A stretch of DNA of 64,000 bases from Kovacikia minuta CCNUW1 (GTDB taxonomy: Bacteria > Cyanobacteriota > Cyanobacteriia > Leptolyngbyales > Leptolyngbyaceae): assembly GCF_020091585.1 (NCBI RefSeq), contig NZ_CP083582.1:3782001-3846000 (forward strand), read 5' to 3'. Below, one piece after another: positions 1 through 64,000 of the stretch. The notes under the pieces were generated by a model. That model had not been told where the DNA came from, did no database searches, and was given only the letters and a program-made list of their open reading frames with translations. Position 1 is the first letter of the stretch; every line of letters starts with the position of its first letter. The position numbers and the translations under genes are program-made.

Positions 1-357
1 GAACCCTCCTGTCCTATTTTGATTGCAGAGAATGGGATGGCATTACGCCGCAAACCAGACAACAGCATCGCAACGTTTCGGGGCGACCAACTGCGTCGGA
101 GTGAATTTCTAAAAGCACATATTCAGCAAGTCCAGCGGTTACTGAAAGAAGAAGTTCCACTGGTAGGTTATATGCACTGGTCTCTTACAGATAACTACGA
201 GTGGGGATCTTATACTCCACGATTTGGCTTGTTTGCAATTGATTTTGCTCAAGGAACCGATCGCCTGATCGAAGACCATCTTGGCGATCGCCCCTCGGAA
301 ACCTATGCCCAACTCATTCAGAAAGTACGTAACCTTCAACCTTCCAGCACGTTCTAA
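1..357 (+). CDS. GH1 family beta-glucosidase, C-terminal part
   Basis: This is the 3' end of a glycoside hydrolase family 1 gene that begins outside the window; the frame is open from base 1. The motif LIAENG near the edge matches the GH1 consensus TENG, whose Glu is the catalytic nucleophile. Further on, WSLTDNYEW followed by a GSYTPRFGLFAID-like stretch is the classic GH1 C-terminal active-site block that lines the sugar-binding pocket. The family hydrolyses beta-glucosides or beta-galactosides, usually in the cytoplasm. The TAA stop (355-357) is also the inferred target-site duplication of the element inserted directly downstream. The family is certain; the substrate cannot be told from this part. 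Confidence 0.93.
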   Translation, partial: EPSCPILIAENGMALRRKPDNSIATFRGDQLRRSEFLKAHIQQVQRLLKEEVPLVGYMHWSLTDNYEWGSYTPRFGLFAIDFAQGTDRLIEDHLGDRPSETYAQLIQKVRNLQPSSTF

Positions 358-428
358 GAGGATGTTTGAAAAGGTATGGACTGTAAGATGCAACACTCAG
401 AGATCCCCCCTAACCCCCTTAAAAAGGG

Positions 429-1912
429 CTACCGTGTACACACAAATCGAGCCTAGACTAAGGTAGCTCCTCAAAACTCTCATTGATTATGGATAACCCC
501 ATTCTCATTCATGCAGCACAAATCAAAGGAACTGCATTTGGTGACCCTCGTTTAGTCAAAAGGGGGCGGCACTGTATGAAGCAATGCTTCAGCACCAATC
601 GGTAAACATTCGCCAAATCAGCCAAAATCGAGCTGAACAGATTGGCTACTATCGTTTCTTGGAGAATGAAAACGTGACGATATCCGAGTTAGTGCGGAGT
701 GTTGCTGACCAGTGCCAGGCGCAGGTGGAAGGATTGCATGTGTTATCGATTAGTGATAGCAGTGAGGTTAACTTGCAGTCCCATGCAGGGCGGTTAAAGC
801 CGCAAGGACTTGGGGTCGTTGGCAACGACCGAGATGTTGGGTTTTTCATTCATCCAACCCTGGTGCTGAATGCCGAGACTGGCTTTCCATTAGGGTTAAG
901 TACCATTCATTTGTGGAGTCGTGACATCGACCATAGCGATAAACATCAACGCGACTATCAACACCTGCCGATTGAGGAAAAGGAATCCTACAAATGGCTG
1001 CGATCGGCTGAAGGCAGCAACCGATGTTTGAGGGCTGGAGGAGCGAGGTTAATCACTCATATCGGCGACCGTGAAAGCGACCTGTATGAAGAATGGGCGA
1101 CGGTTCCAGACGCTCAAACCCATTTATTAATCAGGGTGTGTCAAAATCGTCGTCTGTGGCATCAGTCGTTATCGCTCTATGACTACCTGACGATTCAACC
1201 CGTTCAGGGAAGTTACACCGTGCAAGTGGTAGAAGATCCCCGTCGAGGGCAAACTGCACGAGAGGCATTGCTAGTTGTGCGTGTGGCGAAGGTTGAGATC
1301 CGGCGACCCGACAACCTCAACGCTCACGACTATCCTCCCAGTGTGGGTCTCTACGCCGTAGAGGCACAGGAAGTCAACCCACCCCCTGGACAACAACCGA
1401 TTCATTGGCGACTGTTGACCACTCATGAAGTCGTTTGCTTAGAACAGGCACTCCAAGTCATTCAGTGGTACTGCTGGCGCTGGCGGATTGAACAACTGTT
1501 TGCCACCCTCAAACAGGCCGGACTCAATCTCGAAGCGACGCAACTGGAATCGGTAGATGCCATTCAACGCTTGACTGTGCTGGCGCTGTCGATTGCCGTG
1601 CGAGTCCTACAACTGGTGGAAGGGCGAGATAACCCTGAGTTATCTGCCTCTGTTGCCTTTAGCGATGAACAGCAGCAATGCCTCACTCAGCTAGAACCGA
1701 CGTTGCAAGGACACACTCAAAAACAGCAGAATCCTCATCCTCCCAGTTCTTTAGCTTGGGCAACCTGGTTAATTGCTCGCTTAGGAGGATGGTCGGGTTA
1801 TCGCTCCCAACGTCCCCCCGGAATGCCTACTCTAATTCATGGTTTGCGGCAGTTTGAGGCAATCTTCATCGGGTGGAAACTAGCTCAAGCCCCACTTGTG
1901 TGTACACGGTAG
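429..1912 (+). mobile_element. IS4-family insertion sequence, 1484 bp
   Basis: Perfect inverted ends of 17 to 18 bp (GCTACCGTGTACACACAA at 428-445 and its reverse complement at 1896-1913) bound a single transposase gene. The insertion is flanked by an 11-bp direct repeat CTTAAAAAGGG (418-428 and 1913-1923). A target duplication of this length is known for the IS231-like branch of IS4. The intact ends and identical duplications point to a recent insertion, although the transposase reading frame is interrupted (see the pseudogene entry). Confidence 0.9.
489..1912 (+). pseudogene. IS4-family DDE transposase with a frameshift near its N-terminus
   Basis: The protein belongs to the Tn5/IS4-type DDE transposases. 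Visible motifs are ISDSSEVN (first Asp), GDRESD (second Asp) and YCWRWRIEQLFATLK, which fits the IS4 signature Y-(2)-R-(3)-E-(6)-K exactly. The natural start is probably ATG 489 (MDNPILIHAAQ..., then FGDPRLVKRG). The frame shifts by -1 at the G run 562-566 and then continues KRG-A-ALYEAMLQHQ into the long frame, which is open from ATG 584 to the TAG at 1910-1912. That TAG is formed by the last bases of the IS. A one-base deletion is the simplest explanation; a -1 slip on GGG is possible but is not usual in this family. Confidence 0.85.
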
Positions 1913-2165
1913 CTTAAAAAGGGGGGAAATAGGCTTAAAGTCCCCCTGATTAAGGGGGACTTAGGGGGATCGCATCTTTGCTACCGACAGTAGGACTTTT
2001 CAAACACCCTCTAACATCAGGCAGGGTCTACGCCCATAAAGTACTCCGCTCCCCTCTTCCGGTAAGAATTAACTCCTGTACAGCTTACCGACTGCTTACC
2101 GACCAGTAGAAGCCAGGGATCTTTGCGCGAGGCAGCCACAATCCTCGACCTCTAGCAGGTGACGG

Positions 2166-2384
2166 TTAATAGATAGTATGAGCGAGCTGGAAATGGCGCG
2201 AAAGGCGAATTCCCCAACCTATTGCGGTCAAACTCAGCAGCACCGGAGAAAGCCATTGCAGCCATTGCAGGTCAAACCCTTGCTGGGAAAGGAAAAGCAT
2301 TGCGGCATCATCCACAAAACTCAATGCAAATAACAGCAATTTGCTCAGAATACTACCAAGGGGGCTTTGTAGATGAAGGGTCAT
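2166..2384 (-). CDS. Small hypothetical membrane-type protein, 72 aa
   Basis: A 72-codon frame with two hydrophobic stretches (about residues 8-32 and 43-60, the second LSPVLLSLTAIGWGI). It ends in a short basic and polar tail. No family was recognised and no strong ribosome binding site precedes the ATG. The frame lies alone between the MITE and the acyltransferase. It may be a genuine small membrane protein or a chance frame. Confidence 0.3.
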   Translation of the reverse strand: MTLHLQSPLGSILSKLLLFALSFVDDAAMLFLSQQGFDLQWLQWLSPVLLSLTAIGWGIRLSRHFQLAHTIY

Positions 2385-2796
2385 GGGGGTAACCTGCTAG
2401 ATGGCAATCTTGAAAGGATCTATTCAGAGGTTCTCTGAATGGGAATGATTTTTAATCCGAGTATGTTCTGATCTTTCCAGGCTTAACTGAGCGCCTACTG
2501 ATGAATCCATGAGTTTATACGGATGTTCCAGAAAGGGAACCAATTAATCCCTCCCCAATCCCTAAAAAGAACACGCTTAGAAACTTGCCTGTAAGATATA
2601 GCAGAAAGAGCCTATCTACCTCATCCACCTCTCTAGCCCAAATGGATTATTTCAGGAGGGTGTTGCCATAGACAGCTGGTAAATGGGTAATTGGTAATGG
2701 TTAATTGGTTTTACTTTTCCTTTTTCCTGGACACCTGCTATCTGGTCCCTAACATCAAGTACCGACACCTATCCCTCATCACCTTTTCCCATCTCA
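2385..2796. other. Intergenic gap without recognised gene
   Basis: About 410 bases separate the small minus-strand frame from the acyltransferase. I see no RNA gene, no strong repeat and no convincing coding frame. The promoter of the downstream acyltransferase presumably lies here, but no clear -10/-35 pair stands out. Confidence 0.4.
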
Positions 2797-3615
2797 ATGC
2801 CAGTACAAGATCCCACTCAGCCAAAACTAGGATGGTCTTTGGATCAACGAGATCCCAGATTTATTACATCGCTCATGCCCCTTTGGGGATGGCTCTATCA
2901 CCACTATTTTCGAGTTCAGACAAGCGGGTGGCATCATATTCCAGCCAATGAAAAGGTTCTGCTGGTTGGTTCTCACAACGGTGGAATTTCTTCTCCAGAT
3001 ATGTTCATGATGATGTACGACTGGTTTCGTCGGTTCGGCGTTGAGCGTCCTGCCTATGGGTTAATGCATCCCAGTGTGTGGCAGGCAAGTCCAGTAGCAG
3101 CACAGTTAGCGGTTCGAACTGGAGCGGTGATCGCTCACCCCAAGATGGCGATCGCTGCCCTACAGCGGGGAGCCAGTATATTAATCTATCCAGGTGGCGC
3201 AGAGGACATTTTTCGACCTCACCATTTGCGCCACAAAATTCACTTCTGCGGTCGTCAAGGATTTATTAAAATTGCTCTGCGAGAGAAAGTCCCAATTGTG
3301 CCCATTGTCTCCAGCGGTGCCCATGATACGTTGATTGTTCTGACGGACATCTATCAAGTAATCAGACAACTCCATGAATGGGGGATGCCCTGGTTGTTTG
3401 GCATCGATCCAGTTGTGTTTCCAATTTACCTGGGGCTACCCTGGGGAGTGGGGATCGGTCCCCTACCCAACATTCCACTTCCTGTCCAAATTCATACGCG
3501 GGTCTGTTCGCCAATCGTATTCGAGCGTTATGGTCGTGAAGCTGCCAGCGATCGCGCATATGTCCATGCCTGTTATGAAGATTGTCTGCACCCAAATGCA
3601 GCAGGAGCTAGATAG
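2797..3615 (+). CDS. DGAT2/MGAT-like acyltransferase (LPLAT superfamily)
   Basis: A 272-residue member of the lysophospholipid acyltransferase superfamily, closest in motif style to the diacylglycerol/monoacylglycerol acyltransferase branch. The block VGSHNGGISSPD (about residues 52-63) is the variant of the HX4D catalytic box seen in that branch, and ILIYPGGAEDIFRP (about 127-140) matches the PGGxxE block that binds the glycerol-type acceptor. Such enzymes move an acyl group from acyl-ACP or acyl-CoA to a lipid alcohol (diacylglycerol, phytol or a quinol) at the membrane. The acceptor cannot be read from sequence. ATG 2797 follows an AT-rich leader without a strong Shine-Dalgarno. It is monocistronic, with a 7-bp repeat cluster downstream. 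Confidence 0.8.
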   Translation: MPVQDPTQPKLGWSLDQRDPRFITSLMPLWGWLYHHYFRVQTSGWHHIPANEKVLLVGSHNGGISSPDMFMMMYDWFRRFGVERPAYGLMHPSVWQASPVAAQLAVRTGAVIAHPKMAIAALQRGASILIYPGGAEDIFRPHHLRHKIHFCGRQGFIKIALREKVPIVPIVSSGAHDTLIVLTDIYQVIRQLHEWGMPWLFGIDPVVFPIYLGLPWGVGIGPLPNIPLPVQIHTRVCSPIVFERYGREAASDRAYVHACYEDCLHPNAAGAR

Positions 3616-3649
3616 TTTGGTGAAGCAAACCAGGGCGCAAAGGATGGGG

Positions 3650-3788
3650 GATGAAGGATGAGGGATGAAGGGGAGGGAAAGGGTTTTAAGTTTTGAGTTT
3701 TAAGTTTTGAGTTGATTAGCGAACAGTGAACAATGAGGCAGTGAGACATGAATGGCACCTGCCACCTACCACCTGCCACCTACCACCT
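3650..3788. repeat. Heptanucleotide repeat cluster
   Basis: A mixed cluster of 7-bp units: GGATGAG/GGATGAA, TTTTGAG/TTTTAAG and CCACCTA/CCACCTG. It runs up to six bases before the ATG at 3794, so it replaces the normal leader and ribosome binding site of the next gene. Confidence 0.85.
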
Positions 3789-3793
3789 CTTTT

Positions 3794-5530
3794 ATGACAT
3801 CTCTGACTTCAGACCAGCGCAATTCCTTATATCTTCAGGAAGCAGTGCGAGCAGGGATTCACAAACCAATTTTGGCAGCACTACATCGGGTACACCACAA
3901 CCCTGTTCTTTCAGATGGAGAAACTGGGCTGGGAATTTCTCCAAAGACTTCGATCGCCCTGAATCCGATCAACAGCTTGACCGAGCAGGTTCGATATGCT
4001 GCCAATACGGTTCGCAGTCTGACCAACGATTTGATGGACTCAGGCTGGCAAGTAATGGATTTTTGGGACAGCGAAAAGGGCTGGTATGCGGACAAATTTA
4101 TTCGGGCGATCGCGGCGGGCTACACTGCACCCATTAGTGATCCAACGGCTGCCGTTTTAGAATCCACTGATGCCAAAAATCTAATGCAGGCTTATCAGGC
4201 AGACTCAGCCATCGATTTTGCAATGGCTCATGTTCCCGCTAATCAAGCCTATCTAGATCAGGCGTTGTTAAGTCTAGTGGAGCAATTGTCCCACCATTAT
4301 CTTGCCCTGGACTTCCAGCGGCATGCCCTATTAGAGATGGTACGTCTCTGGTTGCGACTGGACGATCGCGAAATAGCCACAACTGTTCTTGAGGTTCAAA
4401 CCCGCACCAGGGCTGACCCCACAATGGTCAGCGAATTCTATCTGGATCTGGCTTTACTGCGATTTGTTCGCGGGATCGCTCCAAACTACTCCAGCTATCC
4501 TCACCAACGGGAAGCCCTGTTACGTCTGACCCAACTCTGGCGACAACTCGACTCACGGGAAGCTGCGATCGCTTCTTTAGCAAAAAATACGTCCCCCGCC
4601 CCTGACCTCAACTTTGTCGATCCACCATTAATGGCTCTGGTTCAGCAGATTCCCTATTCCTATCAAGCAAAAGGGGTGCAGCGAAATGCGTTGGTTGAAG
4701 GGTTTCGTCTTTGGCAGCAGCTAGAAACCCGTAGTGCTGCCTTAGTCACGCTTGGTGTGAACCCCGAAATTTTCTCCACCCCCAACCCCCAACCCAGCAC
4801 CCTTCAGATGGCAGCCAGCCAACTCGATCGGGCACTGCTCGACTTTGTTCGCCACATTCCCAATCTCTATCAAACTGCCGAGCATCAACGGGAAGCCCTA
4901 TTGCACCTGGTTCAACTGTGGCGAGGAATTGCGACTCAGGAGCAAACCGTACCATCCCTGGTTGAGGATTTGAAACGGACGCAGACTGCCCATCGGGATA
5001 GCCAGGAAGCTCCCCCCACCCCCATTCCAGGCTTTCTGCCAGCCCACCCCGATCGCTGGACTCTTGACAACATTCAACTGTTTGCAGCGATTCGTCCCAA
5101 CGGCAGCCTGACCTGGGCAGAAGCCACCCACGGTGGTATACACATGCCCCCCAATCAGGCAACTGTAGACGCCATTACAGGCATTGCCGAGCGGGCTGAG
5201 CAAATCCGAGATCGCCTCGGTCGTCCCTTCCGGATCATCCATTGGTATCATCCCGCCGCTCCCAGTGCCTGCGCTGAAAGAGATCCTGAGGATCGGCATG
5301 CCATTGGCGACGCGATCGACTTTTACTGTGAAGGATTCACAGCAGACCAACTCTACTGGTTCCTCGACCCGTGGTGGACGGGTGGACTGTGCCGTTACAG
5401 ACACCTGCCCTATGTTGTTTACATTGATGGGCGGAGGGAGCGGGCTAGAGGGGTGAAGGAAAGGCAGAGGGCAGAAGTGGGGAGTGGGGAGTGGGGAGTG
5501 GAGAATAGGGAATCAGGAGCCAGAAGTTAG
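3794..5530 (+). CDS. Repeat-containing M15 family peptidase
   Basis: I chose ATG 3794 (MTSLTSDQRN) because the upstream in-frame ATG at 3752 lies inside the 7-bp repeat cluster; this gives 578 residues. After an N-terminal domain (about 1-120) come four imperfect units of 60 to 70 residues with the pattern LDxALLxFVxxIxxxYxxxxxQREALLxLxxLW, starting near residues 152, 216, 274 and 344. The C-terminus (about 420-545) is a peptidase M15 domain of the D-Ala-D-Ala type; it shows RIIHWYHP and RHAIGDAIDFYC, which carry the His and Asp of the zinc site. Such enzymes trim peptidoglycan stem peptides. No signal peptide is obvious. The last 30 or so residues (GRRERARG onward) are translated from the following 7-bp repeat cluster. 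Confidence 0.72.
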   Translation: MTSLTSDQRNSLYLQEAVRAGIHKPILAALHRVHHNPVLSDGETGLGISPKTSIALNPINSLTEQVRYAANTVRSLTNDLMDSGWQVMDFWDSEKGWYADKFIRAIAAGYTAPISDPTAAVLESTDAKNLMQAYQADSAIDFAMAHVPANQAYLDQALLSLVEQLSHHYLALDFQRHALLEMVRLWLRLDDREIATTVLEVQTRTRADPTMVSEFYLDLALLRFVRGIAPNYSSYPHQREALLRLTQLWRQLDSREAAIASLAKNTSPAPDLNFVDPPLMALVQQIPYSYQAKGVQRNALVEGFRLWQQLETRSAALVTLGVNPEIFSTPNPQPSTLQMAASQLDRALLDFVRHIPNLYQTAEHQREALLHLVQLWRGIATQEQTVPSLVEDLKRTQTAHRDSQEAPPTPIPGFLPAHPDRWTLDNIQLFAAIRPNGSLTWAEATHGGIHMPPNQATVDAITGIAERAEQIRDRLGRPFRIIHWYHPAAPSACAERDPEDRHAIGDAIDFYCEGFTADQLYWFLDPWWTGGLCRYRHLPYVVYIDGRRERARGVKERQRAEVGSGEWGVENRESGARS

Positions 5531-5735
5531 AAGAGGACGCGGAGACGCGGAGAGGCAGAGGGAAAGGCAGAGGGCAGAAAGTAGGGGACAAAAGGCAGAG
5601 GGCAATAGAATCGGCAATTGTCCCTATCACCTGACACCTGACACCTGACACCTGACACCTGACACCTTTTATCCTTTATCCTTCATCCCTCACCCCTCAT
5701 CCCTCATCCTTTATCCTTCCCTTCCCCCCCTGTCG
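5455..5735. repeat. Heptanucleotide repeat cluster
   Basis: Successive blocks of different 7-bp units: GGCAGAG, GGGAGTG, ACACCTG (at least five perfect copies around 5627-5666) and CTTTATC/CCCTCAT. The cluster starts within the 3' end of the M15 peptidase frame and fills the gap before the dynamin-like gene. Confidence 0.9.
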
Positions 5736-5775
5736 CCTGTTATACCTAAATAACGGGCTTGAGGGAAATCGCAGC

Positions 5776-7431
5776 ATGGTGCAGGGAGATGCTTACCAAG
5801 ATCTTTTAGACAGTCTGAGAGCAGCGGCAGGCTTACTGAATCTCGATCGCACGTCCCAACTCCAACGAGACATCGTTGCTGTCTGTGATCAGTGGGTACG
5901 TCCCAGCTTCCGAATTGCGGTGTTTGGGCCGTTTAACTACGGCAAATCGACGTTGTTAAATGCACTTCTGGGAGAGCGGGCTTTGCCTATCGACCTGATT
6001 CCAACCACGGGTGCGGCAATTACGGTTCGCTATGGAAACGAATTGCAAACACGCATTCAACTGGTGAATGGCACAGCCATCCATGAAACAGGAACCGAAG
6101 TTCTAAAACGGTTTGCGATTCTGGATGACAACCGTTGCATGCGCCAGGATGTTGCTTCGGTAGAGGTGCTGTGCCCCCATCCTTTTCTAAAAACGGGCGT
6201 AGAATTGGTTGATTTGCCCGGAACGGACGATCGAGAAGCCCAGGATGCACTGGTGAAAGACCAATTGCTTACGGCTGACTTGATCGTGCAGGTATTGGAT
6301 GGACGCAAACTGATGACCCTGGGCGAACGGGAGCATCTGCGGGATTGGTTGCAGGATCGTGGCATTGAAACGGTGGTGTTTGTCGTCAATTTTCTCAACC
6401 TGTTGGAACCGGATGAGCAAAAACAGGTCTACAACCGTTTGCGGTTTGTTGCAGAAAGTTTCCGTTCCAAACTGCCTGCTGGTATCAGCAACCTGTATCG
6501 GGTGGATGCATTACCTGCCCTCCGTGCTCGCTTAAAGGGGGACATGCCCGCTGCCCAGGTTGCAGGACTCCCAAGCTTTGAGTCGGCATTGCAGACGATC
6601 GTAGAGGGACAACGGCAACAGACAGAAGCACGACTGCCAAGGGTAAGGGCGATCGCACAACAGGTCAAACAAACGTTGCAAACAAGTGTTGATCAGGTAA
6701 CGGTGGAGCTGGCAGCCGTTGAAGCCAAACGCCAGCAAAAGATCCAAATTAAACAAAAAGCGGTGCAATTAATTCGCAAGGGATTTGAAACGAGCGTGAC
6801 CGAGTTTAGTGATTGGCTCTCGTTAACCCATTTGCTGAATTGCTACCAGACTGAAGCGGCACAGGCATTGCAACAGGGAACCTTCAAAACCTGGGAAACA
6901 GGTGCGTTTAAGCGGGCAGCGATCGATCACCAGCAGGCAGTGGCGAAATGGGTTCATCAGGCATGCGAGTTTTTTGATCGCCCCCGTCCTAACCAGCTCC
7001 TAATTGCCTTTCCGCCAGAACCTCAACTTGTGCCACCCGAACCATCCCCACCCACCCCTTCATCCAAATCAACGGATGTGACTCCGGTTGCGATCGCCAC
7101 GGGTCTGGGTTGGGTATTAGGCGGTCCGGTTGGCGGTGCTATTTTGGGCGGTGCGTCCTATTTGCTCAACAAAACCCTGGATTCTGACAAGCCCCAAACC
7201 TCAGCACCATCGGCTGCTCCAGCAACCTATCTCTATCTGGATGCGGTAAGAGAATACCTGGTCAACTTTAGTGCAATTAACCTTTCAGCATTACAGAAGT
7301 ATGAAACTGTTGCCGATCGCATCATCCATTTCGATCCATTAGAAGAACCCACAGAAATCACTGAACAACATCATCAATTAGAGCTACTGCGATCGACCTT
7401 AGCGCGGTTGGATCAAACATTAGCGAATTAA
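5776..7431 (+). CDS. Dynamin-like GTPase
   Basis: A 551-residue bacterial dynamin-like protein. The GTPase domain shows G1 GPFNYGKST (about residue 52), the G2 threonines in PTTGA, G3 DLPGTDD (about 151) and a G4-like VVNFLN. A long helical region with coiled-coil character follows (about 285-400). A glycine-rich hydrophobic segment (about 438-460, GLGWVLGGPVGGAILGGASY) resembles the membrane-inserting paddle of bacterial dynamins. Family members bind and remodel membranes in a GTP-dependent way; in cyanobacteria the plasma or thylakoid membrane is the likely site. Start ATG 5776. Monocistronic. Confidence 0.85.
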   Translation: MVQGDAYQDLLDSLRAAAGLLNLDRTSQLQRDIVAVCDQWVRPSFRIAVFGPFNYGKSTLLNALLGERALPIDLIPTTGAAITVRYGNELQTRIQLVNGTAIHETGTEVLKRFAILDDNRCMRQDVASVEVLCPHPFLKTGVELVDLPGTDDREAQDALVKDQLLTADLIVQVLDGRKLMTLGEREHLRDWLQDRGIETVVFVVNFLNLLEPDEQKQVYNRLRFVAESFRSKLPAGISNLYRVDALPALRARLKGDMPAAQVAGLPSFESALQTIVEGQRQQTEARLPRVRAIAQQVKQTLQTSVDQVTVELAAVEAKRQQKIQIKQKAVQLIRKGFETSVTEFSDWLSLTHLLNCYQTEAAQALQQGTFKTWETGAFKRAAIDHQQAVAKWVHQACEFFDRPRPNQLLIAFPPEPQLVPPEPSPPTPSSKSTDVTPVAIATGLGWVLGGPVGGAILGGASYLLNKTLDSDKPQTSAPSAAPATYLYLDAVREYLVNFSAINLSALQKYETVADRIIHFDPLEEPTEITEQHHQLELLRSTLARLDQTLAN

Positions 7432-7446
7432 GCGAATTAGCCTGCA

Positions 7447-7606
7447 CGCTAAGAATCGCGGATTTATTAAGGTGTCATTCCTTACATAGGGGCGTGGCAT
7501 TTGGTAAAAAGCCTTTGCCATTGTTCCAGAGTTCTCTGCCGCATGCCGCGCCCCTACAAGTAAAGGGTTACAGTTGATCAGGTGATTGAATTCACGATCC
7601 TAAACC
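7447..7606. repeat. Diverged MITE-like element
   Basis: The stretch contains arms around TAGGGGCGTGGCATTTGG and its reverse relative GCCGCGCCCCTACA. Its outer ends resemble the inverted ends of the elements at 33550-33683 and 42550-42661 (right end TTCACGATCCTAA). It is a degenerate member of the same dispersed family, and its ends are approximate. Confidence 0.45.
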
Positions 7607-7639
7607 CATACAAGTTGCCGATTTTATCTCGTTCTTATT

Positions 7640-7849
7640 CTCTAGAACGCCAGTACAGAAACCGAGATCCTTCTGACCAAGCGCTTAATTTTCGTCGCAT
7701 CCTGCACAAGAAACCTAGTTTCTAACAATACCGTATCGATGCTCTAGAAGGCCGGTACAGAAACCGGGTTTCTTCTATGAGATGCTCAAGTTTCGTTGCA
7801 TATCCTCACCAGAAACCCGGTTTCTCGAAATACCGTATCGATGCTCTAG
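7640..7849. repeat. Two 102-bp tandem repeats carrying AGAAACC/GGTTTCT palindromes
   Basis: CTCTAG occurs at 7640, 7742 and 7844, marking two complete 102-bp units and the start of a third. Each unit contains two palindromes of the type AGAAACCNGGTTTCT and ends in TACCGTATCGATG. The second unit runs into the 3' end of cysC and supplies its last codons and stop. A related palindrome pair lies at about 18105-18175. Confidence 0.85.
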
Positions 7850-8422
7850 CGTCTCCGCAGTCAATTGCTCAATTCTTGGTAAATAACCTCCAGCCTCCAG
7901 CCAGTTGGTGATCCTGGCGACACTTTCATCTACTGTTTCGTTGCCTGTATAGCAAGTGATGTCCGGATTGAGAGGTGCTTCGTAGGGATCATCAATACCT
8001 GTGAAAAATTTAATTTGCCCCGATCGTGCTTGAGCGTACAACCCTTTCACGTCCCTGGCTTCACACACTTCCAGGGGGGCATCGACATAGATTTCAACAA
8101 AGTTATGAAGTCTGGAGCGGAGTTCATTGCGGACGGAACGATAGGGACTGATCAGCGCGACGATGACGATTATTCCATTGCGGCTCAGCAGGTTTGCAAC
8201 ATCGCCAACGCGACGCACATTCCTATCCCGGTCTTCTCGGCTAAAGCCCAATCCTTTGGAGAGATTTTGGCGAATGGCATCCCCATCCAGACATTCAACG
8301 GGTCGATCGCGTTTTTGTAGTTTATGTTCTAGATGTTGGGCGATTGTGGTTTTGCCAGCTCCACTGAGTCCGGTCAACCATAAAACGACACCCCTATCTT
8401 TCAAAGGCAAGTTGTTGGTCAT
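7775..8422 (-). CDS. cysC: Adenylylsulfate (APS) kinase
   Basis: The enzyme phosphorylates APS to PAPS in sulfate assimilation or sulfation. The sequence shows the P-loop GLSGAGKTT (about residues 18-26) and DGDAIRQNLSKGLGFS, with the conserved DGD and the APS-binding GFS. YVDAPLEVCEARDVKGLY and the FTGIDDPYE block are also typical of CysC. The core ends near residue 188 (WLEAGGYLP), matching the usual length of about 175-200. The last 25 or so residues (HRYGISRNRVSGED...) are encoded by the palindromic 102-bp tandem repeat and are unlikely to have a conserved role. Start ATG 8422. Monocistronic. Confidence 0.93.
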   Translation of the reverse strand: MTNNLPLKDRGVVLWLTGLSGAGKTTIAQHLEHKLQKRDRPVECLDGDAIRQNLSKGLGFSREDRDRNVRRVGDVANLLSRNGIIVIVALISPYRSVRNELRSRLHNFVEIYVDAPLEVCEARDVKGLYAQARSGQIKFFTGIDDPYEAPLNPDITCYTGNETVDESVARITNWLEAGGYLPRIEQLTAETLEHRYGISRNRVSGEDMQRNLSIS

Positions 8423-8856
8423 ATTCTAATAGGAATGGGAACTTCATCGGGGCAATATCCTCGACTCATTTCACCAGTTTTCCCGGTTGGCTCTGTTTTC
8501 TGGCAATTTTATACCCTGCCTCACCCTTCAGTACGATCGATCGCCTCATAGGTTGGGTTGAGTCCCGTCAAGCTTTTCACCCATCACCTCCCGGTTCCAG
8601 CGCAACCCAACATCCCCCAACTTCAGCACGGCTTAAATATTGGTTTTCATACTTCAATCCAACCAAAGCGAGAGGAGCGATCGCGCCGATTTGCTGATTT
8701 TTGAGGGACGATCGCCTACTGAGTTTGTTCGATGGAAAGAGTCGGAGCAAGGGCGACGCATTTAGAAGAGGCTGAAAGCACTGTTGCTATTGGGTTTGTG
8801 TTCTTAACTTAATTTGAAGGGAGGGGCGATCGCACTCCGACGAGAGATGATTGCAT
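8423..8856. other. Intergenic gap without recognised gene
   Basis: About 430 bases between cysC and the ankyrin gene. They contain several CGATCG-type HIP1 sites but no frame, RNA or strong repeat that I can support. Confidence 0.4.
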
Positions 8857-9669
8857 TCAGCCCTCTCTTGAGGTTGTATCTCGCAGAACTTCAACAATTT
8901 CATGATTGCCAGCTTCGATCGCTATATCAAGAGCAGTTTGCCCTAAGGAGTTCTTAGCATTAGGATTTGCATTAACTGACAGCAAGAACTTTATTTGCTC
9001 AACTGCTGACTCAGAGGTCTTTCTGCCCCATCTAGATAGAAACATCAAGTAGGTCTCGTTGCCTGGACTACCTCTAGCATCTACTTCGGCTCCCGATGCG
9101 ATCAATTCGCGTGCCGTGTCCCAATTGTTTGACAATATTGCTTTTACCAAACCACTTGAATGATTCGCTTTAGCATCAGCACCGAATTGAATAAGTTTAC
9201 GAACTAGTTCTGGCGAAGTGTCAGCCCCAATACGAGACAGCACATCTTTTCCTGCTCTGCATCTACAATGAGTATCTACTCCCTTTTCAAGAAGAGCATT
9301 AATGACGTTTTCCAAATTTCTAGAAACTGCTTGCATAAGGACAGATACTCCTTTTCTATCCTTAACATTAACGTTGGCACCCAGTTCAATTAAGACAAGA
9401 GCAACTGGTTCGTTATAGCAGAGAACCGCATGATACAGAGGAGTAATTCCTTCGGAACCCCGAACATCAACTTTGGCACCTGCTTGAATCAATGCTCTAA
9501 TTGCAGGAACTAAATCCTCTTTGATTACCATTGCATGGCTACCTGCAAGGTAGATGAGAGGAGTGTCTTTGTATTGATCTTTTACATTGACGTTTACGCC
9601 TTGACGAACTAACTCCACCACTCTCTCAACATCTCTCTCCTTACAAGCTTTCAAAAGCTCATTGTCCAT
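8857..9669 (-). CDS. Ankyrin repeat protein
   Basis: A 270-residue protein made almost entirely of ankyrin repeats. Typical turn and helix motifs recur about every 33-37 residues: GVNVNVKDQYKDTPLIYLA, GAKVDVRGSEGITPLYHAV, GANVNVKDRKGVSVLMQAV, GVDTHCRC, GADAKANHSSGLVKAI, GAEVDARGSPGNETYL and ANPNAKNSLGQTALDIAI. There is no signal peptide or membrane segment, so it is probably a cytoplasmic protein-binding scaffold. The partner is unknown. No operon neighbour lies within 150 bp. Confidence 0.9.
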   Translation of the reverse strand: MDNELLKACKERDVERVVELVRQGVNVNVKDQYKDTPLIYLAGSHAMVIKEDLVPAIRALIQAGAKVDVRGSEGITPLYHAVLCYNEPVALVLIELGANVNVKDRKGVSVLMQAVSRNLENVINALLEKGVDTHCRCRAGKDVLSRIGADTSPELVRKLIQFGADAKANHSSGLVKAILSNNWDTARELIASGAEVDARGSPGNETYLMFLSRWGRKTSESAVEQIKFLLSVNANPNAKNSLGQTALDIAIEAGNHEIVEVLRDTTSREG

Positions 9670-9826
9670 AGGAATGTAGTTACTAGGTTTTATGTGCTAA
9701 TCCCAACTGATTGTTCAGCAAGTGATTGTTCAGCAAGTTCGCCTTTCCGTAGTATGGGTTGGCGATGGTGTAAATTCACGCAAACGTTGGGTTTCGTGCC
9801 TTAGCCTAACCTGCTCAAGCTTAGAT

Positions 9827-11818
9827 TTAATCGCGGATTTTTAGTTCTTGGATATTCCACAAACCCCAACTGGGTAAACCGGTGTATTTGAGTCCTTCAA
9901 CCCGGTTGCGAACGGCGATCAGAGCGCGATCGTTGACCAGGTGAATCACTGGAAGTTGTTCCTGCACCAGTTTTTGAAATTGGGCATAAATGGCTTTGCG
10001 TTTGGTTTCGTCTAGCTCCCTTGCCCCCGCAATAAAAAGGCGATCGATTTCCTGCTCAGTTTCCGACGCTTCCCAACCATAGATAGGGGATTGACCCGGT
10101 TGTTGCTTTAAGTTGAATGCATGGGAAGCACCGCTAGACATCCACAGGTTTGAGGCTGCATGGGGCTCTACTCCGCCGGTAAACCCGATGATGTGAGCAT
10201 CCCAGTCTCGTGAAGTGGAGGTTTTTTCGATCAGGACATTGAAGTTAATGGGGGTGTAGTCTACCTGCATTCCAATGTCAGCAAGATCTTGTCTGATTTG
10301 GGCACCGATCGCGACTCGAATTAAATTATTGGAATTGGTCAAGAGGGTAAACCGCACCCGGTTTCCGTCTGAATCCAACAATTGCTTTTGGGTGTTGTAC
10401 TTAAACCCTGCCTGTTGCAACAACCGCCTGGCTTTATCGGGGTTGTAGTCGTAAACCTTCAGCCCTTTTTCAACAAAGTAAGGACTCTGGACTGAGATGG
10501 GCGAGTTTTGAGTCACCCCCAATCCACGGTAGAGATTGTTGTTAATTTTCCGTCGATCGATCGCATAGGCAACCGCCTGCCGAAACTCCAGGGAATTGAA
10601 CCAGCGGGATTTAATCGGGTCAACAATCGGCTTACCATTCTTGTTCTTCGCTTTGTTCAGGTTAAAGCTGAGGTAGAGGGTTCCCGACCAGGGGCCGCCG
10701 TTGTAAATCTGAAAGTTCCCCCGTTTTTCTTCCCGTTTCAATAGAGAGACATACTCTGGACGCAGCGGGCGAATATCCCCGATCGCATCCAGATCGCCAG
10801 AGCGAAATTTAAGCAACTGAACATCCTGATTCTCGGTTACTTTCCAGATAATCCGATCGATGTAGGGAAGGGGGGTTCCCTTAGCATCTTTGCGCCAGTA
10901 GTGAGGATTACGCCGGAAAACCAACCGTTGCCCTGCGGTGTAGCTCTCCATCAAAAAGGGGCCATTCACAACAACCTGAGCCGGGTTCGTATCCGTTCCC
11001 CAGGTAGACAGAAACTTCAGGTTGCCATCCGCCCCTTTTGTATTTAGGGTCTTTTCCAAAGCGTGTTTAGGCTGGATTAAAACGCCATCGGGACCGGCAG
11101 TTGCCCGCAGCAGGGGGGCAAAGGGTTCAGGCAGCGTGAACTCCACCGTCAGGTTATCGAGCTTACGAACGATCGGAAAGGCTTTGTTCTGCCCAATTTG
11201 AATCCCTTCCTTGGCATCGGTCGGAATCTCTGGATTCGCCACAATATCCATATAGGTGAAGACCACGTCATCCGCCGTCAGAGGTTCCCCATCAGACCAT
11301 TTCAATCCCGATCGCAGCTTAAACACGACCTGCTTTTGATCCGCCGAAATTTTCCAGGATTCTGCTAAAGCAGGTTCGATCGCTCCAGTTACCCCGTTTT
11401 CACTCGTCAACCCCTCGGAAGTAAATAGAAAAACATTGGGAAACGTATTTTTATTTGCAAAGTTAAACGTATTTGGATCAGTAACCGTACTAATCACCAG
11501 TTGGGAACCTTGCGCCGCCCGCACTCTAAAATTGCTGAGATTGCAACCCTGGAGCAAAAAAGTCAGGCAAACCAACCCAAACAGCAACAGAAAGCGCCAA
11601 TGGAGAGAGTTTTGAGTTGAAAGTGAAGGCGGAGAGGTGTGTGCAGTCTGCCGCTCCGCGTCTCCGTGTCTTCGCGTCTCCACGTTCTCTTCTAACTTCT
11701 GGCTTCTTTCTGATTCCCCACTCCCCACTCCGTTCGGCTGAGCGCTCACGTCGAAGCCCCACTCCCTACTCCTCACTTCTGCCCTCTGCCTTCCTAAACT
11801 AGTTGTAGTCTTCCTCAA
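9827..11818 (-). CDS. Family 5 solute-binding lipoprotein (peptide/nickel type), odd N-terminus
   Basis: An extracytoplasmic binding protein of the SBP_bac_5 class (oligopeptide/dipeptide/nickel ABC importers). The mature part shows the family pattern EPALAESWKISADQKQVVFKLR, then LKWSDGEPLTADDVVFT and QAVAYAIDRRKINN. A signal peptide with the lipobox LLQGC ends at Cys92 of this frame. The odd feature is that residues 1-72 come from a 7-bp repeat cluster. The only start upstream of the signal is TTG 11818, and no ATG stands just before the hydrophobic core FLLLFGLVCLTFLLQ. The real start may be a TTG inside the signal region or may be coupled to the upstream SpoIID-domain gene, whose stop lies at 11799. 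No permease or ATPase gene is adjacent. Confidence 0.83.
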   Translation of the reverse strand: MRKTTTSLGRQRAEVRSREWGFDVSAQPNGVGSGESERSQKLEENVETRRHGDAERQTAHTSPPSLSTQNSLHWRFLLLFGLVCLTFLLQGCNLSNFRVRAAQGSQLVISTVTDPNTFNFANKNTFPNVFLFTSEGLTSENGVTGAIEPALAESWKISADQKQVVFKLRSGLKWSDGEPLTADDVVFTYMDIVANPEIPTDAKEGIQIGQNKAFPIVRKLDNLTVEFTLPEPFAPLLRATAGPDGVLIQPKHALEKTLNTKGADGNLKFLSTWGTDTNPAQVVVNGPFLMESYTAGQRLVFRRNPHYWRKDAKGTPLPYIDRIIWKVTENQDVQLLKFRSGDLDAIGDIRPLRPEYVSLLKREEKRGNFQIYNGGPWSGTLYLSFNLNKAKNKNGKPIVDPIKSRWFNSLEFRQAVAYAIDRRKINNNLYRGLGVTQNSPISVQSPYFVEKGLKVYDYNPDKARRLLQQAGFKYNTQKQLLDSDGNRVRFTLLTNSNNLIRVAIGAQIRQDLADIGMQVDYTPINFNVLIEKTSTSRDWDAHIIGFTGGVEPHAASNLWMSSGASHAFNLKQQPGQSPIYGWEASETEQEIDRLFIAGARELDETKRKAIYAQFQKLVQEQLPVIHLVNDRALIAVRNRVEGLKYTGLPSWGLWNIQELKIRD
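11606..11795. repeat. Heptanucleotide repeat cluster within the binding-protein 5' end
   Basis: Mixed 7-bp units (TTTTGAG, GTCTCCG/GTCTTCG, CCCCACT, CTGCCTT) lie between the SpoIID-domain gene and the lipobox of the family 5 binding protein. They are read through without a stop in the binding-protein frame. Confidence 0.8.
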
Positions 11819-12875
11819 TCCGCCCTACGCCCGTACTGGGGTAGTAGTTTTTCAGGATTTGATGATAATTTTGCCCCTGTTGTGCCAGACTGAGCGCGCC
11901 CAACTGACTCATTCCCTTCCCCTGAAAAGCTTCGGCAACAATATCATCCGACGCCGCATAGAGGGACTCCACAATTCCCCCCCGATAACTCACAAACTGC
12001 CCAGCTGTAGTATCTACCGCCTGACGGATGGTGTCTGCTTCTCGCTCAATCCCACTATAAACCTGGTAGTATTCAGTCGCTCCTAAATGATAGAGGGAGT
12101 TGACGGGTTTGAAATAATAGGTCAGAGCATAGGAACGGGCAGCAACCGCCTGAGCTTTGAGGGCTTCTGGGTGCCAGCTGGGGGAAACTTCGCTGCCAAC
12201 GACACTGTACAGGTATTGCCGCATGTTGACATAGTTAATGCCCCACAGGTTTCCCTCGTGGGAGACGAGCAGAAGCCTGCCCCGATAGAGGCGATTGCCC
12301 AATTGAAATAACCCACCCGGCCCTGGATCGATCACAACAACGGAGGGTAACTGCCACGCTCCAAAACTAATCTTGGAGCCATTTGGTTGGGCGGTATAGG
12401 TCGCTCCGGGCGAAAGCTGATGCAGTTGTTTGCCGTTTTGATCCAGCAACATTGCTTCGGTAGATGCGCCGACTGTGGCAGAAGAAAGACCTTCCCCGAT
12501 CGCCACCTTCATTTCAATCAAAGAATCGACTGTTGCAGCTGAAGCTAAGAATTTTGCCTTCGCCTTCTGGTTAATTACCTTTTGCTCAGGCGTAAATGAT
12601 GCTGGGTTTACAGATTTTGGCGGGGCTTTAGCAGGTTGCGGTTTTTGCGGGGCTTGCAAAGATTTCGCTGCCGCACTGGGGGAAGGAGAAGGAACCGGAG
12701 AAACCCTCCCCGTTGGGGAGGGGGAAGCAAGCACCGCAGCCTGCTCACTGGGTTGGGGAGAGGGTTGGTTAGGCTGCCGATTGAGCAGAACCGCGCCAAT
12801 GGAAAACCCTCCCAGTAGCGGTAGCGCAACCCAAAAATATCGTTTCAGCCAATCTGGAATTCGCTGTTCTGTCAT
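11799..12875 (-). CDS. SpoIID/LytB domain protein
   Basis: A 358-residue protein with an N-terminal membrane anchor (about residues 11-29, RYFWVALPLLGGFSIGAVLL) and a Pro/Ser/Ala-rich linker (30-95). The SpoIID/LytB domain follows: the block EVSPSWHPEALKAQAVAARSYAL holds the conserved Glu and Arg, and the C-terminal motif is GMSQLGALSLAQQG...ILKNYYP. SpoIID is a peptidoglycan lytic transglycosylase in sporulation. In cyanobacteria, relatives are presumed wall-remodelling or amidase-enhancer proteins outside the plasma membrane. The ATG overlaps the stop of the upstream DUF2301 gene by 4 bp, so the two are probably co-translated. Confidence 0.85.
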   Translation of the reverse strand: MTEQRIPDWLKRYFWVALPLLGGFSIGAVLLNRQPNQPSPQPSEQAAVLASPSPTGRVSPVPSPSPSAAAKSLQAPQKPQPAKAPPKSVNPASFTPEQKVINQKAKAKFLASAATVDSLIEMKVAIGEGLSSATVGASTEAMLLDQNGKQLHQLSPGATYTAQPNGSKISFGAWQLPSVVVIDPGPGGLFQLGNRLYRGRLLLVSHEGNLWGINYVNMRQYLYSVVGSEVSPSWHPEALKAQAVAARSYALTYYFKPVNSLYHLGATEYYQVYSGIEREADTIRQAVDTTAGQFVSYRGGIVESLYAASDDIVAEAFQGKGMSQLGALSLAQQGQNYHQILKNYYPSTGVGRIEEDYN

Positions 12876-13537
12876 TGTCCATTTGCTTTGGCGAGTCGCT
12901 GTTGCTTGAGGTAATCAAACACACTTTTGTCACCAATATCAGGTGGAATCGGTTGGATTAATTTTCGGACTGCAAAGACAATAAATAAAACTGCCCAAAG
13001 AATGAGCAACAGTTGTGACACTTGTAGTGGCATCCAACCAACCAGATGCCCCAACAGCAACACCGGCACTAAAAAGGTGAGAAATTTGGTTTCCAGACGA
13101 TTGAAGCAAAACGCTTCTTTGAAGAAAATGCCCGTTAAGGCAACGAATGTAAACCCAACACCAAACAGCGTCAGCGGCTGGTTGTAAACAGTCAGGGCGA
13201 AGGGGTCGGGGCTAAAGTGGGCGATCGCCAGGGATGCCGCACAGCCGATCGCCAGAAATACCTGTAGTGCTTGATGAAGTGGCTTCAAATAGATATGAAT
13301 CGTGACCAGACTGACGCCCAACGCCAAACAGAAAACCGTATACAGCGGGGTCAGCAGGCTTAGAACGGTTGGATGATTTCCTTGCCACAGAACCAACCCA
13401 ACCCCGATCGCAAAACAAAGGGCTGCGACTGCCAACGCCCCCCGATAGACAACCACACCCTGGCGATCGCTCTCCGTGATGGTAAATTCCCCAAACTGCC
13501 CTTGATATATCGTTGGTTCAATTAGCTGATGCGTCAT
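12872..13537 (-). CDS. DUF2301 family integral membrane protein
   Basis: A 221-residue protein with about six to seven hydrophobic helices. It starts with a soluble stretch MTHQLIEPTIYQGQFGEFTI and ends with a soluble KSVFDYLKQQRLAKANGQ tail. The pattern corresponds to the DUF2301 proteins common in cyanobacteria; their function is unknown. The 4-bp ATGA overlap with the SpoIID-domain gene indicates an operon, perhaps linking it to envelope work. Confidence 0.8.
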   Translation of the reverse strand: MTHQLIEPTIYQGQFGEFTITESDRQGVVVYRGALAVAALCFAIGVGLVLWQGNHPTVLSLLTPLYTVFCLALGVSLVTIHIYLKPLHQALQVFLAIGCAASLAIAHFSPDPFALTVYNQPLTLFGVGFTFVALTGIFFKEAFCFNRLETKFLTFLVPVLLLGHLVGWMPLQVSQLLLILWAVLFIVFAVRKLIQPIPPDIGDKSVFDYLKQQRLAKANGQ

Positions 13538-13967
13538 GGCTCAATTCACCCTAGTACCAATTTCGGATCTTGGATTTTGGAATCTTTTAAGTTATAGAAC
13601 TCTTTTAGCGTAGCGAGCTGTAGTTCGATCAATGCAAGAGCGGATCAGCAGAAATCCTGTCAACAACAATCCCAGACCAGTCAGACAATTGCTGTTTCAA
13701 CAACAATTACTCTCAGCAACACAATTTTGCACCCCATACAAACTTAGCATTTCTAGGGAGTCTGGGAGCGGAGAGTCGGGAGTAGAAAGTCAGGCGTGGT
13801 ATGGTGCTATAAAACTTAGAATCGTGAACTCAATAACATCGGCAACTGCCATCGTAAGGGCTTAGCCTTCCGCAGGTATGCTGGCAGTCAGCGCAACCGT
13901 TTTCGCCCGCATGTGCCCCTACAGAGGATCGGCGTCATTTTGTTCTTGTTCCTTAAAAGTAGAATCT

Positions 13968-14366
13968 ATGCAGATCTTTGCCCTCAGACTGAAGCCGGAA
14001 ATGGACTTAAGAAAAAGTCTATGGGAATTTGTCCAGAAAAATAATATTCAGGCAGGGTTTATCTTAACGACCGTGGGCAGCCTCAAACAGGCATCCATTC
14101 GTCTTGCGGGCAAATCGGATAGCCAGATTTTTACCGGTGATCTCGAAATTGTTTCGCTTTCCGGTACTCTCTCCCAGGATGGGGTGCATTTGCACATGGC
14201 AATTTCAGATGCGGAAGGGAAAACGATCGGCGGCCATCTCAGCAATGGTACGATCGTTCGTACTACCGCCGAAATTGTCGTGGGTGAAAGTTTAGCCCAT
14301 CGTTTCTCCAGGGTGATTGATGCGCAGACGGGGTATCAGGAGTTAGAGGTGAAGGATAGGGGATAG
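13968..14366 (+). CDS. PPC/DUF296 domain protein
   Basis: From ATG 13968 (MQIFALRLKPEMDLRKSL) the protein is 132 residues. The single domain is the PPC (DUF296) fold. Its hallmarks are HLHMAISDAEGKTIGGHL, with conserved HxH and GGH, followed by TTAEIVVGE. PPC domains form trimers and occur in plant AT-hook proteins and as stand-alone bacterial proteins, which lack the AT-hook. The bacterial function is unknown, although DNA or small-molecule binding has been suggested. The longer frame from 13878 has an atypical leader and is less likely. Monocistronic. Confidence 0.87.
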   Translation: MQIFALRLKPEMDLRKSLWEFVQKNNIQAGFILTTVGSLKQASIRLAGKSDSQIFTGDLEIVSLSGTLSQDGVHLHMAISDAEGKTIGGHLSNGTIVRTTAEIVVGESLAHRFSRVIDAQTGYQELEVKDRG

Positions 14367-14502
14367 GCAGGGGTGCCATGCTGTAGCTGCCACCTTTCCC
14401 TTACTCAATGGGTGATGTTCTAGATATGTTGTTCGGATGCGGCAGAGACGTTCCGGCGGAACGTCTCTACGGATATCACCCACAGATCTAAAACACGACC
14501 AC

Positions 14503-15210
14503 TCAATGGGCGGCATCTTCAAACTTATATCCAACCCCGATTACCGTTTTGACAAAAGTTGGGTTGGCAGGGTCGGGTTCAATTTTCTTTCGGAGACGGG
14601 CAATGTGAGTATCGACGACTCGCTCATCTCCAAAAAAGTTACTGCCCCAGAGTTTGTCAATTAGTTGGGTGCGGTTCCAAACCCGCCCCGGATAACTCAT
14701 GAAGGTTGCCAACAGATCAAATTCCAGGGTGGTCAAATCCAAAGGTTCTAGCTGATCAGAATCCAGACAGCGTTGGGCAAGCCGTTGATCCACATCGATC
14801 ACAAAGTGTTGCGTTCGATAAGCCTGACTTTGACCGCCCTGTCGCATCGATCGGCGCAGCAACGCCCGCACTCTTGCCACCAGTTCCTTGGGGCTGAAGG
14901 GCTTCAGCATATAGTCATCTGCCCCAGTTGATAACCCAATGATGCGATCGATCTCTTCTCCTTTTGCCGTCAACATCAAAATGTAGGGGTCTTTGGTACC
15001 AGGCTTTTGACGGATACGGGCGCAAACTTCCAGGCCATCCAGACCGGGAATCATCAAATCTAAAATGATCAAATCGGGCTTTTGATCCTGAAACATTTGT
15101 AGAGCGTTGATCCCATCTCGACAAACACGGCAGCTAAACCCTTCTTTTTCCAGATAAAGCTGAATCAGTTGGGCAATCTCTGCCTCATCTTCAACGATTA
15201 ATATTTCCAT
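14503..15210 (-). CDS. OmpR-family response regulator
   Basis: A 235-residue two-component transcription regulator. The receiver domain (1-118) has the acidic pair EDE at 7-9, the phosphoacceptor Asp in LIILDLMIPGLDG (about 53), the Thr of MLTAKG and the Lys of MLKPFSP. The C-terminal winged helix (about 135-230) shows the LTTLEFDLLATF start and the VVDTHIARLRKKI recognition helix. It is not RpaB or RpaA by motif. No histidine kinase gene is adjacent, so its partner is unknown. The upstream gap contains a 7-bp repeat cluster. Confidence 0.92.
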   Translation of the reverse strand: MEILIVEDEAEIAQLIQLYLEKEGFSCRVCRDGINALQMFQDQKPDLIILDLMIPGLDGLEVCARIRQKPGTKDPYILMLTAKGEEIDRIIGLSTGADDYMLKPFSPKELVARVRALLRRSMRQGGQSQAYRTQHFVIDVDQRLAQRCLDSDQLEPLDLTTLEFDLLATFMSYPGRVWNRTQLIDKLWGSNFFGDERVVDTHIARLRKKIEPDPANPTFVKTVIGVGYKFEDAAH

Positions 15211-15228
15211 TTGTCCTCGTGGCTAGGT

Positions 15229-15350
15229 GTCAAGGGGAAGGGGGAAGGGGGAAGGGGGAAGGGGGAAGGGGAGAGTACTCAAAACTTAAAACCCAAAGTT
15301 CTGATTCATAATTCTCAATTCATAATTCTCAATCCTCCTCATTCCTCACT
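15229..15350. repeat. Heptanucleotide repeat cluster
   Basis: GGGGGAA repeats about five times at 15237-15267, followed by AATTCTC/AATTCAT 7-bp units. It lies between the divergent response regulator and the following coiled-coil protein gene. Confidence 0.85.
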
Positions 15351-15416
15351 GAGTCTTTGCGTCATCTTCAATTTTAGAGAGTAGGATATTGGCGACAGTT
15401 TAGCCCCGATCACCCA

Positions 15417-17300
15417 ATGGAACTTGTAACCGATCAGGAAAATTTGCAACGTCAGGAAAATTTGAACCACCAGGAGAGTTTGCAACAATTCACCGAGAAA
15501 TTGCAAGTGCGATTGCTGTCTCTACCCCAAAACATTCCGGTTCAGGTGCAATGCGTGGTGAGGCGGGGAAACCTTATGGTTCTGAACCAACACGCACCAG
15601 ACGAAAAGCCTGATCCCCGATTGGTATTTCGGGAATTGCAACGGGCGATTCAAACCTGGATACCCGATTTTACGGAGGCAATATTTAACTCCAGCCCCGT
15701 ATCACCGACCTCCCAAGCAAAGCTTTATTTGAGGATTCTGGGACAGAAACACCCCTATGCTTACCATTATTTCAATCTGTGTCTTCCCAATCTGGCTGAA
15801 TCGGCTACTCAGGAATTAACAGAATCGCTGCCGAACTCGATCAAACAAATTGAGGAAACGCTGGATCGCCGGGAGGAGGCAAATCAGTTGCCTATTACTG
15901 GCAGCGAACTGGTTTTGCGCCCAACAGACCCGGATTGGGAATCCTTTTCCCTGGTTGAGCAGTCTTCTTTTGAGGAAAAAACGATTCCGCAGGTTCAGGA
16001 AGCTTCAGGTCGATCGCAGTGGCTACCGTGGATTCTGGCAGGGGTGGGAGTAAGTGTGGTGTCCTTTGCGGGTGGGATGTTTCTGATGTCGCGTCCTTGC
16101 ATGATTAAGCAGTGCGAACCTCTGGAAAAAGCGGAAATGCTCAGCCAACAAGCAGCACAAACCCTGCAAAAGGCAAAATCTGAGCAAGATTTGCGGCAGG
16201 CACAGCAGCAGCTAACCGAGGTAAACCTATTGCTTAAGGGAATTCCAGCCTGGTCTCGCCGACATGGGGAAGCCCAGGCTTTGCTCCAGGCGGATCAGTC
16301 CCAACTGACGTGGGTGGAGCGGGTGTTGGCTGCGGAAAGTCAGGCAGAAAGCGCAATGCAGAAGGCGCAGAAGTTGCCCCAATCTGCGGCAGATTGGCAA
16401 CAGGTGCAGTCTCTCTGGCGATCGGCGATCGCTCAACTCACCCCGATTCCCCAGGTGACGCCGCTCTATCCCTATGTGCAACAGCGGTTGGCAGTCTACC
16501 AGGATAATCTGAAAACGACAGATCAATACATCGTTGCCGAGCAGCAGGCGCAGAAGAAACTGGCAGTTGCCAAATCGACTGCCAATATTGCCAGTGCGCG
16601 GCAAGGGCTTGCCCAATCGCCTGAAAACTGGCAGCGGGTGCAGGTGACCTGGCAGGTAGCTGTCAATGCCCTCAGGCAAATTCCGAATACGACCACCAGC
16701 TTTGCGGAAGCCCAACAATTATTGACGGAATACGAATCGAAACTGGGGATTGCTCGCGATCGGGTCAATCAGGAAAAACTCTCTAAGTATGCGTTGAATC
16801 AGGCAACGACCCTGGCAAAAAAAGCGATCGCCCTGCAACAGCAGAACCAGTGGACTCAAGCCGCCGCAACCTGGCGCAGTGCTCTGAACCAACTCAATCA
16901 GATTTCCGCTGGTACCCTCTACTACGACCAGGCCCAACCGCTCCTCACAACCTATTCAACCGCTTTAGAACAGGCAGAAACCCAGCTTCAGCAAGCAGTT
17001 GCCCAACAAAAACTGCGGGCTGATCTGGACCGAATCTGCGCTGGCACCCCTAAAACCTGCATCTATGTGATGACGCCCGATTTGATTCGAGTCCAGTTTA
17101 CCCCCACCTATGAGAAGACATTGCAACAGGCTTACACAGCTGGACAAGCGGGAAATTACAGCCTCTTAGGAGGCACAGTTAACCATGTCGATAGCTTACA
17201 AACTGCCCTGCAAACCCTCTCTAATAACGCAGGCATTCCTCTAGAAGTTTACAGCTCCAACGGCATGGATCTGTTGGGTTCATTTAATCCAGGCGGATAA
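15417..17300 (+). CDS. Membrane-anchored coiled-coil protein of unknown function
   Basis: A 627-residue protein. The N-terminal part (1-200) looks soluble and globular, with LQVRLLSLPQNIPVQVQCVVRRG followed by a DUF1517-like acidic stretch. A single transmembrane helix lies at about 203-224 (LPWILAGVGVSVVSFAGG). Then come about 330 residues of Gln/Ala-rich helical repeats of the type AxxxLxQAQQxLxxxxxxWxxV, probably three tandem tetratricopeptide- or coiled-coil-like units. A small C-terminal domain ends the protein (LLGGTVNHVDSLQTALQTL...). The layout is common in cyanobacterial hypotheticals. It probably spans the plasma or thylakoid membrane once. I did not recognise a function. Confidence 0.78.
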   Translation: MELVTDQENLQRQENLNHQESLQQFTEKLQVRLLSLPQNIPVQVQCVVRRGNLMVLNQHAPDEKPDPRLVFRELQRAIQTWIPDFTEAIFNSSPVSPTSQAKLYLRILGQKHPYAYHYFNLCLPNLAESATQELTESLPNSIKQIEETLDRREEANQLPITGSELVLRPTDPDWESFSLVEQSSFEEKTIPQVQEASGRSQWLPWILAGVGVSVVSFAGGMFLMSRPCMIKQCEPLEKAEMLSQQAAQTLQKAKSEQDLRQAQQQLTEVNLLLKGIPAWSRRHGEAQALLQADQSQLTWVERVLAAESQAESAMQKAQKLPQSAADWQQVQSLWRSAIAQLTPIPQVTPLYPYVQQRLAVYQDNLKTTDQYIVAEQQAQKKLAVAKSTANIASARQGLAQSPENWQRVQVTWQVAVNALRQIPNTTTSFAEAQQLLTEYESKLGIARDRVNQEKLSKYALNQATTLAKKAIALQQQNQWTQAAATWRSALNQLNQISAGTLYYDQAQPLLTTYSTALEQAETQLQQAVAQQKLRADLDRICAGTPKTCIYVMTPDLIRVQFTPTYEKTLQQAYTAGQAGNYSLLGGTVNHVDSLQTALQTLSNNAGIPLEVYSSNGMDLLGSFNPGG

Positions 17301-17522
17301 TTTTCGAGTATGAGCACTACTTGTTTGTCCATTATCCTGAACGGTTGTCTGCTGTGCAGGCTGAGCGCCCAACCCAATTGCTAAGTTCTTTGAAAGAGTA
17401 AACTGTGAGTAGTCAGGTAGCGAATCTCAGTCAGATAAAGTTTCGGTGATAAAGTGACAGACCGAAGGCAGAGGGTAGAAGTAAAGAAAGACGGCTGATT
17501 CAATTGCTAGGGAGAAAGGGCT

Positions 17523-18089
17523 ATGGAATCAACAACAACCAGTCCAATCCGGTGGACAACCTCTGATTTAGCGATTTTTGAAGGTGACCGTGCCCATCGC
17601 TACGAAATTGTTGATGGAGAATTGTTTGTGACCAGAGCACCTGAATGGAACCATCAAACGACATGCATCAACATTGGAAACGTGTTGAAGCTTTGGTCTG
17701 ATGAAACTGGCTTGGGTCAGGCTGCAATTAACCCTGGCATCGTTTTCTCGGAATCGGATAATGTCATCCCCGATGTGGTTTGGGCAAGCAACGAACGCCT
17801 GGAACGGTTACTGGATGAAGCCGGACATTTAACGGCTGCACCAGAGTTGGTGGTTGAGGTGTTATCTCCGGGGAAGGAGAACGAAAGACGCGATCGGGAA
17901 GCGAAACTCAAGCTGTACTCGGTTCGAGGGGTGTTTGAATACTGGATTGTGCATTTCAAAGAACAAAGGGTTGAGGTCTATTGCCGCGAAAATGCAGTGC
18001 TCAATCTTATTGGAACGCTCTATAGCCAGGATAGGTTAACCAGCCCGGTATTGCCTGGTTTTGATTGCTTAGTCAGCAAGTTTTTCTAG
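17523..18089 (+). CDS. Uma2 family (DUF820) putative nuclease
   Basis: A 188-residue Uma2/DUF820 protein, one of four in the window. The family has a PD-(D/E)XK fold. Here the fold residues appear as the Glu of YEIVDGELF, the Asp of NVIPDVVWA and the ELVVEVLSPGKENERRDREAKLKLY block, which holds the E-x-V and Lys positions. These proteins are hugely expanded in cyanobacteria and their role is unproven; restriction-like or mobile-element-associated DNA cleavage has been proposed. ATG 17523 follows GGGAGAAAGGG, a good ribosome binding site. Confidence 0.9.
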   Translation: MESTTTSPIRWTTSDLAIFEGDRAHRYEIVDGELFVTRAPEWNHQTTCINIGNVLKLWSDETGLGQAAINPGIVFSESDNVIPDVVWASNERLERLLDEAGHLTAAPELVVEVLSPGKENERRDREAKLKLYSVRGVFEYWIVHFKEQRVEVYCRENAVLNLIGTLYSQDRLTSPVLPGFDCLVSKFF

Positions 18090-18256
18090 TCTCAACAAGC
18101 TTTAAGAAACCGGGTTTCTGAACGAAAAATTAGGATTTTTAAGTTGAGCCAATGGCGAGAAACCCGGTTTCTAAGACTGCTGCAAGATAGGGATTAACCT
18201 GGTTTTATCCTTTGCTGGAGGCTATCATCAGGCTAGCCCTCTAGCCCCGATCGCTC

Positions 18257-18436
18257 ATGACAGAAGACTACAGTGTGCTGGTGATCGATGAAACCGATGG
18301 AAATTTCCGTGCGATCGAAGGTCAACGGGATGGGGCGAGGAAGTTTGCAACAGTTAACTTGGTAACAGGTGGAAAAGCGACTGGGAAGGGAGCAATTATG
18401 CTGAAGTTCACGCGATCGGGATCAGCAATAAAGTAG
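18257..18436 (+). CDS. Short hypothetical ORF, 59 aa
   Basis: A 59-codon frame (MTEDYSVLVIDETDGNFRAI...) with a balanced, soluble composition, located between Uma2 and the HEAT protein. There is no clear ribosome binding site and no recognised family. It could be a fragment of a larger gene or a chance frame. Confidence 0.3.
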   Translation: MTEDYSVLVIDETDGNFRAIEGQRDGARKFATVNLVTGGKATGKGAIMLKFTRSGSAIK

Positions 18437-18496
18437 ATAAATCGCCAAGTCCTCGGAGGTTTTAGCAACCTCCAAGGTCTGAGAACCCAAATCTCA

Positions 18497-19576
18497 TTAG
18501 CGATCGCAAAGTTTTGTTGGCGGTATGTCTTCTCCTGATCGAAGTCGAACCTTTGTCGAAAAAAATGGAGGTCGATCCATCTTGCGAAGCTGCCGCATTA
18601 TCTCAGATCGGTATCCCAGTTTCTCTAGGGCATAGGTTGTGATCTCGCGGACAGAAAAATTTGGATCTTTCAGGAGGGGAATCAGATGGGGAATTGTCAC
18701 AGTCGCTGCTGAACCCATTTCGCCTAAGGCAAAAGCAGCATCACGGCGAACATACTGATCCGAATCTTTTAGGAGGGGAATCAGGTGCGGGGCTGCCGCA
18801 TTTGCTGAGTTACCTATTTTCCCCAAAGTAAAAGCGGTATGGCTGCGAATCTCCGCATTGGGATCTTGCAGAAACGAGATGAGTTGGGGAACTGCCTCTT
18901 TCGCCGCCTCTCCCATTTGCCCCAATGCGAGCTGTGCCCCTCGATTCACAAATGAGTTTGGATCTCGCAAGTTAATCAAAAGCTGCGGAATTGCTGCTTT
19001 CGCTGACTCTCCCATGTGACTCAATGCGATCGCTGCCCCAGAGCGAACGTAGGGATTCGGATCTTTCAGGAGAGGCAGCAGTTGGGGAATGGCAGCCTTG
19101 GCTGCGTCTCCCATCTGCCCTAAAGCATTGGCTTTTATATCAAGGAGATCAGGCGCGTCCTTTAAGAGCAATACGAGCAGTGAAACTGCCTCTTTTGCTG
19201 GCTCTCCCATCCGCCCTAAGGCAATAGCTGCGGAGTTGCGCACAAATGGCTCTGAATCTTTTAGCAGCAGGATAAGTTCTGGAGCTGCCGCTTTGGCTGG
19301 CTTGCCGATAAATCCCAAGACTTCAGCGATTTCCTGGCGAATGTCTGCATTCGGATCTTTTAATAGCGGAATCAGGTACGGCACTGCGCCTTTCGCTGCA
19401 ACCCCCATTCTGCTCAATACATTAGCTGCACTCGCGCGGACATAGGGATCTGGATCTTTCAGCAGCGGTATGAGCAGCGGCATTGCCTCTTTCACCGCTG
19501 GTTCACCCAATTTCTGCAACACCTCTGCTAAATCGTCACGCTCAGACAGAATTGGATTTTTGAGGTTGGTCAACAA
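18497..19576 (-). CDS. HEAT-repeat (PBS lyase-like) protein
   Basis: About 359 residues built from nine to ten HEAT-like units of roughly 35 residues. The consensus is LIPLLKDPNPYVRSGAAIALGRMGEAAKEAVPQL-like, split over adjacent units. Such repeats occur in phycobilin lyases (CpcE/F) and in many scaffolding proteins; nothing here indicates lyase activity. The assigned start is a TTG at 19576. The frame stays open further upstream without an ATG, so the N-terminus is uncertain. No signal peptide. Protein-protein binding is the likely role. Confidence 0.85.
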   Translation of the reverse strand: MLTNLKNPILSERDDLAEVLQKLGEPAVKEAMPLLIPLLKDPDPYVRASAANVLSRMGVAAKGAVPYLIPLLKDPNADIRQEIAEVLGFIGKPAKAAAPELILLLKDSEPFVRNSAAIALGRMGEPAKEAVSLLVLLLKDAPDLLDIKANALGQMGDAAKAAIPQLLPLLKDPNPYVRSGAAIALSHMGESAKAAIPQLLINLRDPNSFVNRGAQLALGQMGEAAKEAVPQLISFLQDPNAEIRSHTAFTLGKIGNSANAAAPHLIPLLKDSDQYVRRDAAFALGEMGSAATVTIPHLIPLLKDPNFSVREITTYALEKLGYRSEIMRQLRKMDRPPFFSTKVRLRSGEDIPPTKLCDR

Positions 19577-20095
19577 GTGCTGGAATGTCTTTAACTGTGC
19601 AGGGATGTAGGGGCGCTGACTCGGTTTGTAGGGGGGCTGAGAAAGTCAACTCGGCAAGGGCTCGATCGCCCATTCCCACCACCAATGATCCACACAATGC
19701 CCCTACCTTAATGATTTTTGGGAGCAACGATCGCGATTGTACTAACACCGCTATTTGCCTTCTCACAACCTATTCCAGGTATAAAATACAACATGTACTT
19801 ATGTCTGGCTACAACTATAGCAGGGCGATCGTACCTTTCATCCACTAAGCTCAAGACCTCGGAGGTTTTCAAAACCTCCGAGGTCTGAACAGCGAGATCG
19901 CCCATCTCACCGCAGATTAGAGTAAACACTTTCAAACCCTTACAGTCCTATTGGATGCGTGAACCCAACAACACTTGTGTGATCTCCCACATTCCCGATG
20001 CCTATCGGAAGCTCTTGAAGTGAAATCCTCTTCAAATAGCGATGGATGCATCAAAATGCTTGTTACAGTAAAACTACTTCTCCAGGAATGCCACG
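19577..20095. other. Intergenic region with palindromes, no supported gene
   Basis: About 520 bases that contain the perfect hairpin at 19854-19886 and a GTAGGGGC...GCCCCTAC pair around 19605-19705. Short frames here overlap these repeats and I do not support them. Confidence 0.4.
19854..19886. repeat. Perfect hairpin (REP-like), 16-bp stem
   Basis: AGACCTCGGAGGTTTT and its exact reverse complement are separated by one base. Related but degenerate copies lie at about 18447-18480 and 32708-32742 (ACCTC...GAGGTCTGA), so this is a dispersed palindromic repeat. It could also act as a transcription terminator, but no gene clearly ends just before it. Confidence 0.8.
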
Positions 20096-20335
20096 ATGAA
20101 GACAATTCAAACCATTGCCACGATTACACCTACCAAAGAACTCAAAATCCAGTTACCCGAAGACTTACCTACTGGAACATTTAAAGTGGTGTTGGTGATT
20201 GATGAAACCTCCGTTCTCTCCTTGGAGCAATCTGAAACGGCAGATGAATCCAGGTCTTTCCTCAACGTTGCTGGAGACTTAATTGGCTGTCTGGAAGGAT
20301 TACCGCCGACCTGTCCACCAATAAGAGCTATATGA
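20096..20335 (+). CDS. Antitoxin-like protein with frameshifted C-terminus
   Basis: A 79-residue small protein (MKTIQTIATITPTKELKIQLPEDLPTG) of the type that precedes PIN toxins in cyanobacteria. The reading frame ends GLPPTCPPIRAI. Shifted by one base from about 20308 it reads DLSTNKSYMKDFGKS, which looks like the expected conserved end of this antitoxin family. A one-base deletion near 20303-20309 is therefore likely. The next gene encodes the PIN toxin. If the shift is real, the antitoxin tail that would contact the toxin is lost. Confidence 0.6.
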   Translation: MKTIQTIATITPTKELKIQLPEDLPTGTFKVVLVIDETSVLSLEQSETADESRSFLNVAGDLIGCLEGLPPTCPPIRAI

Positions 20336-20366
20336 AAGACTTCGGCAAGTCATGTGACCTCAAATT

Positions 20367-20771
20367 TTGCTGGACACAGGCGTGCTGGTTGCACTGTTGA
20401 GCAAAGCTGACCAGTTCCATCAATGGGCAACAGCAACTGTGACTACTGCTAACTATCCGCTTCTAACTTGTGAAGCGGTAATCACAGAAACATGTTTTCT
20501 GTTGCAGCGTGATTCTCGTAGCCAGCAGGCTGTTTTATCTCTTATCGATAGGGGAGCTGTTCAGATTGCTTTTTGCCTCTCAGATGAAGTAAAAGCGATT
20601 GAGGAACTGATTGACCGCTATAAAAACGTGCCTATGTCCTTAGCGGATGCCTGTTTAGTAAGAATGGCAGAGCTACATCCTGAAAGTACTATTCTGACGC
20701 TTGACAGTGACTTCAAAATCTACCGGAAGCACCGAAATCAGGAAATTCTCATCGTTATGCCATCAAAGTAA
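20367..20771 (+). CDS. PIN domain toxin
   Basis: A 134-residue PIN-fold ribonuclease. Acidic residues of the metal site are visible in LLDTGVLVALL (Asp), CEAVITETCFLL (Glu), MSLADACLVRMAE (Asp) and LTLDSDFKIY (Asp). VapC-like enzymes cleave RNA and are neutralised by the upstream antitoxin. The only usable start is TTG 20367 (or ATT 20364); the ATG at 20352-20354 hits a TGA at once. A small indel has therefore probably damaged the original ATG, which would have overlapped the antitoxin stop. Confidence 0.75.
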   Translation: MLDTGVLVALLSKADQFHQWATATVTTANYPLLTCEAVITETCFLLQRDSRSQQAVLSLIDRGAVQIAFCLSDEVKAIEELIDRYKNVPMSLADACLVRMAELHPESTILTLDSDFKIYRKHRNQEILIVMPSK

Positions 20772-20971
20772 AGGGGACAGCACAATCTCCCCTCCCGCCC
20801 TAAGTTGAGTTAAACACGGTCAAGTTCTTGCTTGTAAATCATTGGTCATAGCGAAACCCAGCAATGCTTTTGAAATCGCCCGCTAGATTATTAATCAAGG
20901 GGTAAGATGAGTTTGGAGCGATCGTGCGGTTTCTCCAGCATCAATACGTCCGATTCTATAAGGGATAAAGT

Positions 20972-21193
20972 ATGACATCACTGGCAGAAATAGAAGCAGC
21001 CATCGCCAAACTCCCTGAAGATGAAGCTAGACAGTTAGCAGATTGGTTGCAAGACTACCTTGATGAAAGGTGGGATCAGCAAATTGCATCTGACGTGGCA
21101 GCAGGCAAACTCGATCATCTCATTCAGCAGGCAAAATCTGATATTGCGGCAGGACAAGTGAGGGATCTCGATGAAGTCCTTCACAACACCTGA
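20972..21193 (+). CDS. Antitoxin-like protein of a decayed RelE module
   Basis: A 73-residue helical protein (MTSLAEIEAAIAKLPEDEARQLADWLQ...) with a middle DERWDQQIASDVAAGKLDHL stretch. It resembles antitoxins that precede RelE/HigB-like toxins. The gene overlaps the start of a toxin fragment (21171), which supports that assignment. No other function was recognised. Confidence 0.65.
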   Translation: MTSLAEIEAAIAKLPEDEARQLADWLQDYLDERWDQQIASDVAAGKLDHLIQQAKSDIAAGQVRDLDEVLHNT

Positions 21194-21251
21194 CTTTTGG
21201 AATGCCTACGCTGCTCTCCCACCTGATGAATTTACCTTGACTATCTCGTAG
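21171..21251 (+). pseudogene. RelE/HigB-type toxin remnant, 26 codons
   Basis: ATG 21171 lies inside the end of the antitoxin gene and opens MKSFTTPDFWNAYAALPPD, the characteristic N-terminus of a RelE-superfamily toxin. After about 19 residues the similarity is lost, and TAG closes the frame at 21249-21251. The rest of the toxin (normally about 90 residues) is missing. The next toxin-antitoxin gene begins four bases later, so a deletion joined two modules. Confidence 0.6.
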
Positions 21252-21254
21252 CCC

Positions 21255-21518
21255 ATGCCTAAGCAACTCACGATCGCCCAAGCGCAACAACAACTCCCTA
21301 ACCTTCCCAGCGAACTGACTGATGAACCTATTATCATCACTCAAGATGGTGTTCCTGTTATCGCAGCGCTCAGCTACACGCACTTGACTGAATTGCTCGA
21401 AACCCTTGATATTCTTACCGATACCGAATTCGTTACCAAATTACGCCAAAGCATTGTTCAATCTGAGCAGGGTAACACGATTCCTTGGGAGAATGCCAAA
21501 GCCCAACTTGGGCTATGA
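21255..21518 (+). CDS. Phd/YefM-type antitoxin
   Basis: An 87-residue protein. [21 protein letters not shown] followed by [18 protein letters not shown] is the Phd/YefM fold signature: a DNA-binding N-terminal dimer and a toxin-binding C-terminal tail. Its TGA overlaps the ATG of the next gene by 4 bp. It probably represses its own operon. Confidence 0.85.
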
Positions 21519-21841
21519 GTGATGCATCTGATGGGATTAAATATGAGATTCAACTCACATCAGTTGCCCTGGAAATGCTGAATGCAGTTAAAGATAGGCG
21601 AGAACAAGAGAAACTAGCTGAGCGCATTGAACAGCTTAGAATCGAGCCTGAAAAACAGGGAAAAGCACTGGTAGACAATCTTTCAAGGTTCCGCAGTGTT
21701 CGGGCAGTTGGGCAACGCTATCGGATTGTCTACAAGGTTGAACAAGAAAAGGTTCTCGTTTTAGTGGTTGGAATTGGTAGACGCAAGGATGGAGACAAAA
21801 AAGACATTTACACACTGTTAGAAAAGCTGCTGGAGGAGTGA
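21515..21841 (+). CDS. RelE/ParE family toxin
   Basis: A 108-residue toxin starting at ATG 21515, which overlaps the antitoxin stop (ATGA). Typical RelE/ParE features are [24 protein letters not shown], then [19 protein letters not shown] with a basic active-site pair, and [17 protein letters not shown] near the end. RelE-like members cleave ribosome-bound mRNA, whereas ParE-like members poison gyrase. This C-terminal pattern favours the mRNase side but does not prove it. Confidence 0.87.
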
Positions 21842-22276
21842 ATCAGTAAGATCGTCCCTCCTGCCGTAAGCTTACTCCTCCCGTCATAGTTTGAATTACG
21901 CACTGTCAAGCCCTTACCTGTCAATCATTAGGTGAAGCAGAAACCCAACAGCACCCGTACAAATGCCACTTCAATTTGCGTTGAAAGATCAAGATGATTG
22001 CACATTCACCCAGGGAAAGGCGATCTACAGAGTTCATATTAAGTGGCGTTGAGGGAAATGATTTTCTGAAAAGCCTACCTGTAAATGCTTCTACAATCTG
22101 CAATCTACAATCTGCAATCTAAGATGATATCAATCCACAAACCTTAATGCTTTTATGGCATCTGAGGGTGAAATGAAAATTCCGTATAAACTACAGAATC
22201 GTTACTTTACAGTTCACCTACCGGCTTGGCTCTACAACTTCGATTTGATAAAACACGAAGAATAAGGTGATTCACA
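21842..22276. other. Intergenic region with a diverged direct repeat
   Basis: About 435 bases. The part 21903-21950 is a diverged copy of 20819-20867 (GTCAAG..CTT..CTGT.AATCATT.GG, then GAAACCCA.CA), so similar segments lie on both sides of the 20972-21841 toxin-antitoxin cassette. No supported gene. The end holds the leader of gnd. Confidence 0.45.
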
Positions 22277-23314
22277 ATGGAACTTGGAATGATTGGCTTG
22301 GGACGGATGGGAGCCAATATGGCAAAACGTCTCATGAATGCAGGTCATCGAGTGGTGGGCTATGTCCGCCGGATTGAGAACCTGGAAGCAATGGTGAAGG
22401 ATGGGGCGATCGCCGCTGGCTCCTCCTCCATACCCGATTTAGTCAGCAAACTTGAAAAGCCTCGCGCCATCTGGCTGATGGTGCCCGCCGCTTCCGTCGA
22501 TGCCACCCTGGAAACCCTGATTCCCCTGCTCGACCCAGACGATATTGTGATTGATGGCGGCAATTCCTACTACCACGACGACATCCGGCGGGCGGCTGAA
22601 CTCAAATCTAAGGGAATTCATTATGTCGATTGTGGTACCAGTGGCGGGGTCTGGGGTTTAGAACGGGGCTATTGTTTGATGATTGGGGGTGAACCAGAAG
22701 CAGTCAAGCGATTAGACCCAATCTTTTCGACCCTGGCTCCCGGTGTTGGTAGCATCTCCCGCACACCGGGACGGGAGCAAGTGGGTGGCACCGCTGAACA
22801 GGGCTACCTTCGCTGTGGTTCGATCGGTGCGGGTCATTTCGTCAAAATGGTTCATAACGGCATTGAATACGGCATTATGGCAGCCTACGCCGAAGGATTG
22901 AACATCCTCCACCATGCCAATGTGGGCAAGCAAGGGAGGGAAATTGATGCAGAAACAACCCCCCTCCGCAACCCCGAACACTACCAGTACGACTTCAACC
23001 TGCCAGATGTGGCAGAAGTTTGGCGTCGGGGCAGTGTCATTGCTTCCTGGCTGCTGGATCTAACCGCTGATGCACTGCTCAAAAGCCCCGACCTGAAAGA
23101 TTTTGGGGGGCGGGTATCCGATTCGGGTGAAGGACGTTGGACGGCGATCGCGGCGATCGACGAGTCAGTTCCAGCTCCGGTATTAACCGCTGCCCTGTTT
23201 GCCCGCTTCAGTTCGCGTGGCGAAGCAGACTTTGGGGACAAGCTATTGTCGGCAATGCGGTATGAATTTGGAGGGCATTTAGAAAAAGCCACCACCGGAC
23301 AGGGAGGTTCATGA
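22277..23314 (+). CDS. gnd: 6-phosphogluconate dehydrogenase, decarboxylating (short type)
   Basis: Converts 6-phosphogluconate to ribulose 5-phosphate, CO2 and NAD(P)H in the oxidative pentose phosphate pathway. The N-terminal Rossmann motif GLGRMGANM (about residues 7-15), [14 protein letters not shown] and the substrate block [15 protein letters not shown] are clear; the catalytic Lys is in [13 protein letters not shown]. At 345 residues it belongs to the short GndA/YqeC-like class rather than the 470-residue form. Upstream AAGG precedes ATG 22277. It overlaps zwf by 4 bp, so the two pathway steps are made from one operon. Confidence 0.93.
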
Positions 23315-24693
23315 TGGCAGATTTCCATTCCGATGCCCTCGTTTTTTTTGGTGCCACAGGCGACCTTGCCTACAAAAAAATCTTCCCCAGCTTGCAAGCA
23401 ATGGTGCGGCGGGGGCATTTGCATGTTCCGGTCATTGGTGTTGCCCGTCGTGCCTGGACAGATGACCAACTGCGCGAACACGCCCGCGATAGTCTGGAGC
23501 ACCACGGTGGGGTAGACCAGGCTGCGTTTGCCAAACTGTCTTCCCTGCTCCACTACGTTTCTGGCGACTACGACAACCCCGAAACCTACGAAAAACTGCG
23601 TCAGGCATTGGGTAACGCTCAGCGTCCCCTCCATTATCTGGCTATTCCTCCCAGTATGTTTTCCCATGTGGTTCAGGGGTTAGGAAAATCAGGTTGTGCA
23701 GACAATGCCCGCGTGGTGATCGAAAAACCCTTTGGGAACGACCTCCAAACTGCCGAGGAGCTAAATAAAATTCTGGCTTCCGTGTTTCCGGAGTCTGCCA
23801 TCTACCGAATTGACCATTACCTGGGCAAAGAACCCCTGCTCAATTTGCTCTACTTCCGGTTTGCCAACGCATTTCTGGAGCCAATCTGGAATCGCAACTA
23901 TGTCGAGAGCGTCGAAATTACAATGGCAGAGAATTTTGGCGTGCAGGGACGCGGCAAGTTCTATGAGGAAGCAGGCGCAATTCGGGATGTGGTGCAAAAT
24001 CACATGCTGCAAGTGGTGGCATCCCTGGCAATGGAACCCCCCTCTGGACATGCCGTTGAAGCCGTGCGGGACGAAAAAGCCCAAATCCTCAAGGCAGCCC
24101 GACCACTAACACCCGTCGATGTGATTCGGGGGCAGTTTCGTGGCTATTTAGAGGAAGAAGGGGTTGCTCCCAACTCTCAAGTCGAAACGTTTGCAGCAGT
24201 CCGGCTTTACCTTGATACCTGGCGCTGGGCAGATGTGCCCTTCTACATCCGGGCAGGAAAATGTTTGCCCGTGACGACGACGGAAGTAATGGTAAAACTC
24301 AAACGTCCGCCGGTTAATGTCTTTGATGAAGGCTGCACCGACTACTGCAACTACATTCGCTTTCTGCTGAGTCCCGAAGTCGTAATTGGCATGGGTGCCC
24401 GCTCTAAAATCCCTGGAGAAGCCATGAGCGGGTCTGAAGTAGAGTTGGTCGCACTTTATACCCAGGGCGACGAGATGGAACCCTACGAGCGACTGCTGGG
24501 TGATGCGATGAAAGGCGACCCAAATTTGTTTGTCCGTGAAGATATCGTTGAAGCCCAATGGCGCATTGTGGCACCCATTTTGGATAACGTTACCCCGGTT
24601 TATCAATATGAGCCAAACACCTGGGGTCCCCCTGAGGCAAATAAGCTCCTGCCTCAAGGGACTGATTGGTATAATCCCTTGCCAAGGGAGTAG
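23311..24693 (+). CDS. zwf: Glucose-6-phosphate dehydrogenase
   Basis: Oxidises glucose 6-phosphate to 6-phosphogluconolactone with NAD(P)+. Motifs are the nucleotide fold [17 protein letters not shown] (about residues 12-28) and the active-site block [14 protein letters not shown] (about 165-178), with the conserved RIDHYLGKE. Length is 460 residues, shorter than the roughly 500 of the usual cyanobacterial Zwf. It is paired with gnd and not with opcA, suggesting a second, differently regulated copy. The start could be ATG 23311 or 23314. The gnd-zwf order lets carbon from glycogen feed NADPH production. Confidence 0.95.
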
Positions 24694-24928
24694 GGTGTGG
24701 GGTGTGGGGAATTGTGCTGTTGGCATATTTCCCCCTATAGCAGCATGTCATAACTCCGAATCTGTTAAAAAATTAGTTCAGTCTGAGCGATCGCAAACTG
24801 CGTACAACAGTCAACAGTCAACAGTGAATAGCCAGTAATGGTCGATGACACCTGACACCTAACACCTGACACCTGACACCTGACACCTGACACCTGACAC
24901 CTAACACCTGACACCTAACACCTAACAA
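24690..24928. repeat. Heptanucleotide repeat cluster
   Basis: Units GTGTGGG, AACAGTC and at least nine copies of ACACCTG/ACACCTA (about 24846-24925) fill the gap after zwf. They reach almost to the start region of the HdeD gene. Confidence 0.9.
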
Positions 24929-24934
24929 ACTGGA

Positions 24935-25498
24935 GTGACAACGATGACAACTGGAGTAAACAACGATTTGAAACAAGGCTTAAACGGGTCGATCGCGATC
25001 GGTGCTGTGCTGATTCTGTTGGGAATTGCAGCGATCGCCTTCCCCGTGTTCAGCACCTACGCGGCTGAAATCTGGATTTCCTGGATTATTTTGTTTGCGG
25101 GGATTAGCAAGATCGTCTATGCCTTCCAAACCCGCAACGAAGACGGATTTATTTGGAAATTACTGCTAGGTATCCTTTACACCGCAACCGGTTTCTTTCT
25201 GCTGTTTTACCCCCTGGAAGGCATCCTCACCCTGACCCTGGCATTGGGTATTTTCCTGCTCGTAGAAGGGGTGTTTGAAATCATTCTGGCATGGCAAACT
25301 CGTCCCCAACGTGGATGGGGAATTTCCCTCGCGAATGGGATCACAACCCTACTTCTGGGTGGACTGATCTGGTTTGAGTGGCCCATTAACGGTCCGTTTG
25401 CGATCGGATTACTGGTCGGTATCAGCCTGATCTTCACCGGCTTTGCCCGCCTCTCGCTATCCCTGGCAACCCGTTCTGCTTTGGGAAAATCCAGCTAA
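24935..25498 (+). CDS. HdeD-like (DUF308) membrane protein
   Basis: A 187-residue integral membrane protein with six helices arranged as paired hydrophobic segments. Examples are GSIAIGAVLILLGIAAIAFP, TLTLALGIFLLVEGVFEII and FAIGLLVGISLIFTGFARL. The ISLIFTGFARL-type end of each pair is typical of the HdeD/DUF308 repeat. HdeD is an acid-resistance membrane protein in Escherichia coli; the cyanobacterial role is unknown. ATG 24935 lies in the loop AACGATGAC after GGAGTGAC, a good ribosome binding site. ATG 24944 is an alternative. Confidence 0.88.
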   Translation: MTTMTTGVNNDLKQGLNGSIAIGAVLILLGIAAIAFPVFSTYAAEIWISWIILFAGISKIVYAFQTRNEDGFIWKLLLGILYTATGFFLLFYPLEGILTLTLALGIFLLVEGVFEIILAWQTRPQRGWGISLANGITTLLLGGLIWFEWPINGPFAIGLLVGISLIFTGFARLSLSLATRSALGKSS

Positions 25499-25501
25499 CG
25501 C

Positions 25502-28342
25502 TCATTCCCCAGTCCGATTACGCACGGTACCATCTAACTCTTCCATGCTCAGCATTTGGTAAATCGCCCAAATTGCCGTTGCCCGCAGGTAATGACAGGC
25601 ACGGAAGGTTCCACCTGCTGTGATTGCTTCGGGTGTGCGGAACTGAAGCCCCTGTTCGTAAATCTGTCGAACAACTGCCTCTGTGATTTGCATCGCTTCA
25701 TCCCGCATACCCATTTGAACCAGGAAAGCAGCAAGCCCAAAGTTAATCCCTGTCCAAACTTCCAGGGGATGGGTGGCATTGGGATTTTCGGGGGAACCGT
25801 CGGGCTTGACGCCATTGGCAGCGCCGATCGGGGTGTGGGGTGTGGGGTGTGGGGTGTGGGGTGTGGAAGAATTTTGAATTTTGAATTTTGAATTGTGAAT
25901 TGAGTCTCCTGCTTCCCCATCTCCCCCACTTTCTGCCCTCTGCCCTCTGCCCTCTGCCTTCCCCGCTTCCTCTGCCTTCCCCGCTTCCTCTGCGGCTCTC
26001 GCTTCCTGAACCGATGTGAAAGTCTGGGCTTTGAGTGCGCCGGATGCTAAGTATTCATTGAATTTGACAAAGCAGGTGTCGTAGACCGTGTGCAAGGCAG
26101 TTTCAGCACAATCAAAAGGCACAATATCCGGTAATTTCAGCAAGCGGGCATAGAATTGTCCGCAGAGTTGGTCTGCCATCACCACATCGGAACCACTACC
26201 GCTGTCAATCCGGTAGTACTGACCGTTCCAAAGTTTCTCCTGGTAGATCGATCGAGCCTGGGAGAGCCAGGACTGACATTGAAGGATAAAGGATGAAGGA
26301 TGAAGAATCAATTCTGGCTCCTGACTCCCTCCTTCCCCTTCCCCTTTCCCGCTTCCCCCTTCCCCTTCTAAGACGCGCCCGATCGCGATCGCGGCTTCCA
26401 ACGCCGCTATCCACAGTCCGCCACAGTAGGCGCTGACGCCCTGCAATTTCCAATCATCGAAGGTCTGGTCGGGGGCACCCGAATTTTCGGGGATGCCGTC
26501 GTGGTCGAGGTCAAAGGTTTTCAGATAGGTGAGGGTCTGGACGATCGCATCCCAGCACTCCGCCAGAAATTCCCCATCGGTTGCCCCAGTCAGCAGGTAA
26601 TCCCGATAGACTTGCAAGACAAAATCGCAGGGTAGATCTTTCCACAGGTTGCAGTCCTGGTAGCTGGTGTAGTTCGTTTTCTCCCAGACGTGTTCGTTGG
26701 GTGCGCCCAGGTCGTGGGGGGTGGCTCCGGCGACTTTGCGGATAGCGGTGTGGCTGTCTGCGCCCAGGGTGTAGTAGTAGCCGATGATGCGGGTGCGATC
26801 GTCCTGGGTTGGAATTGCCCGCGCAAACGATCGCAGCACCGCTTTTTCCAGTTTCGGGAACAACATCAACAGGGCAAAGGAGCCATACAGCCGCACATCC
26901 AGACTTTCGTACCAGCGGTAATCGATACATTCCAGCACAGCAAATTGACCGACTGGATCGCGTTCATCTGCTGCACTCCAGAGGGTTCCGCCATCGGTCA
27001 GGTTGTATAACTCATTGAACAATGCCATTTTGAACCAATCAGGCAAATCTTCCCGGTTCAGGATCGGTTGCTGCCAGGTCTGAATTTTTTCCTGCCAGGT
27101 GCGGAAATGCTTGAGGGCAGTGCGGGCAATGCTCCAGGCGTTTTGTCCATTTCTGCCAAAAAAATCCGTGTAGCGTCGGAAGTACTCCACTCCCTGAGCA
27201 AATTCCATCACCGGAAAATCCCAACTCAGGACAAAGGGAATCTGGCGCGTTTGCCCAGGTTTGAGGGTAAAGCGAACCGCGATCGCCCCAGCGATCTGTT
27301 CCCCTGCTGCCGCGATTGTTTCATCGTCAATATCAGGCAAGGAACCATCAACGGCAAAACTCTGCCACAGATCAACCCCATCTCCCGTCGGATTCCAGCG
27401 CGTGTGGTAGAAGACTTCACAGAGATTGGGGTTGAGGAAAGTGGCGATCGACCATTGACCATCACCCTCAGAAGGCTGTGGGGTGTGGGGTGTGGGGTGT
27501 GGGGCATCTTCTCCTGACTCCTTTCCCATCACGATTCCGATTCGTTGCTCATCCCCAATCAACGAATTGAAATGACCCTTACTTTCACCCAACCTGGGTT
27601 GGTATTCATAGACCGGGCTACCATCATCGCGGATTTTAATCTCAGATGACTTCAGGGCATTCGTAAACCAACCCACCATATTCTGCCAGGTGAACATAAT
27701 GCTGAGAGTGATGGGCTTATCCGTTGGATTGTGGGCAGTCCACTGAAACACAGCCACGGGGTAGCTTGTTTCCTGGTAGTTGTCGGGAACGATCGGCGAA
27801 AACTGCTCACAAATCAGCGACGACTGAAACACGTTCTCGTAAACAAACCAACTGCGGGGATAGAGAGCGTGGTACTCACCAGTGCGGAGGGAGTTTTGAG
27901 TTTTAAGTTTTGAATTTTGAGTTGAATCTGAGTGCTGAGTGTCTTGCATCTCCGCATCCTCTTCCCCCACTCCCCACTCCCCACTCTCCACTCCCCGGTT
28001 CCCTGGATACCACCTCCAACTCCCCAAACTCCCATCCTCTGGTGCTGCCGTACACAGTGCATACGCCTGGGTTTGGTCTCCGCTCTGCTCAAAAACGCTG
28101 AACTGGCAGGCGGGTATAGGCTGAAACACATGCTCACCTGCATCAATATGCCAGAGGTTAAAGTCGCCCCGATGCGATCGCCCGATGCAGCCCGCACCAA
28201 AACCGCCGAGGGGCATTCCGTGCCAGGGACCGTCATCTAAATTGCTGGCGTAACGAACCGTATAGGGGTTTTCCCAACCCAAACCAATGGGTCGGCTCCA
28301 GGTGGAGGAAGGAATTTGAGGGGACAAGCGCTGATTTTGCAT
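25502..28342 (-). CDS. GH116 family glycosidase (GBA2-like) with four repeat-derived inserts
   Basis: A 946-residue relative of non-lysosomal glucosylceramidase/beta-glucosidase of family GH116. The N-terminal beta domain contains the PLGGFGAGCIGRSHRGDFNLW signature. The (alpha/alpha)6 catalytic part has NELYNLTDGGTLW (containing the nucleophile Glu), CIDYRWYESLDVRLYGSFAL, HDLGAPNEHVWEKTNYTSY and DHDGIPENSGAPDQTFDDW, with the acid Asp. Family enzymes cleave beta-glucosides or beta-xylosides, usually intracellularly. Four segments (about residues 112-151, 272-288, 657-687 and 777-837) are translated from 7-bp repeat clusters and add about 150 residues. No signal peptide. Confidence 0.9.
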   Translation of the reverse strand: MQNQRLSPQIPSSTWSRPIGLGWENPYTVRYASNLDDGPWHGMPLGGFGAGCIGRSHRGDFNLWHIDAGEHVFQPIPACQFSVFEQSGDQTQAYALCTAAPEDGSLGSWRWYPGNRGVESGEWGVGEEDAEMQDTQHSDSTQNSKLKTQNSLRTGEYHALYPRSWFVYENVFQSSLICEQFSPIVPDNYQETSYPVAVFQWTAHNPTDKPITLSIMFTWQNMVGWFTNALKSSEIKIRDDGSPVYEYQPRLGESKGHFNSLIGDEQRIGIVMGKESGEDAPHPTPHTPQPSEGDGQWSIATFLNPNLCEVFYHTRWNPTGDGVDLWQSFAVDGSLPDIDDETIAAAGEQIAGAIAVRFTLKPGQTRQIPFVLSWDFPVMEFAQGVEYFRRYTDFFGRNGQNAWSIARTALKHFRTWQEKIQTWQQPILNREDLPDWFKMALFNELYNLTDGGTLWSAADERDPVGQFAVLECIDYRWYESLDVRLYGSFALLMLFPKLEKAVLRSFARAIPTQDDRTRIIGYYYTLGADSHTAIRKVAGATPHDLGAPNEHVWEKTNYTSYQDCNLWKDLPCDFVLQVYRDYLLTGATDGEFLAECWDAIVQTLTYLKTFDLDHDGIPENSGAPDQTFDDWKLQGVSAYCGGLWIAALEAAIAIGRVLEGEGGSGKGEGEGGSQEPELILHPSSFILQCQSWLSQARSIYQEKLWNGQYYRIDSGSGSDVVMADQLCGQFYARLLKLPDIVPFDCAETALHTVYDTCFVKFNEYLASGALKAQTFTSVQEARAAEEAGKAEEAGKAEGRGQRAESGGDGEAGDSIHNSKFKIQNSSTPHTPHPTPHTPIGAANGVKPDGSPENPNATHPLEVWTGINFGLAAFLVQMGMRDEAMQITEAVVRQIYEQGLQFRTPEAITAGGTFRACHYLRATAIWAIYQMLSMEELDGTVRNRTGE
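25828..26010. repeat. Repeat cluster inside the GH116 frame (insert 4)
   Basis: GTGTGGG, AATTTTG/AATTTTGA, CTGCCCT and CCGCTTC-type units make up about 61 codons without a stop in the GH116 frame. They encode stretches such as [11 protein letters not shown] and GKAEEAGKAEGRGQ. Confidence 0.85.
26279..26372. repeat. Repeat cluster inside the GH116 frame (insert 3)
   Basis: AGGATAA/AGGATGA and CCCCTTC/CCCTTCC 7-bp units add about 31 codons (EGEGGSGKGEGEGG, LILHPSSFIL) between two helices of the catalytic domain. Confidence 0.8.
27475..27525. repeat. Repeat cluster inside the GH116 frame (insert 2)
   Basis: Four GTGTGGG-type units encode PHPTPHTPQP within the beta domain. The flanking protein sequence resumes in frame on both sides. 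Confidence 0.8.
27890..28010. repeat. Repeat cluster inside the GH116 frame (insert 1)
   Basis: TTTTGAG/TTTTAAG, CTGAGTG and CCCCACT-type units encode about 40 codons (RGVESGEWGVGEED ... NSKLKTQNSL) in the N-terminal domain. Confidence 0.85.
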
Positions 28343-28460
28343 TCCCTGATTTTATAGCGTCTGCCCTCTGCCTTAACTCAAATATTCCTCAGGTTATATC
28401 TTCCGCCCGGTTCAGTTTGTCAGAATGGCAGGTATCCCATCGATTCAGGAGGCAGCCGTA

Positions 28461-28709
28461 ATGGACTCATATACCCCCGTCAGTTGCGATTTTTCAGATG
28501 TGTTAGAGTCCCTGGCAACGCTGCGTCAGGAATGTCAGATCGTCTATCGCAATGAAGCCGATGAGAAGGTAGAAGCTCAGGGCTTAATCGTTGATATTTA
28601 CGCAGCCAATAAAGCCGACTACCTGAAGCTGAAGGATGGCACCGAAATTCGCCTGGACCGGATCGTATCCGTTGACGGTAAGCCTGTTTCTTCCTACGAG
28701 GCAGAGTGA
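28461..28709 (+). CDS. Rof (Rho-binding antiterminator)-like protein
   Basis: An 82-residue protein from ATG 28461, chosen because AGGAGG (28447-28452) lies eight bases upstream; the frame also runs back to 28425 without such a site. The sequence MDSYTPVSCDFSDVLESLA, a middle VEAQGLIVDIYAANKADYL and an end GTEIRLDRIVSVDG follow the layout of the small Sm-like Rof/YaeO proteins (YxPIxCxxxDxLE... LxLDxI). In enterobacteria Rof binds Rho and blocks termination. Cyanobacteria generally lack Rho, so the role here must differ or be unknown. Monocistronic. Confidence 0.6.
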   Translation: MDSYTPVSCDFSDVLESLATLRQECQIVYRNEADEKVEAQGLIVDIYAANKADYLKLKDGTEIRLDRIVSVDGKPVSSYEAE

Positions 28710-28710
28710 A

Positions 28711-28753
28711 TGAGTAGGTGTCAGGTGTCAGGTGTCAGGTGTCAGGTGATAGA
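28711..28753. repeat. Short heptanucleotide repeat cluster
   Basis: About four GTGTCAG units just after the Rof-like gene, between convergent genes. Confidence 0.85.
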
Positions 28754-28763
28754 GATCAAGAGA

Positions 28764-29723
28764 TTAATTTGTTAAGGTTTTTTTGCTCGCTACGGAATCA
28801 GAGGCAACTTTAGCCAGCTCCAAATAGCGATGCAGGTACTCGGTGATAATGCCGTGGAGTAACAGCCTGCGGGCAGCGCCAAAAGGGCTTTCGGGAGCAA
28901 GTGGGTGGCGGTTAGTGATCACATGGTTCCAGTTGTGATCGCCCGTAACTGTGCTGAAGTAGCAACCAAAATTTTCGTCAAATTCCAGGGATAATACCGC
29001 TCGCTCAAATTCTTCACTGGTGAGGCAGAGGGAATAGAACACCTTGAACAGTTCGATCGCCGACTCCAGATCTAACTGCAACCAGCGACGCCGAGAAAAA
29101 TCGACTTCAACAGGTACCGGTTGAATGCTGCCATAGGTTAATCCTCGATCTTTTACCTGTTGCAACCAGTGGGGATTTTCTTGTTGCGCTTTGCTGTAGT
29201 CCAACACAAAGTTATATAAAATCAAATCATGTTCTAAAAACGCATTTTTTGCTAAATCATCTACAGTAAGCGGATAAAGAGTTGATTTTGCGATCGTCGC
29301 ATCAGGTCCGTTATCAATCAAAAAATTAACAATATTAGAGCCTAAACAAATGTGGCGCACAATCAGGTAACAGGCTTCTGGGGAAACGAAGGTCTTCAAA
29401 AACCAGGCAGCCGATCGATGCATCAGCTTATAGTTACTGAATTGAAATGGAAGCAATCGCTTCATCGTCATAATCAATGCTAGTGATATGTTCGCAATTA
29501 ACTTAATGGGTAACAGTAAGTAATTGCGAGTCCAGTTCTGCAAATCTTTGATCATGTAACTCTTTGCCACTGGGTCAACCGGGATTGCCTGATCCAGATA
29601 CAGCGCATCCCAAACGCTAGGATTGTTGCGATCGTGCGGTTGAGGTATGTAATACCCATCTTCAGCATGGCTGGTTTGACTCAGTGCAATTTTAGGTTCC
29701 TGGTTAATACTCTGCATCAGCAT
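28764..29723 (-). CDS. Conserved protein of unknown function next to the ketosynthase fusion
   Basis: A 319-residue protein. After a polar N-terminus (QPHDRNNPSVWDALYLD) there is a hydrophobic stretch of about 25 residues (about 72-95, LPIKLIANISLALIMTM). A helical region rich in His/Trp/Asp follows (RHICLGSNIVNFLI; GDHNWNHVITNRHPLAPESP). The pattern of scattered His and Glu within helices suggests a metal- or lipid-handling protein, but no family function is established. I think it corresponds to an uncharacterised DUF (DUF6999-like). Same strand as, and about 95 bp downstream of, the ketosynthase-diiron fusion, so probably the same transcript. Confidence 0.7.
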   Translation of the reverse strand: MLMQSINQEPKIALSQTSHAEDGYYIPQPHDRNNPSVWDALYLDQAIPVDPVAKSYMIKDLQNWTRNYLLLPIKLIANISLALIMTMKRLLPFQFSNYKLMHRSAAWFLKTFVSPEACYLIVRHICLGSNIVNFLIDNGPDATIAKSTLYPLTVDDLAKNAFLEHDLILYNFVLDYSKAQQENPHWLQQVKDRGLTYGSIQPVPVEVDFSRRRWLQLDLESAIELFKVFYSLCLTSEEFERAVLSLEFDENFGCYFSTVTGDHNWNHVITNRHPLAPESPFGAARRLLLHGIITEYLHRYLELAKVASDSVASKKTLTN

Positions 29724-29818
29724 CTTCTTTACAATTAAATTTAAGCGGGTGAACCGATCCTATTTGTTGCTTCTAGATCCCCGACTTTTTTGGAAAAGTC
29801 GGGGATCTAGGCGGGAAC

Positions 29819-31882
29819 TTACCGAATTTCTTCCAGTTGCAACAGATACAACCGGGCTGTGACCTGAGCCGTTTTTACAATACGTTGGGCAATTTCCATC
29901 GTCATCCATTCTGCATTGATTAAGGCATTCAGTTTGCCAATATGGGATTCATCATTGGCACCATGATAGGCCAGGAAAGAAACCTGATCATCCTTTAGAT
30001 GCAACGTTGCTTTAATTTGCTCTGCCCATTTTGCGGCTAAATTATTTCCCATTCCTTCAATAATGAACATGCTGCCAATCAGATCCACAGGATTCTCCCG
30101 CGATGCTTGATGGAAGATATACGCAGATAAAGCTTCACTCCCAATGTTCTTTTCCGCATTCACAATCTCTTCCAGTAACCCACCCACTGCCACGTAATTC
30201 CGCTCCAGCATTTGATAGTCGCGATGTTCGTCCTGAGCATGCCCAATAAAGGTCGATCGCAACCGAACATCCGTCATGTTTGATGCGGCACGCGCAATCC
30301 AGCGGGCACCTTCCACCACCTGGGGACGCAGATTTCGCAACAACGCCTTGTAATCCTCCAGGGTCAACTCGCCCCGATGCAGTTTTCTAACAATGGGAAC
30401 CGATCGCAACTTCCGCTCAAATTCCAACCAGACCAGGGCAAGGTGACGCAGCAGATAGGCAACTTCGGGTGTCGGGTGTGGGGTGTGGGGTGTGGGAGAA
30501 GAGTTTTGAGTTAAATCTGAGTGCTGAGTGCTGAGTGCTGAGTGCTGAGTACTGAGAGAATTTTGAATTTTGAATTTTGAATTTTGAATTGAATTCCCCG
30601 TGTCCCCGTGTCTCCGTGTCTCCGTGTCTTCCCCACCGCCCCCATCTCCTGACTCCTGACTCCTGGCTCCTGACTCCTGGCTCCTGGCTCCTGCCCCTTC
30701 TGCCCTCTGCCCTCTGCCTTCTGCCTCCCTGACACCTGTCACCTGACACCTACCACCTGCTACGACCGTCAACATCATGTACGCCGTTGTAAACCGCCCG
30801 CTTTCGGGAACGAAACAAAAGATTTTCTGTCCGGGCTGGAGTTTACCAGAATGGAACAGTTCTTCCAGCATCAGGTAAATGGAAGCGCAGCCCGTATTTC
30901 CCCGTGTGTAGAGGTTGGTAAACCACTTTTCCTCCGGAATCATGCAACCTGCCTTGTCCAGCAGTTCAATGATCTGTCCCCGGAAAAAATGGGAGGAGTA
31001 ATGGCAGAGCAACCAGTCAATTTCGTCGGGACGAACCCGACCCAGTTCGATGAGCTTGAGCCAACCTTCCACGCCCAATCTGACAACGTTATCCAATAGT
31101 CGAATGTTCTGGCGCAGGTTAATAGCTCCCGCTGCTGCTGCTGCTGCGTAGGAAGGGTAGTCCATCCAGCTTTTTTGGGCGGTTTCATCTTCAGTTCCGG
31201 CATACATACAAACCGGGTAGGCGTTGGCGTGGGAAATCAGTTCTATCCATTCGATTTTGAGACTGATTCCTGATGAATTGGGATGGTCTTGAACCAGGAA
31301 AGCTCCGGCTCCATCGGACAGCATCCAGCGGAGGAATTCGCTATCAAAACTAAGGGGTTTTCCAGCCTGAATCGCCGTTTCGGCTTCAAAGTGGGTATGG
31401 GTGAAGAGGCGGGAGGGTTGTTCAGCGGCAACCGCGATCGCAGCCCGTTTTTCACCCAGCTTCACCTGGGAAAAGGCATACTTTAACGCTGCCACTCCCG
31501 CACAACACACCCCCTGATTAGAAACAATTTCGATCGGGGAAAGCTCTGGTAACTCCCCATGTACCATGCTGGCAAAACCGGGAACCAGCAGATCTGCCCA
31601 ACTGGTTCCGGCACACAGGAGATCGATCGCTGCTGGCTCCAAATCTAACCACGCCAGGGCATCTCGAATGGCATAGGCTGCCATCTGGCTATTGAGATAG
31701 GTCGTTTGTTGGTTTTGATCCAAAGCATAGTAGCGCTGCTGAATTCCGTTGCTTTTGAGAATCCGATTTTTGACCTTGGAAGGACGACCATTCACTTTCC
31801 CTAAATAGTCTTCCATCTGGTCATTACTGATCGGATCGCCCGGTAGAAATTTACCAATACTGTTAATGAAAACTCCGTGCAT
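29819..31882 (-). CDS. Ketosynthase III fused to a heme-oxygenase-like diiron (HDO) domain
   Basis: A 687-residue two-domain enzyme. Residues 1-372 are a FabH/OleA-like ketosynthase: NQGVCCAGVAAL holds the active-site Cys (about 125), LLCHYSSH the catalytic His (about 290) and RGNTGCASIYLML the Asn (about 330). Residues 473-687 form a heme-oxygenase-like helical domain. Its likely metal ligands are VVEGARW (Glu), HAQDEHRDYQ (Glu and His), FIIEGMGN (Glu) and NDESHIGKL (Glu and His), as in the UndA-type oxidases and decarboxylases. The linker 373-472 is translated from a 7-bp repeat cluster. The ketosynthase would condense or bind an acyl chain and the diiron site would oxidise or decarboxylate it; the product is unknown. 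ATG 31882 follows AAAGGAACC. Confidence 0.85.
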   Translation of the reverse strand: MHGVFINSIGKFLPGDPISNDQMEDYLGKVNGRPSKVKNRILKSNGIQQRYYALDQNQQTTYLNSQMAAYAIRDALAWLDLEPAAIDLLCAGTSWADLLVPGFASMVHGELPELSPIEIVSNQGVCCAGVAALKYAFSQVKLGEKRAAIAVAAEQPSRLFTHTHFEAETAIQAGKPLSFDSEFLRWMLSDGAGAFLVQDHPNSSGISLKIEWIELISHANAYPVCMYAGTEDETAQKSWMDYPSYAAAAAAGAINLRQNIRLLDNVVRLGVEGWLKLIELGRVRPDEIDWLLCHYSSHFFRGQIIELLDKAGCMIPEEKWFTNLYTRGNTGCASIYLMLEELFHSGKLQPGQKIFCFVPESGRFTTAYMMLTVVAGGRCQVTGVREAEGRGQRAEGAGARSQESGARSQESGDGGGGEDTETRRHGDTGNSIQNSKFKIQNSLSTQHSALSTQHSDLTQNSSPTPHTPHPTPEVAYLLRHLALVWLEFERKLRSVPIVRKLHRGELTLEDYKALLRNLRPQVVEGARWIARAASNMTDVRLRSTFIGHAQDEHRDYQMLERNYVAVGGLLEEIVNAEKNIGSEALSAYIFHQASRENPVDLIGSMFIIEGMGNNLAAKWAEQIKATLHLKDDQVSFLAYHGANDESHIGKLNALINAEWMTMEIAQRIVKTAQVTARLYLLQLEEIR
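30463..30768. repeat. Heptanucleotide repeat cluster forming an interdomain linker
   Basis: About 300 bases of consecutive 7-bp families: GTGTGGG, GAGTTTT, CTGAGTG, AATTTTG, CGTGTCT/CCGTGTC, CTGACTC/CTGGCTC, TGCCCTC and ACACCTG/ACACCTA. The whole run is open in the fusion-gene frame and codes for about 100 residues between the two catalytic domains. Confidence 0.9.
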
Positions 31883-31915
31883 GGTGGTTCCTTTGATTTA
31901 AGAATTCTGAATTTT

Positions 31916-32200
31916 CTACTTTTTGAAGGGATCATATTCAGCGAGAAGCTTTTCCAGCTTTGCCTCGTCAATTCGATTCAAAAACTTGCTTGATTCGTGC
32001 ATATCTCGAACTGTTTTCGACAAACTAATGGTGGAGCCGATGGAAAACATCAGACCCATACCGAGGTATCCCTTAATCCAGCTATCTACCGGAAGATATA
32101 GAATGCCCATTGCAGTCGCGGTAATTGAAATTGCAAAGGAAGCCCAGGTCTGAAAAATCCAGGAAGCGCTGTGGGACTGATTCGCGTTGTACTTTGCCAT
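31916..32200 (-). CDS. YiaA/YiaB-type two-helix membrane protein
   Basis: A 94-residue protein from ATG 32200 (MAKYNANQSHSAS); the longer frame from 32257 adds an unlikely leader. Two transmembrane helices (SWIFQTWASFAISITATAMGI and YLGMGLMFSIGSTISL) followed by KTVRDMHESSKFLNRIDEAKLEKLLAEYDP match the YiaA/B two-helix family. Function unknown. It is transcribed toward the ketosynthase fusion and lies 34 bp upstream of it, so it probably belongs to that operon. Confidence 0.78.
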   Translation of the reverse strand: MAKYNANQSHSASWIFQTWASFAISITATAMGILYLPVDSWIKGYLGMGLMFSIGSTISLSKTVRDMHESSKFLNRIDEAKLEKLLAEYDPFKK

Positions 32201-32260
32201 AGGAACTTTGAAGACTGAGGAGAGTGATGTATCTATCAAAAAGCATGGCAAAGACAACTC

Positions 32261-32296
32261 AAATTTTTGGCTAAATTTTTGGCTAAATTTTTGGCT
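32261..32296. repeat. 12-bp tandem repeat, three copies
   Basis: AAATTTTTGGCT is repeated exactly three times upstream of the YiaA/B-like gene, in the likely promoter region of the ketosynthase operon. Confidence 0.9.
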
Positions 32297-32432
32297 ATTT
32301 CATTAGAATTCCCCTTGCGATCGCCGATATATCATTTAGTTTGGAATTATGAAGTCTCAGATTCAGCGTAAATGGATAGGACTGATCGAAGTATTTTATA
32401 TTTCTTCAAACCCTGATTGACTGACAAAATTG

Positions 32433-32600
32433 CTATTAACCCGGCAGCTTTTGTTCCTACATATTTTGGAATTGCGCCATGATTGCGTAGGGTGCTGTTA
32501 GCGACAGCGTAACGCACCGAGGCGTGGGTTAGCGGTGCGTTACGGCGATGCCTAACAGCACCCTACAGCTCATGCTAGATCAAATATTGCCAGGTTAATA
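32433..32600. mobile_element. MITE-like element, copy A of a 164-bp exact repeat
   Basis: Bases 32433-32596 recur at 54786-54949, with no difference that I can see. The ends are imperfect inverted repeats (TATTAACCCGGCAG and TTGCCAGGTTAATA). The inside is a long palindrome around GTAGGGTGCTGTTAG...CTAACAGCACCCTAC. No coding capacity; probably a non-autonomous transposable element. Confidence 0.8.
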
Positions 32601-32604
32601 GAAG

Positions 32605-32745
32605 GCGCATTCTACTGTAGGGGCAGGTTTTGCTGAAATACTGACTGTAAGGCGATCGCAAACTGGCTAAACCTGCCCTTACAGAGATTTATCAGTCAAT
32701 CAGCTTCAAACCTCCAAAGTTTTGAAAATCTCGAAGGTCTGAAAT
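32605..32745. repeat. Intergenic palindromic repeats before the Coq4-like gene
   Basis: One arm pair is TGTAGGGGCAGGTTTTGCTG against GCTAAACCTGCCCTTACA (about 32618-32684). Next to it is a degenerate copy of the ACCTC...GAGGTCTGA hairpin (about 32708-32742). No gene seen. Confidence 0.6.
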
Positions 32746-32772
32746 CAGGTTATTTCAAGAACTAAAAGACAG

Positions 32773-33348
32773 ATGAAATCAGCTCTTAAAAAAGATTTGT
32801 CCAATTTTCAGGAAAATCTACAAACAATGGAAATTACTCAACCCGGTATTTCAACAAATTCCAGCCTGACCTTGCGAGAAGGATTAGAACGGTATTATCA
32901 GGCGAACCCTGAATTTGTCCGCGATCGCGACCTTTGGGTTGGAAGAATCCGAATTCCCTGGTGTGACCTGCAACGACATGACATCATGCATGTTGTCACT
33001 GGCTACAGCACTGCCCTGGATCAGGAACTTTTGCTAATCGGATTTTTGCTCTCATCGCTGACCTGGCGGCGGCCCTGGTACTATTACGCCCAGAGTATTG
33101 TCGTGTTCCTAGAGTTACTGTGGCTATCCCTTCGGGGTGGAACCTGGGGAACGGTTTACTACAACCCGATTCAGGTTTGCCGTTTTTACCTTCGGGGAAT
33201 CAGACAGGGCTTCACCGTGTGCAAAAAAATCGATGCCTACATTAACCCCGACACCGTGCTGGATCGGAATCTGGTCAGCCTGCAAATGGAGTATGGAATT
33301 GAAAATGCAGGTGCCTGGGAACAGCCCAAACATCCCCCAGTAGGGTGA
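32773..33348 (+). CDS. Coq4-like protein
   Basis: A 191-residue protein with the Coq4 metal motif HDxxHx11E written exactly as HDIMH...E (about residues 74-90), followed by hydrophobic helices (LLIGFLLSSLTWRRPWYYY and SIVVFLELLWLSL). Coq4 binds a divalent metal and acts in ubiquinone head-group modification (C1 decarboxylation/hydroxylation). Cyanobacteria make plastoquinone rather than ubiquinone, so a different quinone- or lipid-related reaction is likely. It is divergent from the ketosynthase-diiron operon, and the two may share a regulatory region. ATG 32773 is assigned; ATG 32827 is possible. Confidence 0.82.
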   Translation: MKSALKKDLSNFQENLQTMEITQPGISTNSSLTLREGLERYYQANPEFVRDRDLWVGRIRIPWCDLQRHDIMHVVTGYSTALDQELLLIGFLLSSLTWRRPWYYYAQSIVVFLELLWLSLRGGTWGTVYYNPIQVCRFYLRGIRQGFTVCKKIDAYINPDTVLDRNLVSLQMEYGIENAGAWEQPKHPPVG

Positions 33349-33549
33349 ACAGATTGGAGGATGTTCAGCCGCAGCTTAGTCCAGTATGGTATTGGGCGAA
33401 GACGAAACTTAGTCAACATGCTCCCACGCCTTCCGCAGGGATTAAGCTGTGAATCAAGCATTTAGGAATGCCTGTTCTGCTGCGTCACCGCCCTATCCCT
33501 GCGGATTTTTTATTGCAATATCGACAGTCCTGGTTTACAAGAGTTAAAA

Positions 33550-33683
33550 CAGTCGGAAGATTGTAAATTTCGATTGGGGGTAGGGGCGGGTTTTGCCGTC
33601 AAATCATTGCAGGGTATCCGATCGATCTGCCAAACCCGCCCGTACAGTTTGTGGATTTATTAAATTCACAATCCTAAGGACTG
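33550..33683. mobile_element. MITE-like element, CAGTC-ended, copy 1
   Basis: The ends CAGTCGGAAGATTGTAAATTT and (reverse) CAGTCCTTAGGATTGTGAATTT are inverted repeats. Inside, GTAGGGGCGGGTTTTGCCG faces GCCAAACCCGCCCGTAC. Copy 2 lies at 42550-42661 and a diverged one at about 7447-7606. The element is non-coding and lies just upstream of glmS. Confidence 0.65.
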
Positions 33684-33719
33684 GTATATTACGGTAGGCA
33701 AAAAAGGAGTAGTGGGCAA

Positions 33720-35753
33720 ATGTGTGGAATTGTTGGCTACATCGGCACCCAGGCAGCAAGCGAAATTCTGTTAGAAGGACTACGGAAATTAGAATATCGC
33801 GGATATGATTCCGCCGGAATTGCGACGGTGCTGGAAGGCAATATTCACTGTGTCCGGGCAAAGGGCAAACTCCACAACTTACAAGAAAAGTTAGAAGGCG
33901 AAGCCAACCCCTCCCAACTGGGAATTGGTCATACCCGCTGGGCAACCCACGGGAAACCAGAAGAATACAACGCCCATCCCCACACCGATACCGATCGCCG
34001 CATCGCCGTGGTTCAAAACGGCATCATTGAAAACTACCGTGAACTGCGCGAAGACCTGAAAGCACGAGGGCACGAATTTCGCTCCGATACCGATACGGAA
34101 GTGATTCCCCATTTGATTGCAGAATGCTTAATCGGTGGCAGGTGGCAGGTGACAGGTGGCAGGGAGGCAGAAGGCAGGAGGCAGAGGGCAGAAGGTGACA
34201 CTCAGTCCTCAGTCCCCAGTCCTCAGCCCTCAGTTTCAACTCAAAACTCAAAACTTAAAACTCAAAACTCCTTCCCCACACCCCACACCCCACACCCCAC
34301 ACCCCTCCTAGAAGCCGTTCGGCAAGCTGTCAATCAACTAAAGGGAGCCTTCGCGATCGCCGTTATTTCCGCTGACTACCCCGACGAGTTGATTGTGGCA
34401 CGGCAGCAGGCTCCGTTGGTGCTTGGCTTTGGGCAGGGAGAGTTTTATTGTGCCTCAGATACACCCGCGCTAGTGCCCTACACCCGTGCGGTGTTGCCCT
34501 TAGAGAATGGAGAACTGGCACGCCTGACACCATTGGGAGTTGAGGTGTATAACTTTGAAGGACAGCGGCTCAAAAAAGCACCCCGCACCCTCAGTTGGAA
34601 CCCTGTAATGGTGGAAAAGCAGGGCTTCAAACACTTCATGCTGAAGGAAATTTATGAACAACCAGGGGTGGTACGGGCCTGTCTGGAAGCCTACTTTGAC
34701 AGCGAGTGGAGTCCATCGCATCCGTCCCGATCCCCCGTGCGTCTGAATTTGCCAGAGACGTTGTACACCGATTTGCAACGGATTCAGATTGTTGCCTGTG
34801 GAACCAGTTGGCATGCCGCATTAGTTGGGAAATATTTGCTGGAACAACTGACGGAAATTCCAACGCAAGTTCAGTATGCTTCCGAATTCCGCTATTCTCC
34901 CTCACCCCTTACCCCGCACACGCTGACGATCGGCGTCACCCAGTCAGGAGAAACGGCAGACACCCTGGCAGCCCTGGAAATGGAACTGCAACGACGATCG
35001 CAAAAGCCCCCTGAGTTTGCCGCCCATCTGCTAGGGATTACCAACCGTCCCGAAAGCTCCTTAGGAAATCTGGTGCCCCATATTATTAATACCCACGCGG
35101 GGATTGAAATTGGGGTGGCGGCAACGAAAACCTTCGTGGCACAGTTGATGGCATTTTATGCTCTGGCACTGGATCTGGCATGCCGCCGCCAATCCATTTC
35201 CCTTGACCAATTTGAGAAAATTTTGGAAGGATTGCGCCAATTGCCTTCTGAGATTGAAATGATTCTGGAAAGCCAGGAACGCTACATTGAGGAACTGGCG
35301 CACGATTTTGCGGAAACCCAGGACTTCATTTTTCTGGGACGGGGCATCAACTTTCCGATCGCCCTGGAAGGTGCATTGAAACTGAAGGAGATCAGCTACA
35401 TTCATGCCGAAGGCTACCCTGCCGGTGAAATGAAACACGGTCCGATCGCATTACTGGATGCCAAGGTGCCCGTGGTGACGATCGCCATGCCGGGAACGGT
35501 GTTTGAAAAGGTACTGTCGAACGCCCAGGAAGCCAGAGCGCGGGATGCCCGCTTGATTGGGGTCACGCCGATGGATGAACAGGATGCGGCAGATACCTTT
35601 GATACCCTGATTCCCGTTCCCCATGTGGATGAAATTCTGTCGCCGATCGTCACGGTGATTCCGCTGCAACTGCTGGCGTATCACATTGCGGCGCGCAGAG
35701 GCTTGGACGTTGACCAGCCAAGGAATTTGGCAAAGAGCGTTACAGTAGAGTAA
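33720..35753 (+). CDS. glmS: Glucosamine-6-phosphate synthase (isomerizing) with an in-frame repeat insert
   Basis: Makes glucosamine 6-phosphate from fructose 6-phosphate and glutamine, the first step of UDP-GlcNAc and peptidoglycan synthesis. CGIVGYIG opens the glutaminase domain (Cys2 nucleophile after Met removal). The isomerase half has the SIS motifs VACGTSWHAALVGKYLLEQ and ITNRPESSLG, and the C-terminus shows NFPIALEGALKLKEISYIHAEG and ends DQPRNLAKSVTVE. The length of 677 exceeds the usual 605-630 because residues about 139-196 (58 codons, bases 34134-34307) are translated from a cluster of 7-bp repeats. The insert lies between AECLI and LLEAVRQAV, a loop of the glutaminase domain. 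As glmS is normally essential, the insert must be tolerated. Confidence 0.96.
   Translation: MCGIVGYIGTQAASEILLEGLRKLEYRGYDSAGIATVLEGNIHCVRAKGKLHNLQEKLEGEANPSQLGIGHTRWATHGKPEEYNAHPHTDTDRRIAVVQNGIIENYRELREDLKARGHEFRSDTDTEVIPHLIAECLIGGRWQVTGGREAEGRRQRAEGDTQSSVPSPQPSVSTQNSKLKTQNSFPTPHTPHPTPLLEAVRQAVNQLKGAFAIAVISADYPDELIVARQQAPLVLGFGQGEFYCASDTPALVPYTRAVLPLENGELARLTPLGVEVYNFEGQRLKKAPRTLSWNPVMVEKQGFKHFMLKEIYEQPGVVRACLEAYFDSEWSPSHPSRSPVRLNLPETLYTDLQRIQIVACGTSWHAALVGKYLLEQLTEIPTQVQYASEFRYSPSPLTPHTLTIGVTQSGETADTLAALEMELQRRSQKPPEFAAHLLGITNRPESSLGNLVPHIINTHAGIEIGVAATKTFVAQLMAFYALALDLACRRQSISLDQFEKILEGLRQLPSEIEMILESQERYIEELAHDFAETQDFIFLGRGINFPIALEGALKLKEISYIHAEGYPAGEMKHGPIALLDAKVPVVTIAMPGTVFEKVLSNAQEARARDARLIGVTPMDEQDAADTFDTLIPVPHVDEILSPIVTVIPLQLLAYHIAARRGLDVDQPRNLAKSVTVE
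34134..34307. repeat. Heptanucleotide repeat cluster inside glmS
   Basis: 174 bases made of five consecutive 7-bp families: CAGGTGG/CAGGTGA, GGCAGAG-type, CAGTCCT/CAGTCCC, AAAACTC/AAAACTT and CACACCC. The length is a multiple of three and no stop occurs in the glmS frame. Confidence 0.92.
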
Positions 35754-35768
35754 ACCGTTCAATTGCCT

Positions 35769-36344
35769 ATGGAACCTTCTACTGCCGTTCGTCGCTTGTC
35801 AGTGCAAGATTATCACCGGATGGCGGAATCTGGCATCTTGAAGCCGGATGAACGAGTTGAATTACTGGAAGGGCAGATTATCCAGATGGCAGCAAAGGGA
35901 ACGGCTCACAGTGCAACCGTTAGCCGCATAGAACACCTGTTGAGAAATCGATTGGGCGATCGTGTTTTGCTGCGATTTCAAGATCCAATTCGACTAAATG
36001 ATTATTCCGAGCCGGAACCGGATGTTGCCGTTGTCCATCCAGATTCAAACTTCTATGAGGATCATCACCCAACGCCATCAGAAGTTTTTCTATTGATTGA
36101 AGTTTCGGACACAACGCTGAAGTTTGACCGAGAAACGAAGGCTCCGGCTTATGGACGATCGGGAATTGCCGAGTATTGGGTGCTAGATGTGGTTGCAAGG
36201 AAGCTGCATGTCTATCGATCGCCGAGCAAAAACGGTTATCAAAGCGAAACCATTTTGTCAGAAGAGTTAACTGTCGCTCCCTTAGCCTTTCCAGAGTGTG
36301 TGATTACGGTGCGGGAACTGCTGCGATCGCCTAAAGATATCTAA
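35769..36344 (+). CDS. Uma2 family (DUF820) putative nuclease
   Basis: A 191-residue Uma2 protein starting at ATG 35769 (MEPSTAVRRLSVQDYHRM), 15 bp after the glmS stop; a TTG six bases earlier is also in frame. Motifs are ERVELLEGQIIQM (Glu), EPEPDVAVVHPD (Asp) and LLIEVSDTTLKFDRETKAPAYGRSGIAEYWVLD, with the E-x-V and K positions of the PD-(D/E)XK fold. Probably co-transcribed with glmS by proximity; no functional link is evident. Confidence 0.9.
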   Translation: MEPSTAVRRLSVQDYHRMAESGILKPDERVELLEGQIIQMAAKGTAHSATVSRIEHLLRNRLGDRVLLRFQDPIRLNDYSEPEPDVAVVHPDSNFYEDHHPTPSEVFLLIEVSDTTLKFDRETKAPAYGRSGIAEYWVLDVVARKLHVYRSPSKNGYQSETILSEELTVAPLAFPECVITVRELLRSPKDI

Positions 36345-36367
36345 TCCCTTCTTCATTAGAACAGACG

Positions 36368-36856
36368 ATGAAACTGGCAGATTTACCAAAGGAAGTGATA
36401 GACGATCTTTGCCAGGAAGATAGCTGGCGCTTGGATATTGATCCGGGCTTTGATGCCAAGCACGAATTTTGGATGGCTTGGCGACATTTTGTGGTCTTAC
36501 CAGAGGAACGCCCATCTTACTACGAAGCAACGGAAGCAGATTTGGCAGACTTTCTGACCTTTGATGGGTTTGAGGTGTTGTTGCCTGTGCCCCGATCGCA
36601 CCATCCCCATATTGAGCGAATCCGTTTGATTCCGAGTCAGGGGCAACAAACACTCACCCTGTTTCTGCACGATTCGTTTTATGAGTCCTGGTTTAACGAC
36701 GCATGGGCAGCTCGGTATGGATTTCTGGCGGTGGCTGATCGCTATCAAAAGTTTGGCTGTGATTTCTACCTTGCCAGTTACTATCACTTCTCCTATCTGA
36801 TCGGTGCAGATTATGAAGCTGCCAGGGAAGTGATGCAAAGGAAACTGAATTCATAA
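36368..36856 (+). CDS. Conserved hypothetical protein, 162 aa
   Basis: A soluble protein rich in aromatic residues (SWRLDIDPGFDAKHEFWMAW, HDSFYESWFNDAWAARYGF, DFYLASYYHFSYLIGADYE). No transmembrane helix or signal peptide. The long stretch without stops and normal codon use support a real gene. I did not recognise a family. It follows Uma2 by 23 bp on the same strand. Confidence 0.65.
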   Translation: MKLADLPKEVIDDLCQEDSWRLDIDPGFDAKHEFWMAWRHFVVLPEERPSYYEATEADLADFLTFDGFEVLLPVPRSHHPHIERIRLIPSQGQQTLTLFLHDSFYESWFNDAWAARYGFLAVADRYQKFGCDFYLASYYHFSYLIGADYEAAREVMQRKLNS

Positions 36857-36937
36857 GCGATGAAAGGAGCGATCGTCCCTTTATCTGACCGATTAGCCAG
36901 TTGGGGCGATCGCTCTAACTCTGAAAGACCCAATCTG

Positions 36938-37309
36938 TTAGCTGGCGGCAGCAAGTTTTTGACGGGTGGGGCGTTTGCGGTCTGATTTTTTCTTCAAGCC
37001 AACGGACTGGGCTTCGTTACTGTCTGCACCAAACTGTCCTTTCACAACTTCTTTCATTGCCAGGACGGCATTGTGAAATTCCCATTCGGCTAAACGGGCA
37101 GCATCAGAGGCGGCACGATAGAGAGCCAGTTTTTCAGTTTCGGCTTGCTGCTTTGCCAGCATGGTTTGGTATGCCTGTTGCAAGGCTTCGGGGGTGGCTT
37201 CCTGGCGTTGGGTGCTGTAACCCTGGATGGTATTCAAGCCATTGAGGGAGTCGGTGTCTTGATTCAGGAGGGAGGGAGACAGGCGGCGGTTTGTGTTGCT
37301 AGAGGGCAT
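36938..37309 (-). CDS. Conserved hypothetical helical protein, 123 aa
   Basis: The N-terminus is polar and low in complexity (MPSSNTNRRLSPSLLNQD). A helical segment, EALQQAYQTMLAKQQAETEKLALYRAASDAARLAEWEFHNAVLAMK split over about 60-100, is likely to form a coiled coil. The C-terminus is very basic (GLKKKSDRKRPTRQK), so nucleic-acid binding is possible. CTCCT (37316-37320) opposite the start gives AGGAG seven bases before the ATG. No recognised family. Confidence 0.6.
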   Translation of the reverse strand: MPSSNTNRRLSPSLLNQDTDSLNGLNTIQGYSTQRQEATPEALQQAYQTMLAKQQAETEKLALYRAASDAARLAEWEFHNAVLAMKEVVKGQFGADSNEAQSVGLKKKSDRKRPTRQKLAAAS

Positions 37310-37371
37310 GATGCACTCCTAAGTAGTAGTTGACCTCTTTAGGGTGCCCGGAGCTACACGATTTTTAACAG

Positions 37372-37695
37372 TTACGGAGAATTTTGGGCTGCAATAGAAA
37401 TGTAACGGGTTGCATTCCTTTTGTAACGGGTTACATTCCTTCTGTATGCGATCGCAATCCTAATGTATCGGGTCACATTCGCTTTGTATGCGGTTGCATT
37501 TGATTTGTAGAGGGTCACATTCGTAATGGATCGGGTTGCATTGGCAATGTATTGGATGGCAATGGCAATGCAACCCGGTACATTCGATGGGGGAGGGCGA
37601 TCGCTCTCAAAAGGTGCAGTTATCAGCAAAAAGCTGCTCCTAACAGATTTTGTGTTGGAGCCGTCAAATCTTGTAAGGGCATAGCATTTGGGCAA
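37372..37695 (-). CDS. Possible heptapeptide-repeat protein, 107 aa
   Basis: A frame encoding a short, unremarkable N-terminus and then heptapeptide repeats (NATRYIS, NVTRYKR, NVTRYIR, NATAYKA, NVTLYKS). It is created by the 21-bp minisatellite, and the C-terminal end is abrupt (AAQNSP). No ribosome binding site was seen. It may be a real repetitive peptide or an artefact of the repeat. Confidence 0.25.
   Translation of the reverse strand: MPKCYALTRFDGSNTKSVRSSFLLITAPFESDRPPPSNVPGCIAIAIQYIANATRSITNVTLYKSNATAYKANVTRYIRIAIAYRRNVTRYKRNATRYISIAAQNSP
37391..37590. repeat. 21-bp minisatellite, nine units
   Basis: Nine consecutive units of exactly 21 bp (consensus about GCATTCNTTTTGTATCGGGTT) with no length change, followed by a partial tenth. 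On the minus strand a frame from 37695 to 37372 reads through them as a heptapeptide repeat of the type NATRYxx/NVTRYKR. The constant unit length is compatible with coding, but the frame has no other support. Confidence 0.85.
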
Positions 37696-37942
37696 GGATT
37701 TTCGGGTTTAAGCAAGGATTTTTTACCAAATGCCACGCCCCTACGTCAGGTCAACACAAACTGAGTTAGAACTAGGCAAAGAAGCAAAGTTCGTGTTTAG
37801 AAGCTGAAAGGTGAGGGTTGGAGGGCGATCACTAGAACTGATCTAGCTACTTAATATAAACTTTTGTGGGAATATTACAGCTATTATCTGCTTGGTACTG
37901 ACACTTGGCTACATGGCGGTTAAAACTGAATGGGAGGACAAT
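37580..37942. other. Intergenic gap before the AT-rich operon
   Basis: Contains a palindromic pair (AAGGGCATAGCATTTGG around 37674 against CCAAATGCCACGCCCCTA around 37729) and then plain sequence that turns AT-rich from about 37840. The operon promoter probably lies at 37840-37930. No supported gene on the plus strand. Confidence 0.4.
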
Positions 37943-38521
37943 ATGATCGAGCTTACTGTAGAACAACTTATCTATCTGCTTTACGCTAGTGCATATATAG
38001 AAGAAGCAGGTACGGTAACAAAAGGCACTGTAAAATCCTATTTACCAAGCGAGTGGAAAGAAAAAGCTGAGGAAATCTATGTTGCCTTAGAAAAACAGGA
38101 ATTGATTAAACAAGTAAGTAAAGGGCGCTTTTCCGTAACCAAAGAGGGAATGAAAGCCCTTGTCACCGACCTAGCTACCACTGATTACAAGTTTGATTCT
38201 CAGAAAGGACCAAAAGTCCTAAATGTTTTACTAGATTGCATTGGAAAAGCTGCTAAAGCTCATCCTCAAACTAAGCAATCTGAGGAAATGTCTTTTGATG
38301 AATTCCAAGAGAAATTTAAAGCGCTCTACGTTGAAGAGAGAAGGGAGCAAGAGCTTCGAGGTGCAGTTGCTATTTACAGTCAGAAGCTTCTTCAAAAGTT
38401 TTCTGAACAAAACCCTATTTCTCAAAAGAAACTAAATCATTACTTCGATTTACTTAAGACGAATCGAAAGATTTTTACAGTGATCGAGAAAGAACAAGAA
38501 CTAATGGAATGGGCAGAATAA
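37943..38521 (+). CDS. Winged-helix-like protein, first gene of an ATPase/nuclease operon
   Basis: I chose ATG 37943 because GGGAGG (37932-37937) lies five bases before it; ATG 37913 and TTG 37892 are in frame but lack such a site. This gives 192 residues. MIELTVEQLIYLLYASAYI, then GTVTKGTVKSYLPSEWKEKAEEIYVALEKQELIKQVSKGRFSVTKEG reads as a helix-turn-helix with a wing; a second helical half follows (DEFQEKFKALYVEERREQELRG split). No family name is offered. Base composition is much richer in A/T than in neighbouring genes, suggesting transfer. It ends 3 bp before the ATPase gene, so the two are clearly one operon and the protein is probably its DNA-binding or adaptor part. Confidence 0.8.
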   Translation: MIELTVEQLIYLLYASAYIEEAGTVTKGTVKSYLPSEWKEKAEEIYVALEKQELIKQVSKGRFSVTKEGMKALVTDLATTDYKFDSQKGPKVLNVLLDCIGKAAKAHPQTKQSEEMSFDEFQEKFKALYVEERREQELRGAVAIYSQKLLQKFSEQNPISQKKLNHYFDLLKTNRKIFTVIEKEQELMEWAE

Positions 38522-38524
38522 GGT

Positions 38525-40246
38525 ATGGGTATGGGTGAAGATTCAGGAAAACCAAGATTTATTAGAGATTTTCTGCAAAGAATCAAACCCGGGGATGGTT
38601 TTTATGATGATATGCGAATTGAGCGTGCCATTAGATTACCTGGCTCAGATGGCGAAGGTTCAACTGCACGAAGCTTATCTGGGAGTTTAGTAGATAACGT
38701 TACTAAACTACTTGAAGATGATCTTAGACATACCTTTGACAACGGCTTTTTTACTTTTCGACTTGTCAATGCTCACTTTGGCGGCGGAAAAACCTCTCTA
38801 CTTCATTATTTACAAGAATTAGCTAAGACTAAACCAACATATAAAGAGTTTTCTGCTGTCAGTTTTTTTCGTCTTTCTGACATCCAATCAATAGGTGGTA
38901 ATCAAAGCTTCACTATAAAATTCTACTCTCACATTCTAGGACACACTTTTTGGGAATTGTTGAACAATGAAAATGTTTTAGTTAAGAAAACAGCTAAGAA
39001 TATACTGAATGATTATTTAGAACCATCTGAAGTCAGCCAACTTTTAGCAATAACAAGTCGTTCTCCTTTTTGCTCAAGATTTAGAAAATATTTTTCAGAT
39101 AGTGGCGTTGTGTTTGAGGAATTGTTTTTTGAGTCTATTAATAGAATATCGTATATAGAATCTCGCTTTACCTTTGCTTATTTGATTGATGAATTAGACC
39201 ATCTGGGGAAAAGTTTTCCAAATGAATTTCAAGAAGCAAGATCATTAATTAAATCTTTGGTCAGAGGGGTATATCAGAAATTCAGCTCGAAAATGCGCCT
39301 TTTGATTTATCTTGCAGGAACATCCGAAAATGTGAAGCAATTTATCAATGATGATCCTGTTATAGAAAGTCTTGTAGGGCATCAAGTTATTGTCTTAAGT
39401 AAAGGATATGAAAATGAATTTGAGTTGGTTAAAGCTAAAATTGATGAGCGTATTAAAGGGGCTTTCAAAGGATATCAAGATTTCAATGAGGCTTGGAGCG
39501 AGATTCAAACTATCTCCATTGATCCTGCTCAAAATTTGAGAAGCTTTTACCGAAACTATGTAACAGCAGTGCTTGAGATATATGAAAAATACTTCAAAGA
39601 AAGACCTGAGAATGAATTTGAGGGAAATGCCCGTGAGCTAATGGAAGTAGAATGTAGGCAAAAATGGCAAAGTTACTTAAATCAGAAAGCCTATTTGTTA
39701 TCTTCAGCCCCAAGTACAACTAAGATCGCAAATCATAACTTTGATTGCTGTGTAGAACTACTTCATAATGGAGTTTCTGTTGCCAGAGCGTATGGTGAAG
39801 CTAAAAATTACGAGCTTCTAACCAGTCACTTGGAAACATTCAACAAGTGGTTAGAAGATGCAAGCTTTAATCCTCATAAAGCTGATGGTAATCCACCAGA
39901 TTTGGCTTTTATGATTGCCCCTTCCTGCCCGTCTCTCTTAAAACGTAAATTGGAACTCAAAAATATTCATTTCATACAGTCGAATAAAGTCGTTGGTGAG
40001 AATAACGGAAACAAATCGGAGAAAAAATCTTCTGCTGTTAATATTAATACTGCAACAAAAGATCTGATAGTTGCTGCTTTGAAAGGAACAGGTATGAGAG
40101 GAACAACAGTTGACAAGTTAATAAATTTAAGAAGTAATAAGTCATACAAGAATATTGATGACCTTGCCTCTGACTTAAAGCTAACTTCAAAAGTTAAAGA
40201 AGGACTCCAGAAAAAACTTAATAGTGGGAAAATTTACTTTTTTTAA
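38525..40246 (+). CDS. P-loop ATPase with PD-(D/E)XK-like region and C-terminal HhH
   Basis: A 573-residue multidomain protein. The ATPase part has Walker A AHFGGGKTS (about residues 83-91) and Walker B AYLIDELDHLG (about 217-227), with LLIYLAGTSENVKQF as sensor-like strand and helix. This order resembles ORC/STAND-like or BREX-type (BrxC/BrxD-like) ATPases. Further on, FDCCVELL (Asp407), then GEAKNYEL (Glu425, Lys427), then a DLAFMIAP strand fits the D...ExK arrangement of PD-(D/E)XK nucleases. The C-terminus (about 505-573, NINTATKDLIVAALKG...) is a ComEA-like helix-hairpin-helix. The AT-rich composition suggests horizontal origin. A defence or DNA-repair role is inferred and the nuclease call is tentative. 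Confidence 0.78.
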   Translation: MGMGEDSGKPRFIRDFLQRIKPGDGFYDDMRIERAIRLPGSDGEGSTARSLSGSLVDNVTKLLEDDLRHTFDNGFFTFRLVNAHFGGGKTSLLHYLQELAKTKPTYKEFSAVSFFRLSDIQSIGGNQSFTIKFYSHILGHTFWELLNNENVLVKKTAKNILNDYLEPSEVSQLLAITSRSPFCSRFRKYFSDSGVVFEELFFESINRISYIESRFTFAYLIDELDHLGKSFPNEFQEARSLIKSLVRGVYQKFSSKMRLLIYLAGTSENVKQFINDDPVIESLVGHQVIVLSKGYENEFELVKAKIDERIKGAFKGYQDFNEAWSEIQTISIDPAQNLRSFYRNYVTAVLEIYEKYFKERPENEFEGNARELMEVECRQKWQSYLNQKAYLLSSAPSTTKIANHNFDCCVELLHNGVSVARAYGEAKNYELLTSHLETFNKWLEDASFNPHKADGNPPDLAFMIAPSCPSLLKRKLELKNIHFIQSNKVVGENNGNKSEKKSSAVNINTATKDLIVAALKGTGMRGTTVDKLINLRSNKSYKNIDDLASDLKLTSKVKEGLQKKLNSGKIYFF

Positions 40247-40542
40247 AAGAGCATAAGCAATTCCACCCTATTTGTTAATATCCGTTGTTTGATCGTTTAG
40301 TTCTTGAAAACACTCAGAACGTAATTTCTGAGCCTTATCGGTTAGTTGCTCACTTGTTTTTGAAAGTATTCAGCCAATGTTATCCATAGTTATTATTAAA
40401 GAAATAATCTGTATTGCTGGATGGTTAAATCTAAGTTGGCAGGAAGTTTACAAAATTCTTCGGTTTTCGGAAGCAAGATACTTTCAGGAGGATTGTTTAC
40501 TATTACGAAAATCATAGTTTTTGAATTTAAGGAGCAACGTTA
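40247..40542. other. Intergenic gap after the AT-rich operon
   Basis: AT-rich sequence similar in composition to the operon; it probably marks the right edge of the acquired segment. No repeat boundary or gene seen. AAGGAG at 40529-40534 serves the next gene. Confidence 0.4.
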
Positions 40543-40779
40543 ATGAATAGCCCAATTATTACCAAAGTCATTGAAGAGATGAATGATTTACCAGATGACT
40601 TGCAACAACAGGTTTTACAGTTTGTCACGACTCTTCGACAACAACACTTACAAACCTCTGGTAATGCCTGGGATGTGTTGGAATCTCTCACCGGAACTGT
40701 TGAAGCCCCTGCCGATTGGTCAGCCGAACATGATCATTACCTCTACGGCACACCCAAACATCAGGAAACCGATTCATGA
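40543..40779 (+). CDS. DUF2281-type antitoxin
   Basis: A 78-residue protein. IITKVIEEMNDLPDDLQQQVLQFVTTLRQQ is the typical DUF2281 start, and AWDVLESLTGTVEAPADWSAEHDHYLYG is the C-terminal part that contacts a PIN toxin. AAGGAG lies eight bases upstream of ATG 40543. The stop overlaps the toxin ATG by 4 bp. Confidence 0.85.
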   Translation: MNSPIITKVIEEMNDLPDDLQQQVLQFVTTLRQQHLQTSGNAWDVLESLTGTVEAPADWSAEHDHYLYGTPKHQETDS

Positions 40780-41195
40780 GCCATGAGCGTTTGTTTCTCG
40801 ATACCGCATTCATTCAAGCCTTGCTCAATCCCCGCGACGATTACCACAACCAGGCGAAACAACTGTTTCCCCGCATTCGTGCAGCCTCCGAAGTTTGGAT
40901 CACAGAAGCCATCTTTGCTGAAGTTGGCAACGCCTTAAGCGCATTCAACCGTAACGGTGCCGTTCAATTCATCCAACAGTGCTATCGTACCGACAATATC
41001 AAAATCGTCAGTGTCGATACCGCACTCCTGATACAAGCCCTCGCCCTCTACGAATCTCGTCCCGATAAAACCTGGGGCTTGACTGACTGTATTTCCTTCG
41101 TCGTCATGCAACAGCAAAGCCTGACTGATGCTGTTACAGGCGATCGTCACTTCGTTCAAGCAGGCTTTTGCGCCCTGATGCTAGATACCCAGTAG
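40776..41195 (+). CDS. PIN domain toxin
   Basis: A 139-residue VapC-like ribonuclease. Metal-site acids are Asp in RLFLDTAFIQALL, Glu in ITEAIFAEVGNAL, Asp in WGLTDCISFVVM and Asp in VTGDRHFVQAGF. The 4-bp ATGA overlap with the DUF2281 gene marks a bicistronic toxin-antitoxin module. It lies directly after the ATPase/nuclease operon, a position typical of accessory islands. Confidence 0.9.
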   Translation: MSHERLFLDTAFIQALLNPRDDYHNQAKQLFPRIRAASEVWITEAIFAEVGNALSAFNRNGAVQFIQQCYRTDNIKIVSVDTALLIQALALYESRPDKTWGLTDCISFVVMQQQSLTDAVTGDRHFVQAGFCALMLDTQ

Positions 41196-41292
41196 AGTTC
41201 AGACCGCGATCGCCTCCAATCCTCACCCTTTAATGAGCGATCGCTCCCCTTTACCTGGGCATTCTATCAATCAGGTGCATTGGTAGAATGTT

Positions 41293-41874
41293 GTGAAATA
41301 TAACCCAGACAAACATCACCGACGATCGATTCGGTTGCAGGGATACGACTACGCCTCTGCCGGAATGTATTTTGTCGCCATTTGCACCTATCAACGGCAA
41401 TGTTTGTTTGGTGCTGTTGTCGATGGTGAGATGCAATTGAACGATGATGGACGGATGGTGTCAGATGAATGGATACGATCGCGGAATATTCGCCAGGAAA
41501 TTGATTTCGATGCCTGGGTTATCATGCCCAATCATATTCATGGGATTGTGGTCATTTATCCACCGAATCTATCGCAACATTCTGTAGGGGCGCACGGCCG
41601 TGCGCCCCTACAGAATGTTGCACCCCAACGATTTGGGATTGCATATCGCAAACCCCGTTCTCTTTCGTCGTTCATTGCTGGATTCAAATCGGCGGCGACG
41701 AAACAAATCAATATGATGCGTAACGCACCGGGAACTCCCGTTTGGCAGCGCAATTATTACGAACACATTGTTCGTAACGAAGAATCTTTACAACATCTGC
41801 GGCAATACATTCACAACAATCCTTTGTCGTGGCAGGAAGACCAGTTGCATCCTGACAATCCATCAAAATGGTAG
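41293..41874 (+). CDS. RAYT/IS200-like Y1 transposase with a palindromic insert
   Basis: A 193-residue REP-associated tyrosine transposase. The HxH metal motif is VIMPNHIHGIVVI and the catalytic Tyr is in VWQRNYYEHIVRNEESL. RAYTs nick single-stranded DNA at palindromic REP sequences and are usually chromosomal, single-copy genes. GTG 41293 is the assigned start. The odd part is SVGAHGRAPLQNVAP (about residues 98-112), encoded by a perfect 48-bp palindrome lying in frame inside the gene. Confidence 0.88.
   Translation: MKYNPDKHHRRSIRLQGYDYASAGMYFVAICTYQRQCLFGAVVDGEMQLNDDGRMVSDEWIRSRNIRQEIDFDAWVIMPNHIHGIVVIYPPNLSQHSVGAHGRAPLQNVAPQRFGIAYRKPRSLSSFIAGFKSAATKQINMMRNAPGTPVWQRNYYEHIVRNEESLQHLRQYIHNNPLSWQEDQLHPDNPSKW
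41574..41621. repeat. Perfect 48-bp palindrome inside the RAYT gene
   Basis: GCAACATTCTGTAGGGGCGC... runs to the centre at 41597/41598 and its exact reverse complement follows. It belongs to the GTAGGGGC(G)...(C)GCCCCTAC class of palindromes found in several gaps of the window. Confidence 0.95.
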
Positions 41875-42185
41875 GACGATCGCGAGAGAAAGATGGACGA
41901 TCGGTCATCAAACCATGTATTTTGTCAAAAATTGCTTGCTAAACGGCTCGACTTGCAGTACTTTTGTTTCTCACAACTCAAAATTCTCAATTCCTGAAGC
42001 GTTCCCTGAAGGTGCTACCAACACCCTCAAGGAACTAACCCCCAAACTGCCGTAACAGTCTGGTGGGCTAGTAAGGCAGTTTAGCACTCCACTAGCCACC
42101 CTTGTTTTGCTATGCAGATCAAAAACGGGGTGGCTTCGGTTTTGGGACGTTCTACCCCCTTAACTTTGTGGAGTTCTAGACTGCC
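41875..42185. other. Intergenic gap without supported gene
   Basis: About 310 bases with a GCTAGTAAGGCAG...GCCACCCTTGT stretch. The short frame ending at 42055 has an atypical composition and I do not support it. Confidence 0.35.
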
Positions 42186-42392
42186 ATGACTGATCAAACG
42201 TCTCTCATTCAAATCAATCCCGACTCCCGCATCCTCACCCTGCTTGTAATTGGCACCGAAGACAACGTTAGAGCGCACATCCTGCGACAACACAGCCTCG
42301 GCGTTGCAGAAGCAAACGCATGGAGCAAACCCCTCCCCGTTCCCAACTGCCCCGATAAAGTCATGTGCGTGCTCAATCGCATCATGGTCTAG
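42186..42392 (+). CDS. Small conserved hypothetical protein, 68 aa
   Basis: MTDQTSLIQINPDSRILTLLVIGTEDNVRAHILRQHSLG resembles a small protein family seen in many cyanobacteria. It is soluble, and the end, VPNCPDKVMCVLNRIMV, is well formed. Function unknown. Single gene, with no clear ribosome binding site visible. Confidence 0.6.
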   Translation: MTDQTSLIQINPDSRILTLLVIGTEDNVRAHILRQHSLGVAEANAWSKPLPVPNCPDKVMCVLNRIMV

Positions 42393-42549
42393 CTTGTGCC
42401 GATCGTATGCCTGCCAGGTCGATCGCTAAGGAATAGGAGTTATAGCAAGTGTCAGGTGTTAGGTGGACAGGTGACAGGGAAGAAATAGCCCGGATCAAAG
42501 AGTTGCAGCACCATAAAATGTCCTAACTTTCATGGCTACGGCTATAAAT

Positions 42550-42661
42550 CAGTCTCGACATTGGGTAGGGGTGGGTTTCGCTGTCAAATCTACTGTGCAG
42601 GCAAATTGTGCTGCTAAACCCGCCCCTTGCGGATTGATTCAATTCACGATCCTAAGGACTG
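42550..42661. mobile_element. MITE-like element, CAGTC-ended, copy 2
   Basis: The ends CAGTCTCGACATT and (reverse) CAGTCCTTAGGATCGTGAATT are inverted. Inside, TAGGGGTGGGTTTCGCTG faces CTGCTAAACCCGCCCC. It is related to 33550-33683. The flanking AAAT/AGTT gives no clear target duplication. Confidence 0.6.
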
Positions 42662-42704
42662 AGTTTTTGCCTTTTCTCAGCCCTCAGCATCTTTAACGCA
42701 CGAC

Positions 42705-43247
42705 CTAAGCTTCTTCCCAAAGCTGACGCACCGTACCCGGCAAATAACCAGCAATTTCCTGAATCCGCTCCGCTGACAGTTCGTCTTTCGTAGCTGAGAA
42801 AACAGCCTTTACAGCCCGCTCCACCTCAACGTGGGCAGGTAGCCCTGCCTCCTGCTTAATCCGAAACAAAAATGTTGTATCGCGGATTTGCAGGGTTGGA
42901 CGAATACGGCTAAGAAAATTGACGATCGGATTGGTATCTTTCCAAAGATCCTCAATTTCGGTCGCCAGGGGGGTAGCGGTATAGACGGTGCGATCGGTAT
43001 TCTCTTCCATCACTGGCTTGTGCAGTTCTTGAGCGACCTGATCGACGGATTCGTTGGTCATCATGTCGCGCATGGTTCGGAACACAACTTCAGAAATGTC
43101 TCTGGCATCGTAGATATCAGCAAGCCCCGCTTGAGCTGCCACTTTTTCTAAGAATGAATGATGCTGCTGATTTGGAAGTGCGCGAGAATCCCTAACTTCT
43201 GTCGGATCAATTTCTGGAATGGGTGGATTAAAAACTTCATCTGGCAT
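42705..43247 (-). CDS. DUF2267 domain protein
   Basis: A 180-residue protein. The N-terminal leader (MPDEVFNPPIPEIDPTEVRDS) is polar. The middle (FLEKVAAQAGLADIYDARDISEVVFRTMRDM) and the later VERAVKAVFSATKDELSAERIQEIAGYLPGTVRQLW give the DUF2267 pattern of paired helical repeats with LPxxxRxLW ends. Function is unknown; such proteins are often stress-linked. GAGGGA lies just upstream of ATG 43247. Confidence 0.82.
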   Translation of the reverse strand: MPDEVFNPPIPEIDPTEVRDSRALPNQQHHSFLEKVAAQAGLADIYDARDISEVVFRTMRDMMTNESVDQVAQELHKPVMEENTDRTVYTATPLATEIEDLWKDTNPIVNFLSRIRPTLQIRDTTFLFRIKQEAGLPAHVEVERAVKAVFSATKDELSAERIQEIAGYLPGTVRQLWEEA

Positions 43248-43780
43248 AATTCCCTCTCATGTTTTTTATCTGATCTGCTGCCATTGTTCAAAATCCCCCC
43301 AATAAAGGGCAATTCGATCAGTAACTTTGACAACAATGCCTATCAATAACATGGATGAGCTGAGAGATTTCAGCACCCCTCTGAAGTTTGAGAGTGATCC
43401 AGCCAAAAGTTATACCAATCGTCCATGCTAGGTTTTAGCACCCCAAGAAACAAAAATTGGCTATTTTCAGAGCAATTTGAATTGAAAAGACGACAGATCA
43501 GATAGGGGCGTTTGGCCAAACGCCCTTACAGGATGTTGATATGCCACGAAAACTATTTAAATGGGTATTAGAGCAGCGCCTTAAACAAAAGCTTCAATGA
43601 GGGAGTAGACGCAAGTAGCGACAACAAACCAGGTTTATTGATGGCGAAAGACAAAAGGCAGAAGGTGAATGACCGTATTGAATCGATTGACTGAATGACC
43701 TTATCAAAAGCAGGGATCTGGGAGTAGTTGCCCATCACGTCAAATAGGATTGCTGTAGAAGGTTGCAATTCTTTCTGAGA
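43248..43780. other. Intergenic gap without supported gene
   Basis: About 530 bases containing a TAGGGGCGTTTGGCCAAACGCCCTTACA palindrome, split as TAGGGGCGTTTGG (about 43504) and CCAAACGCCCTTA. There are no convincing frames or RNA genes. Confidence 0.4.
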
Positions 43781-45403
43781 TCAAGTTTTGTCGTACTCAA
43801 CCTTACCTTGATCTAATTTGATCATCCGATCGCCCAGATGGAAATAGTGGTCATCATGGCTAATAACGAGGATGGTTTTGTCACGGTTTTTTAGTTTTGG
43901 CAACAGTTCCGTGTAGAAAAATTCTTTAAAGATGGGGTCTTGGTCAGCTGCCCATTCATCAAACAGGTAAATGGGTCGATCTTCCAGATAGGCTGTGAGC
44001 AGTGCCAACCGTTTGCGTTGTCCCTGGGAAAGGGCTGTGGTGGAAAATCTACCATCGGCTTCAATGGTTACTTTGTGATCGAGTCGGAGTTGTTTCAGAT
44101 AGTCCTGGGCGATCGCGCCTGACTGGGAACTTTCTACGCCCAACAGTCGCTCGAATAAGTAGAAGTCCGAAAAAACCACCGAAAAATGCTGCCGATACCA
44201 TTCCCGGTTTTGGGTTGTAATGGGTTGTTCGTCTAGCAGAATTTCCCCCGTTTCGGGAACGTACAAGCCCGTGATCAGTTTTGCCAGCGTCGATTTACCA
44301 CTACCATTGCCACCGACGATAAAGACCAGCTCCCCCGGCTGAAAGGCGAGATCGATCGGACCCAGGGTAAAGCTACGGTCGTCTTGCTCGTAACCATAGG
44401 GATAGGTGACACCCTTGAGTTCTAACCGATGCCAATCTGCGGTGATCGCAGCAGGAGGGGGCAATGCTTCGGCACGATCGGCAAGGGTTAACCCCAACGA
44501 CTCAATTTTGAGAAACGAAATATTTGCCCTGGTGATGACCGGAAAATTATTCACAATGTCATCCATCGGGGTCATCAGATAAGTAAAGGTCAGGATATAG
44601 CCAGCCATTGCCTGGGGGCTAAGAGTCAGCAGGTTGGGTAAAACAAACAGAACAAACCCGATCGCAAAAAAGAACAGCAGTTTTCCCCAACTTCCCGCCA
44701 TTGCAAACAGGGTTAACCCCCGCACGTTGTAGCGGCGAAAGCGCACTACAGTTGCTTCCAAATCCTGATTCAGAAAATCCTGCCGCCGCTGGTAGTGGAG
44801 TTTGAGTTCCTTAATTCCCTCAGTCAAGGCGCGAAAATGTTTAAATAACCGATCCTGTTCCTCGCGGGCAAGCCCCAGCAGCTTTCCCCCTTTTCTCAAA
44901 AACTGCTGGCTACTCAGCATCGCTACCCCCATCAAGGCAAACACCAGCAGCAGGGCAGACCAGGAAAGCCAGGCAATATAAACCAGACACCCAAAGACGA
45001 TCGCCAAATCAATACAGATAAATGGAATTTCAAAGGCAGCATTGGCAACGGCCTGCACATCTTCCGTCAGGGTAGCTAACAGACGCGGATTTCCCACCTG
45101 TTCCAGATGGCGCAACTCGGACGCCAAAACTTGACGGCTCAGCCGCATACGCAACTCCATTACTGCCGCCTGCGACAGGCGCACCAGCATAACCTGCGAG
45201 ATGATGCTGGTAAACAGCGCTGTCAGTGCCAGCCCTGCAAACCCACCGATAATGATGGGGGCTGATGTACTGAAGGGTTGCCCCACAGCCCGACTGATCA
45301 GAGCAATCAGACCCGCACTGCTGATGCCACTCAGAAACCCGGTGGCAATCGCGATCGCCACCGTTTTCCAGGAAGACTGTAGGAGGAAAACAATAATATT
45401 CAT
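43781..45403 (-). CDS. Cyclic peptide export-type ABC transporter
   Basis: A 540-residue half-transporter (membrane domain plus ATPase) like SyrD/PvdE. I prefer ATG 45403 (MNIIVFLLQSSWKTVAI) because this matches the usual N-terminus; the frame runs back to 45469. Six helices occupy about residues 1-300. The ATPase has Walker A GGNGSGKSTLAKL, signature TTALSQGQRKRLALL and Walker B RPIYLFDEWAADQDPIFKEFFY. Members export siderophore or cyclic peptides or act in periplasmic maturation. No NRPS gene is adjacent, so the cargo is unknown. Monocistronic. Confidence 0.88.
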   Translation of the reverse strand: MNIIVFLLQSSWKTVAIAIATGFLSGISSAGLIALISRAVGQPFSTSAPIIIGGFAGLALTALFTSIISQVMLVRLSQAAVMELRMRLSRQVLASELRHLEQVGNPRLLATLTEDVQAVANAAFEIPFICIDLAIVFGCLVYIAWLSWSALLLVFALMGVAMLSSQQFLRKGGKLLGLAREEQDRLFKHFRALTEGIKELKLHYQRRQDFLNQDLEATVVRFRRYNVRGLTLFAMAGSWGKLLFFFAIGFVLFVLPNLLTLSPQAMAGYILTFTYLMTPMDDIVNNFPVITRANISFLKIESLGLTLADRAEALPPPAAITADWHRLELKGVTYPYGYEQDDRSFTLGPIDLAFQPGELVFIVGGNGSGKSTLAKLITGLYVPETGEILLDEQPITTQNREWYRQHFSVVFSDFYLFERLLGVESSQSGAIAQDYLKQLRLDHKVTIEADGRFSTTALSQGQRKRLALLTAYLEDRPIYLFDEWAADQDPIFKEFFYTELLPKLKNRDKTILVISHDDHYFHLGDRMIKLDQGKVEYDKT

Positions 45404-45530
45404 GCAAGTGATCGTTAAGCAGCCCCAATCTATACGCTGGAAATCTGTAAAATTCTGTAGATGACTCACTTTATCACCCGGAGACAGAGGACTTCTATTT
45501 CCGAGCCAGATGAATTGAATTCACTGTAGG

Positions 45531-45600
45531 ATGGGTTAGCGGTAGCGTAACCCATGCAGGCATTGAGTTTCATGCCTCAATTGACCGGCATGGAGCTTCA
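45531..45600. repeat. Dispersed intergenic repeat (GATGGGTTAGCG...GCGTAACCCATGC type)
   Basis: GTAGGATGGGTTAGCGGTAGCGTAACCCATGCAGGC is an inverted pair. A relative lies at 54020-54075 (GTAGGATGGGTAGAGCGAAG, then AAACCCACGCAGGTGTTGAG). It is a small palindromic element of unknown role. Confidence 0.65.
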
Positions 45601-45620
45601 GTGGAGGAGTAGAAGGTGTC

Positions 45621-46901
45621 ATGGAGTGTATTGCAGTCCTTGGACTGGGTTACGTGGGCTTAAATTTGTCCCTGGCTTTTGCCAAAAAGTTTCCTAACAC
45701 GATCGGCTTTGATATTGACTTAGAAAAAGTCGAAGCATTAAAGCAGGGAACCGATCCGAATGGGGAACGGTCTTTTGCAGATCTCAGCAGCTCCAGCTTA
45801 CAAATCACCAACGACCCGACCGAGATGGAGCCAGCGACCTTCTTCGTGGTGACGGCTCCCACACCGATCGACCAGAATCATCGCCCCGATTTGGCTCCCC
45901 TGATCAGCGCGTCGCAGATCGTCGGCAAGTTTCTGAAACCGGGCAGTGTGGTGGTTTACGAGTCCACCGTATACCCTGGCGTGACGGAGGATATCTGTGG
46001 ACCAATCCTGGCTCAAATCTCCGGATTGCGGCAGGGGATTGATTTTAAGTTGGGCTACTCCCCAGAGCGCATTAATCCGGGCGATCGGGAACACACCCTG
46101 GAAAAGATTGTGAAGGTCGTGGCAGCAGAGGACGCCGAAACCCTGGATCGGGTTGCCAGTGCCTATGAGCGAATCATTCAGGCAGGCGTGTATCGGGCAC
46201 CCTCGATTAAAACTGCCGAAGCCGCCAAAGTGATTGAAAACATTCAGCGCGATCTCAATATTGCGTTGATGAATGAACTGGCGTTGATCTTTGAAAAACT
46301 GGATATTCGCACTGCGGATGTGATTGCCGCTGCCAGCACGAAGTGGAATTTTTTACCCTTCAAACCAGGGTTAGTGGGGGGGCACTGTATTGGTGTCGAT
46401 CCCTACTACCTGACGGCAAAGGCTCAGGAATTGGGCTACCATCCCGAAGTAATCCTGGCGGGACGCAGAATTAATGACAATATGGGAATTTACCTGGCGC
46501 AACGGTTGATTAAGCTGCTGTCTGTGCATGCAGACAAACCGTTGAAACAGGCGCGCGTTGGAATTTTGGGATTGACGTTTAAGGAGAATGTGCGAGATTT
46601 GCGCAATAGCCGGGTTCCCGACATCGTTCGAGAGTTGAACCAATTTGGGATTGAACCGTTCATTCATGACCCGATCGCCCATCCCAAATCCGTCCAGCAT
46701 GAGTACGGAATTGAACTGAGTAACCTGGAGCAATTCACCAACCTGGATGCGGTGATCTTTGCGGTTACCCATCGCAATTATCTGGAAAATCTGCAAGATC
46801 AAGTAATCGGTTGTCTGCGATCGGGTGGAATTTTGATGGATGTTAAATCCGTCATCAAACCGCATGATTTACCGTCTGACCTAATCTATTGGAGCCTTTA
46901 A
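45621..46901 (+). CDS. UDP-sugar (GalNAc/ManNAc-type) dehydrogenase, TviB/WbpO-like
   Basis: A 426-residue NAD-dependent nucleotide-sugar dehydrogenase that converts a UDP-HexNAc to the uronic acid for surface polysaccharides. The Rossmann start is AVLGLGYVGLNLSLAF, VVYESTVYPGVTED and LGYSPERINPGD are conserved, and the catalytic Cys lies in VGGHCIGVDPYYLTAKAQ. The C-terminal domain begins VGILGLTFKENVRDLRNSR. The motif set is that of TviB/WbpO-like rather than UDP-glucose dehydrogenase enzymes. AAGG precedes ATG 45621. Its operon partners are not evident; the next gene is a binding protein. Confidence 0.9.
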   Translation: MECIAVLGLGYVGLNLSLAFAKKFPNTIGFDIDLEKVEALKQGTDPNGERSFADLSSSSLQITNDPTEMEPATFFVVTAPTPIDQNHRPDLAPLISASQIVGKFLKPGSVVVYESTVYPGVTEDICGPILAQISGLRQGIDFKLGYSPERINPGDREHTLEKIVKVVAAEDAETLDRVASAYERIIQAGVYRAPSIKTAEAAKVIENIQRDLNIALMNELALIFEKLDIRTADVIAAASTKWNFLPFKPGLVGGHCIGVDPYYLTAKAQELGYHPEVILAGRRINDNMGIYLAQRLIKLLSVHADKPLKQARVGILGLTFKENVRDLRNSRVPDIVRELNQFGIEPFIHDPIAHPKSVQHEYGIELSNLEQFTNLDAVIFAVTHRNYLENLQDQVIGCLRSGGILMDVKSVIKPHDLPSDLIYWSL

Positions 46902-46916
46902 GCTTGTTACCTTACT

Positions 46917-48221
46917 ATGCTTAAGCTTTGGTCTATTGCTGTCTCGGTCTTTGCCCTGGTTGGGACTAGCTTTGCCATGACTGCCTGCCAGGAAACAGGC
47001 AGCGAGAATCGGCAAGAAAACCCGTCTCCCACCTCTCCTGCTACCGATGCAGAAAGTTTGAAGCTGGGTGCGCTGCTTCCTGCCTCCGGCGATTTATCTG
47101 CCGTCGGTCCCCCTCTGATCGAGTCTGTTTCCCTATTGGTAGAAACAGTCAACCAGTGTGGCGGGGTGAATGGATCACCTGTAACCCTCACCGTTGCGGA
47201 TGATCAAACTGATCCCTCTGTGGGTGCGGAAGGAATCACCAAATTAGCTGATGTAGACAAGGTGGCAGGAGTCACTGGCTCCTTTTCTAGCAGCGTTTCG
47301 AGCGCAGCCGTGAATGTTGCCGTTCGCAGCAAGGTGGTACTCATTTCGCCGGGAAGTACCAGCCCAGTTTTTACCGAACAGGCAAAGAAGGGCAACTTTC
47401 AAGGCTTCTGGGCACGTACTGCTCCACCAGATACCTATCAGGCACGGGCACTTGCCAAACTGGCACGGCAGAAAGGCTTTCAACGAGTTGCCACGATCGC
47501 CATCAATAATGATTACGGGATTGGCTTAGAAAAGGAGTTTACACAAGCATTTAAGCAACAGGGCGGCACGGTGATGAATGAGAATAAACCTGCCCGCTAT
47601 GACCCAAAGGCAACCACCTTTGAGACAGAAGTGGGGGCTGCCTTTGCCAACAAACCAGAGGCAGTGATTGCGATTATTTACGGCGAAACCGGTAGCTTGC
47701 TGCTCAAGACAGCTTACGAACAAGGGTTGAGCCAGGGCGTGCAAGTGATGATGACCGATGGCGGTTATTCAGAAGCGTTTGTCAGGGAAGTGGGTAAAAC
47801 CGGGGATGGCAAGTTCATTTTCGCAGGCACGATCGGCACAATCCCCAGTGCTGACGGCAAAGCGTTGAATGCGTTTAAAGCGCTCTGGCAACGAAAGCAA
47901 AACAAACCGTTGAGTGCATTCGTTGCCCATGCCTGGGATGCAGCAGCCCTTTTAGTTTTGGCAGCAGAGGCAGCCAATCGCAATACGGGTGAGGGGATCA
48001 AAAGCAAATTGAGAGCCGTTGCAGATCCACCCGGAACCCCTGTTAGCGATGTTTGTCAGGCTTTAGCACGACTGCGTAAAGGCGAGGAGATTAACTATCA
48101 GGGAGCCAGTGGCAATGTTGATATTGATCAGAATGGAGATGTAATTGGTAACTACGATGTCTGGATTGCCAAAGAGGATGGCAAGTTAGCGATCGTTGGC
48201 AAAGTTAACCCTGCCAAATGA
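46917..48221 (+). CDS. Leu/Ile/Val-type ABC substrate-binding lipoprotein
   Basis: A 434-residue periplasmic binding protein of type I fold (Peripla_BP_6, LivJ/urea class). The signal peptide ends with FAMTAC, giving a lipid-modified Cys at about residue 24, followed by a Ser/Pro/Glu linker. Mature motifs are LKLGALLPASGDLSAVGPP, VTGSFSSSVSSAAV and ATIAINNDYGIGLEKEF. The ligand is an amino acid or amide, not defined. It starts 15 bp after the dehydrogenase stop and may be co-transcribed with it. No permease lies downstream; the next gene is convergent. Confidence 0.87.
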   Translation: MLKLWSIAVSVFALVGTSFAMTACQETGSENRQENPSPTSPATDAESLKLGALLPASGDLSAVGPPLIESVSLLVETVNQCGGVNGSPVTLTVADDQTDPSVGAEGITKLADVDKVAGVTGSFSSSVSSAAVNVAVRSKVVLISPGSTSPVFTEQAKKGNFQGFWARTAPPDTYQARALAKLARQKGFQRVATIAINNDYGIGLEKEFTQAFKQQGGTVMNENKPARYDPKATTFETEVGAAFANKPEAVIAIIYGETGSLLLKTAYEQGLSQGVQVMMTDGGYSEAFVREVGKTGDGKFIFAGTIGTIPSADGKALNAFKALWQRKQNKPLSAFVAHAWDAAALLVLAAEAANRNTGEGIKSKLRAVADPPGTPVSDVCQALARLRKGEEINYQGASGNVDIDQNGDVIGNYDVWIAKEDGKLAIVGKVNPAK

Positions 48222-48277
48222 TCTAGAGCCGAATGATCTAGAAATGTCTCCGATTCATTCTGAATCGATGGCTCCTC

Positions 48278-49321
48278 TCATTTCCAACGCAAACGGTAAC
48301 GGGTTAGCAAAATACTGACCAACATGCAGAGCAGGGAAGTAGAAACAATCACATCCGCAAGGTAACTGGGGAGATTGGCAGATCGGCTCATGGCATCGGC
48401 TCCGACATAAATTGCGGCAATGAAGAGGGCGGAAAATACCACGCCGATCGCATTGAGCTGTGCCAGCATAGCAACAATAATTCCGGTGTAACCAAAGCCA
48501 GGGGATAAATCGAGGCTGAGATAGCCCTTCAGTCCAGCCACTTCACTGACGCCGCCCATGCCTGCCAGTCCACCACTCAACAGAGCGGTGTACAGAATCA
48601 CCCGTTGAATGGGAATGCCTGCAAACAGAGCTGCCGTCTGATTTGCCCCGATCGCCCTCATCCGGTAGCCCAACACCATCCGACTGTTCATCAGCCACAC
48701 CAGGATGGCACAGACAAGGGCAATAATCAGCCCCCAATGGGTGCGTCCAACCAGCCTGGGTAAGGTGGCTTGGGCAATCACCGGAGTTGCCTGAGGCCAA
48801 CCCAAAGCCGAGGGATCTTTGAGGGGACCCTCCACCAAATAGCTGACCACCAGCAACACGATAAAGTTGAACAGCAGGGTCGTCACCACCTCATCCACCT
48901 GAATCCGGGTTTTGAGGATGGCAGGCAACAACAGCAGCACACCACCAAACAGAAAACCCGCCACAAAAATGAGCGGCAGCAGCAGGAACGAGGGTAAGGG
49001 CAGGAGTCCCGTACCAAACAGGGTTGCCGCGATCGCTCCGGCATAAAACTGCCCCTCTGCTCCAATGTTCCAGAAACGGGCACGAAAGGCGATCGCGACA
49101 CCCAACCCGGTAAATATCAATGGGGTTGCCCGCGATAAGGTTTCAGAAATGGCAAAGCCCGAACCCAATGCCCCTTTCAGCATCACCCCATAGGATTGCA
49201 ACGCTGGCACCCCTGTCCAGGAAACCAGCGGAATGCAGAGAATCAAGGCAGCAACGATCGCTGCAATGGGCGCAATGATTGCCAGGTAAATAGGAGTGTG
49301 CGATCGCTGCTCAAGTTGCAT
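48278..49321 (-). CDS. ABC permease of a BMP/nucleoside-type importer
   Basis: A 347-residue permease with about nine to ten helices. GLGVAIAFRARFWNIGAEGQFYAGAIAA is the signature of the YufP/nupP-like subfamily (BPD_transp_2), and GIPIQRVILYTALLSGGLAGMGGVSEVAG is the coupling region. It serves the binding protein and ATPase at 49977-52723. A second permease (YufQ-like) is normally next to it but is not found in the window; the Uma2 gene 26 bp upstream sits in its expected operon. Start ATG 49321. Confidence 0.9.
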   Translation of the reverse strand: MQLEQRSHTPIYLAIIAPIAAIVAALILCIPLVSWTGVPALQSYGVMLKGALGSGFAISETLSRATPLIFTGLGVAIAFRARFWNIGAEGQFYAGAIAATLFGTGLLPLPSFLLLPLIFVAGFLFGGVLLLLPAILKTRIQVDEVVTTLLFNFIVLLVVSYLVEGPLKDPSALGWPQATPVIAQATLPRLVGRTHWGLIIALVCAILVWLMNSRMVLGYRMRAIGANQTAALFAGIPIQRVILYTALLSGGLAGMGGVSEVAGLKGYLSLDLSPGFGYTGIIVAMLAQLNAIGVVFSALFIAAIYVGADAMSRSANLPSYLADVIVSTSLLCMLVSILLTRYRLRWK

Positions 49322-49347
49322 TCAGTAGTCGGTATAGCTAAATCAGA

Positions 49348-49938
49348 TTACACCTGTAAAGCGGCTCGAAACATTGTATTCGCTTCTACAGGAGAAGCCA
49401 TCATCAAACAACGATTCAGCAATTCTAAATCTAAATCGGGTAGACACTCACTGCGGGATACTTTTTCGTACCCTGACTGACGCAAACAGTAGAGTTCAAA
49501 CACCCCATCTTCCCAAAACCAGACTTCGGGAACTCCCATTAACTGATACTTTTGCAGCTTTGTTGGGCTACCGCTCGATACCACAATCTCAATGCACAAA
49601 TCGGGTACAGGTTTATCTGTCTCAAAACAAAACGACTGATCGGCTTGATATTCGGTGATACCTTCTACGACTTGACTAAAGGCTCCACTAGGAAAGTAGA
49701 CGATCGCTTTCTCAGTAAAGTAAATCCCCAACAGCAACCCCAACTGATAACTGAACAATTCATGGGGTTTGCCAATACCCATAATTTCCAAAATTCCTTC
49801 ACAGTAAGACAGGCGGACATTGGGAATCCCTTCAAAATCAGTCTGTAACGACTTAAACTTTTCCCAGGTCAGCCCTCGGAGGAGAATGTACTGTTTTGGT
49901 TCAACCGAAAATGGTTTAAGTGGTACCTGAACCATCAT
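49348..49938 (-). CDS. Uma2 family (DUF820) putative nuclease inside the importer operon
   Basis: A 196-residue Uma2 protein. YILLRGLTWEKFKSLQ, RLSYCEGILEIMG, then GITEYQADQSFCFETD and VPDLCIEIVVSSGSPTKLQKYQLMGVPEVWFWEDG carry the acidic and Lys positions of the fold. It resembles the Uma2 protein at 59030-59608 closely in layout. It lies between the ATPase and permease genes of the importer on the same strand, so the two are probably co-transcribed, with no functional connection evident. Confidence 0.88.
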   Translation of the reverse strand: MMVQVPLKPFSVEPKQYILLRGLTWEKFKSLQTDFEGIPNVRLSYCEGILEIMGIGKPHELFSYQLGLLLGIYFTEKAIVYFPSGAFSQVVEGITEYQADQSFCFETDKPVPDLCIEIVVSSGSPTKLQKYQLMGVPEVWFWEDGVFELYCLRQSGYEKVSRSECLPDLDLELLNRCLMMASPVEANTMFRAALQV

Positions 49939-49976
49939 TCAACGGGTGTCTGTTGGGTATAAGCAGTACTTCCAGT

Positions 49977-51491
49977 TTATCGCTCAATGTTTCCTGCCAT
50001 CATCAAGCCAATATCCTGTACTGAAATATCTTCGGCAGCAATGGATTGGGACAGCCTCCCTTTGTAGAGAACGTGGAGCCGATCGCTGAGACTCAACAAT
50101 TCTTCCAGATCTTCTGAGATGAGCAGGATTGCGGCTCCGCGATCGCGGGCATCCAGCAATTGTTGATGCACATAGGTGACTGCCCCCAAATCCAACCCCC
50201 GTGTCGGTTGGCTGGCAACAATCAACTTCGGATTGCGGGATAGCACCCGACTCAGGATCAGCTTTTGCATGTTGCCGCCAGAAAGCAAACGGACGATCGC
50301 AAACGGAGAGGGACAGCGGACATCAAACGCTTCAATTAATGCGACAGCATGACGATTGGCTGCATCCAGTTTGAGGAAGCCTGCTTTGGAAAAGTCTGGT
50401 TCCTGGTGGGTTTCCAGGATCAAATTCTCCCAGATGCTCATGTCGGGAATCAGTCCGGTGGTATGCCGATCCTCTGGAATCCGGGCGACTCCCGCTTCCA
50501 CCATTGTCACTGGGGAGGGTTTATGGACGGCTCTGCCATAAAGCCGCAAGCTTCCCTGGGAGGGAAAGGCTAGACCGCTGACCAGATCAAACAGGGCTGC
50601 CTGTCCATTTCCCGACACGCCTGCAATCCCCACAATTTCGTGCTGATGAACAGTCAGATTAACCGCTTCAATTAAATTTCGACGATCGGAAGATCGCACC
50701 GCAACCTGCTCCAATTCCAGAATAGGTTCACCGGGAGTGAGCGGTTCTCGAATGGTTTTGGGTAAGGGCTGACCGACCATCCGTTCTGCCAATGCTGAAG
50801 GACTCGTTTCTGCTGTGTTAACGGTTGCAACCACTTTGCCAGAGCGAAGGACAATCACCCGATCGCTGACTGCCATCACTTCCTGCAACTTATGGGAAAT
50901 AAACACAACCGAAAGTCCCACCTCGGTTAGTTTGTGCAGCGTGGCAAACAATGCGTCGGTTTCTGGGGGCGTCAAAACCGCTGTGGGTTCATCCAAAATC
51001 AGAATTTTGACATCCCGGTAAAGTGCTTTCAGGATCTCAACTCGCTGACGTTCTCCGACGGATAACTCACCCACCTTGGCATCCGGATTGACCACCAGCC
51101 CAAAGGTTTCTGATAAAGAAAGGAGGCGACGCCGCGCCGATCGCTGATTTTGCCAGGGTCGCCACAAGGGTTCCGTTCCCAGCGTAATGTTATCCAGCAC
51201 CGAAAGATTGTCTGCCAGGGTAAAGTGCTGATGCACCATACCAATTCCCGCAGCGATCGCAGCTCCCGGAGAACCCGATTTCAACACCGTTCCAAACACC
51301 TCAATGCTTCCGGTGTCTGCCGTATAGTGCCCGAATAGAATGTTCATCAGGGTGGTTTTTCCCGCGCCATTTTCACCCAAAAGCGCTAAAACTTCACCCT
51401 GGCGTAGCTCCAGACTGATATCATCATTTGCCAGCAAACTGCCAAACTGTTTACTGATATGGCTGAGTCGAAGAACAATTTCGGGGGGCAA
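49977..51491 (-). CDS. ABC importer ATPase, tandem (nucleoside/BMP type)
   Basis: A 504-residue protein with two ABC modules, as in YufO/RbsA. The first has Walker A LGENGAGKTTLMN, signature LSVGERQRVEIL and Walker B ILILDEPTAVLTPPE. The second has GVSGNGQAALFD (a degenerate Walker A), signature LSGGNMQKLILSR and KLIVASQPTRGLD. The C-terminal asymmetry is usual in the family. It energises the permease at 48278-49321 for uptake of nucleosides or related compounds. Confidence 0.92.
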   Translation of the reverse strand: MPPEIVLRLSHISKQFGSLLANDDISLELRQGEVLALLGENGAGKTTLMNILFGHYTADTGSIEVFGTVLKSGSPGAAIAAGIGMVHQHFTLADNLSVLDNITLGTEPLWRPWQNQRSARRRLLSLSETFGLVVNPDAKVGELSVGERQRVEILKALYRDVKILILDEPTAVLTPPETDALFATLHKLTEVGLSVVFISHKLQEVMAVSDRVIVLRSGKVVATVNTAETSPSALAERMVGQPLPKTIREPLTPGEPILELEQVAVRSSDRRNLIEAVNLTVHQHEIVGIAGVSGNGQAALFDLVSGLAFPSQGSLRLYGRAVHKPSPVTMVEAGVARIPEDRHTTGLIPDMSIWENLILETHQEPDFSKAGFLKLDAANRHAVALIEAFDVRCPSPFAIVRLLSGGNMQKLILSRVLSRNPKLIVASQPTRGLDLGAVTYVHQQLLDARDRGAAILLISEDLEELLSLSDRLHVLYKGRLSQSIAAEDISVQDIGLMMAGNIER

Positions 51492-51658
51492 GGGGGTAGG
51501 TGATAGGTGGTAGGTGGCAGGTGGTAGGTGGTAGGGCAGAGGAGATGGGGAGGTGGAGAGATGAGGAAGAAGTGAGGGGTGAGGGGGTGAGAAGATAATT
51601 TTTCATCCTTCATCCTTCATCCTTTATCCTTTCCCCTACCACCTACCACCTACCACCT
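51485..51658. repeat. Heptanucleotide repeat cluster in the importer operon
   Basis: GTAGGTG/GGCAGGT and GGGGTGA, then CCTTCAT/CCTTTAT and CCTACCA units lie between the ATPase start and the binding-protein stop. Confidence 0.88.
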
Positions 51659-52723
51659 TCATGCAGTTGACTTTGGTTCTGCATCATTGATCTTGACGGT
51701 AAACTTCGCTGCCAAAATCTCTTCCTGCCGCTGTTTCACCTTATCTTTGATGGCTGCCGGGACTTTGGTCTCGAAGGTTCCCAAGGGAGAAAGACTGCTG
51801 CCACCGTACTTCATGTAGCTATAGATGCCGTAGTCTTCTGCCTTGAAGGTGCCTCCTTTAACCGCTTTAATGGCGCGATCAATGGTCGGTTCCATGTGCC
51901 AAAGCGCGCTAGCAACCACAGTTTCGGGGTAGTCCTTTTGGGTATCGATGACGTTGCCGATCGCCAACACCTTCTTTTCTTTTGCTGCGTCAGAAACCCC
52001 GAATCGCTCAGCGTACATCACATCTGCGCCCTTAGAAATCTGGGCAAAGGCGGCTTCCTTTGCCTTCGGCGGATCAAACCAACTGCCAATAAACGTCACC
52101 AAAAACTTGGCATCGGGTTGGGTTTCCTTTGCCCCTGCCATAAACGCATGCATCAAACGGTTTACTTCGGGAATCGGATAACCTCCCACCATGCCGATTA
52201 GCTTGGATTTGGTCATCCCACCGGCGATCATCCCCGTCAGGTAGGAGGGTTCGTGGATGTAGTTGTCAAAAACCGAAAAGTTCTCCCCATCAGGCTTACC
52301 ACTCGACCCCATCAAAAACGCGACTTTGGGATAATTCCTGGCAACATCCCGACAGGCTTTTTCAACGGCGAATGCTTCGCCCACAATTAACTGGTTGCCG
52401 CCCTCCGCATACTGGCGCAGCACCCGTTCGTAATCCGTATTGGTCACGTTTTCTGAGTAAACGTATTCAATTTCTCCCCGACCTTTTGCGGCTTCCAGTG
52501 CTTTGTGAATGCGGCTCACCCATTGCTGCTCGATCGGAACCGTATAAACGCTGGCAACTTTGATCTTGCCCCCAGCGGGAGAGGCAGCAGGTGATTCTTG
52601 GGTTGTCGGAGAACCGCTGGGCGTGGGGGATGACGCACATGCTTTTAGCAGCAGGCTGGTGCCAAAGGTTGCCGAGCCATAAACCAGGAACTTACGACGA
52701 TTCAAGTTTTTTGTCATTCTCAA
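51659..52723 (-). CDS. BMP family substrate-binding lipoprotein (nucleoside importer)
   Basis: A 354-residue binding protein of the BMP (PnrA/Med) family. The N-terminus has a twin-arginine-like NRRKFLVYG, then a lipobox LLLKAC, giving a lipid-anchored Cys at about residue 29, and a Ser/Pro-rich linker. Mature motifs IKVASVYTVPIEQQWVSRIH, VAFLMGSSGKPDGENFSVFDN and SYLTGMIAGGMTKS are typical. It is the first gene of the operon (binding protein, ATPase, Uma2, permease), all on the minus strand, and probably feeds purine nucleosides to the importer. Confidence 0.92.
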   Translation of the reverse strand: MRMTKNLNRRKFLVYGSATFGTSLLLKACASSPTPSGSPTTQESPAASPAGGKIKVASVYTVPIEQQWVSRIHKALEAAKGRGEIEYVYSENVTNTDYERVLRQYAEGGNQLIVGEAFAVEKACRDVARNYPKVAFLMGSSGKPDGENFSVFDNYIHEPSYLTGMIAGGMTKSKLIGMVGGYPIPEVNRLMHAFMAGAKETQPDAKFLVTFIGSWFDPPKAKEAAFAQISKGADVMYAERFGVSDAAKEKKVLAIGNVIDTQKDYPETVVASALWHMEPTIDRAIKAVKGGTFKAEDYGIYSYMKYGGSSLSPLGTFETKVPAAIKDKVKQRQEEILAAKFTVKINDAEPKSTA

Positions 52724-53335
52724 CAGGGGTCAAAGGGTGAAGCATCAAGGTTTAGAGAGAAATGACTTCTCGCATACCCCGATTCGTACTATTACTAAAC
52801 CAAGGTCTAAGCATGAATAGTATAGAGTGTTACAAGAAAACTGAAAACAATGGGTTGTCGATCTCTCAATCGACTTACCAAATGATGTTTGGCTCAAGTT
52901 TATTGCTACCCAAATCAGCAAGAGATCGCAATCAAGAAACTAACTAAAACTACACGGTTTATAAAAAGCTTAATCTGTCGCCAGATATAGGTTTGCAAGC
53001 CACAAAGGAGCCATAGAAATCTATCCCAAGGTGTGGGCCATTCTGCCGTTACTATCCGTCATATTTGTATAGCAGCCCTAAATCAGTTGGGAAAAAGGAG
53101 AGTTGTGAAAGTCTTCCCCTCTGGGAAAGCCCTTTCACAATTCAAATCGGATCGCTATAGCAGCCCTAAACCCGTTGTGAGAGGGAGCGGCTTTGAGAGA
53201 AAGGATTCCGATGGAGTCCTTTCCCACAATCCAGATCGGATCGCTATAGTAATCGTGCAGTTTTGTTTGAAATCGGGGCATCTATTTACGTAAACGCTCA
53301 TAAGTTCCTTGATGATTAAGACAAGAGGTGCCCTC
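52724..53335. other. Intergenic region with an 88-bp direct repeat
   Basis: Two diverged copies of an 88- to 89-bp unit (53068-53155 and 53156-53244), each starting TATAGCAGCCCTAAA and ending near CGGATCGC. The unit contains an imperfect inverted repeat (TTGTGAAAG...CTTTCACAA). The upstream 340 bases hold the importer promoter and show no gene. Confidence 0.6.
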
Positions 53336-53563
53336 ATGTTAAGTCTTTACCCGGCGGTGGAATATTTGTCACAATCGATTCTTCTAGAAATAAAAGCAGA
53401 GAAGCTGCTAGGCGAATTGCCTGCCAACAAATTGAACTGGCAAGAACGCGCCCGATCGCACTGGGTGAATCGGTTGCCTTCTATTGCCGAGTACTTACCC
53501 AAACCACAAAGGGATTGGTATATCAGCGCCTATAAGCCCCAAGCATCAGAGTCTGCGAGTTAG
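53336..53563 (+). CDS. Small hypothetical protein, 75 aa
   Basis: Starts at ATG 53336 (MLSLYPAVEYLSQSILLEIKAEKLL), preceded by AGAGGTG six bases upstream; the frame opens at 53309 but that start has no binding site. The composition is soluble with several Trp/Tyr in the second half (NWQERARSHWVNRLPSIAEYL). No family was recognised. It looks like a genuine small protein. Confidence 0.55.
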   Translation: MLSLYPAVEYLSQSILLEIKAEKLLGELPANKLNWQERARSHWVNRLPSIAEYLPKPQRDWYISAYKPQASESAS

Positions 53564-53788
53564 CACGGCTCAAGGTTGAACACTCGACCAGGATTCGACA
53601 ATTCAAATTAACGCAGGGCATGGGAAGGCAGATTTTGCCCGCATGCTTCCCCCCGAACCAATCTTGAACTGATTTTATTTCTATTCCTTAGCACCGTTGG
53701 AAACGACGGCAACTGTCCAACCTGGCAATGCTGTCGTTTGCTGCTAACTCACCTATGATGGATGAACCAATTGTTTGCAGGTCATCCC

Positions 53789-53938
53789 ATGTCCCAACCC
53801 AAACCCAGCACTCAGATAAAAAAGATTTTTTTGATCGTGTTGTTGGTCGGGTTTTCGCTCAGCGCTGTGATTGGGGTGGGCGTTGTTCGGTTTCTGTCTC
53901 AGTGGAACTTGAACGCACCACCAGCTCAACATCAGTAA
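53789..53938 (+). CDS. Small single-helix membrane protein, 49 aa
   Basis: ATG 53789 opens MSQPKPSTQIKKIFLIVLLVG; one transmembrane helix (about residues 13-33) is followed by a polar tail ending PPAQHQ and TAA. CAGGT lies just upstream. The size and layout fit the many small membrane proteins of photosynthetic bacteria. No family was recognised. Confidence 0.5.
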   Translation: MSQPKPSTQIKKIFLIVLLVGFSLSAVIGVGVVRFLSQWNLNAPPAQHQ

Positions 53939-54019
53939 TTGGCTTTTGATAGACGAGTTGCCACGACCAACCGATGACTATTGAGTTGTGTTTTCTAGCT
54001 TTAAGGATTTTTAGATTTG

Positions 54020-54075
54020 TAGGATGGGTAGAGCGAAGCGAAACCCACGCAGGTGTTGAGTTTCATTCTTCAACC
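54020..54075. repeat. Dispersed repeat copy
   Basis: A relative of 45531-45600 (GTAGGATGGGTAGAGCGAAG, ACCCACGCAGGTGTTGAG). It lies between small genes and has no coding role. Confidence 0.55.
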
Positions 54076-54086
54076 CAAGCTACTTA

Positions 54087-54416
54087 CTAAGCATCTAAAC
54101 CAGCTTGAGTTTGGGGTTTGGATGGAGGATCTGAAATCGTCTTACTTTTCTCAATGCCTTTACTCGAAAGTGGCATCAAAACTGTACAGATTAAACCTGC
54201 ACCAATCCCAAGTACGATCGACATTGCCACGATTTCTCCCCAGGCAGCAACCGCACCTTTGTATACTTCAATCCCAGCCAACCCGATCGAACCTAGAAAA
54301 ACTCCTACGAGAACTAAATCAATCAGCTTTCTTATCCAGAAAGTAGTAAGGGCGATAGATAGACAAACTAGAGATACCTCAGCGAAAATTTTTGCGATAA
54401 GTAACATTAGTTCCAT
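54087..54416 (-). CDS. Small membrane protein, 109 aa
   Basis: Three hydrophobic segments (about residues 3-25, 30-52 and 60-83). The C-terminus is polar (SSKGIEKSKTISDPPSK). No recognised family and no operon partner. ATG 54416 lies ten bases before an AT-rich leader. It could be a membrane scaffold or a toxin-like peptide; unknown. Confidence 0.55.
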   Translation of the reverse strand: MELMLLIAKIFAEVSLVCLSIALTTFWIRKLIDLVLVGVFLGSIGLAGIEVYKGAVAAWGEIVAMSIVLGIGAGLICTVLMPLSSKGIEKSKTISDPPSKPQTQAGLDA

Positions 54417-54676
54417 AGTTAATTAGCTAGCAAGGATTTACACGCAAATTTCTAGCTGAAGCTTAAAAAACAGAACAAGCTGAAAACCCATCATCCAATC
54501 TTTAAATAATGCGGGGATGAATGTCTTATGCTCTAAGCCTTATACTCTAAAACCGATTGTCGAGTAACGTTTTATTTGTCATCTTAACAAAATCTTGGCG
54601 TGATCCTTGAGTAAGCTAAAACATTTCTGTAACAAGAGTTTCAGCATTTAGCCGCTTTACAGGGGGTGAAAGTCGC

Positions 54677-54772
54677 ATTACCAAATTGAGTGTCGCGATC
54701 GCGGACTTTAACAAACTGGGTGTCGCTTTTCTTTGCTGAGCTTCTTGCTGGGTTTAACGAATTGAGTGTCGT
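54677..54772. repeat. Three 20-bp direct repeats, likely end of a Tn7/Tn5053-like transposon
   Basis: ATTACCAAATTGAGTGTCGC (54677-54696), TTTAACAAACTGGGTGTCGC (54707-54726) and TTTAACGAATTGAGTGTCGT (54753-54772) are repeats of one 20-mer, spaced 30 and 46 bp apart. Multiple transposase-binding sites with a conserved GTGTCG core are typical of the ends of TnsB/TniA-type transposons, including CRISPR-associated ones. No matching transposase gene or second end was found here, so it is probably a remnant. Confidence 0.5.
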
Positions 54773-54785
54773 TTTTTTAATTGTT

Positions 54786-54949
54786 CTATTAACCCGGCAG
54801 CTTTTGTTCCTACATATTTTGGAATTGCGCCATGATTGCGTAGGGTGCTGTTAGCGACAGCGTAACGCACCGAGGCGTGGGTTAGCGGTGCGTTACGGCG
54901 ATGCCTAACAGCACCCTACAGCTCATGCTAGATCAAATATTGCCAGGTT
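54786..54949. mobile_element. MITE-like element, copy B of the 164-bp exact repeat
   Basis: Identical by eye to 32433-32596. Here the right inverted end is not followed by the expected TAATA but runs into a coding frame. The copy supplies the first 16 codons and the start of the small gene at 54901. Confidence 0.75.
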
Positions 54950-55134
54950 TCTATCTGGCGGTCTATTTTCTTGGCTTGCTCATTGAACAGGCAGCAATAG
55001 TAGGGCTGAATGCCTTAAATGCCGCCAATTTACAAAAGGCTTCTCATTTAGCGATCGCCAATCTGTATTCCTATTTCCAGGTCGAGGACGAATCCCAGGA
55101 AGACCAAGAAGATGCGATGCTCGTAAATGCATGA
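54901..55134 (+). CDS. Small hypothetical protein whose 5' end lies in a repeat
   Basis: A 77-residue frame. The first 16 residues (MPNSTLQLMLDQILPG) are encoded by MITE copy B. The remainder has one hydrophobic helix (FYLAVYFLGLLIEQAAIV) and an acidic tail (QVEDESQEDQEDAM). ATG 54925 is also possible. It may be a host gene whose start was provided by the repeat, or a chance fusion. Confidence 0.35.
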   Translation: MPNSTLQLMLDQILPGFYLAVYFLGLLIEQAAIVGLNALNAANLQKASHLAIANLYSYFQVEDESQEDQEDAMLVNA

Positions 55135-55387
55135 AATCATCGGAATGTTGAATTGGAAGGACATGAGGGAAGTCTGCAAGGGCTGATTTATGCTTGCAGT
55201 ACTGCCTCAGTCGTTCCATACATGAATTAGCAACCTGCTGTTAAACTGCTCGATGCATCGCTCTCCGGATCGGGGCATACTGTACAGAAGGATAAGTTAC
55301 GCTATGAGTCAACTATAATCTCTCTGCTGAGTTTTGTCTGACCTTCTAGATGAGAGGTTGGGCAGTCTAAAGTCACGGGCAGTGGGT

Positions 55388-56659
55388 ATGGCAAGATCGC
55401 AGAAAAAAGAGACAAACGGTAACGGGAAGAATGGCAATGGGGCAAACCTGGGCTTTGAGCAAACGCTGTGGGCGACCGCTGACAAGATGCGCGGTCACAT
55501 GGATGCTGCCGAGTACAAGCACGTTGCCCTGGGGCTAATTTTCCTCAAGTACATCTCGGATGCCTTCCAGGAACTCTACGACGATCTGGCAGCCAGGCGG
55601 TCAACGGACTACACCGATCCGGAAGACCGGGATGAGTATCTGGGGGTGAATGTCTTCTGGGTGCCGAAGGAGGCGCGGTGGTCACACATTCAGGCAAACG
55701 CGAAGCAACCGACGATCGGCAAGCTGATTGATGAGGCGATGCTGGCGATCGAAAAGGAGAACCCACGACTGAAGGGGGTGTTGCCGATTCAGTATGCCCG
55801 ACCGGATCTGGATAAGCAGCGGTTAGGGGAACTGATTGATCTGATCAGCAAGATTGGTCTGGGAGATGCCAGCAGCCGATCGAAGGATATTCTGGGGCGG
55901 GTGTATGAGTATTTCCTGGGGCAGTTTGCCGAGAAGGAAGGCAAGGGCGGTGGGGAATTCTACACGCCCCAGTCGGTGGTCAAGCTGTTGGTTGCCATGA
56001 TTGAGCCGTACAAGGGGCGGATCTATGACCCCTGCTGTGGCTCTGGCGGTATGTTTGTGCAGTCGGAGAAGTTTGTGGAGGCGCACGGGGGACGCAAGGG
56101 CGATATTGCGATCTATGGGCAGGAGTCGAACCCGACCACGCGGCGGCTGTGTTTGATGAACCTGGCAATTCGGGGGATTGATGGCAACATTGGGGACAGG
56201 CAGGCGGACAGTTTCACCAATGACCTGCACAAGGACTTGAAGGCAGACTACATCCTGGCAAATCCACCGTTTAACATCAGCGATTGGTGGAATAATTCAC
56301 TCTCCGATGATGTGCGCTGGCAGTATGGCACACCGCCGAAGGGTAACGCCAACTATGGCTGGGTGCAGCACATGATCCATCACCTCGCGCCGAATGGGAT
56401 TGCCGGGTTTGTGTTGGCGAATGGCTCGATGAGTTCTAACCAGTCGGGGGAAGGGGAGATCCGCGGGGCGATCGTGGAGGCGGATCGGGTGGATTGCATG
56501 ATTGCGCTGCCGGGGCAGTTGTTTTACACGACGCAGATTCCAGCCTGTTTGTGGTTTGTGACGCGCAATAAGAAGGGCGTTGTAGGGGCGAAAGGTTTTT
56601 CGCCCTTGCGCGATCGCCGGGGTGAGACGCTGTTTATTGATGCGCGGAACCCTCTGTGA
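55388..56659 (+). CDS. hsdM: Type I restriction-modification methyltransferase, C-terminally truncated
   Basis: An N6-adenine DNA methyltransferase subunit. I prefer ATG 55388 ([13 protein letters not shown]); the frame opens at TTG 55334. The HsdM N-terminal helical domain ([19 protein letters not shown]) is followed by [12 protein letters not shown] (SAM-binding motif I) and [14 protein letters not shown], containing the NPPF catalytic motif. After GETLFIDAR the protein ends NPL-stop: the last bases, including TGA 56657-56659, belong to the left end of the IS3 element. About 60-90 C-terminal residues are lost. A hairpin insert (56586-56605) adds [11 protein letters not shown] in frame. No hsdS or hsdR is present, so the gene is probably inactive. 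Confidence 0.85.
56586..56605. repeat. Hairpin insert within hsdM
   Basis: GGGCGAAA (56586-56593) and TTTCGCCC (56598-56605) form an 8-bp stem with a 4-base loop, preceded by GTAG. The element interrupts the usual spacing between TRNKK and RDRRGE but keeps the frame. Confidence 0.7.
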
Positions 56660-56717
56660 CAATATGGATGAGACACCTGACCACTTTCAAATTACTGTCT
56701 AGTTCAGGTGAACTTCT

Positions 56718-57155
56718 ATGGTGATGCCTTGTGTCTCCACTCCTGCCCATAACGGCGCTCAAGCATCCGGTGTACGTAATCCCGAAGTGGTAGAAAAAGC
56801 ACAACGTCGAATTTACACGGCTGAGTACAAGCTACGGATTCTTCAAGAAACCGACAGTTGTAGTGAAGGACAAATTGGTGCGATTTTGCGGCGTGAGGGA
56901 CTGTACTCGTCGCACTTGACGACCTGGCGACGACAACGACAAGCCGGACAACTGGCAGCGTTAACAGACAACAAGCGGGGGCGCAAACCTATGCCAGCCA
57001 ATCCTTTGAATGCTGAGGTCGAGCGGTTGCGACGGGAGAATGAACGGCTCAGCCAACGGCTGCAACAAGCCGAGTTGATCATCGATATTCAAAAAAAAGC
57101 TTGTGCGATCTTAAACATCACGCTGGCGACGAACACCAGCGACACCAGCGATTGA
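56718..57155 (+). CDS. IS3-family OrfA (helix-turn-helix)
   Basis: A 145-residue DNA-binding subunit. EYKLRILQETDSCSEGQIGAILRREGLYSSHLTTWRRQR is an InsE-like helix-turn-helix, followed by a leucine-zipper-like region (LNAEVERLRRENERLSQRLQQAEL). At 57092-57098 the slippery run A AAA AAA (then GCT) allows -1 frameshifting into orfB, as is normal in IS3 elements; the stop is TGA 57153-57155. Confidence 0.92.
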   Translation: MVMPCVSTPAHNGAQASGVRNPEVVEKAQRRIYTAEYKLRILQETDSCSEGQIGAILRREGLYSSHLTTWRRQRQAGQLAALTDNKRGRKPMPANPLNAEVERLRRENERLSQRLQQAELIIDIQKKACAILNITLATNTSDTSD

Positions 57156-58159
57156 TGAGTGCCGTTGAACAACTGGCACCGACAATGGGTGTTGCACCGG
57201 TTTGTCAGGGATTGGGGGTCAGCCGTGCTAGCTACTATCGCAAGCAAAAGCCTAAGGGTGAACCCAAACCCAAGCCGAAACCTGAGCGTGCGCTCAGCAA
57301 TGAGGAACGACAACAGGTTTTGGATCTACTGCATAGTGACCGTTTTGTAGACCAATCCCCCCAGGAGGTATACGCCACCCTACTCGACGAAGGCACTTAT
57401 CTATGTTCGATGCGCACGATGTACCGCATCCTGGCAGACCATGCCGAAGTGAGGGAACGCCGCCATCAATTACGCCACCCCAACTACCAAAAGCCCGAAC
57501 TGCTGGCAACCGGGGCAAACCAGTTGTGGTCGTGGGACATCACCAAACTCTATGGACCTTACAAATGGACTTACTACTATCTCTATGTCATCTTGGATGT
57601 CTTCAGTCGCTATGTTGTGGGCTGGATGGTCGCCCACCGGGAATCTGCTTCCCTGGCAGAACGGCTGATTGAGCAAACTACTCAAAAACAACAGATCCAG
57701 CCCGGACAGTTAACGATTCATGCTGACCGAGGAGCCGCGATGACGTCAAAGGCGGTTGCCCTGTTGCTGTCTGACCTCGGTGTGACCAAAACCCATTCTC
57801 GTCCCCATGTGTCCAATGACAACCCTTATTCCGAAGCGCAGTTCAAGACCCTCAAGTACCAGCCTCAATTTCCCAAACAGTTTGGCTCAATTGAAGATGC
57901 TCGCACCTTTTGTCAAACCTTTTTCCAGTGGTATAACCACGACCATCACCATAGCGGTATCGGCTTGTTAACACCTGCGATCTTGCACTACGGACAAGCC
58001 CCGGCCGTGACGCAACAAAGACAGCAGGTGTTGCAAGCTGCATACCTCACCCATCCAGAACGTTTTGTCAAAGGTTTGCCAATGCCTCCTGCCATTCCTA
58101 CAGAAGCTTGGATTAATCCGCCGGTAGTTTCCACTGCCCAGGGACAAGAGCAACACTAA
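57155..58159 (+). CDS. IS3-family OrfB transposase
   Basis: A 334-residue DDE transposase from ATG 57155, whose A overlaps the orfA stop. It is also open to the frameshift site, giving an OrfAB fusion. The catalytic triad is visible in LWSWDITKLYGP (Asp), LTIHADRGAAMTS (Asp) and DNPYSEAQFKTLKY (Glu), with the usual IS3 spacing of about 35 between the last two. Upstream KPKGEPKPKPKPERAL is a charged linker. Intact and probably active. Confidence 0.94.
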   Translation: MSAVEQLAPTMGVAPVCQGLGVSRASYYRKQKPKGEPKPKPKPERALSNEERQQVLDLLHSDRFVDQSPQEVYATLLDEGTYLCSMRTMYRILADHAEVRERRHQLRHPNYQKPELLATGANQLWSWDITKLYGPYKWTYYYLYVILDVFSRYVVGWMVAHRESASLAERLIEQTTQKQQIQPGQLTIHADRGAAMTSKAVALLLSDLGVTKTHSRPHVSNDNPYSEAQFKTLKYQPQFPKQFGSIEDARTFCQTFFQWYNHDHHHSGIGLLTPAILHYGQAPAVTQQRQQVLQAAYLTHPERFVKGLPMPPAIPTEAWINPPVVSTAQGQEQH

Positions 58160-58195
58160 TTTCTCGCTCTACGTTGTCTCATTCTTGTTGACACA

Positions 58196-58865
58196 TTCCG
58201 TTCAAGGCGGCAACCACTTTTGAGGGTGAAATGAAACCGCTCAATGAGCCAGCGCAGACTATACCACTGGACGCACTGCCAAGCCTGCTCGAAGTTGTCA
58301 ATCGGTAGCGTCGTCAGCAAGAGTCAGCGAATTGGCTTACCCTCGGACGGTGGGGTTGCTTCTTCGACTAGCAAAACGTTTAAGGTCACAGGTTGACACT
58401 GCTTAGGCTGTTTGTGATGACGTGGTACTTCAATGCTCACTTGCAGTCCACGCACCGTTAAGGTCGCACTCCGCGCCGACCGTTCCGGGATGCGCTCGAG
58501 TGTAAGCGTCTGCTGTCCCAGCACAGGCGCTTGCTCAATTGCTGGGATGAGATGTTTAAGTCCGTGGTGTCTTGAATCGCCAGCACGACTGCTGCCGCAT
58601 TGGCTCGCTCCACCACACTGCCGCGATGACTCGCCAAAATCTGTGTCGGTTGCACCCGCTCATTCGTCCAAAACCGATACATACTCTGACTCTTAGAGGC
58701 GCTCCCACTCGCCTGTGGCACACTTGCTTCAGGCTGCTCAGCTAACAGGCGCACCGTTTCCCGTAAGCGTTGTCCATGCCGAAAATCACTGAAGGGATGA
58801 CTTTTGATTTCTTAGCGTGCCCAATCGCGCATGATGACCTCTCGCTAGATGACTCAACAACTGTC
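58196..58865 (-). pseudogene. IS4-family transposase remnant
   Basis: On the minus strand the sequence resembles a Tn5-type transposase in pieces. One piece is an N-terminal QILASHRGSVVERANAAAV with IQDTTDLN. Another contains VPRHHKQPKQCQPVTLNVLL, VEEATPPSEGKPIR, then a TGA where the family has Trp, then LLLTTLPIDNFEQAWQCVQW. The third is YSLRWLIERFHFTLK, the IS4 Y-(2)-R-(3)-E-(6)-K signature. At least one stop and several frame breaks are present, and the C-terminal end is cut by the IS3 element. Confidence 0.8.
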
Positions 58866-59029
58866 ATTAAAGCTCTCACACCCGATGCTCTGAAGCGGTG
58901 CCCTGTAACACTTCTACGCACTTGTGCCTAATGGATAGCCTTAATAAGGAGGGTTGGGGAGGATCAAGGGTTTTAAAACACTGCCTAGAACTAGCTAAGA
59001 TCTCCGACTTTTTTGGAAAAGTGGGGGAG

Positions 59030-59608
59030 CTAAATTTCGCGGCGAAATGTTCGAATCGCTTCACCAGCATCAGTTTCTGCAATTAAGATGCAGCGTTTGA
59101 GCAAATCAAGATTGAGGTCATTTAATTCGGGAAATAGGCTGAGATCGACGCGTTCATCGTTGCCATTACGTAGGTGATAAAGTGACAGCAAACCGTCTTC
59201 CCAAAACCAAACCTCTGGAACCCCCAATGCTTTGTAGTGCTCTAATTTGCTGCTGCTTCCACTGGTAAACACCACTTCAATGGACAAGTCTGGAATTGGT
59301 TTGACGCTCCCAATGCAGTAGGACACATCTGCTTGAGCCGAGACAACCCCTTCTTTTTCCTGGGCCATTGCCCCGGTTGGCTGAAAGAAAATGCCCTTTT
59401 CTGCAAGGAAGGTTGTTACCAGGTCACCAATGATGCTTGCGAAAATTTCGTGTTCCCGTCCTGGCATGAGAATTTCGATCGTCCCCTCATCGTAAAACAG
59501 CCGCACGCCAGGAGAACCGTCAAAGCCCTTCTGGATCAGCTTGAACTGCTCCCAGGTGCCCTGATGGAGGATGCGTTGGTCACTACTTTGATTAAGAAGA
59601 GAGGTCAT
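59030..59608 (-). CDS. Uma2 family (DUF820) putative nuclease
   Basis: A 192-residue Uma2 protein, the fourth in the window. RLFYDEGTIEILMPGREHE, then GVVSAQADVSYCI, then IPDLSIEVVFTSGSSSKLEHYKALGVPEVWFWEDG carry the acids and Lys of the PD-(D/E)XK fold. It is close in layout to 49348-49938. It lies 5 bp downstream of the AhpC/TSA-like gene on the same strand, so the two are probably co-transcribed. Confidence 0.9.
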   Translation of the reverse strand: MTSLLNQSSDQRILHQGTWEQFKLIQKGFDGSPGVRLFYDEGTIEILMPGREHEIFASIIGDLVTTFLAEKGIFFQPTGAMAQEKEGVVSAQADVSYCIGSVKPIPDLSIEVVFTSGSSSKLEHYKALGVPEVWFWEDGLLSLYHLRNGNDERVDLSLFPELNDLNLDLLKRCILIAETDAGEAIRTFRREI

Positions 59609-59613
59609 CGCGT

Positions 59614-60420
59614 TTACCTCCGGTTTTCCTGCTTGAATTGTGGCATGGTGAAGTCAGTCAGCAGGAACGACAAGGGCTGACTCATGTTGGCAGCAAATCC
59701 GAGAATGCCCTGATCCCGGTGTTCATAAAGCAAATTCCCCTCGAGATCGAACAAAAAGGTTCCTCCCCGCTGGGTTAAGTAAGCGGCATTCGGCACGTAG
59801 GTTCGCCAATGCCCCAGAGCTTCTGCCATATTTCGCAAGCGTAGGGTTGCCAATTCAAACGGACGCTGAAACCCCTTACCTCCCGCCAGATTAAAGAACG
59901 AGCCTTTAAGTGCAGGTAACGGAGCTGCTTTGACCACTTCGTTATCTGCAATCAACTGGGGGGCAGTACGATCGCCCCGGTAGCCACGAAACACTTCTGC
60001 TAAGGTACCAGGACTACCCAGCCCCGCACACATCAACATCAAATTGAGCCAGGCATTTTGACCAGGAGACAGCACTGGCACTTTCAGCGATAGCCCTGTA
60101 TATAGACCCAGTTGCCGATGCAGTTCCGCGGTTGGATCAACAAACAAACTGTGGGGAGAGAACCCGGTGTAGGTGCAGAATTGTTCTCCAGAGGCGCGAT
60201 CGCCAATGCCGACTGCCCGAATTGTCAGCTTTGCATCCTGGAGTTGCTGAGAGTATTTTTGTAACCACCAGGCATATTCCAGGCTATCAAAATCTCCCAA
60301 CTGTGGTAGCACCAGCACCAGGAGACGGTACGCAGAATCACACCCATCAAGGATAGAAACCGGGTTGCCATCGCTAACCCGTTGTCGTTGCGTTTGTTTC
60401 AAGATGTTGTATGGATTCAT
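59614..60420 (-). CDS. AhpC/TSA-like (peroxiredoxin-like) protein
   Basis: A 268-residue thioredoxin-fold protein of the AhpC/TSA-like 2 type. The core order is RLLVLVLPQLGDFDSLEYAWWLQK, then LTIRAVGIGDRASGEQFCTYTGF and LFVDPTAELHRQLGLYTGL, near the end GGTFLFDLEGNLLYEHRDQGILGFA. The usual peroxidatic Cys position is not obvious; Cys in EQFCTYTG may be the redox site. Cytoplasmic, perhaps redox or peroxide handling. The ATG overlaps the next gene's stop by 4 bp. Confidence 0.75.
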   Translation of the reverse strand: MNPYNILKQTQRQRVSDGNPVSILDGCDSAYRLLVLVLPQLGDFDSLEYAWWLQKYSQQLQDAKLTIRAVGIGDRASGEQFCTYTGFSPHSLFVDPTAELHRQLGLYTGLSLKVPVLSPGQNAWLNLMLMCAGLGSPGTLAEVFRGYRGDRTAPQLIADNEVVKAAPLPALKGSFFNLAGGKGFQRPFELATLRLRNMAEALGHWRTYVPNAAYLTQRGGTFLFDLEGNLLYEHRDQGILGFAANMSQPLSFLLTDFTMPQFKQENRR

Positions 60421-60863
60421 TTCATTCCAAAAGGCTTAATCCAACTTTGACAGAATGCCCAATCGAGCAGCATTCGAGCCGCGACAAAAAGCAAAAGGCT
60501 TTCCAGTCCCAGCACCGCAAATGGCAACAGAGTTTTTTGAGCAGTCCAGCCTGTATCAATCTGAGCCATCCCTCGCACCAGACCAAACGCCAACACCGCT
60601 CCTGAGCGGAGATGAGGATTTGGGTCCTGGCGGATAACGTAGCGGTAGGTGATGCCAAACAGGAAGCCAGAGAGCACCGCGATCGCCCCACTCGCCAACC
60701 AACTGAAATCATGACTGGCTGCTGATACGCCTACCAACGTTGCAAATCGAGAACTCAGCGATCGGTTGATCAGGGTTGTCATTGTAAACATGAGTCCTGC
60801 TGCCAAAGCCCCCACAATTCCTGCCTTGACTGACTCTACCCGCTCTACCCAGGTCATTTCCAC
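60417..60863 (-). CDS. Membrane protein of unknown function, co-transcribed with the AhpC/TSA-like gene
   Basis: A 148-residue protein with about four hydrophobic helices (GIVGALAAGLMFTMTTLI, FSWLASGAIAVLSGFLFGI, SGAVLAFGLVRGMAQIDTG, LLPFAVLGLESLLLFVAARML). The 4-bp ATGA overlap with 59614-60420 makes an operon. No function recognised; many cyanobacteria have similar small membrane proteins. Confidence 0.72.
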   Translation of the reverse strand: MEMTWVERVESVKAGIVGALAAGLMFTMTTLINRSLSSRFATLVGVSAASHDFSWLASGAIAVLSGFLFGITYRYVIRQDPNPHLRSGAVLAFGLVRGMAQIDTGWTAQKTLLPFAVLGLESLLLFVAARMLLDWAFCQSWIKPFGMK

Positions 60864-61010
60864 AGCTTCTATCTCTTTACAAGCAAAATTTGGATACAGG
60901 GTATAGGGTACAGGGTAGGGGGGACAGGAGATTCATCTCTTCACTCAGTGTCAACTTTGAACTATGATCAATGTTGACCTTATCGCAAAATGATTACTTT
61001 ACATACGCTC

Positions 61011-61100
61011 ATGGATATTTTGACACTGGGTTGGGTTGGGTTGCTGGCGGTCTTCACGTTCTCCATTTCGCTTGTCGTTTGGGGACGAAATGGATTTTAA
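61011..61100 (+). CDS. petN: Cytochrome b6-f complex subunit 8
   Basis: A 29-residue single-helix membrane subunit of the cytochrome b6f complex, which transfers electrons from plastoquinol to plastocyanin in thylakoid membranes. The sequence begins [19 protein letters not shown] and ends VVWGRNGF, the unmistakable PetN pattern, at the correct length of 29. An in-frame ATG lies upstream at 60990, but 61011 gives the canonical start. It marks the organism as an oxygenic phototroph. Confidence 0.95.
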
Positions 61101-61213
61101 GGACGATCGGTAAGGGGTAATCGGTCAAGGCAGAAAAGTTCCTGAGCCAATTACCAATTACCGATTACCCGCATTCGCTGATTAATCGTGAGTTTTTAGT
61201 TTATAAGACGATC

Positions 61214-61402
61214 GTGGAATCTTCGGCTCTTAATATTCTGGTTTTGGTTGCATTTGGGTTGCTGGTCATTGTCAGTGGTGGTATTGGCTATCTCACCCTG
61301 GCAGAATGGCGCGATCGCCGTCGCCGCGAACAGGAAGCCCGTGAAAGCCGTCCTGCCCGTCCCAGCCAGCGTACTGCCACCAAAGTCAAAAAATCGCGCT
61401 GA
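61214..61402 (+). CDS. Small single-helix membrane protein, 62 aa
   Basis: GTG 61214 starts MESSALNILVLVAFGLLVIV; one helix (about residues 8-28) precedes a very basic tail (EWRDRRRREQEARESRPARP...). Conserved-looking small cyanobacterial protein of unknown role, lying downstream of petN. Confidence 0.6.
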   Translation: MESSALNILVLVAFGLLVIVSGGIGYLTLAEWRDRRRREQEARESRPARPSQRTATKVKKSR

Positions 61403-61411
61403 AAAGCCCAA

Positions 61412-61711
61412 CTACAATAGATTATTCAATTGCTGAATCGTCGGATCTTGCCTTTGTTGAACAATTTGACGATAGGTATTGACGAGTTCCGCCGCCATTT
61501 GATCAGTAATTTCGGCCGCCTCTTCACTGGAACGGCATTGCAGATAAAGGGAACTGTACTTGCCAGATTGGAATAGGTTAAGGGTCAGTTCTCGCATCAG
61601 TTCCTCATCCAAACAGGCACAAAGATCACAGGTTTCGGGATCTGCTAACATTTGCTGCTTTGCTCTGGAGCGGATAGCAGCTTTCATTGGGAAGTATTGG
61701 GCAGGTTCCAT
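61412..61711 (-). CDS. Conserved hypothetical protein, 99 aa
   Basis: From ATG 61711 (MEPAQYFPMKAAIRSRAKQQ); the frame extends to 61888, but that region holds 7-bp repeats and is an unlikely leader. The protein is helical, contains CDLCACLDEELM with three Cys, and ends QQRQDPTIQQLNNLL. It could bind metal through the Cys cluster. No family name was recognised. Confidence 0.6.
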   Translation of the reverse strand: MEPAQYFPMKAAIRSRAKQQMLADPETCDLCACLDEELMRELTLNLFQSGKYSSLYLQCRSSEEAAEITDQMAAELVNTYRQIVQQRQDPTIQQLNNLL

Positions 61712-61921
61712 AAGTACACCAATTGAGCGACGATGCAAAGGAGTATACAGTTCTCTGCGTTTGTGCTCAATCGGTAAAGAGACAGATTTTTGGTAGGGGG
61801 TCGGGGTCAGGTGCCAGGTGTCAGGTGTCAGGTGCGAGTAACCTGGGGTGATACGCTTGCCGACCAATGAAGCTTTTACAATCTGCACTCTAAAATCTGC
61901 AATCTAAAATGGTATTACCAC

Positions 61922-62923
61922 CTAGATTACTTGTAGCAAAGGCACTTTGAATGACCCTGCGGTTGCAGGTAAATTTTGAGGGGTGACAACAACCTGCAAG
62001 CGGTAGGCTCCTGGGTTTTCTAGAAAGATGGGAGGAAACCGCAGGGAATGGAATGACTGTTCCTGATAGGGGATTTCGGTCTGAAGATCGCTCAGCTCAA
62101 TCACTTTTCCGGTTGCAGAATGACGTGCAAAGCACTGAGCACGGTAGGAAATTAGGGACTGGTTCCGTTCAACTGCACCTCCTGCGACCTCGATCGAAAC
62201 TTCCAGAATAAAGGGTTCACCAGGCTGGATTGATTCTGGAAACAGGCGCTGGGTTTTATCTACAACCATTGATTTTCCAACAGAGGTAGAACGAAGTAGA
62301 CGCAACTGATTGATGTCTACAGTAACAGGTGTTGTTGCCATTGAATTGGCTGTTTCTACCTTTGATTGGAGCGAATTCAACTGCGATCGCACCCATTGCA
62401 AAAGTTGATCAATTTCGACTCCAGTCCATGTTTCAGTCCTATCCGTTGTCTGACACTGAACACGGGTTCGTTGCGCTTGCTGCGCTGTCCCTACACCTGC
62501 CTGCACTTCAATGGTAAAAGCGGCGATCGTCTTCCACAGATCAGCTTTTTCCAAATTTTCTAAAGTTGATGGCTGCCCATTTTCCTGGACTAACTCCCGA
62601 TCTGGTGCTAACTCAGTCGGCTGCACTTCGCTGATCACTGAAGATACGGACCTCGGCTGAGCGTTCAACAGTTCCATAACCAGTGCCTGCGCTTGCGCAA
62701 TCCATCCTTCAATCTCGCTGCTAGAAACAACCCGTCCACTCTGTTTGAGTTGAAACTCAATCTCAGCGGCTGAAGCCTGCGCTAAATCCTGTAGCGTGCG
62801 AACTCCCACCGACCTGAGCCACCGCTTTTTGATCGCCCCAATGCCTCGAACCAGTTGCACATCATAGGTCTCTTTGCCATTTTGATTTGCGATTCCATCT
62901 TTTGTGGTCAAACCCGCCATCAT
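61922..62923 (-). CDS. Helix-hairpin-helix-like protein of unknown function, 333 aa
   Basis: The N-terminus (YDVQLVRGIGAIKKRWLRSVGVRTLQDLAQASAAEIE split) is a DUF4332-like helix-hairpin-helix pair; a linker and then a beta-rich C-terminal half follow (about 200-333). HhH motifs typically bind DNA without sequence preference. Composition and codon use are normal for the window. No operon partner. Confidence 0.6.
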   Translation of the reverse strand: MMAGLTTKDGIANQNGKETYDVQLVRGIGAIKKRWLRSVGVRTLQDLAQASAAEIEFQLKQSGRVVSSSEIEGWIAQAQALVMELLNAQPRSVSSVISEVQPTELAPDRELVQENGQPSTLENLEKADLWKTIAAFTIEVQAGVGTAQQAQRTRVQCQTTDRTETWTGVEIDQLLQWVRSQLNSLQSKVETANSMATTPVTVDINQLRLLRSTSVGKSMVVDKTQRLFPESIQPGEPFILEVSIEVAGGAVERNQSLISYRAQCFARHSATGKVIELSDLQTEIPYQEQSFHSLRFPPIFLENPGAYRLQVVVTPQNLPATAGSFKVPLLQVI

Positions 62924-62944
62924 TACACCTCCACATCATGACCA

Positions 62945-62998
62945 TCCCGCCTGATCCCTACCACCTGCCAACTGACACCTACCACCTACCACCTATTC
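62945..62998. repeat. Short heptanucleotide repeat cluster
   Basis: CCACCTG/ACACCTA/CCACCTA units upstream of the HhH-like gene, within its likely promoter region. Confidence 0.8.
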
Positions 62999-63107
62999 CT
63001 TTCTGCAACAAACCTGATAGGCGCTAGCAACCTACCAGAGTTTGTCTTAACCGTCAGGGTTAGAAATCACCCGTCCTTAAACCCGATGGCAAAGGCTCAG
63101 GTAAATC

Positions 63108-63671
63108 CTAGGCGCTGGTGGGGCCGTAGCACTCTTCGCCAGAAGGATAGACTTCCAGCAGAACGCGATCGAGGTAGCCATGTCCGAAGACGCAGGTCTT
63201 GCACTTGTTCACAACTGGACCGATGTCGGCGATCGCTGCAATAGAATACAGACCAGACTTCATACCGAGTTCCTTAGGAACACCTTTGAAAACGATGGTG
63301 TACTCATACTCGTTCTCTTGGGTAATCACTGTTGGAGCAATCAGATCGGGTTCTGAAGCAATGCTGCCATAGCCTTCAGCGGCGAAGTCAACCACAATTT
63401 GTGTACCGAGACACATCAGCAGAGCAGTCAACGGAGTTTTGTTGAACTTGATCTTGACGCTAATGTAGAAGGTTTCATCGGCTGCAATAATGTACGGAGA
63501 GTTGGCAGGAGCCGCAGGCAATTTGCTGGTGCCAGCAACCTTCAAATCGTACATTTTGAAGCTGACAGGTCCCAGAATGTTGTCAGAGTAGGTTTCTGTG
63601 GTTCCCACTTGAGGAGGTTGAGCAGGTTGCTTGGTGAGCAGTTCTAGCTCTTGTTGCAGTTCTAACGACAT
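63108..63671 (-). CDS. Conserved hypothetical protein, 187 aa
   Basis: A soluble, beta-rich protein (FKMYDLKVAGTSKLPAAPANSPYIIAADETFYISVKIKFNK split) with four Cys near the end (VNKCKTCVFGHGYL and EECYGP), which may bind a metal or form disulfides. AGGATA lies upstream of ATG 63671. No recognised family; it resembles conserved cyanobacterial proteins. Confidence 0.65.
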   Translation of the reverse strand: MSLELQQELELLTKQPAQPPQVGTTETYSDNILGPVSFKMYDLKVAGTSKLPAAPANSPYIIAADETFYISVKIKFNKTPLTALLMCLGTQIVVDFAAEGYGSIASEPDLIAPTVITQENEYEYTIVFKGVPKELGMKSGLYSIAAIADIGPVVNKCKTCVFGHGYLDRVLLEVYPSGEECYGPTSA

Positions 63672-63890
63672 GTTAAGTATCCTCGTGTTTTTTCAAGTTG
63701 ACTCATCAGCAAGCCCTGGTAGAACTAGCTTTTGGGGTTTTCTGCCCGCGGCTCGTTTTCCCTTGGCTTGTTACGTTTCAATGATGGCAACCTAATTTGG
63801 TATCCCACAGTACCCAATTAGGGTACTTTTTGAAACACTCCTCTCCAGGCACAATAGGGCAGGGTTAGGGATAGGAAGTAGGGGTCGGTT

Positions 63891-64000
63891 ATGAACAATG
63901 GTCAGGTCAACATTGCATCTATTCGCTGTCAGTTCTCGAATCTGACTGCTTTTGCGCTTACCCGCCCTGAAACGATGGAAACCATTTTTGCGGGAAATGA
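63891..64000 (+). CDS. Start of a gene cut by the window edge
   Basis: ATG 63891 opens MNNGQVNIASIRCQFSNLTA and stays open to the end of the window (36 codons). AGGAAGTAGGGG precedes it as a plausible ribosome binding site. The product cannot be identified from this fragment. Confidence 0.5.
   Translation, partial: MNNGQVNIASIRCQFSNLTAFALTRPETMETIFAGN

Follow-up and report, generated by a model that had tools for sequence, protein, structure and literature searches.

The two adjacent forward-strand genes at positions 37943 to 40246 of the analysed 64-kb stretch of DNA (the window) are, on balance, probably a minimal, two-protein, HerA-less counter-invader system. The computed basis for this reading comprises a tandem winged-helix (wHTH) partner, an Orc1/Cdc6-like fold, an invariant D/ExK motif, a strict operon, a patchy spread, and a homologous wHTH at the head of related operons. 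Gene A (37943..38521, + strand) is an ORF of 192 amino acids with two predicted winged-helix domains. Gene B (38525..40246, + strand) encodes 573 amino acids in which the ORF, a 29-row alignment and fold searches point to an Orc1/Cdc6-like AAA+ ATPase, a probable PD-(D/E)XK region and a helix-hairpin-helix (HhH).

The two genes are co-directional and separated by 3 bp. Of the 29 aligned full-length rows, 26 begin at the position corresponding to Met3 of gene B; the real start of gene B may therefore be at 38531. The operon has a G+C content of 0.356, compared with 0.491 for the whole window, and none of the 617 segments sampled outside the operon (2,304 bp, 100-bp steps) was as low. No GCGATCGC sites were present in the operon, compared with 48 in the whole window. 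The description of two genes 3 bp apart and richer in A/T than their neighbours, with which this work began, agrees with both the ORF coordinates and the G+C values. The same bias was seen in other genomes, the pair exceeding its own flanks in A/T content in 32 of the 34 loci that have 4 kb or more of flanking sequence. Gene B is single-copy in the 8.56 Mb source genome. The Rfam and tRNA scans returned no matches, and promoter-like and terminator-like sites occurred at a frequency no higher than in shuffles.

An AlphaFold2 model of gene A (mean pLDDT of 85.5, pTM of 0.53) contained two wHTH units, each recognisable by its helices and strands, at residues of about 1–85 and 142–191. The N-terminal unit was most similar to MarR-type wHTH proteins in the fold search (best Z of 10.9, rmsd of 3.3, 78 aligned residues), consistent with the wHTH-like partner originally proposed. 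As the fold-search matches span residues 1–107 only, the second unit is a predicted winged helix by its secondary structure in the model.

The ATPase occupies residues 10–357 of gene B (38552..39595, + strand; VIA-align and Foldseek), with the Walker A (AHFGGGKTS, residues 83–91) and Walker B (YLIDELDHLG) motifs intact. Residues G86, G88, K89, T90, D222, E223, D407, E425 and K427 were invariant in 29/29 full-length rows. These rows comprise the window protein and 28 of the 37 loci described below, leaving out L021 (near-identical to L020), L039, L044 (two ORFs) and six partial loci. The Walker motifs, D407 and E425-A-K427 are thus as first described and, because they are invariant across the homologues, are on sequence grounds not chance occurrences. 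The top fold match of residues 10–357 was Aeropyrum ORC2 (VIA-align Z of 16.5, rmsd of 3.7, 254 aligned residues), followed by TnsC (Z of 14.6) and then BrxC (Z of 12.7), and the best Foldseek match had an E-value of 6.4e-5. By its modelled fold, the ATPase appears closest to the archaeal/eukaryotic Orc1/Cdc6 proteins, with both the Walker motifs and the fold of that clade; the resemblance to ORC/BREX-type ATPases suggested by the original prediction is consistent with this ranking. The PDB sequence search with the whole-gene B or ATPase profile returned just EccA1 (E of 0.019 and 0.0092, respectively). Against a viral fold library, the best 50 matches listed for gene B were mainly AAA+/P-loop proteins.

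At the other end of the protein, a C-terminal HhH was assigned to residues 507–566 (40043..40222, + strand) from the model and a profile comparison. The block mean pLDDT was 83–88 from residue 511, with four helices between residues 512 and 566. Pfam gave sub-threshold hits to T2SSK (1.3e-4) and HHH_3 (0.016), and the profile of this region matched 14 HHH_3 members with a probability of 60% (E of 8.7e-5). The HhH expected at this position was therefore retained on the strength of the locally confident model together with these matches.

Residues 355–495 of gene B (39587..40009, + strand) are likely to be a PD-(D/E)XK nuclease region. D407, E425 and K427 are present in 31/31 rows of the nuclease-region alignment and match the D...(D/E)xK motif of the PD-(D/E)XK superfamily. 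The model of this region shows a helix, three strands and a helix, as in the order of the alpha-beta-beta-beta-alpha-beta core of that superfamily, with pLDDT values mostly below 50. The proposal of a PD-(D/E)XK-like domain is thus supported at the level of the motif, while the fold model is of low confidence and the sequence and profile matches were weak or non-significant. In an hhalign comparison with Mrr_cat, D407 was aligned with the aspartate of Mrr and E425-A-K427 with Q-x-K, at a probability of just 2–4%. The score of this alignment was equalled by only 2/200 column shuffles, yet it was exceeded by 1/13 unrelated families. Uma2 outscored Mrr_cat against the nuclease region, but its alignment did not bring the catalytic residues into register. 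There was no significant PDB or Pfam match to the region (best E of 0.16 and 0.0097, to unrelated families). The PDB fold-search matches of gene B cover residues 1–359 only, and the nuclease region was therefore barely probed by that search. For the closest rows, the nuclease region is more nearly identical to that of the window protein than the ATPase is (L017, 66% vs. 58%; L018, 68% vs. 58%). The mean column identity was lower in the nuclease-region alignment (43%, vs. 60% for the ATPase), as this alignment takes in a variable linker.

The analysis of 386 cyanobacterial genomes identified gene B in eight, the result being the same by single sequence and by profile; one of these (G207) holds a C-terminal piece only. 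A scan of one genome per species across 84,980 bacterial and archaeal species identified 37 gene B loci, all cyanobacterial by their record titles; the search relied on two short peptide patterns and may have overlooked divergent forms in other groups. No copy was present in the phage, plasmid or viral-contig collections, and a phage or plasmid origin of the pair was discounted on these zero matches.

In 32 of the 37 loci, gene B is immediately preceded by gene A, at a distance of 3 bp in 28 loci, 5 bp in two and 16 bp in two. The loci without an upstream gene A are at a contig edge (L046, L048, L051) or truncated (L049, L050), the latter at a site where related Nostoc genomes keep an intact pair (L018, L024, L025). 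Nostoc mirabile carries two copies (L020, L024). The identities of the A and B proteins co-vary (r of 0.849 across 30 loci, with 0/1000 permutations as high and no correction for phylogeny or genome size), a relationship which could be explained by shared descent alone. Besides A and B, the only neighbour clusters with at least four members were response regulators and the genes of shared insertion sites, and there is therefore no conserved third gene beside the pair. DNA methyltransferases were identified near the pair in L017 and L042 only, and none is conserved.

The profile of gene A also returned 18 further, more distant wHTH matches. Twelve of these were examined, and the wHTH was followed by an Orc-type ATPase in 12/12 and then by a DUF1802-Mrr protein in 11/12, an arrangement referred to here as class II. 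The exceptions were L160, which has no DUF1802-Mrr protein, L162, in which the ATPase is split into two ORFs, and L155, which has a second ATPase. The same order was observed in L017, L167, L172 and L173; L167 is in the source genome itself. The third protein is Mrr-type (profile match of 96.8%). The gene A profile matched that of the class II wHTH at 98.2% (E of 6e-14), and in this profile comparison the two are homologous. The class II wHTH was present in 56/386 cyanobacterial genomes at an E-value of 3e-49 or better, and in 65 at 1e-8. It was also present in 7/8 of the genomes with the pair, compared with 1.2 expected, a comparison made with no correction for phylogeny or genome size.

Four of the weaker matches from this genome search were also examined and revealed a class III, in which the wHTH and Orc-type ATPase accompany a single protein with 3'-5' exonuclease, PDDEXK_1, FtsK-alpha and FtsK parts; the exonuclease part is shortened in L169. 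By profile, classes II and III are clearly related (98.5% for the wHTH and 99.5% for the ATPase). The gene A profile matched the class III wHTH at just 8%, and the gene B ATPase had no significant profile match to the class II or class III ATPases (3.5–28%). The link of kinship is therefore the class II wHTH, together with the shared fold.

The C-terminus of the class II ATPase resembles, by eye, an inactive REase without the D/ExK pattern, although a profile test did not support this likeness. The similarity of the gene B nuclease region to the class II nuclease was not significant (13/100 shuffles as high), nor was that to the C-terminus of the class II ATPase (31/100 shuffles as high), and descent from either was left unsupported by these shuffle tests. 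PADLOC returned no family for the class II ATPase or nuclease of the source genome at an E-value of 0.001, and the class II ATPase of L017 showed weak matches only, to mad8 (2.2e-4) and IetA (6.7e-4). No description of the pair or of the class II operon was found in the literature, as covered by open-licence PubMed Central papers.

To the 3' side of the pair, the window contains a DUF2281-like ORF below the Pfam cut-off (E of 0.006), a PIN ORF (1.8e-9) and a Y1_Tnp/RAYT-like ORF (1.3e-7). The original prediction had named a DUF2281/PIN pair and a RAYT at this position, and the PIN and RAYT-like matches agree with this, the DUF2281 assignment being the weaker part. These genes do not seem to belong to the system, since they are absent from the conserved neighbour clusters and a relative of the PIN gene persists in a genome that lacks the pair (G387).

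In G387, glmS and a gene for a 162-aa protein mark one edge of the corresponding slot. At the opposite edge are a 519-bp homologous segment and a partial relative of the window PIN (48% over 96 residues). In place of the pair, the slot of this one relative holds a PD-Lambda-1 homologue (PADLOC E of 2.2e-98) together with caspase-FGE and Pepco genes. PD-Lambda-1 has been shown experimentally to be anti-phage. Of the other slot comparisons, G389 was not syntenic and G388 ended at a contig edge.

Both proteins were compared with the catalogued defence systems of PADLOC-DB 2.0.0, which returned zero families for gene A and gene B at E-values of up to 1. Named defence systems were rejected as an identity for the pair on this basis, as anticipated when it was first described as matching no named type. 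The survey of neighbours did not show defence-island enrichment: PADLOC families numbered 107 over 140 proteins near a homologue (within 4 kb) and 89 over 107 proteins at 6–10 kb, these tallies being of families and not of proteins. The scan covered 140/144 near proteins from 25/37 loci and 107/125 far proteins from 23/37 loci, leaving out 12 near-duplicate, short or truncated loci, some long or contig-edge proteins, and the L017 sister operon. Among those listed, the near families included PDC-S02, mad2/mad3, a CRISPR-associated PD-DExK and a Cas12f-type hit, and the far families included Menshen, PD-T4-2, PD-T4-6, AriA and PbeA. Manual inspection of the near genes identified an R-M pair (L017) and a C5 methyltransferase (L042). 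The proposal of a compact defence system is thus consistent with the kinship of the wHTH to predicted counter-invader operons and with the defence genes of the G387 slot, but was not borne out by the enrichment survey.

Many of the homologue loci sit among housekeeping genes. These surroundings could fit a DNA repair or natural-transformation factor, in which an HhH-bearing ATPase-nuclease would have an accessory housekeeping role in processing DNA that is branched or entering the cell. The HhH weakly resembles the ComEA/GspK-type HhH, and some class II operons adjoin apparent mdh or mutM genes (named by eye). However, the pair occurs in only eight of the 386 cyanobacterial genomes, is truncated in L049 and L050 where the relatives are intact, and is replaced by defence-type genes in G387. 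We consider a repair or transformation role improbable.

A counter-invader system of this make-up has its nearest counterpart in the Orc/CDC6-coupled HerA/FtsK capture systems, for which a role against invading DNA has been predicted (PMC10853773, section 22). The pair shares with these an Orc/Cdc6 AAA+ ATPase, a probable REase-type domain and a wHTH partner, and class III has the same make-up as the systems described (exonuclease-PDDEXK_1-FtsK; PMC10853773). In contrast, the HerA/FtsK motor is absent from gene B and from the seven other window ORFs that were scanned. Furthermore, the capture systems have an inactive REase before a C-terminal wHTH, whereas gene B keeps D407, E425 and K427 in 31/31 rows, in a region with a low-confidence fold model that is followed by the HhH. 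As the motor is absent and the correspondence to the inactive-REase feature is ambiguous, the pair was not assigned to the HerA/FtsK capture systems, although by analogy it probably works like a shortened one. The main text of PMC10853773 gave no hit for 'HhH' or 'cyanobacteria'. The pair also shares the layout of the class II operon, with a homologous wHTH first, an Orc-type ATPase second and the nuclease function last; class II has three genes with a separate Mrr-type nuclease, whereas the pair has two, with the predicted nuclease inside gene B. With the BrxC/BrxD ATPases of BREX (PMC12839542), the common element is the Orc/Cdc6-clade AAA+ fold (BrxC Z of 12.7). Membership of BREX was rejected, as gene B had no match to BrxC_BrxD (PF10923) at E-values of up to 1 and no PglZ was present among the eight scanned window ORFs.

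A CDC6/ORC-clade NTPase and a C-terminal REase in one protein are also the reported make-up of the CR (Crinkler-type) effectors and their prokaryotic relatives, according to PMC5289972 and PMC10853773. Compared with these, by description only, the pair is without the eukaryotic header domain and has the extra HhH and an obligate wHTH partner gene. This likeness, together with the tight two-gene pairing, raises the possibility of a suicide or selfish nuclease in which gene A would hold back a toxic gene B, toxicity having been proposed for CR-effector-like NTPase-REase proteins. However, the profile match of gene A to the class II wHTH, a component of a larger operon with an ATPase and a nuclease, indicates homology and speaks more for a working subunit than for an antitoxin; a toxin function is accordingly rated less probable still.

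The TnsC of Tn7-like elements, the second-best fold match of the gene B ATPase, has a nuclease partner in those elements. The least probable reading is that the pair is transposon-targeting machinery or its domesticated relic, combining a TnsC-like ATPase and a DNA-binding partner with a nuclease that would cleave ends as TnsA does: the TnsC fold match, the linkage of NTPase-REase proteins to transposable elements (PMC5289972), the patchy spread, the A/T-rich composition and the two copies in Nostoc mirabile would agree with it, but the pair is single-copy in the source genome, has just weak HIP1-based repeats around it and no convincing ends, and has no transposase cluster among its neighbours, with none in the sister operons examined.

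For the counter-invader system, a mechanism can be proposed in which gene A would dock on double-stranded DNA and load, recruit or gate gene B. The Orc/Cdc6 and TnsC proteins close round DNA on ATP binding, and gene B may do likewise. The HhH could then give a sequence-independent grip or sense a DNA structure of the invader type, such as ends, branches or transfer intermediates, and the ATP state would license the fused predicted nuclease to cut. As no methyltransferase is a conserved partner, self would be distinguished from non-self by a DNA-state trigger, and a scheme based on methyl marks is unlikely for the pair. Compared with the sister systems, a single polypeptide would combine the ATPase and effector nuclease, and the pair would do without the HerA/FtsK motor.

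A wider reading is offered tentatively, as a possibility that we regard as doubtful. In this reading, machines of wHTH and Orc/Cdc6 proteins (classes I–III) would have radiated unnoticed in the cyanobacteria, and the pair, as the most compact branch, would perform modification-independent restriction. A nuclease domain that is structural and inactive in the related systems would here be the effector, with ATP-gated encirclement and cleavage in one polypeptide, and the HhH and wHTH domains would tell self from non-self by reading DNA structure.

If the counter-invader reading is true, the pair would represent a two-gene (~2.3 kb) Orc/Cdc6-type counter-invader machine, shorter than the forms described in the cited papers. 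It would also make it possible to study in vitro how a nuclease is licensed to act on foreign DNA by an ATPase of the origin-recognition type, with no methyl mark involved. Furthermore, the finding points to a three-gene relative, the class II operon, the wHTH of which is present in about one in seven of the sampled cyanobacterial genomes (56/386).

The class II operon, comprising a winged-helix (wHTH) protein, an Orc-type ATPase and a DUF1802-Mrr nuclease, is a widespread cyanobacterial module. All three ORFs are present in the window's own genome (L167:5462-9696, corresponding to G000:C1 about 4927461-4931695). No description of this module was found in the open-licence PubMed Central literature. 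An Oscillatoriales MAG carries, a short distance upstream of its gene A/gene B pair (L017:2207-9092), a class II operon grouped with genes for a tyrosine-phosphatase-like protein, a type II REase and an N6/N4 methyltransferase.

In Richelia sinica, a telomere resolvase-like protein with a ResT/TelK catalytic domain (E 4.7e-27) is encoded near the pair (L023:12452-14374), a possible sign of a linear replicon or a prophage. At a further locus (L039:10004-12454), the gene B homologue lies within an unusually long ORF of 816 aa. A short distance upstream of the operon in the window, five imperfect repeats of 25 nt were observed (37392-37584), with a spacing of multiples of 21 nt. The Uma2 putative nuclease domain gave 122 matches in this single genome (G000).

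The glmS-like ORF (33720-35753) and the ketoacyl-synthase-like ORF (29819-31882) of the window both contain in-frame stretches, and have a 21-residue protein sequence in common. These stretches read like translated intergenic repeats. The stretch at the corresponding place in the GlmS of the relative G387 (L187) is shorter and different. The equivalent slot of G387 (L187:4072-7866) is occupied by the gene for a PD-Lambda-1 homologue and, next to it, genes for caspase-FGE and Pepco proteins, and this content suggests that the region downstream of glmS is a defence hotspot.
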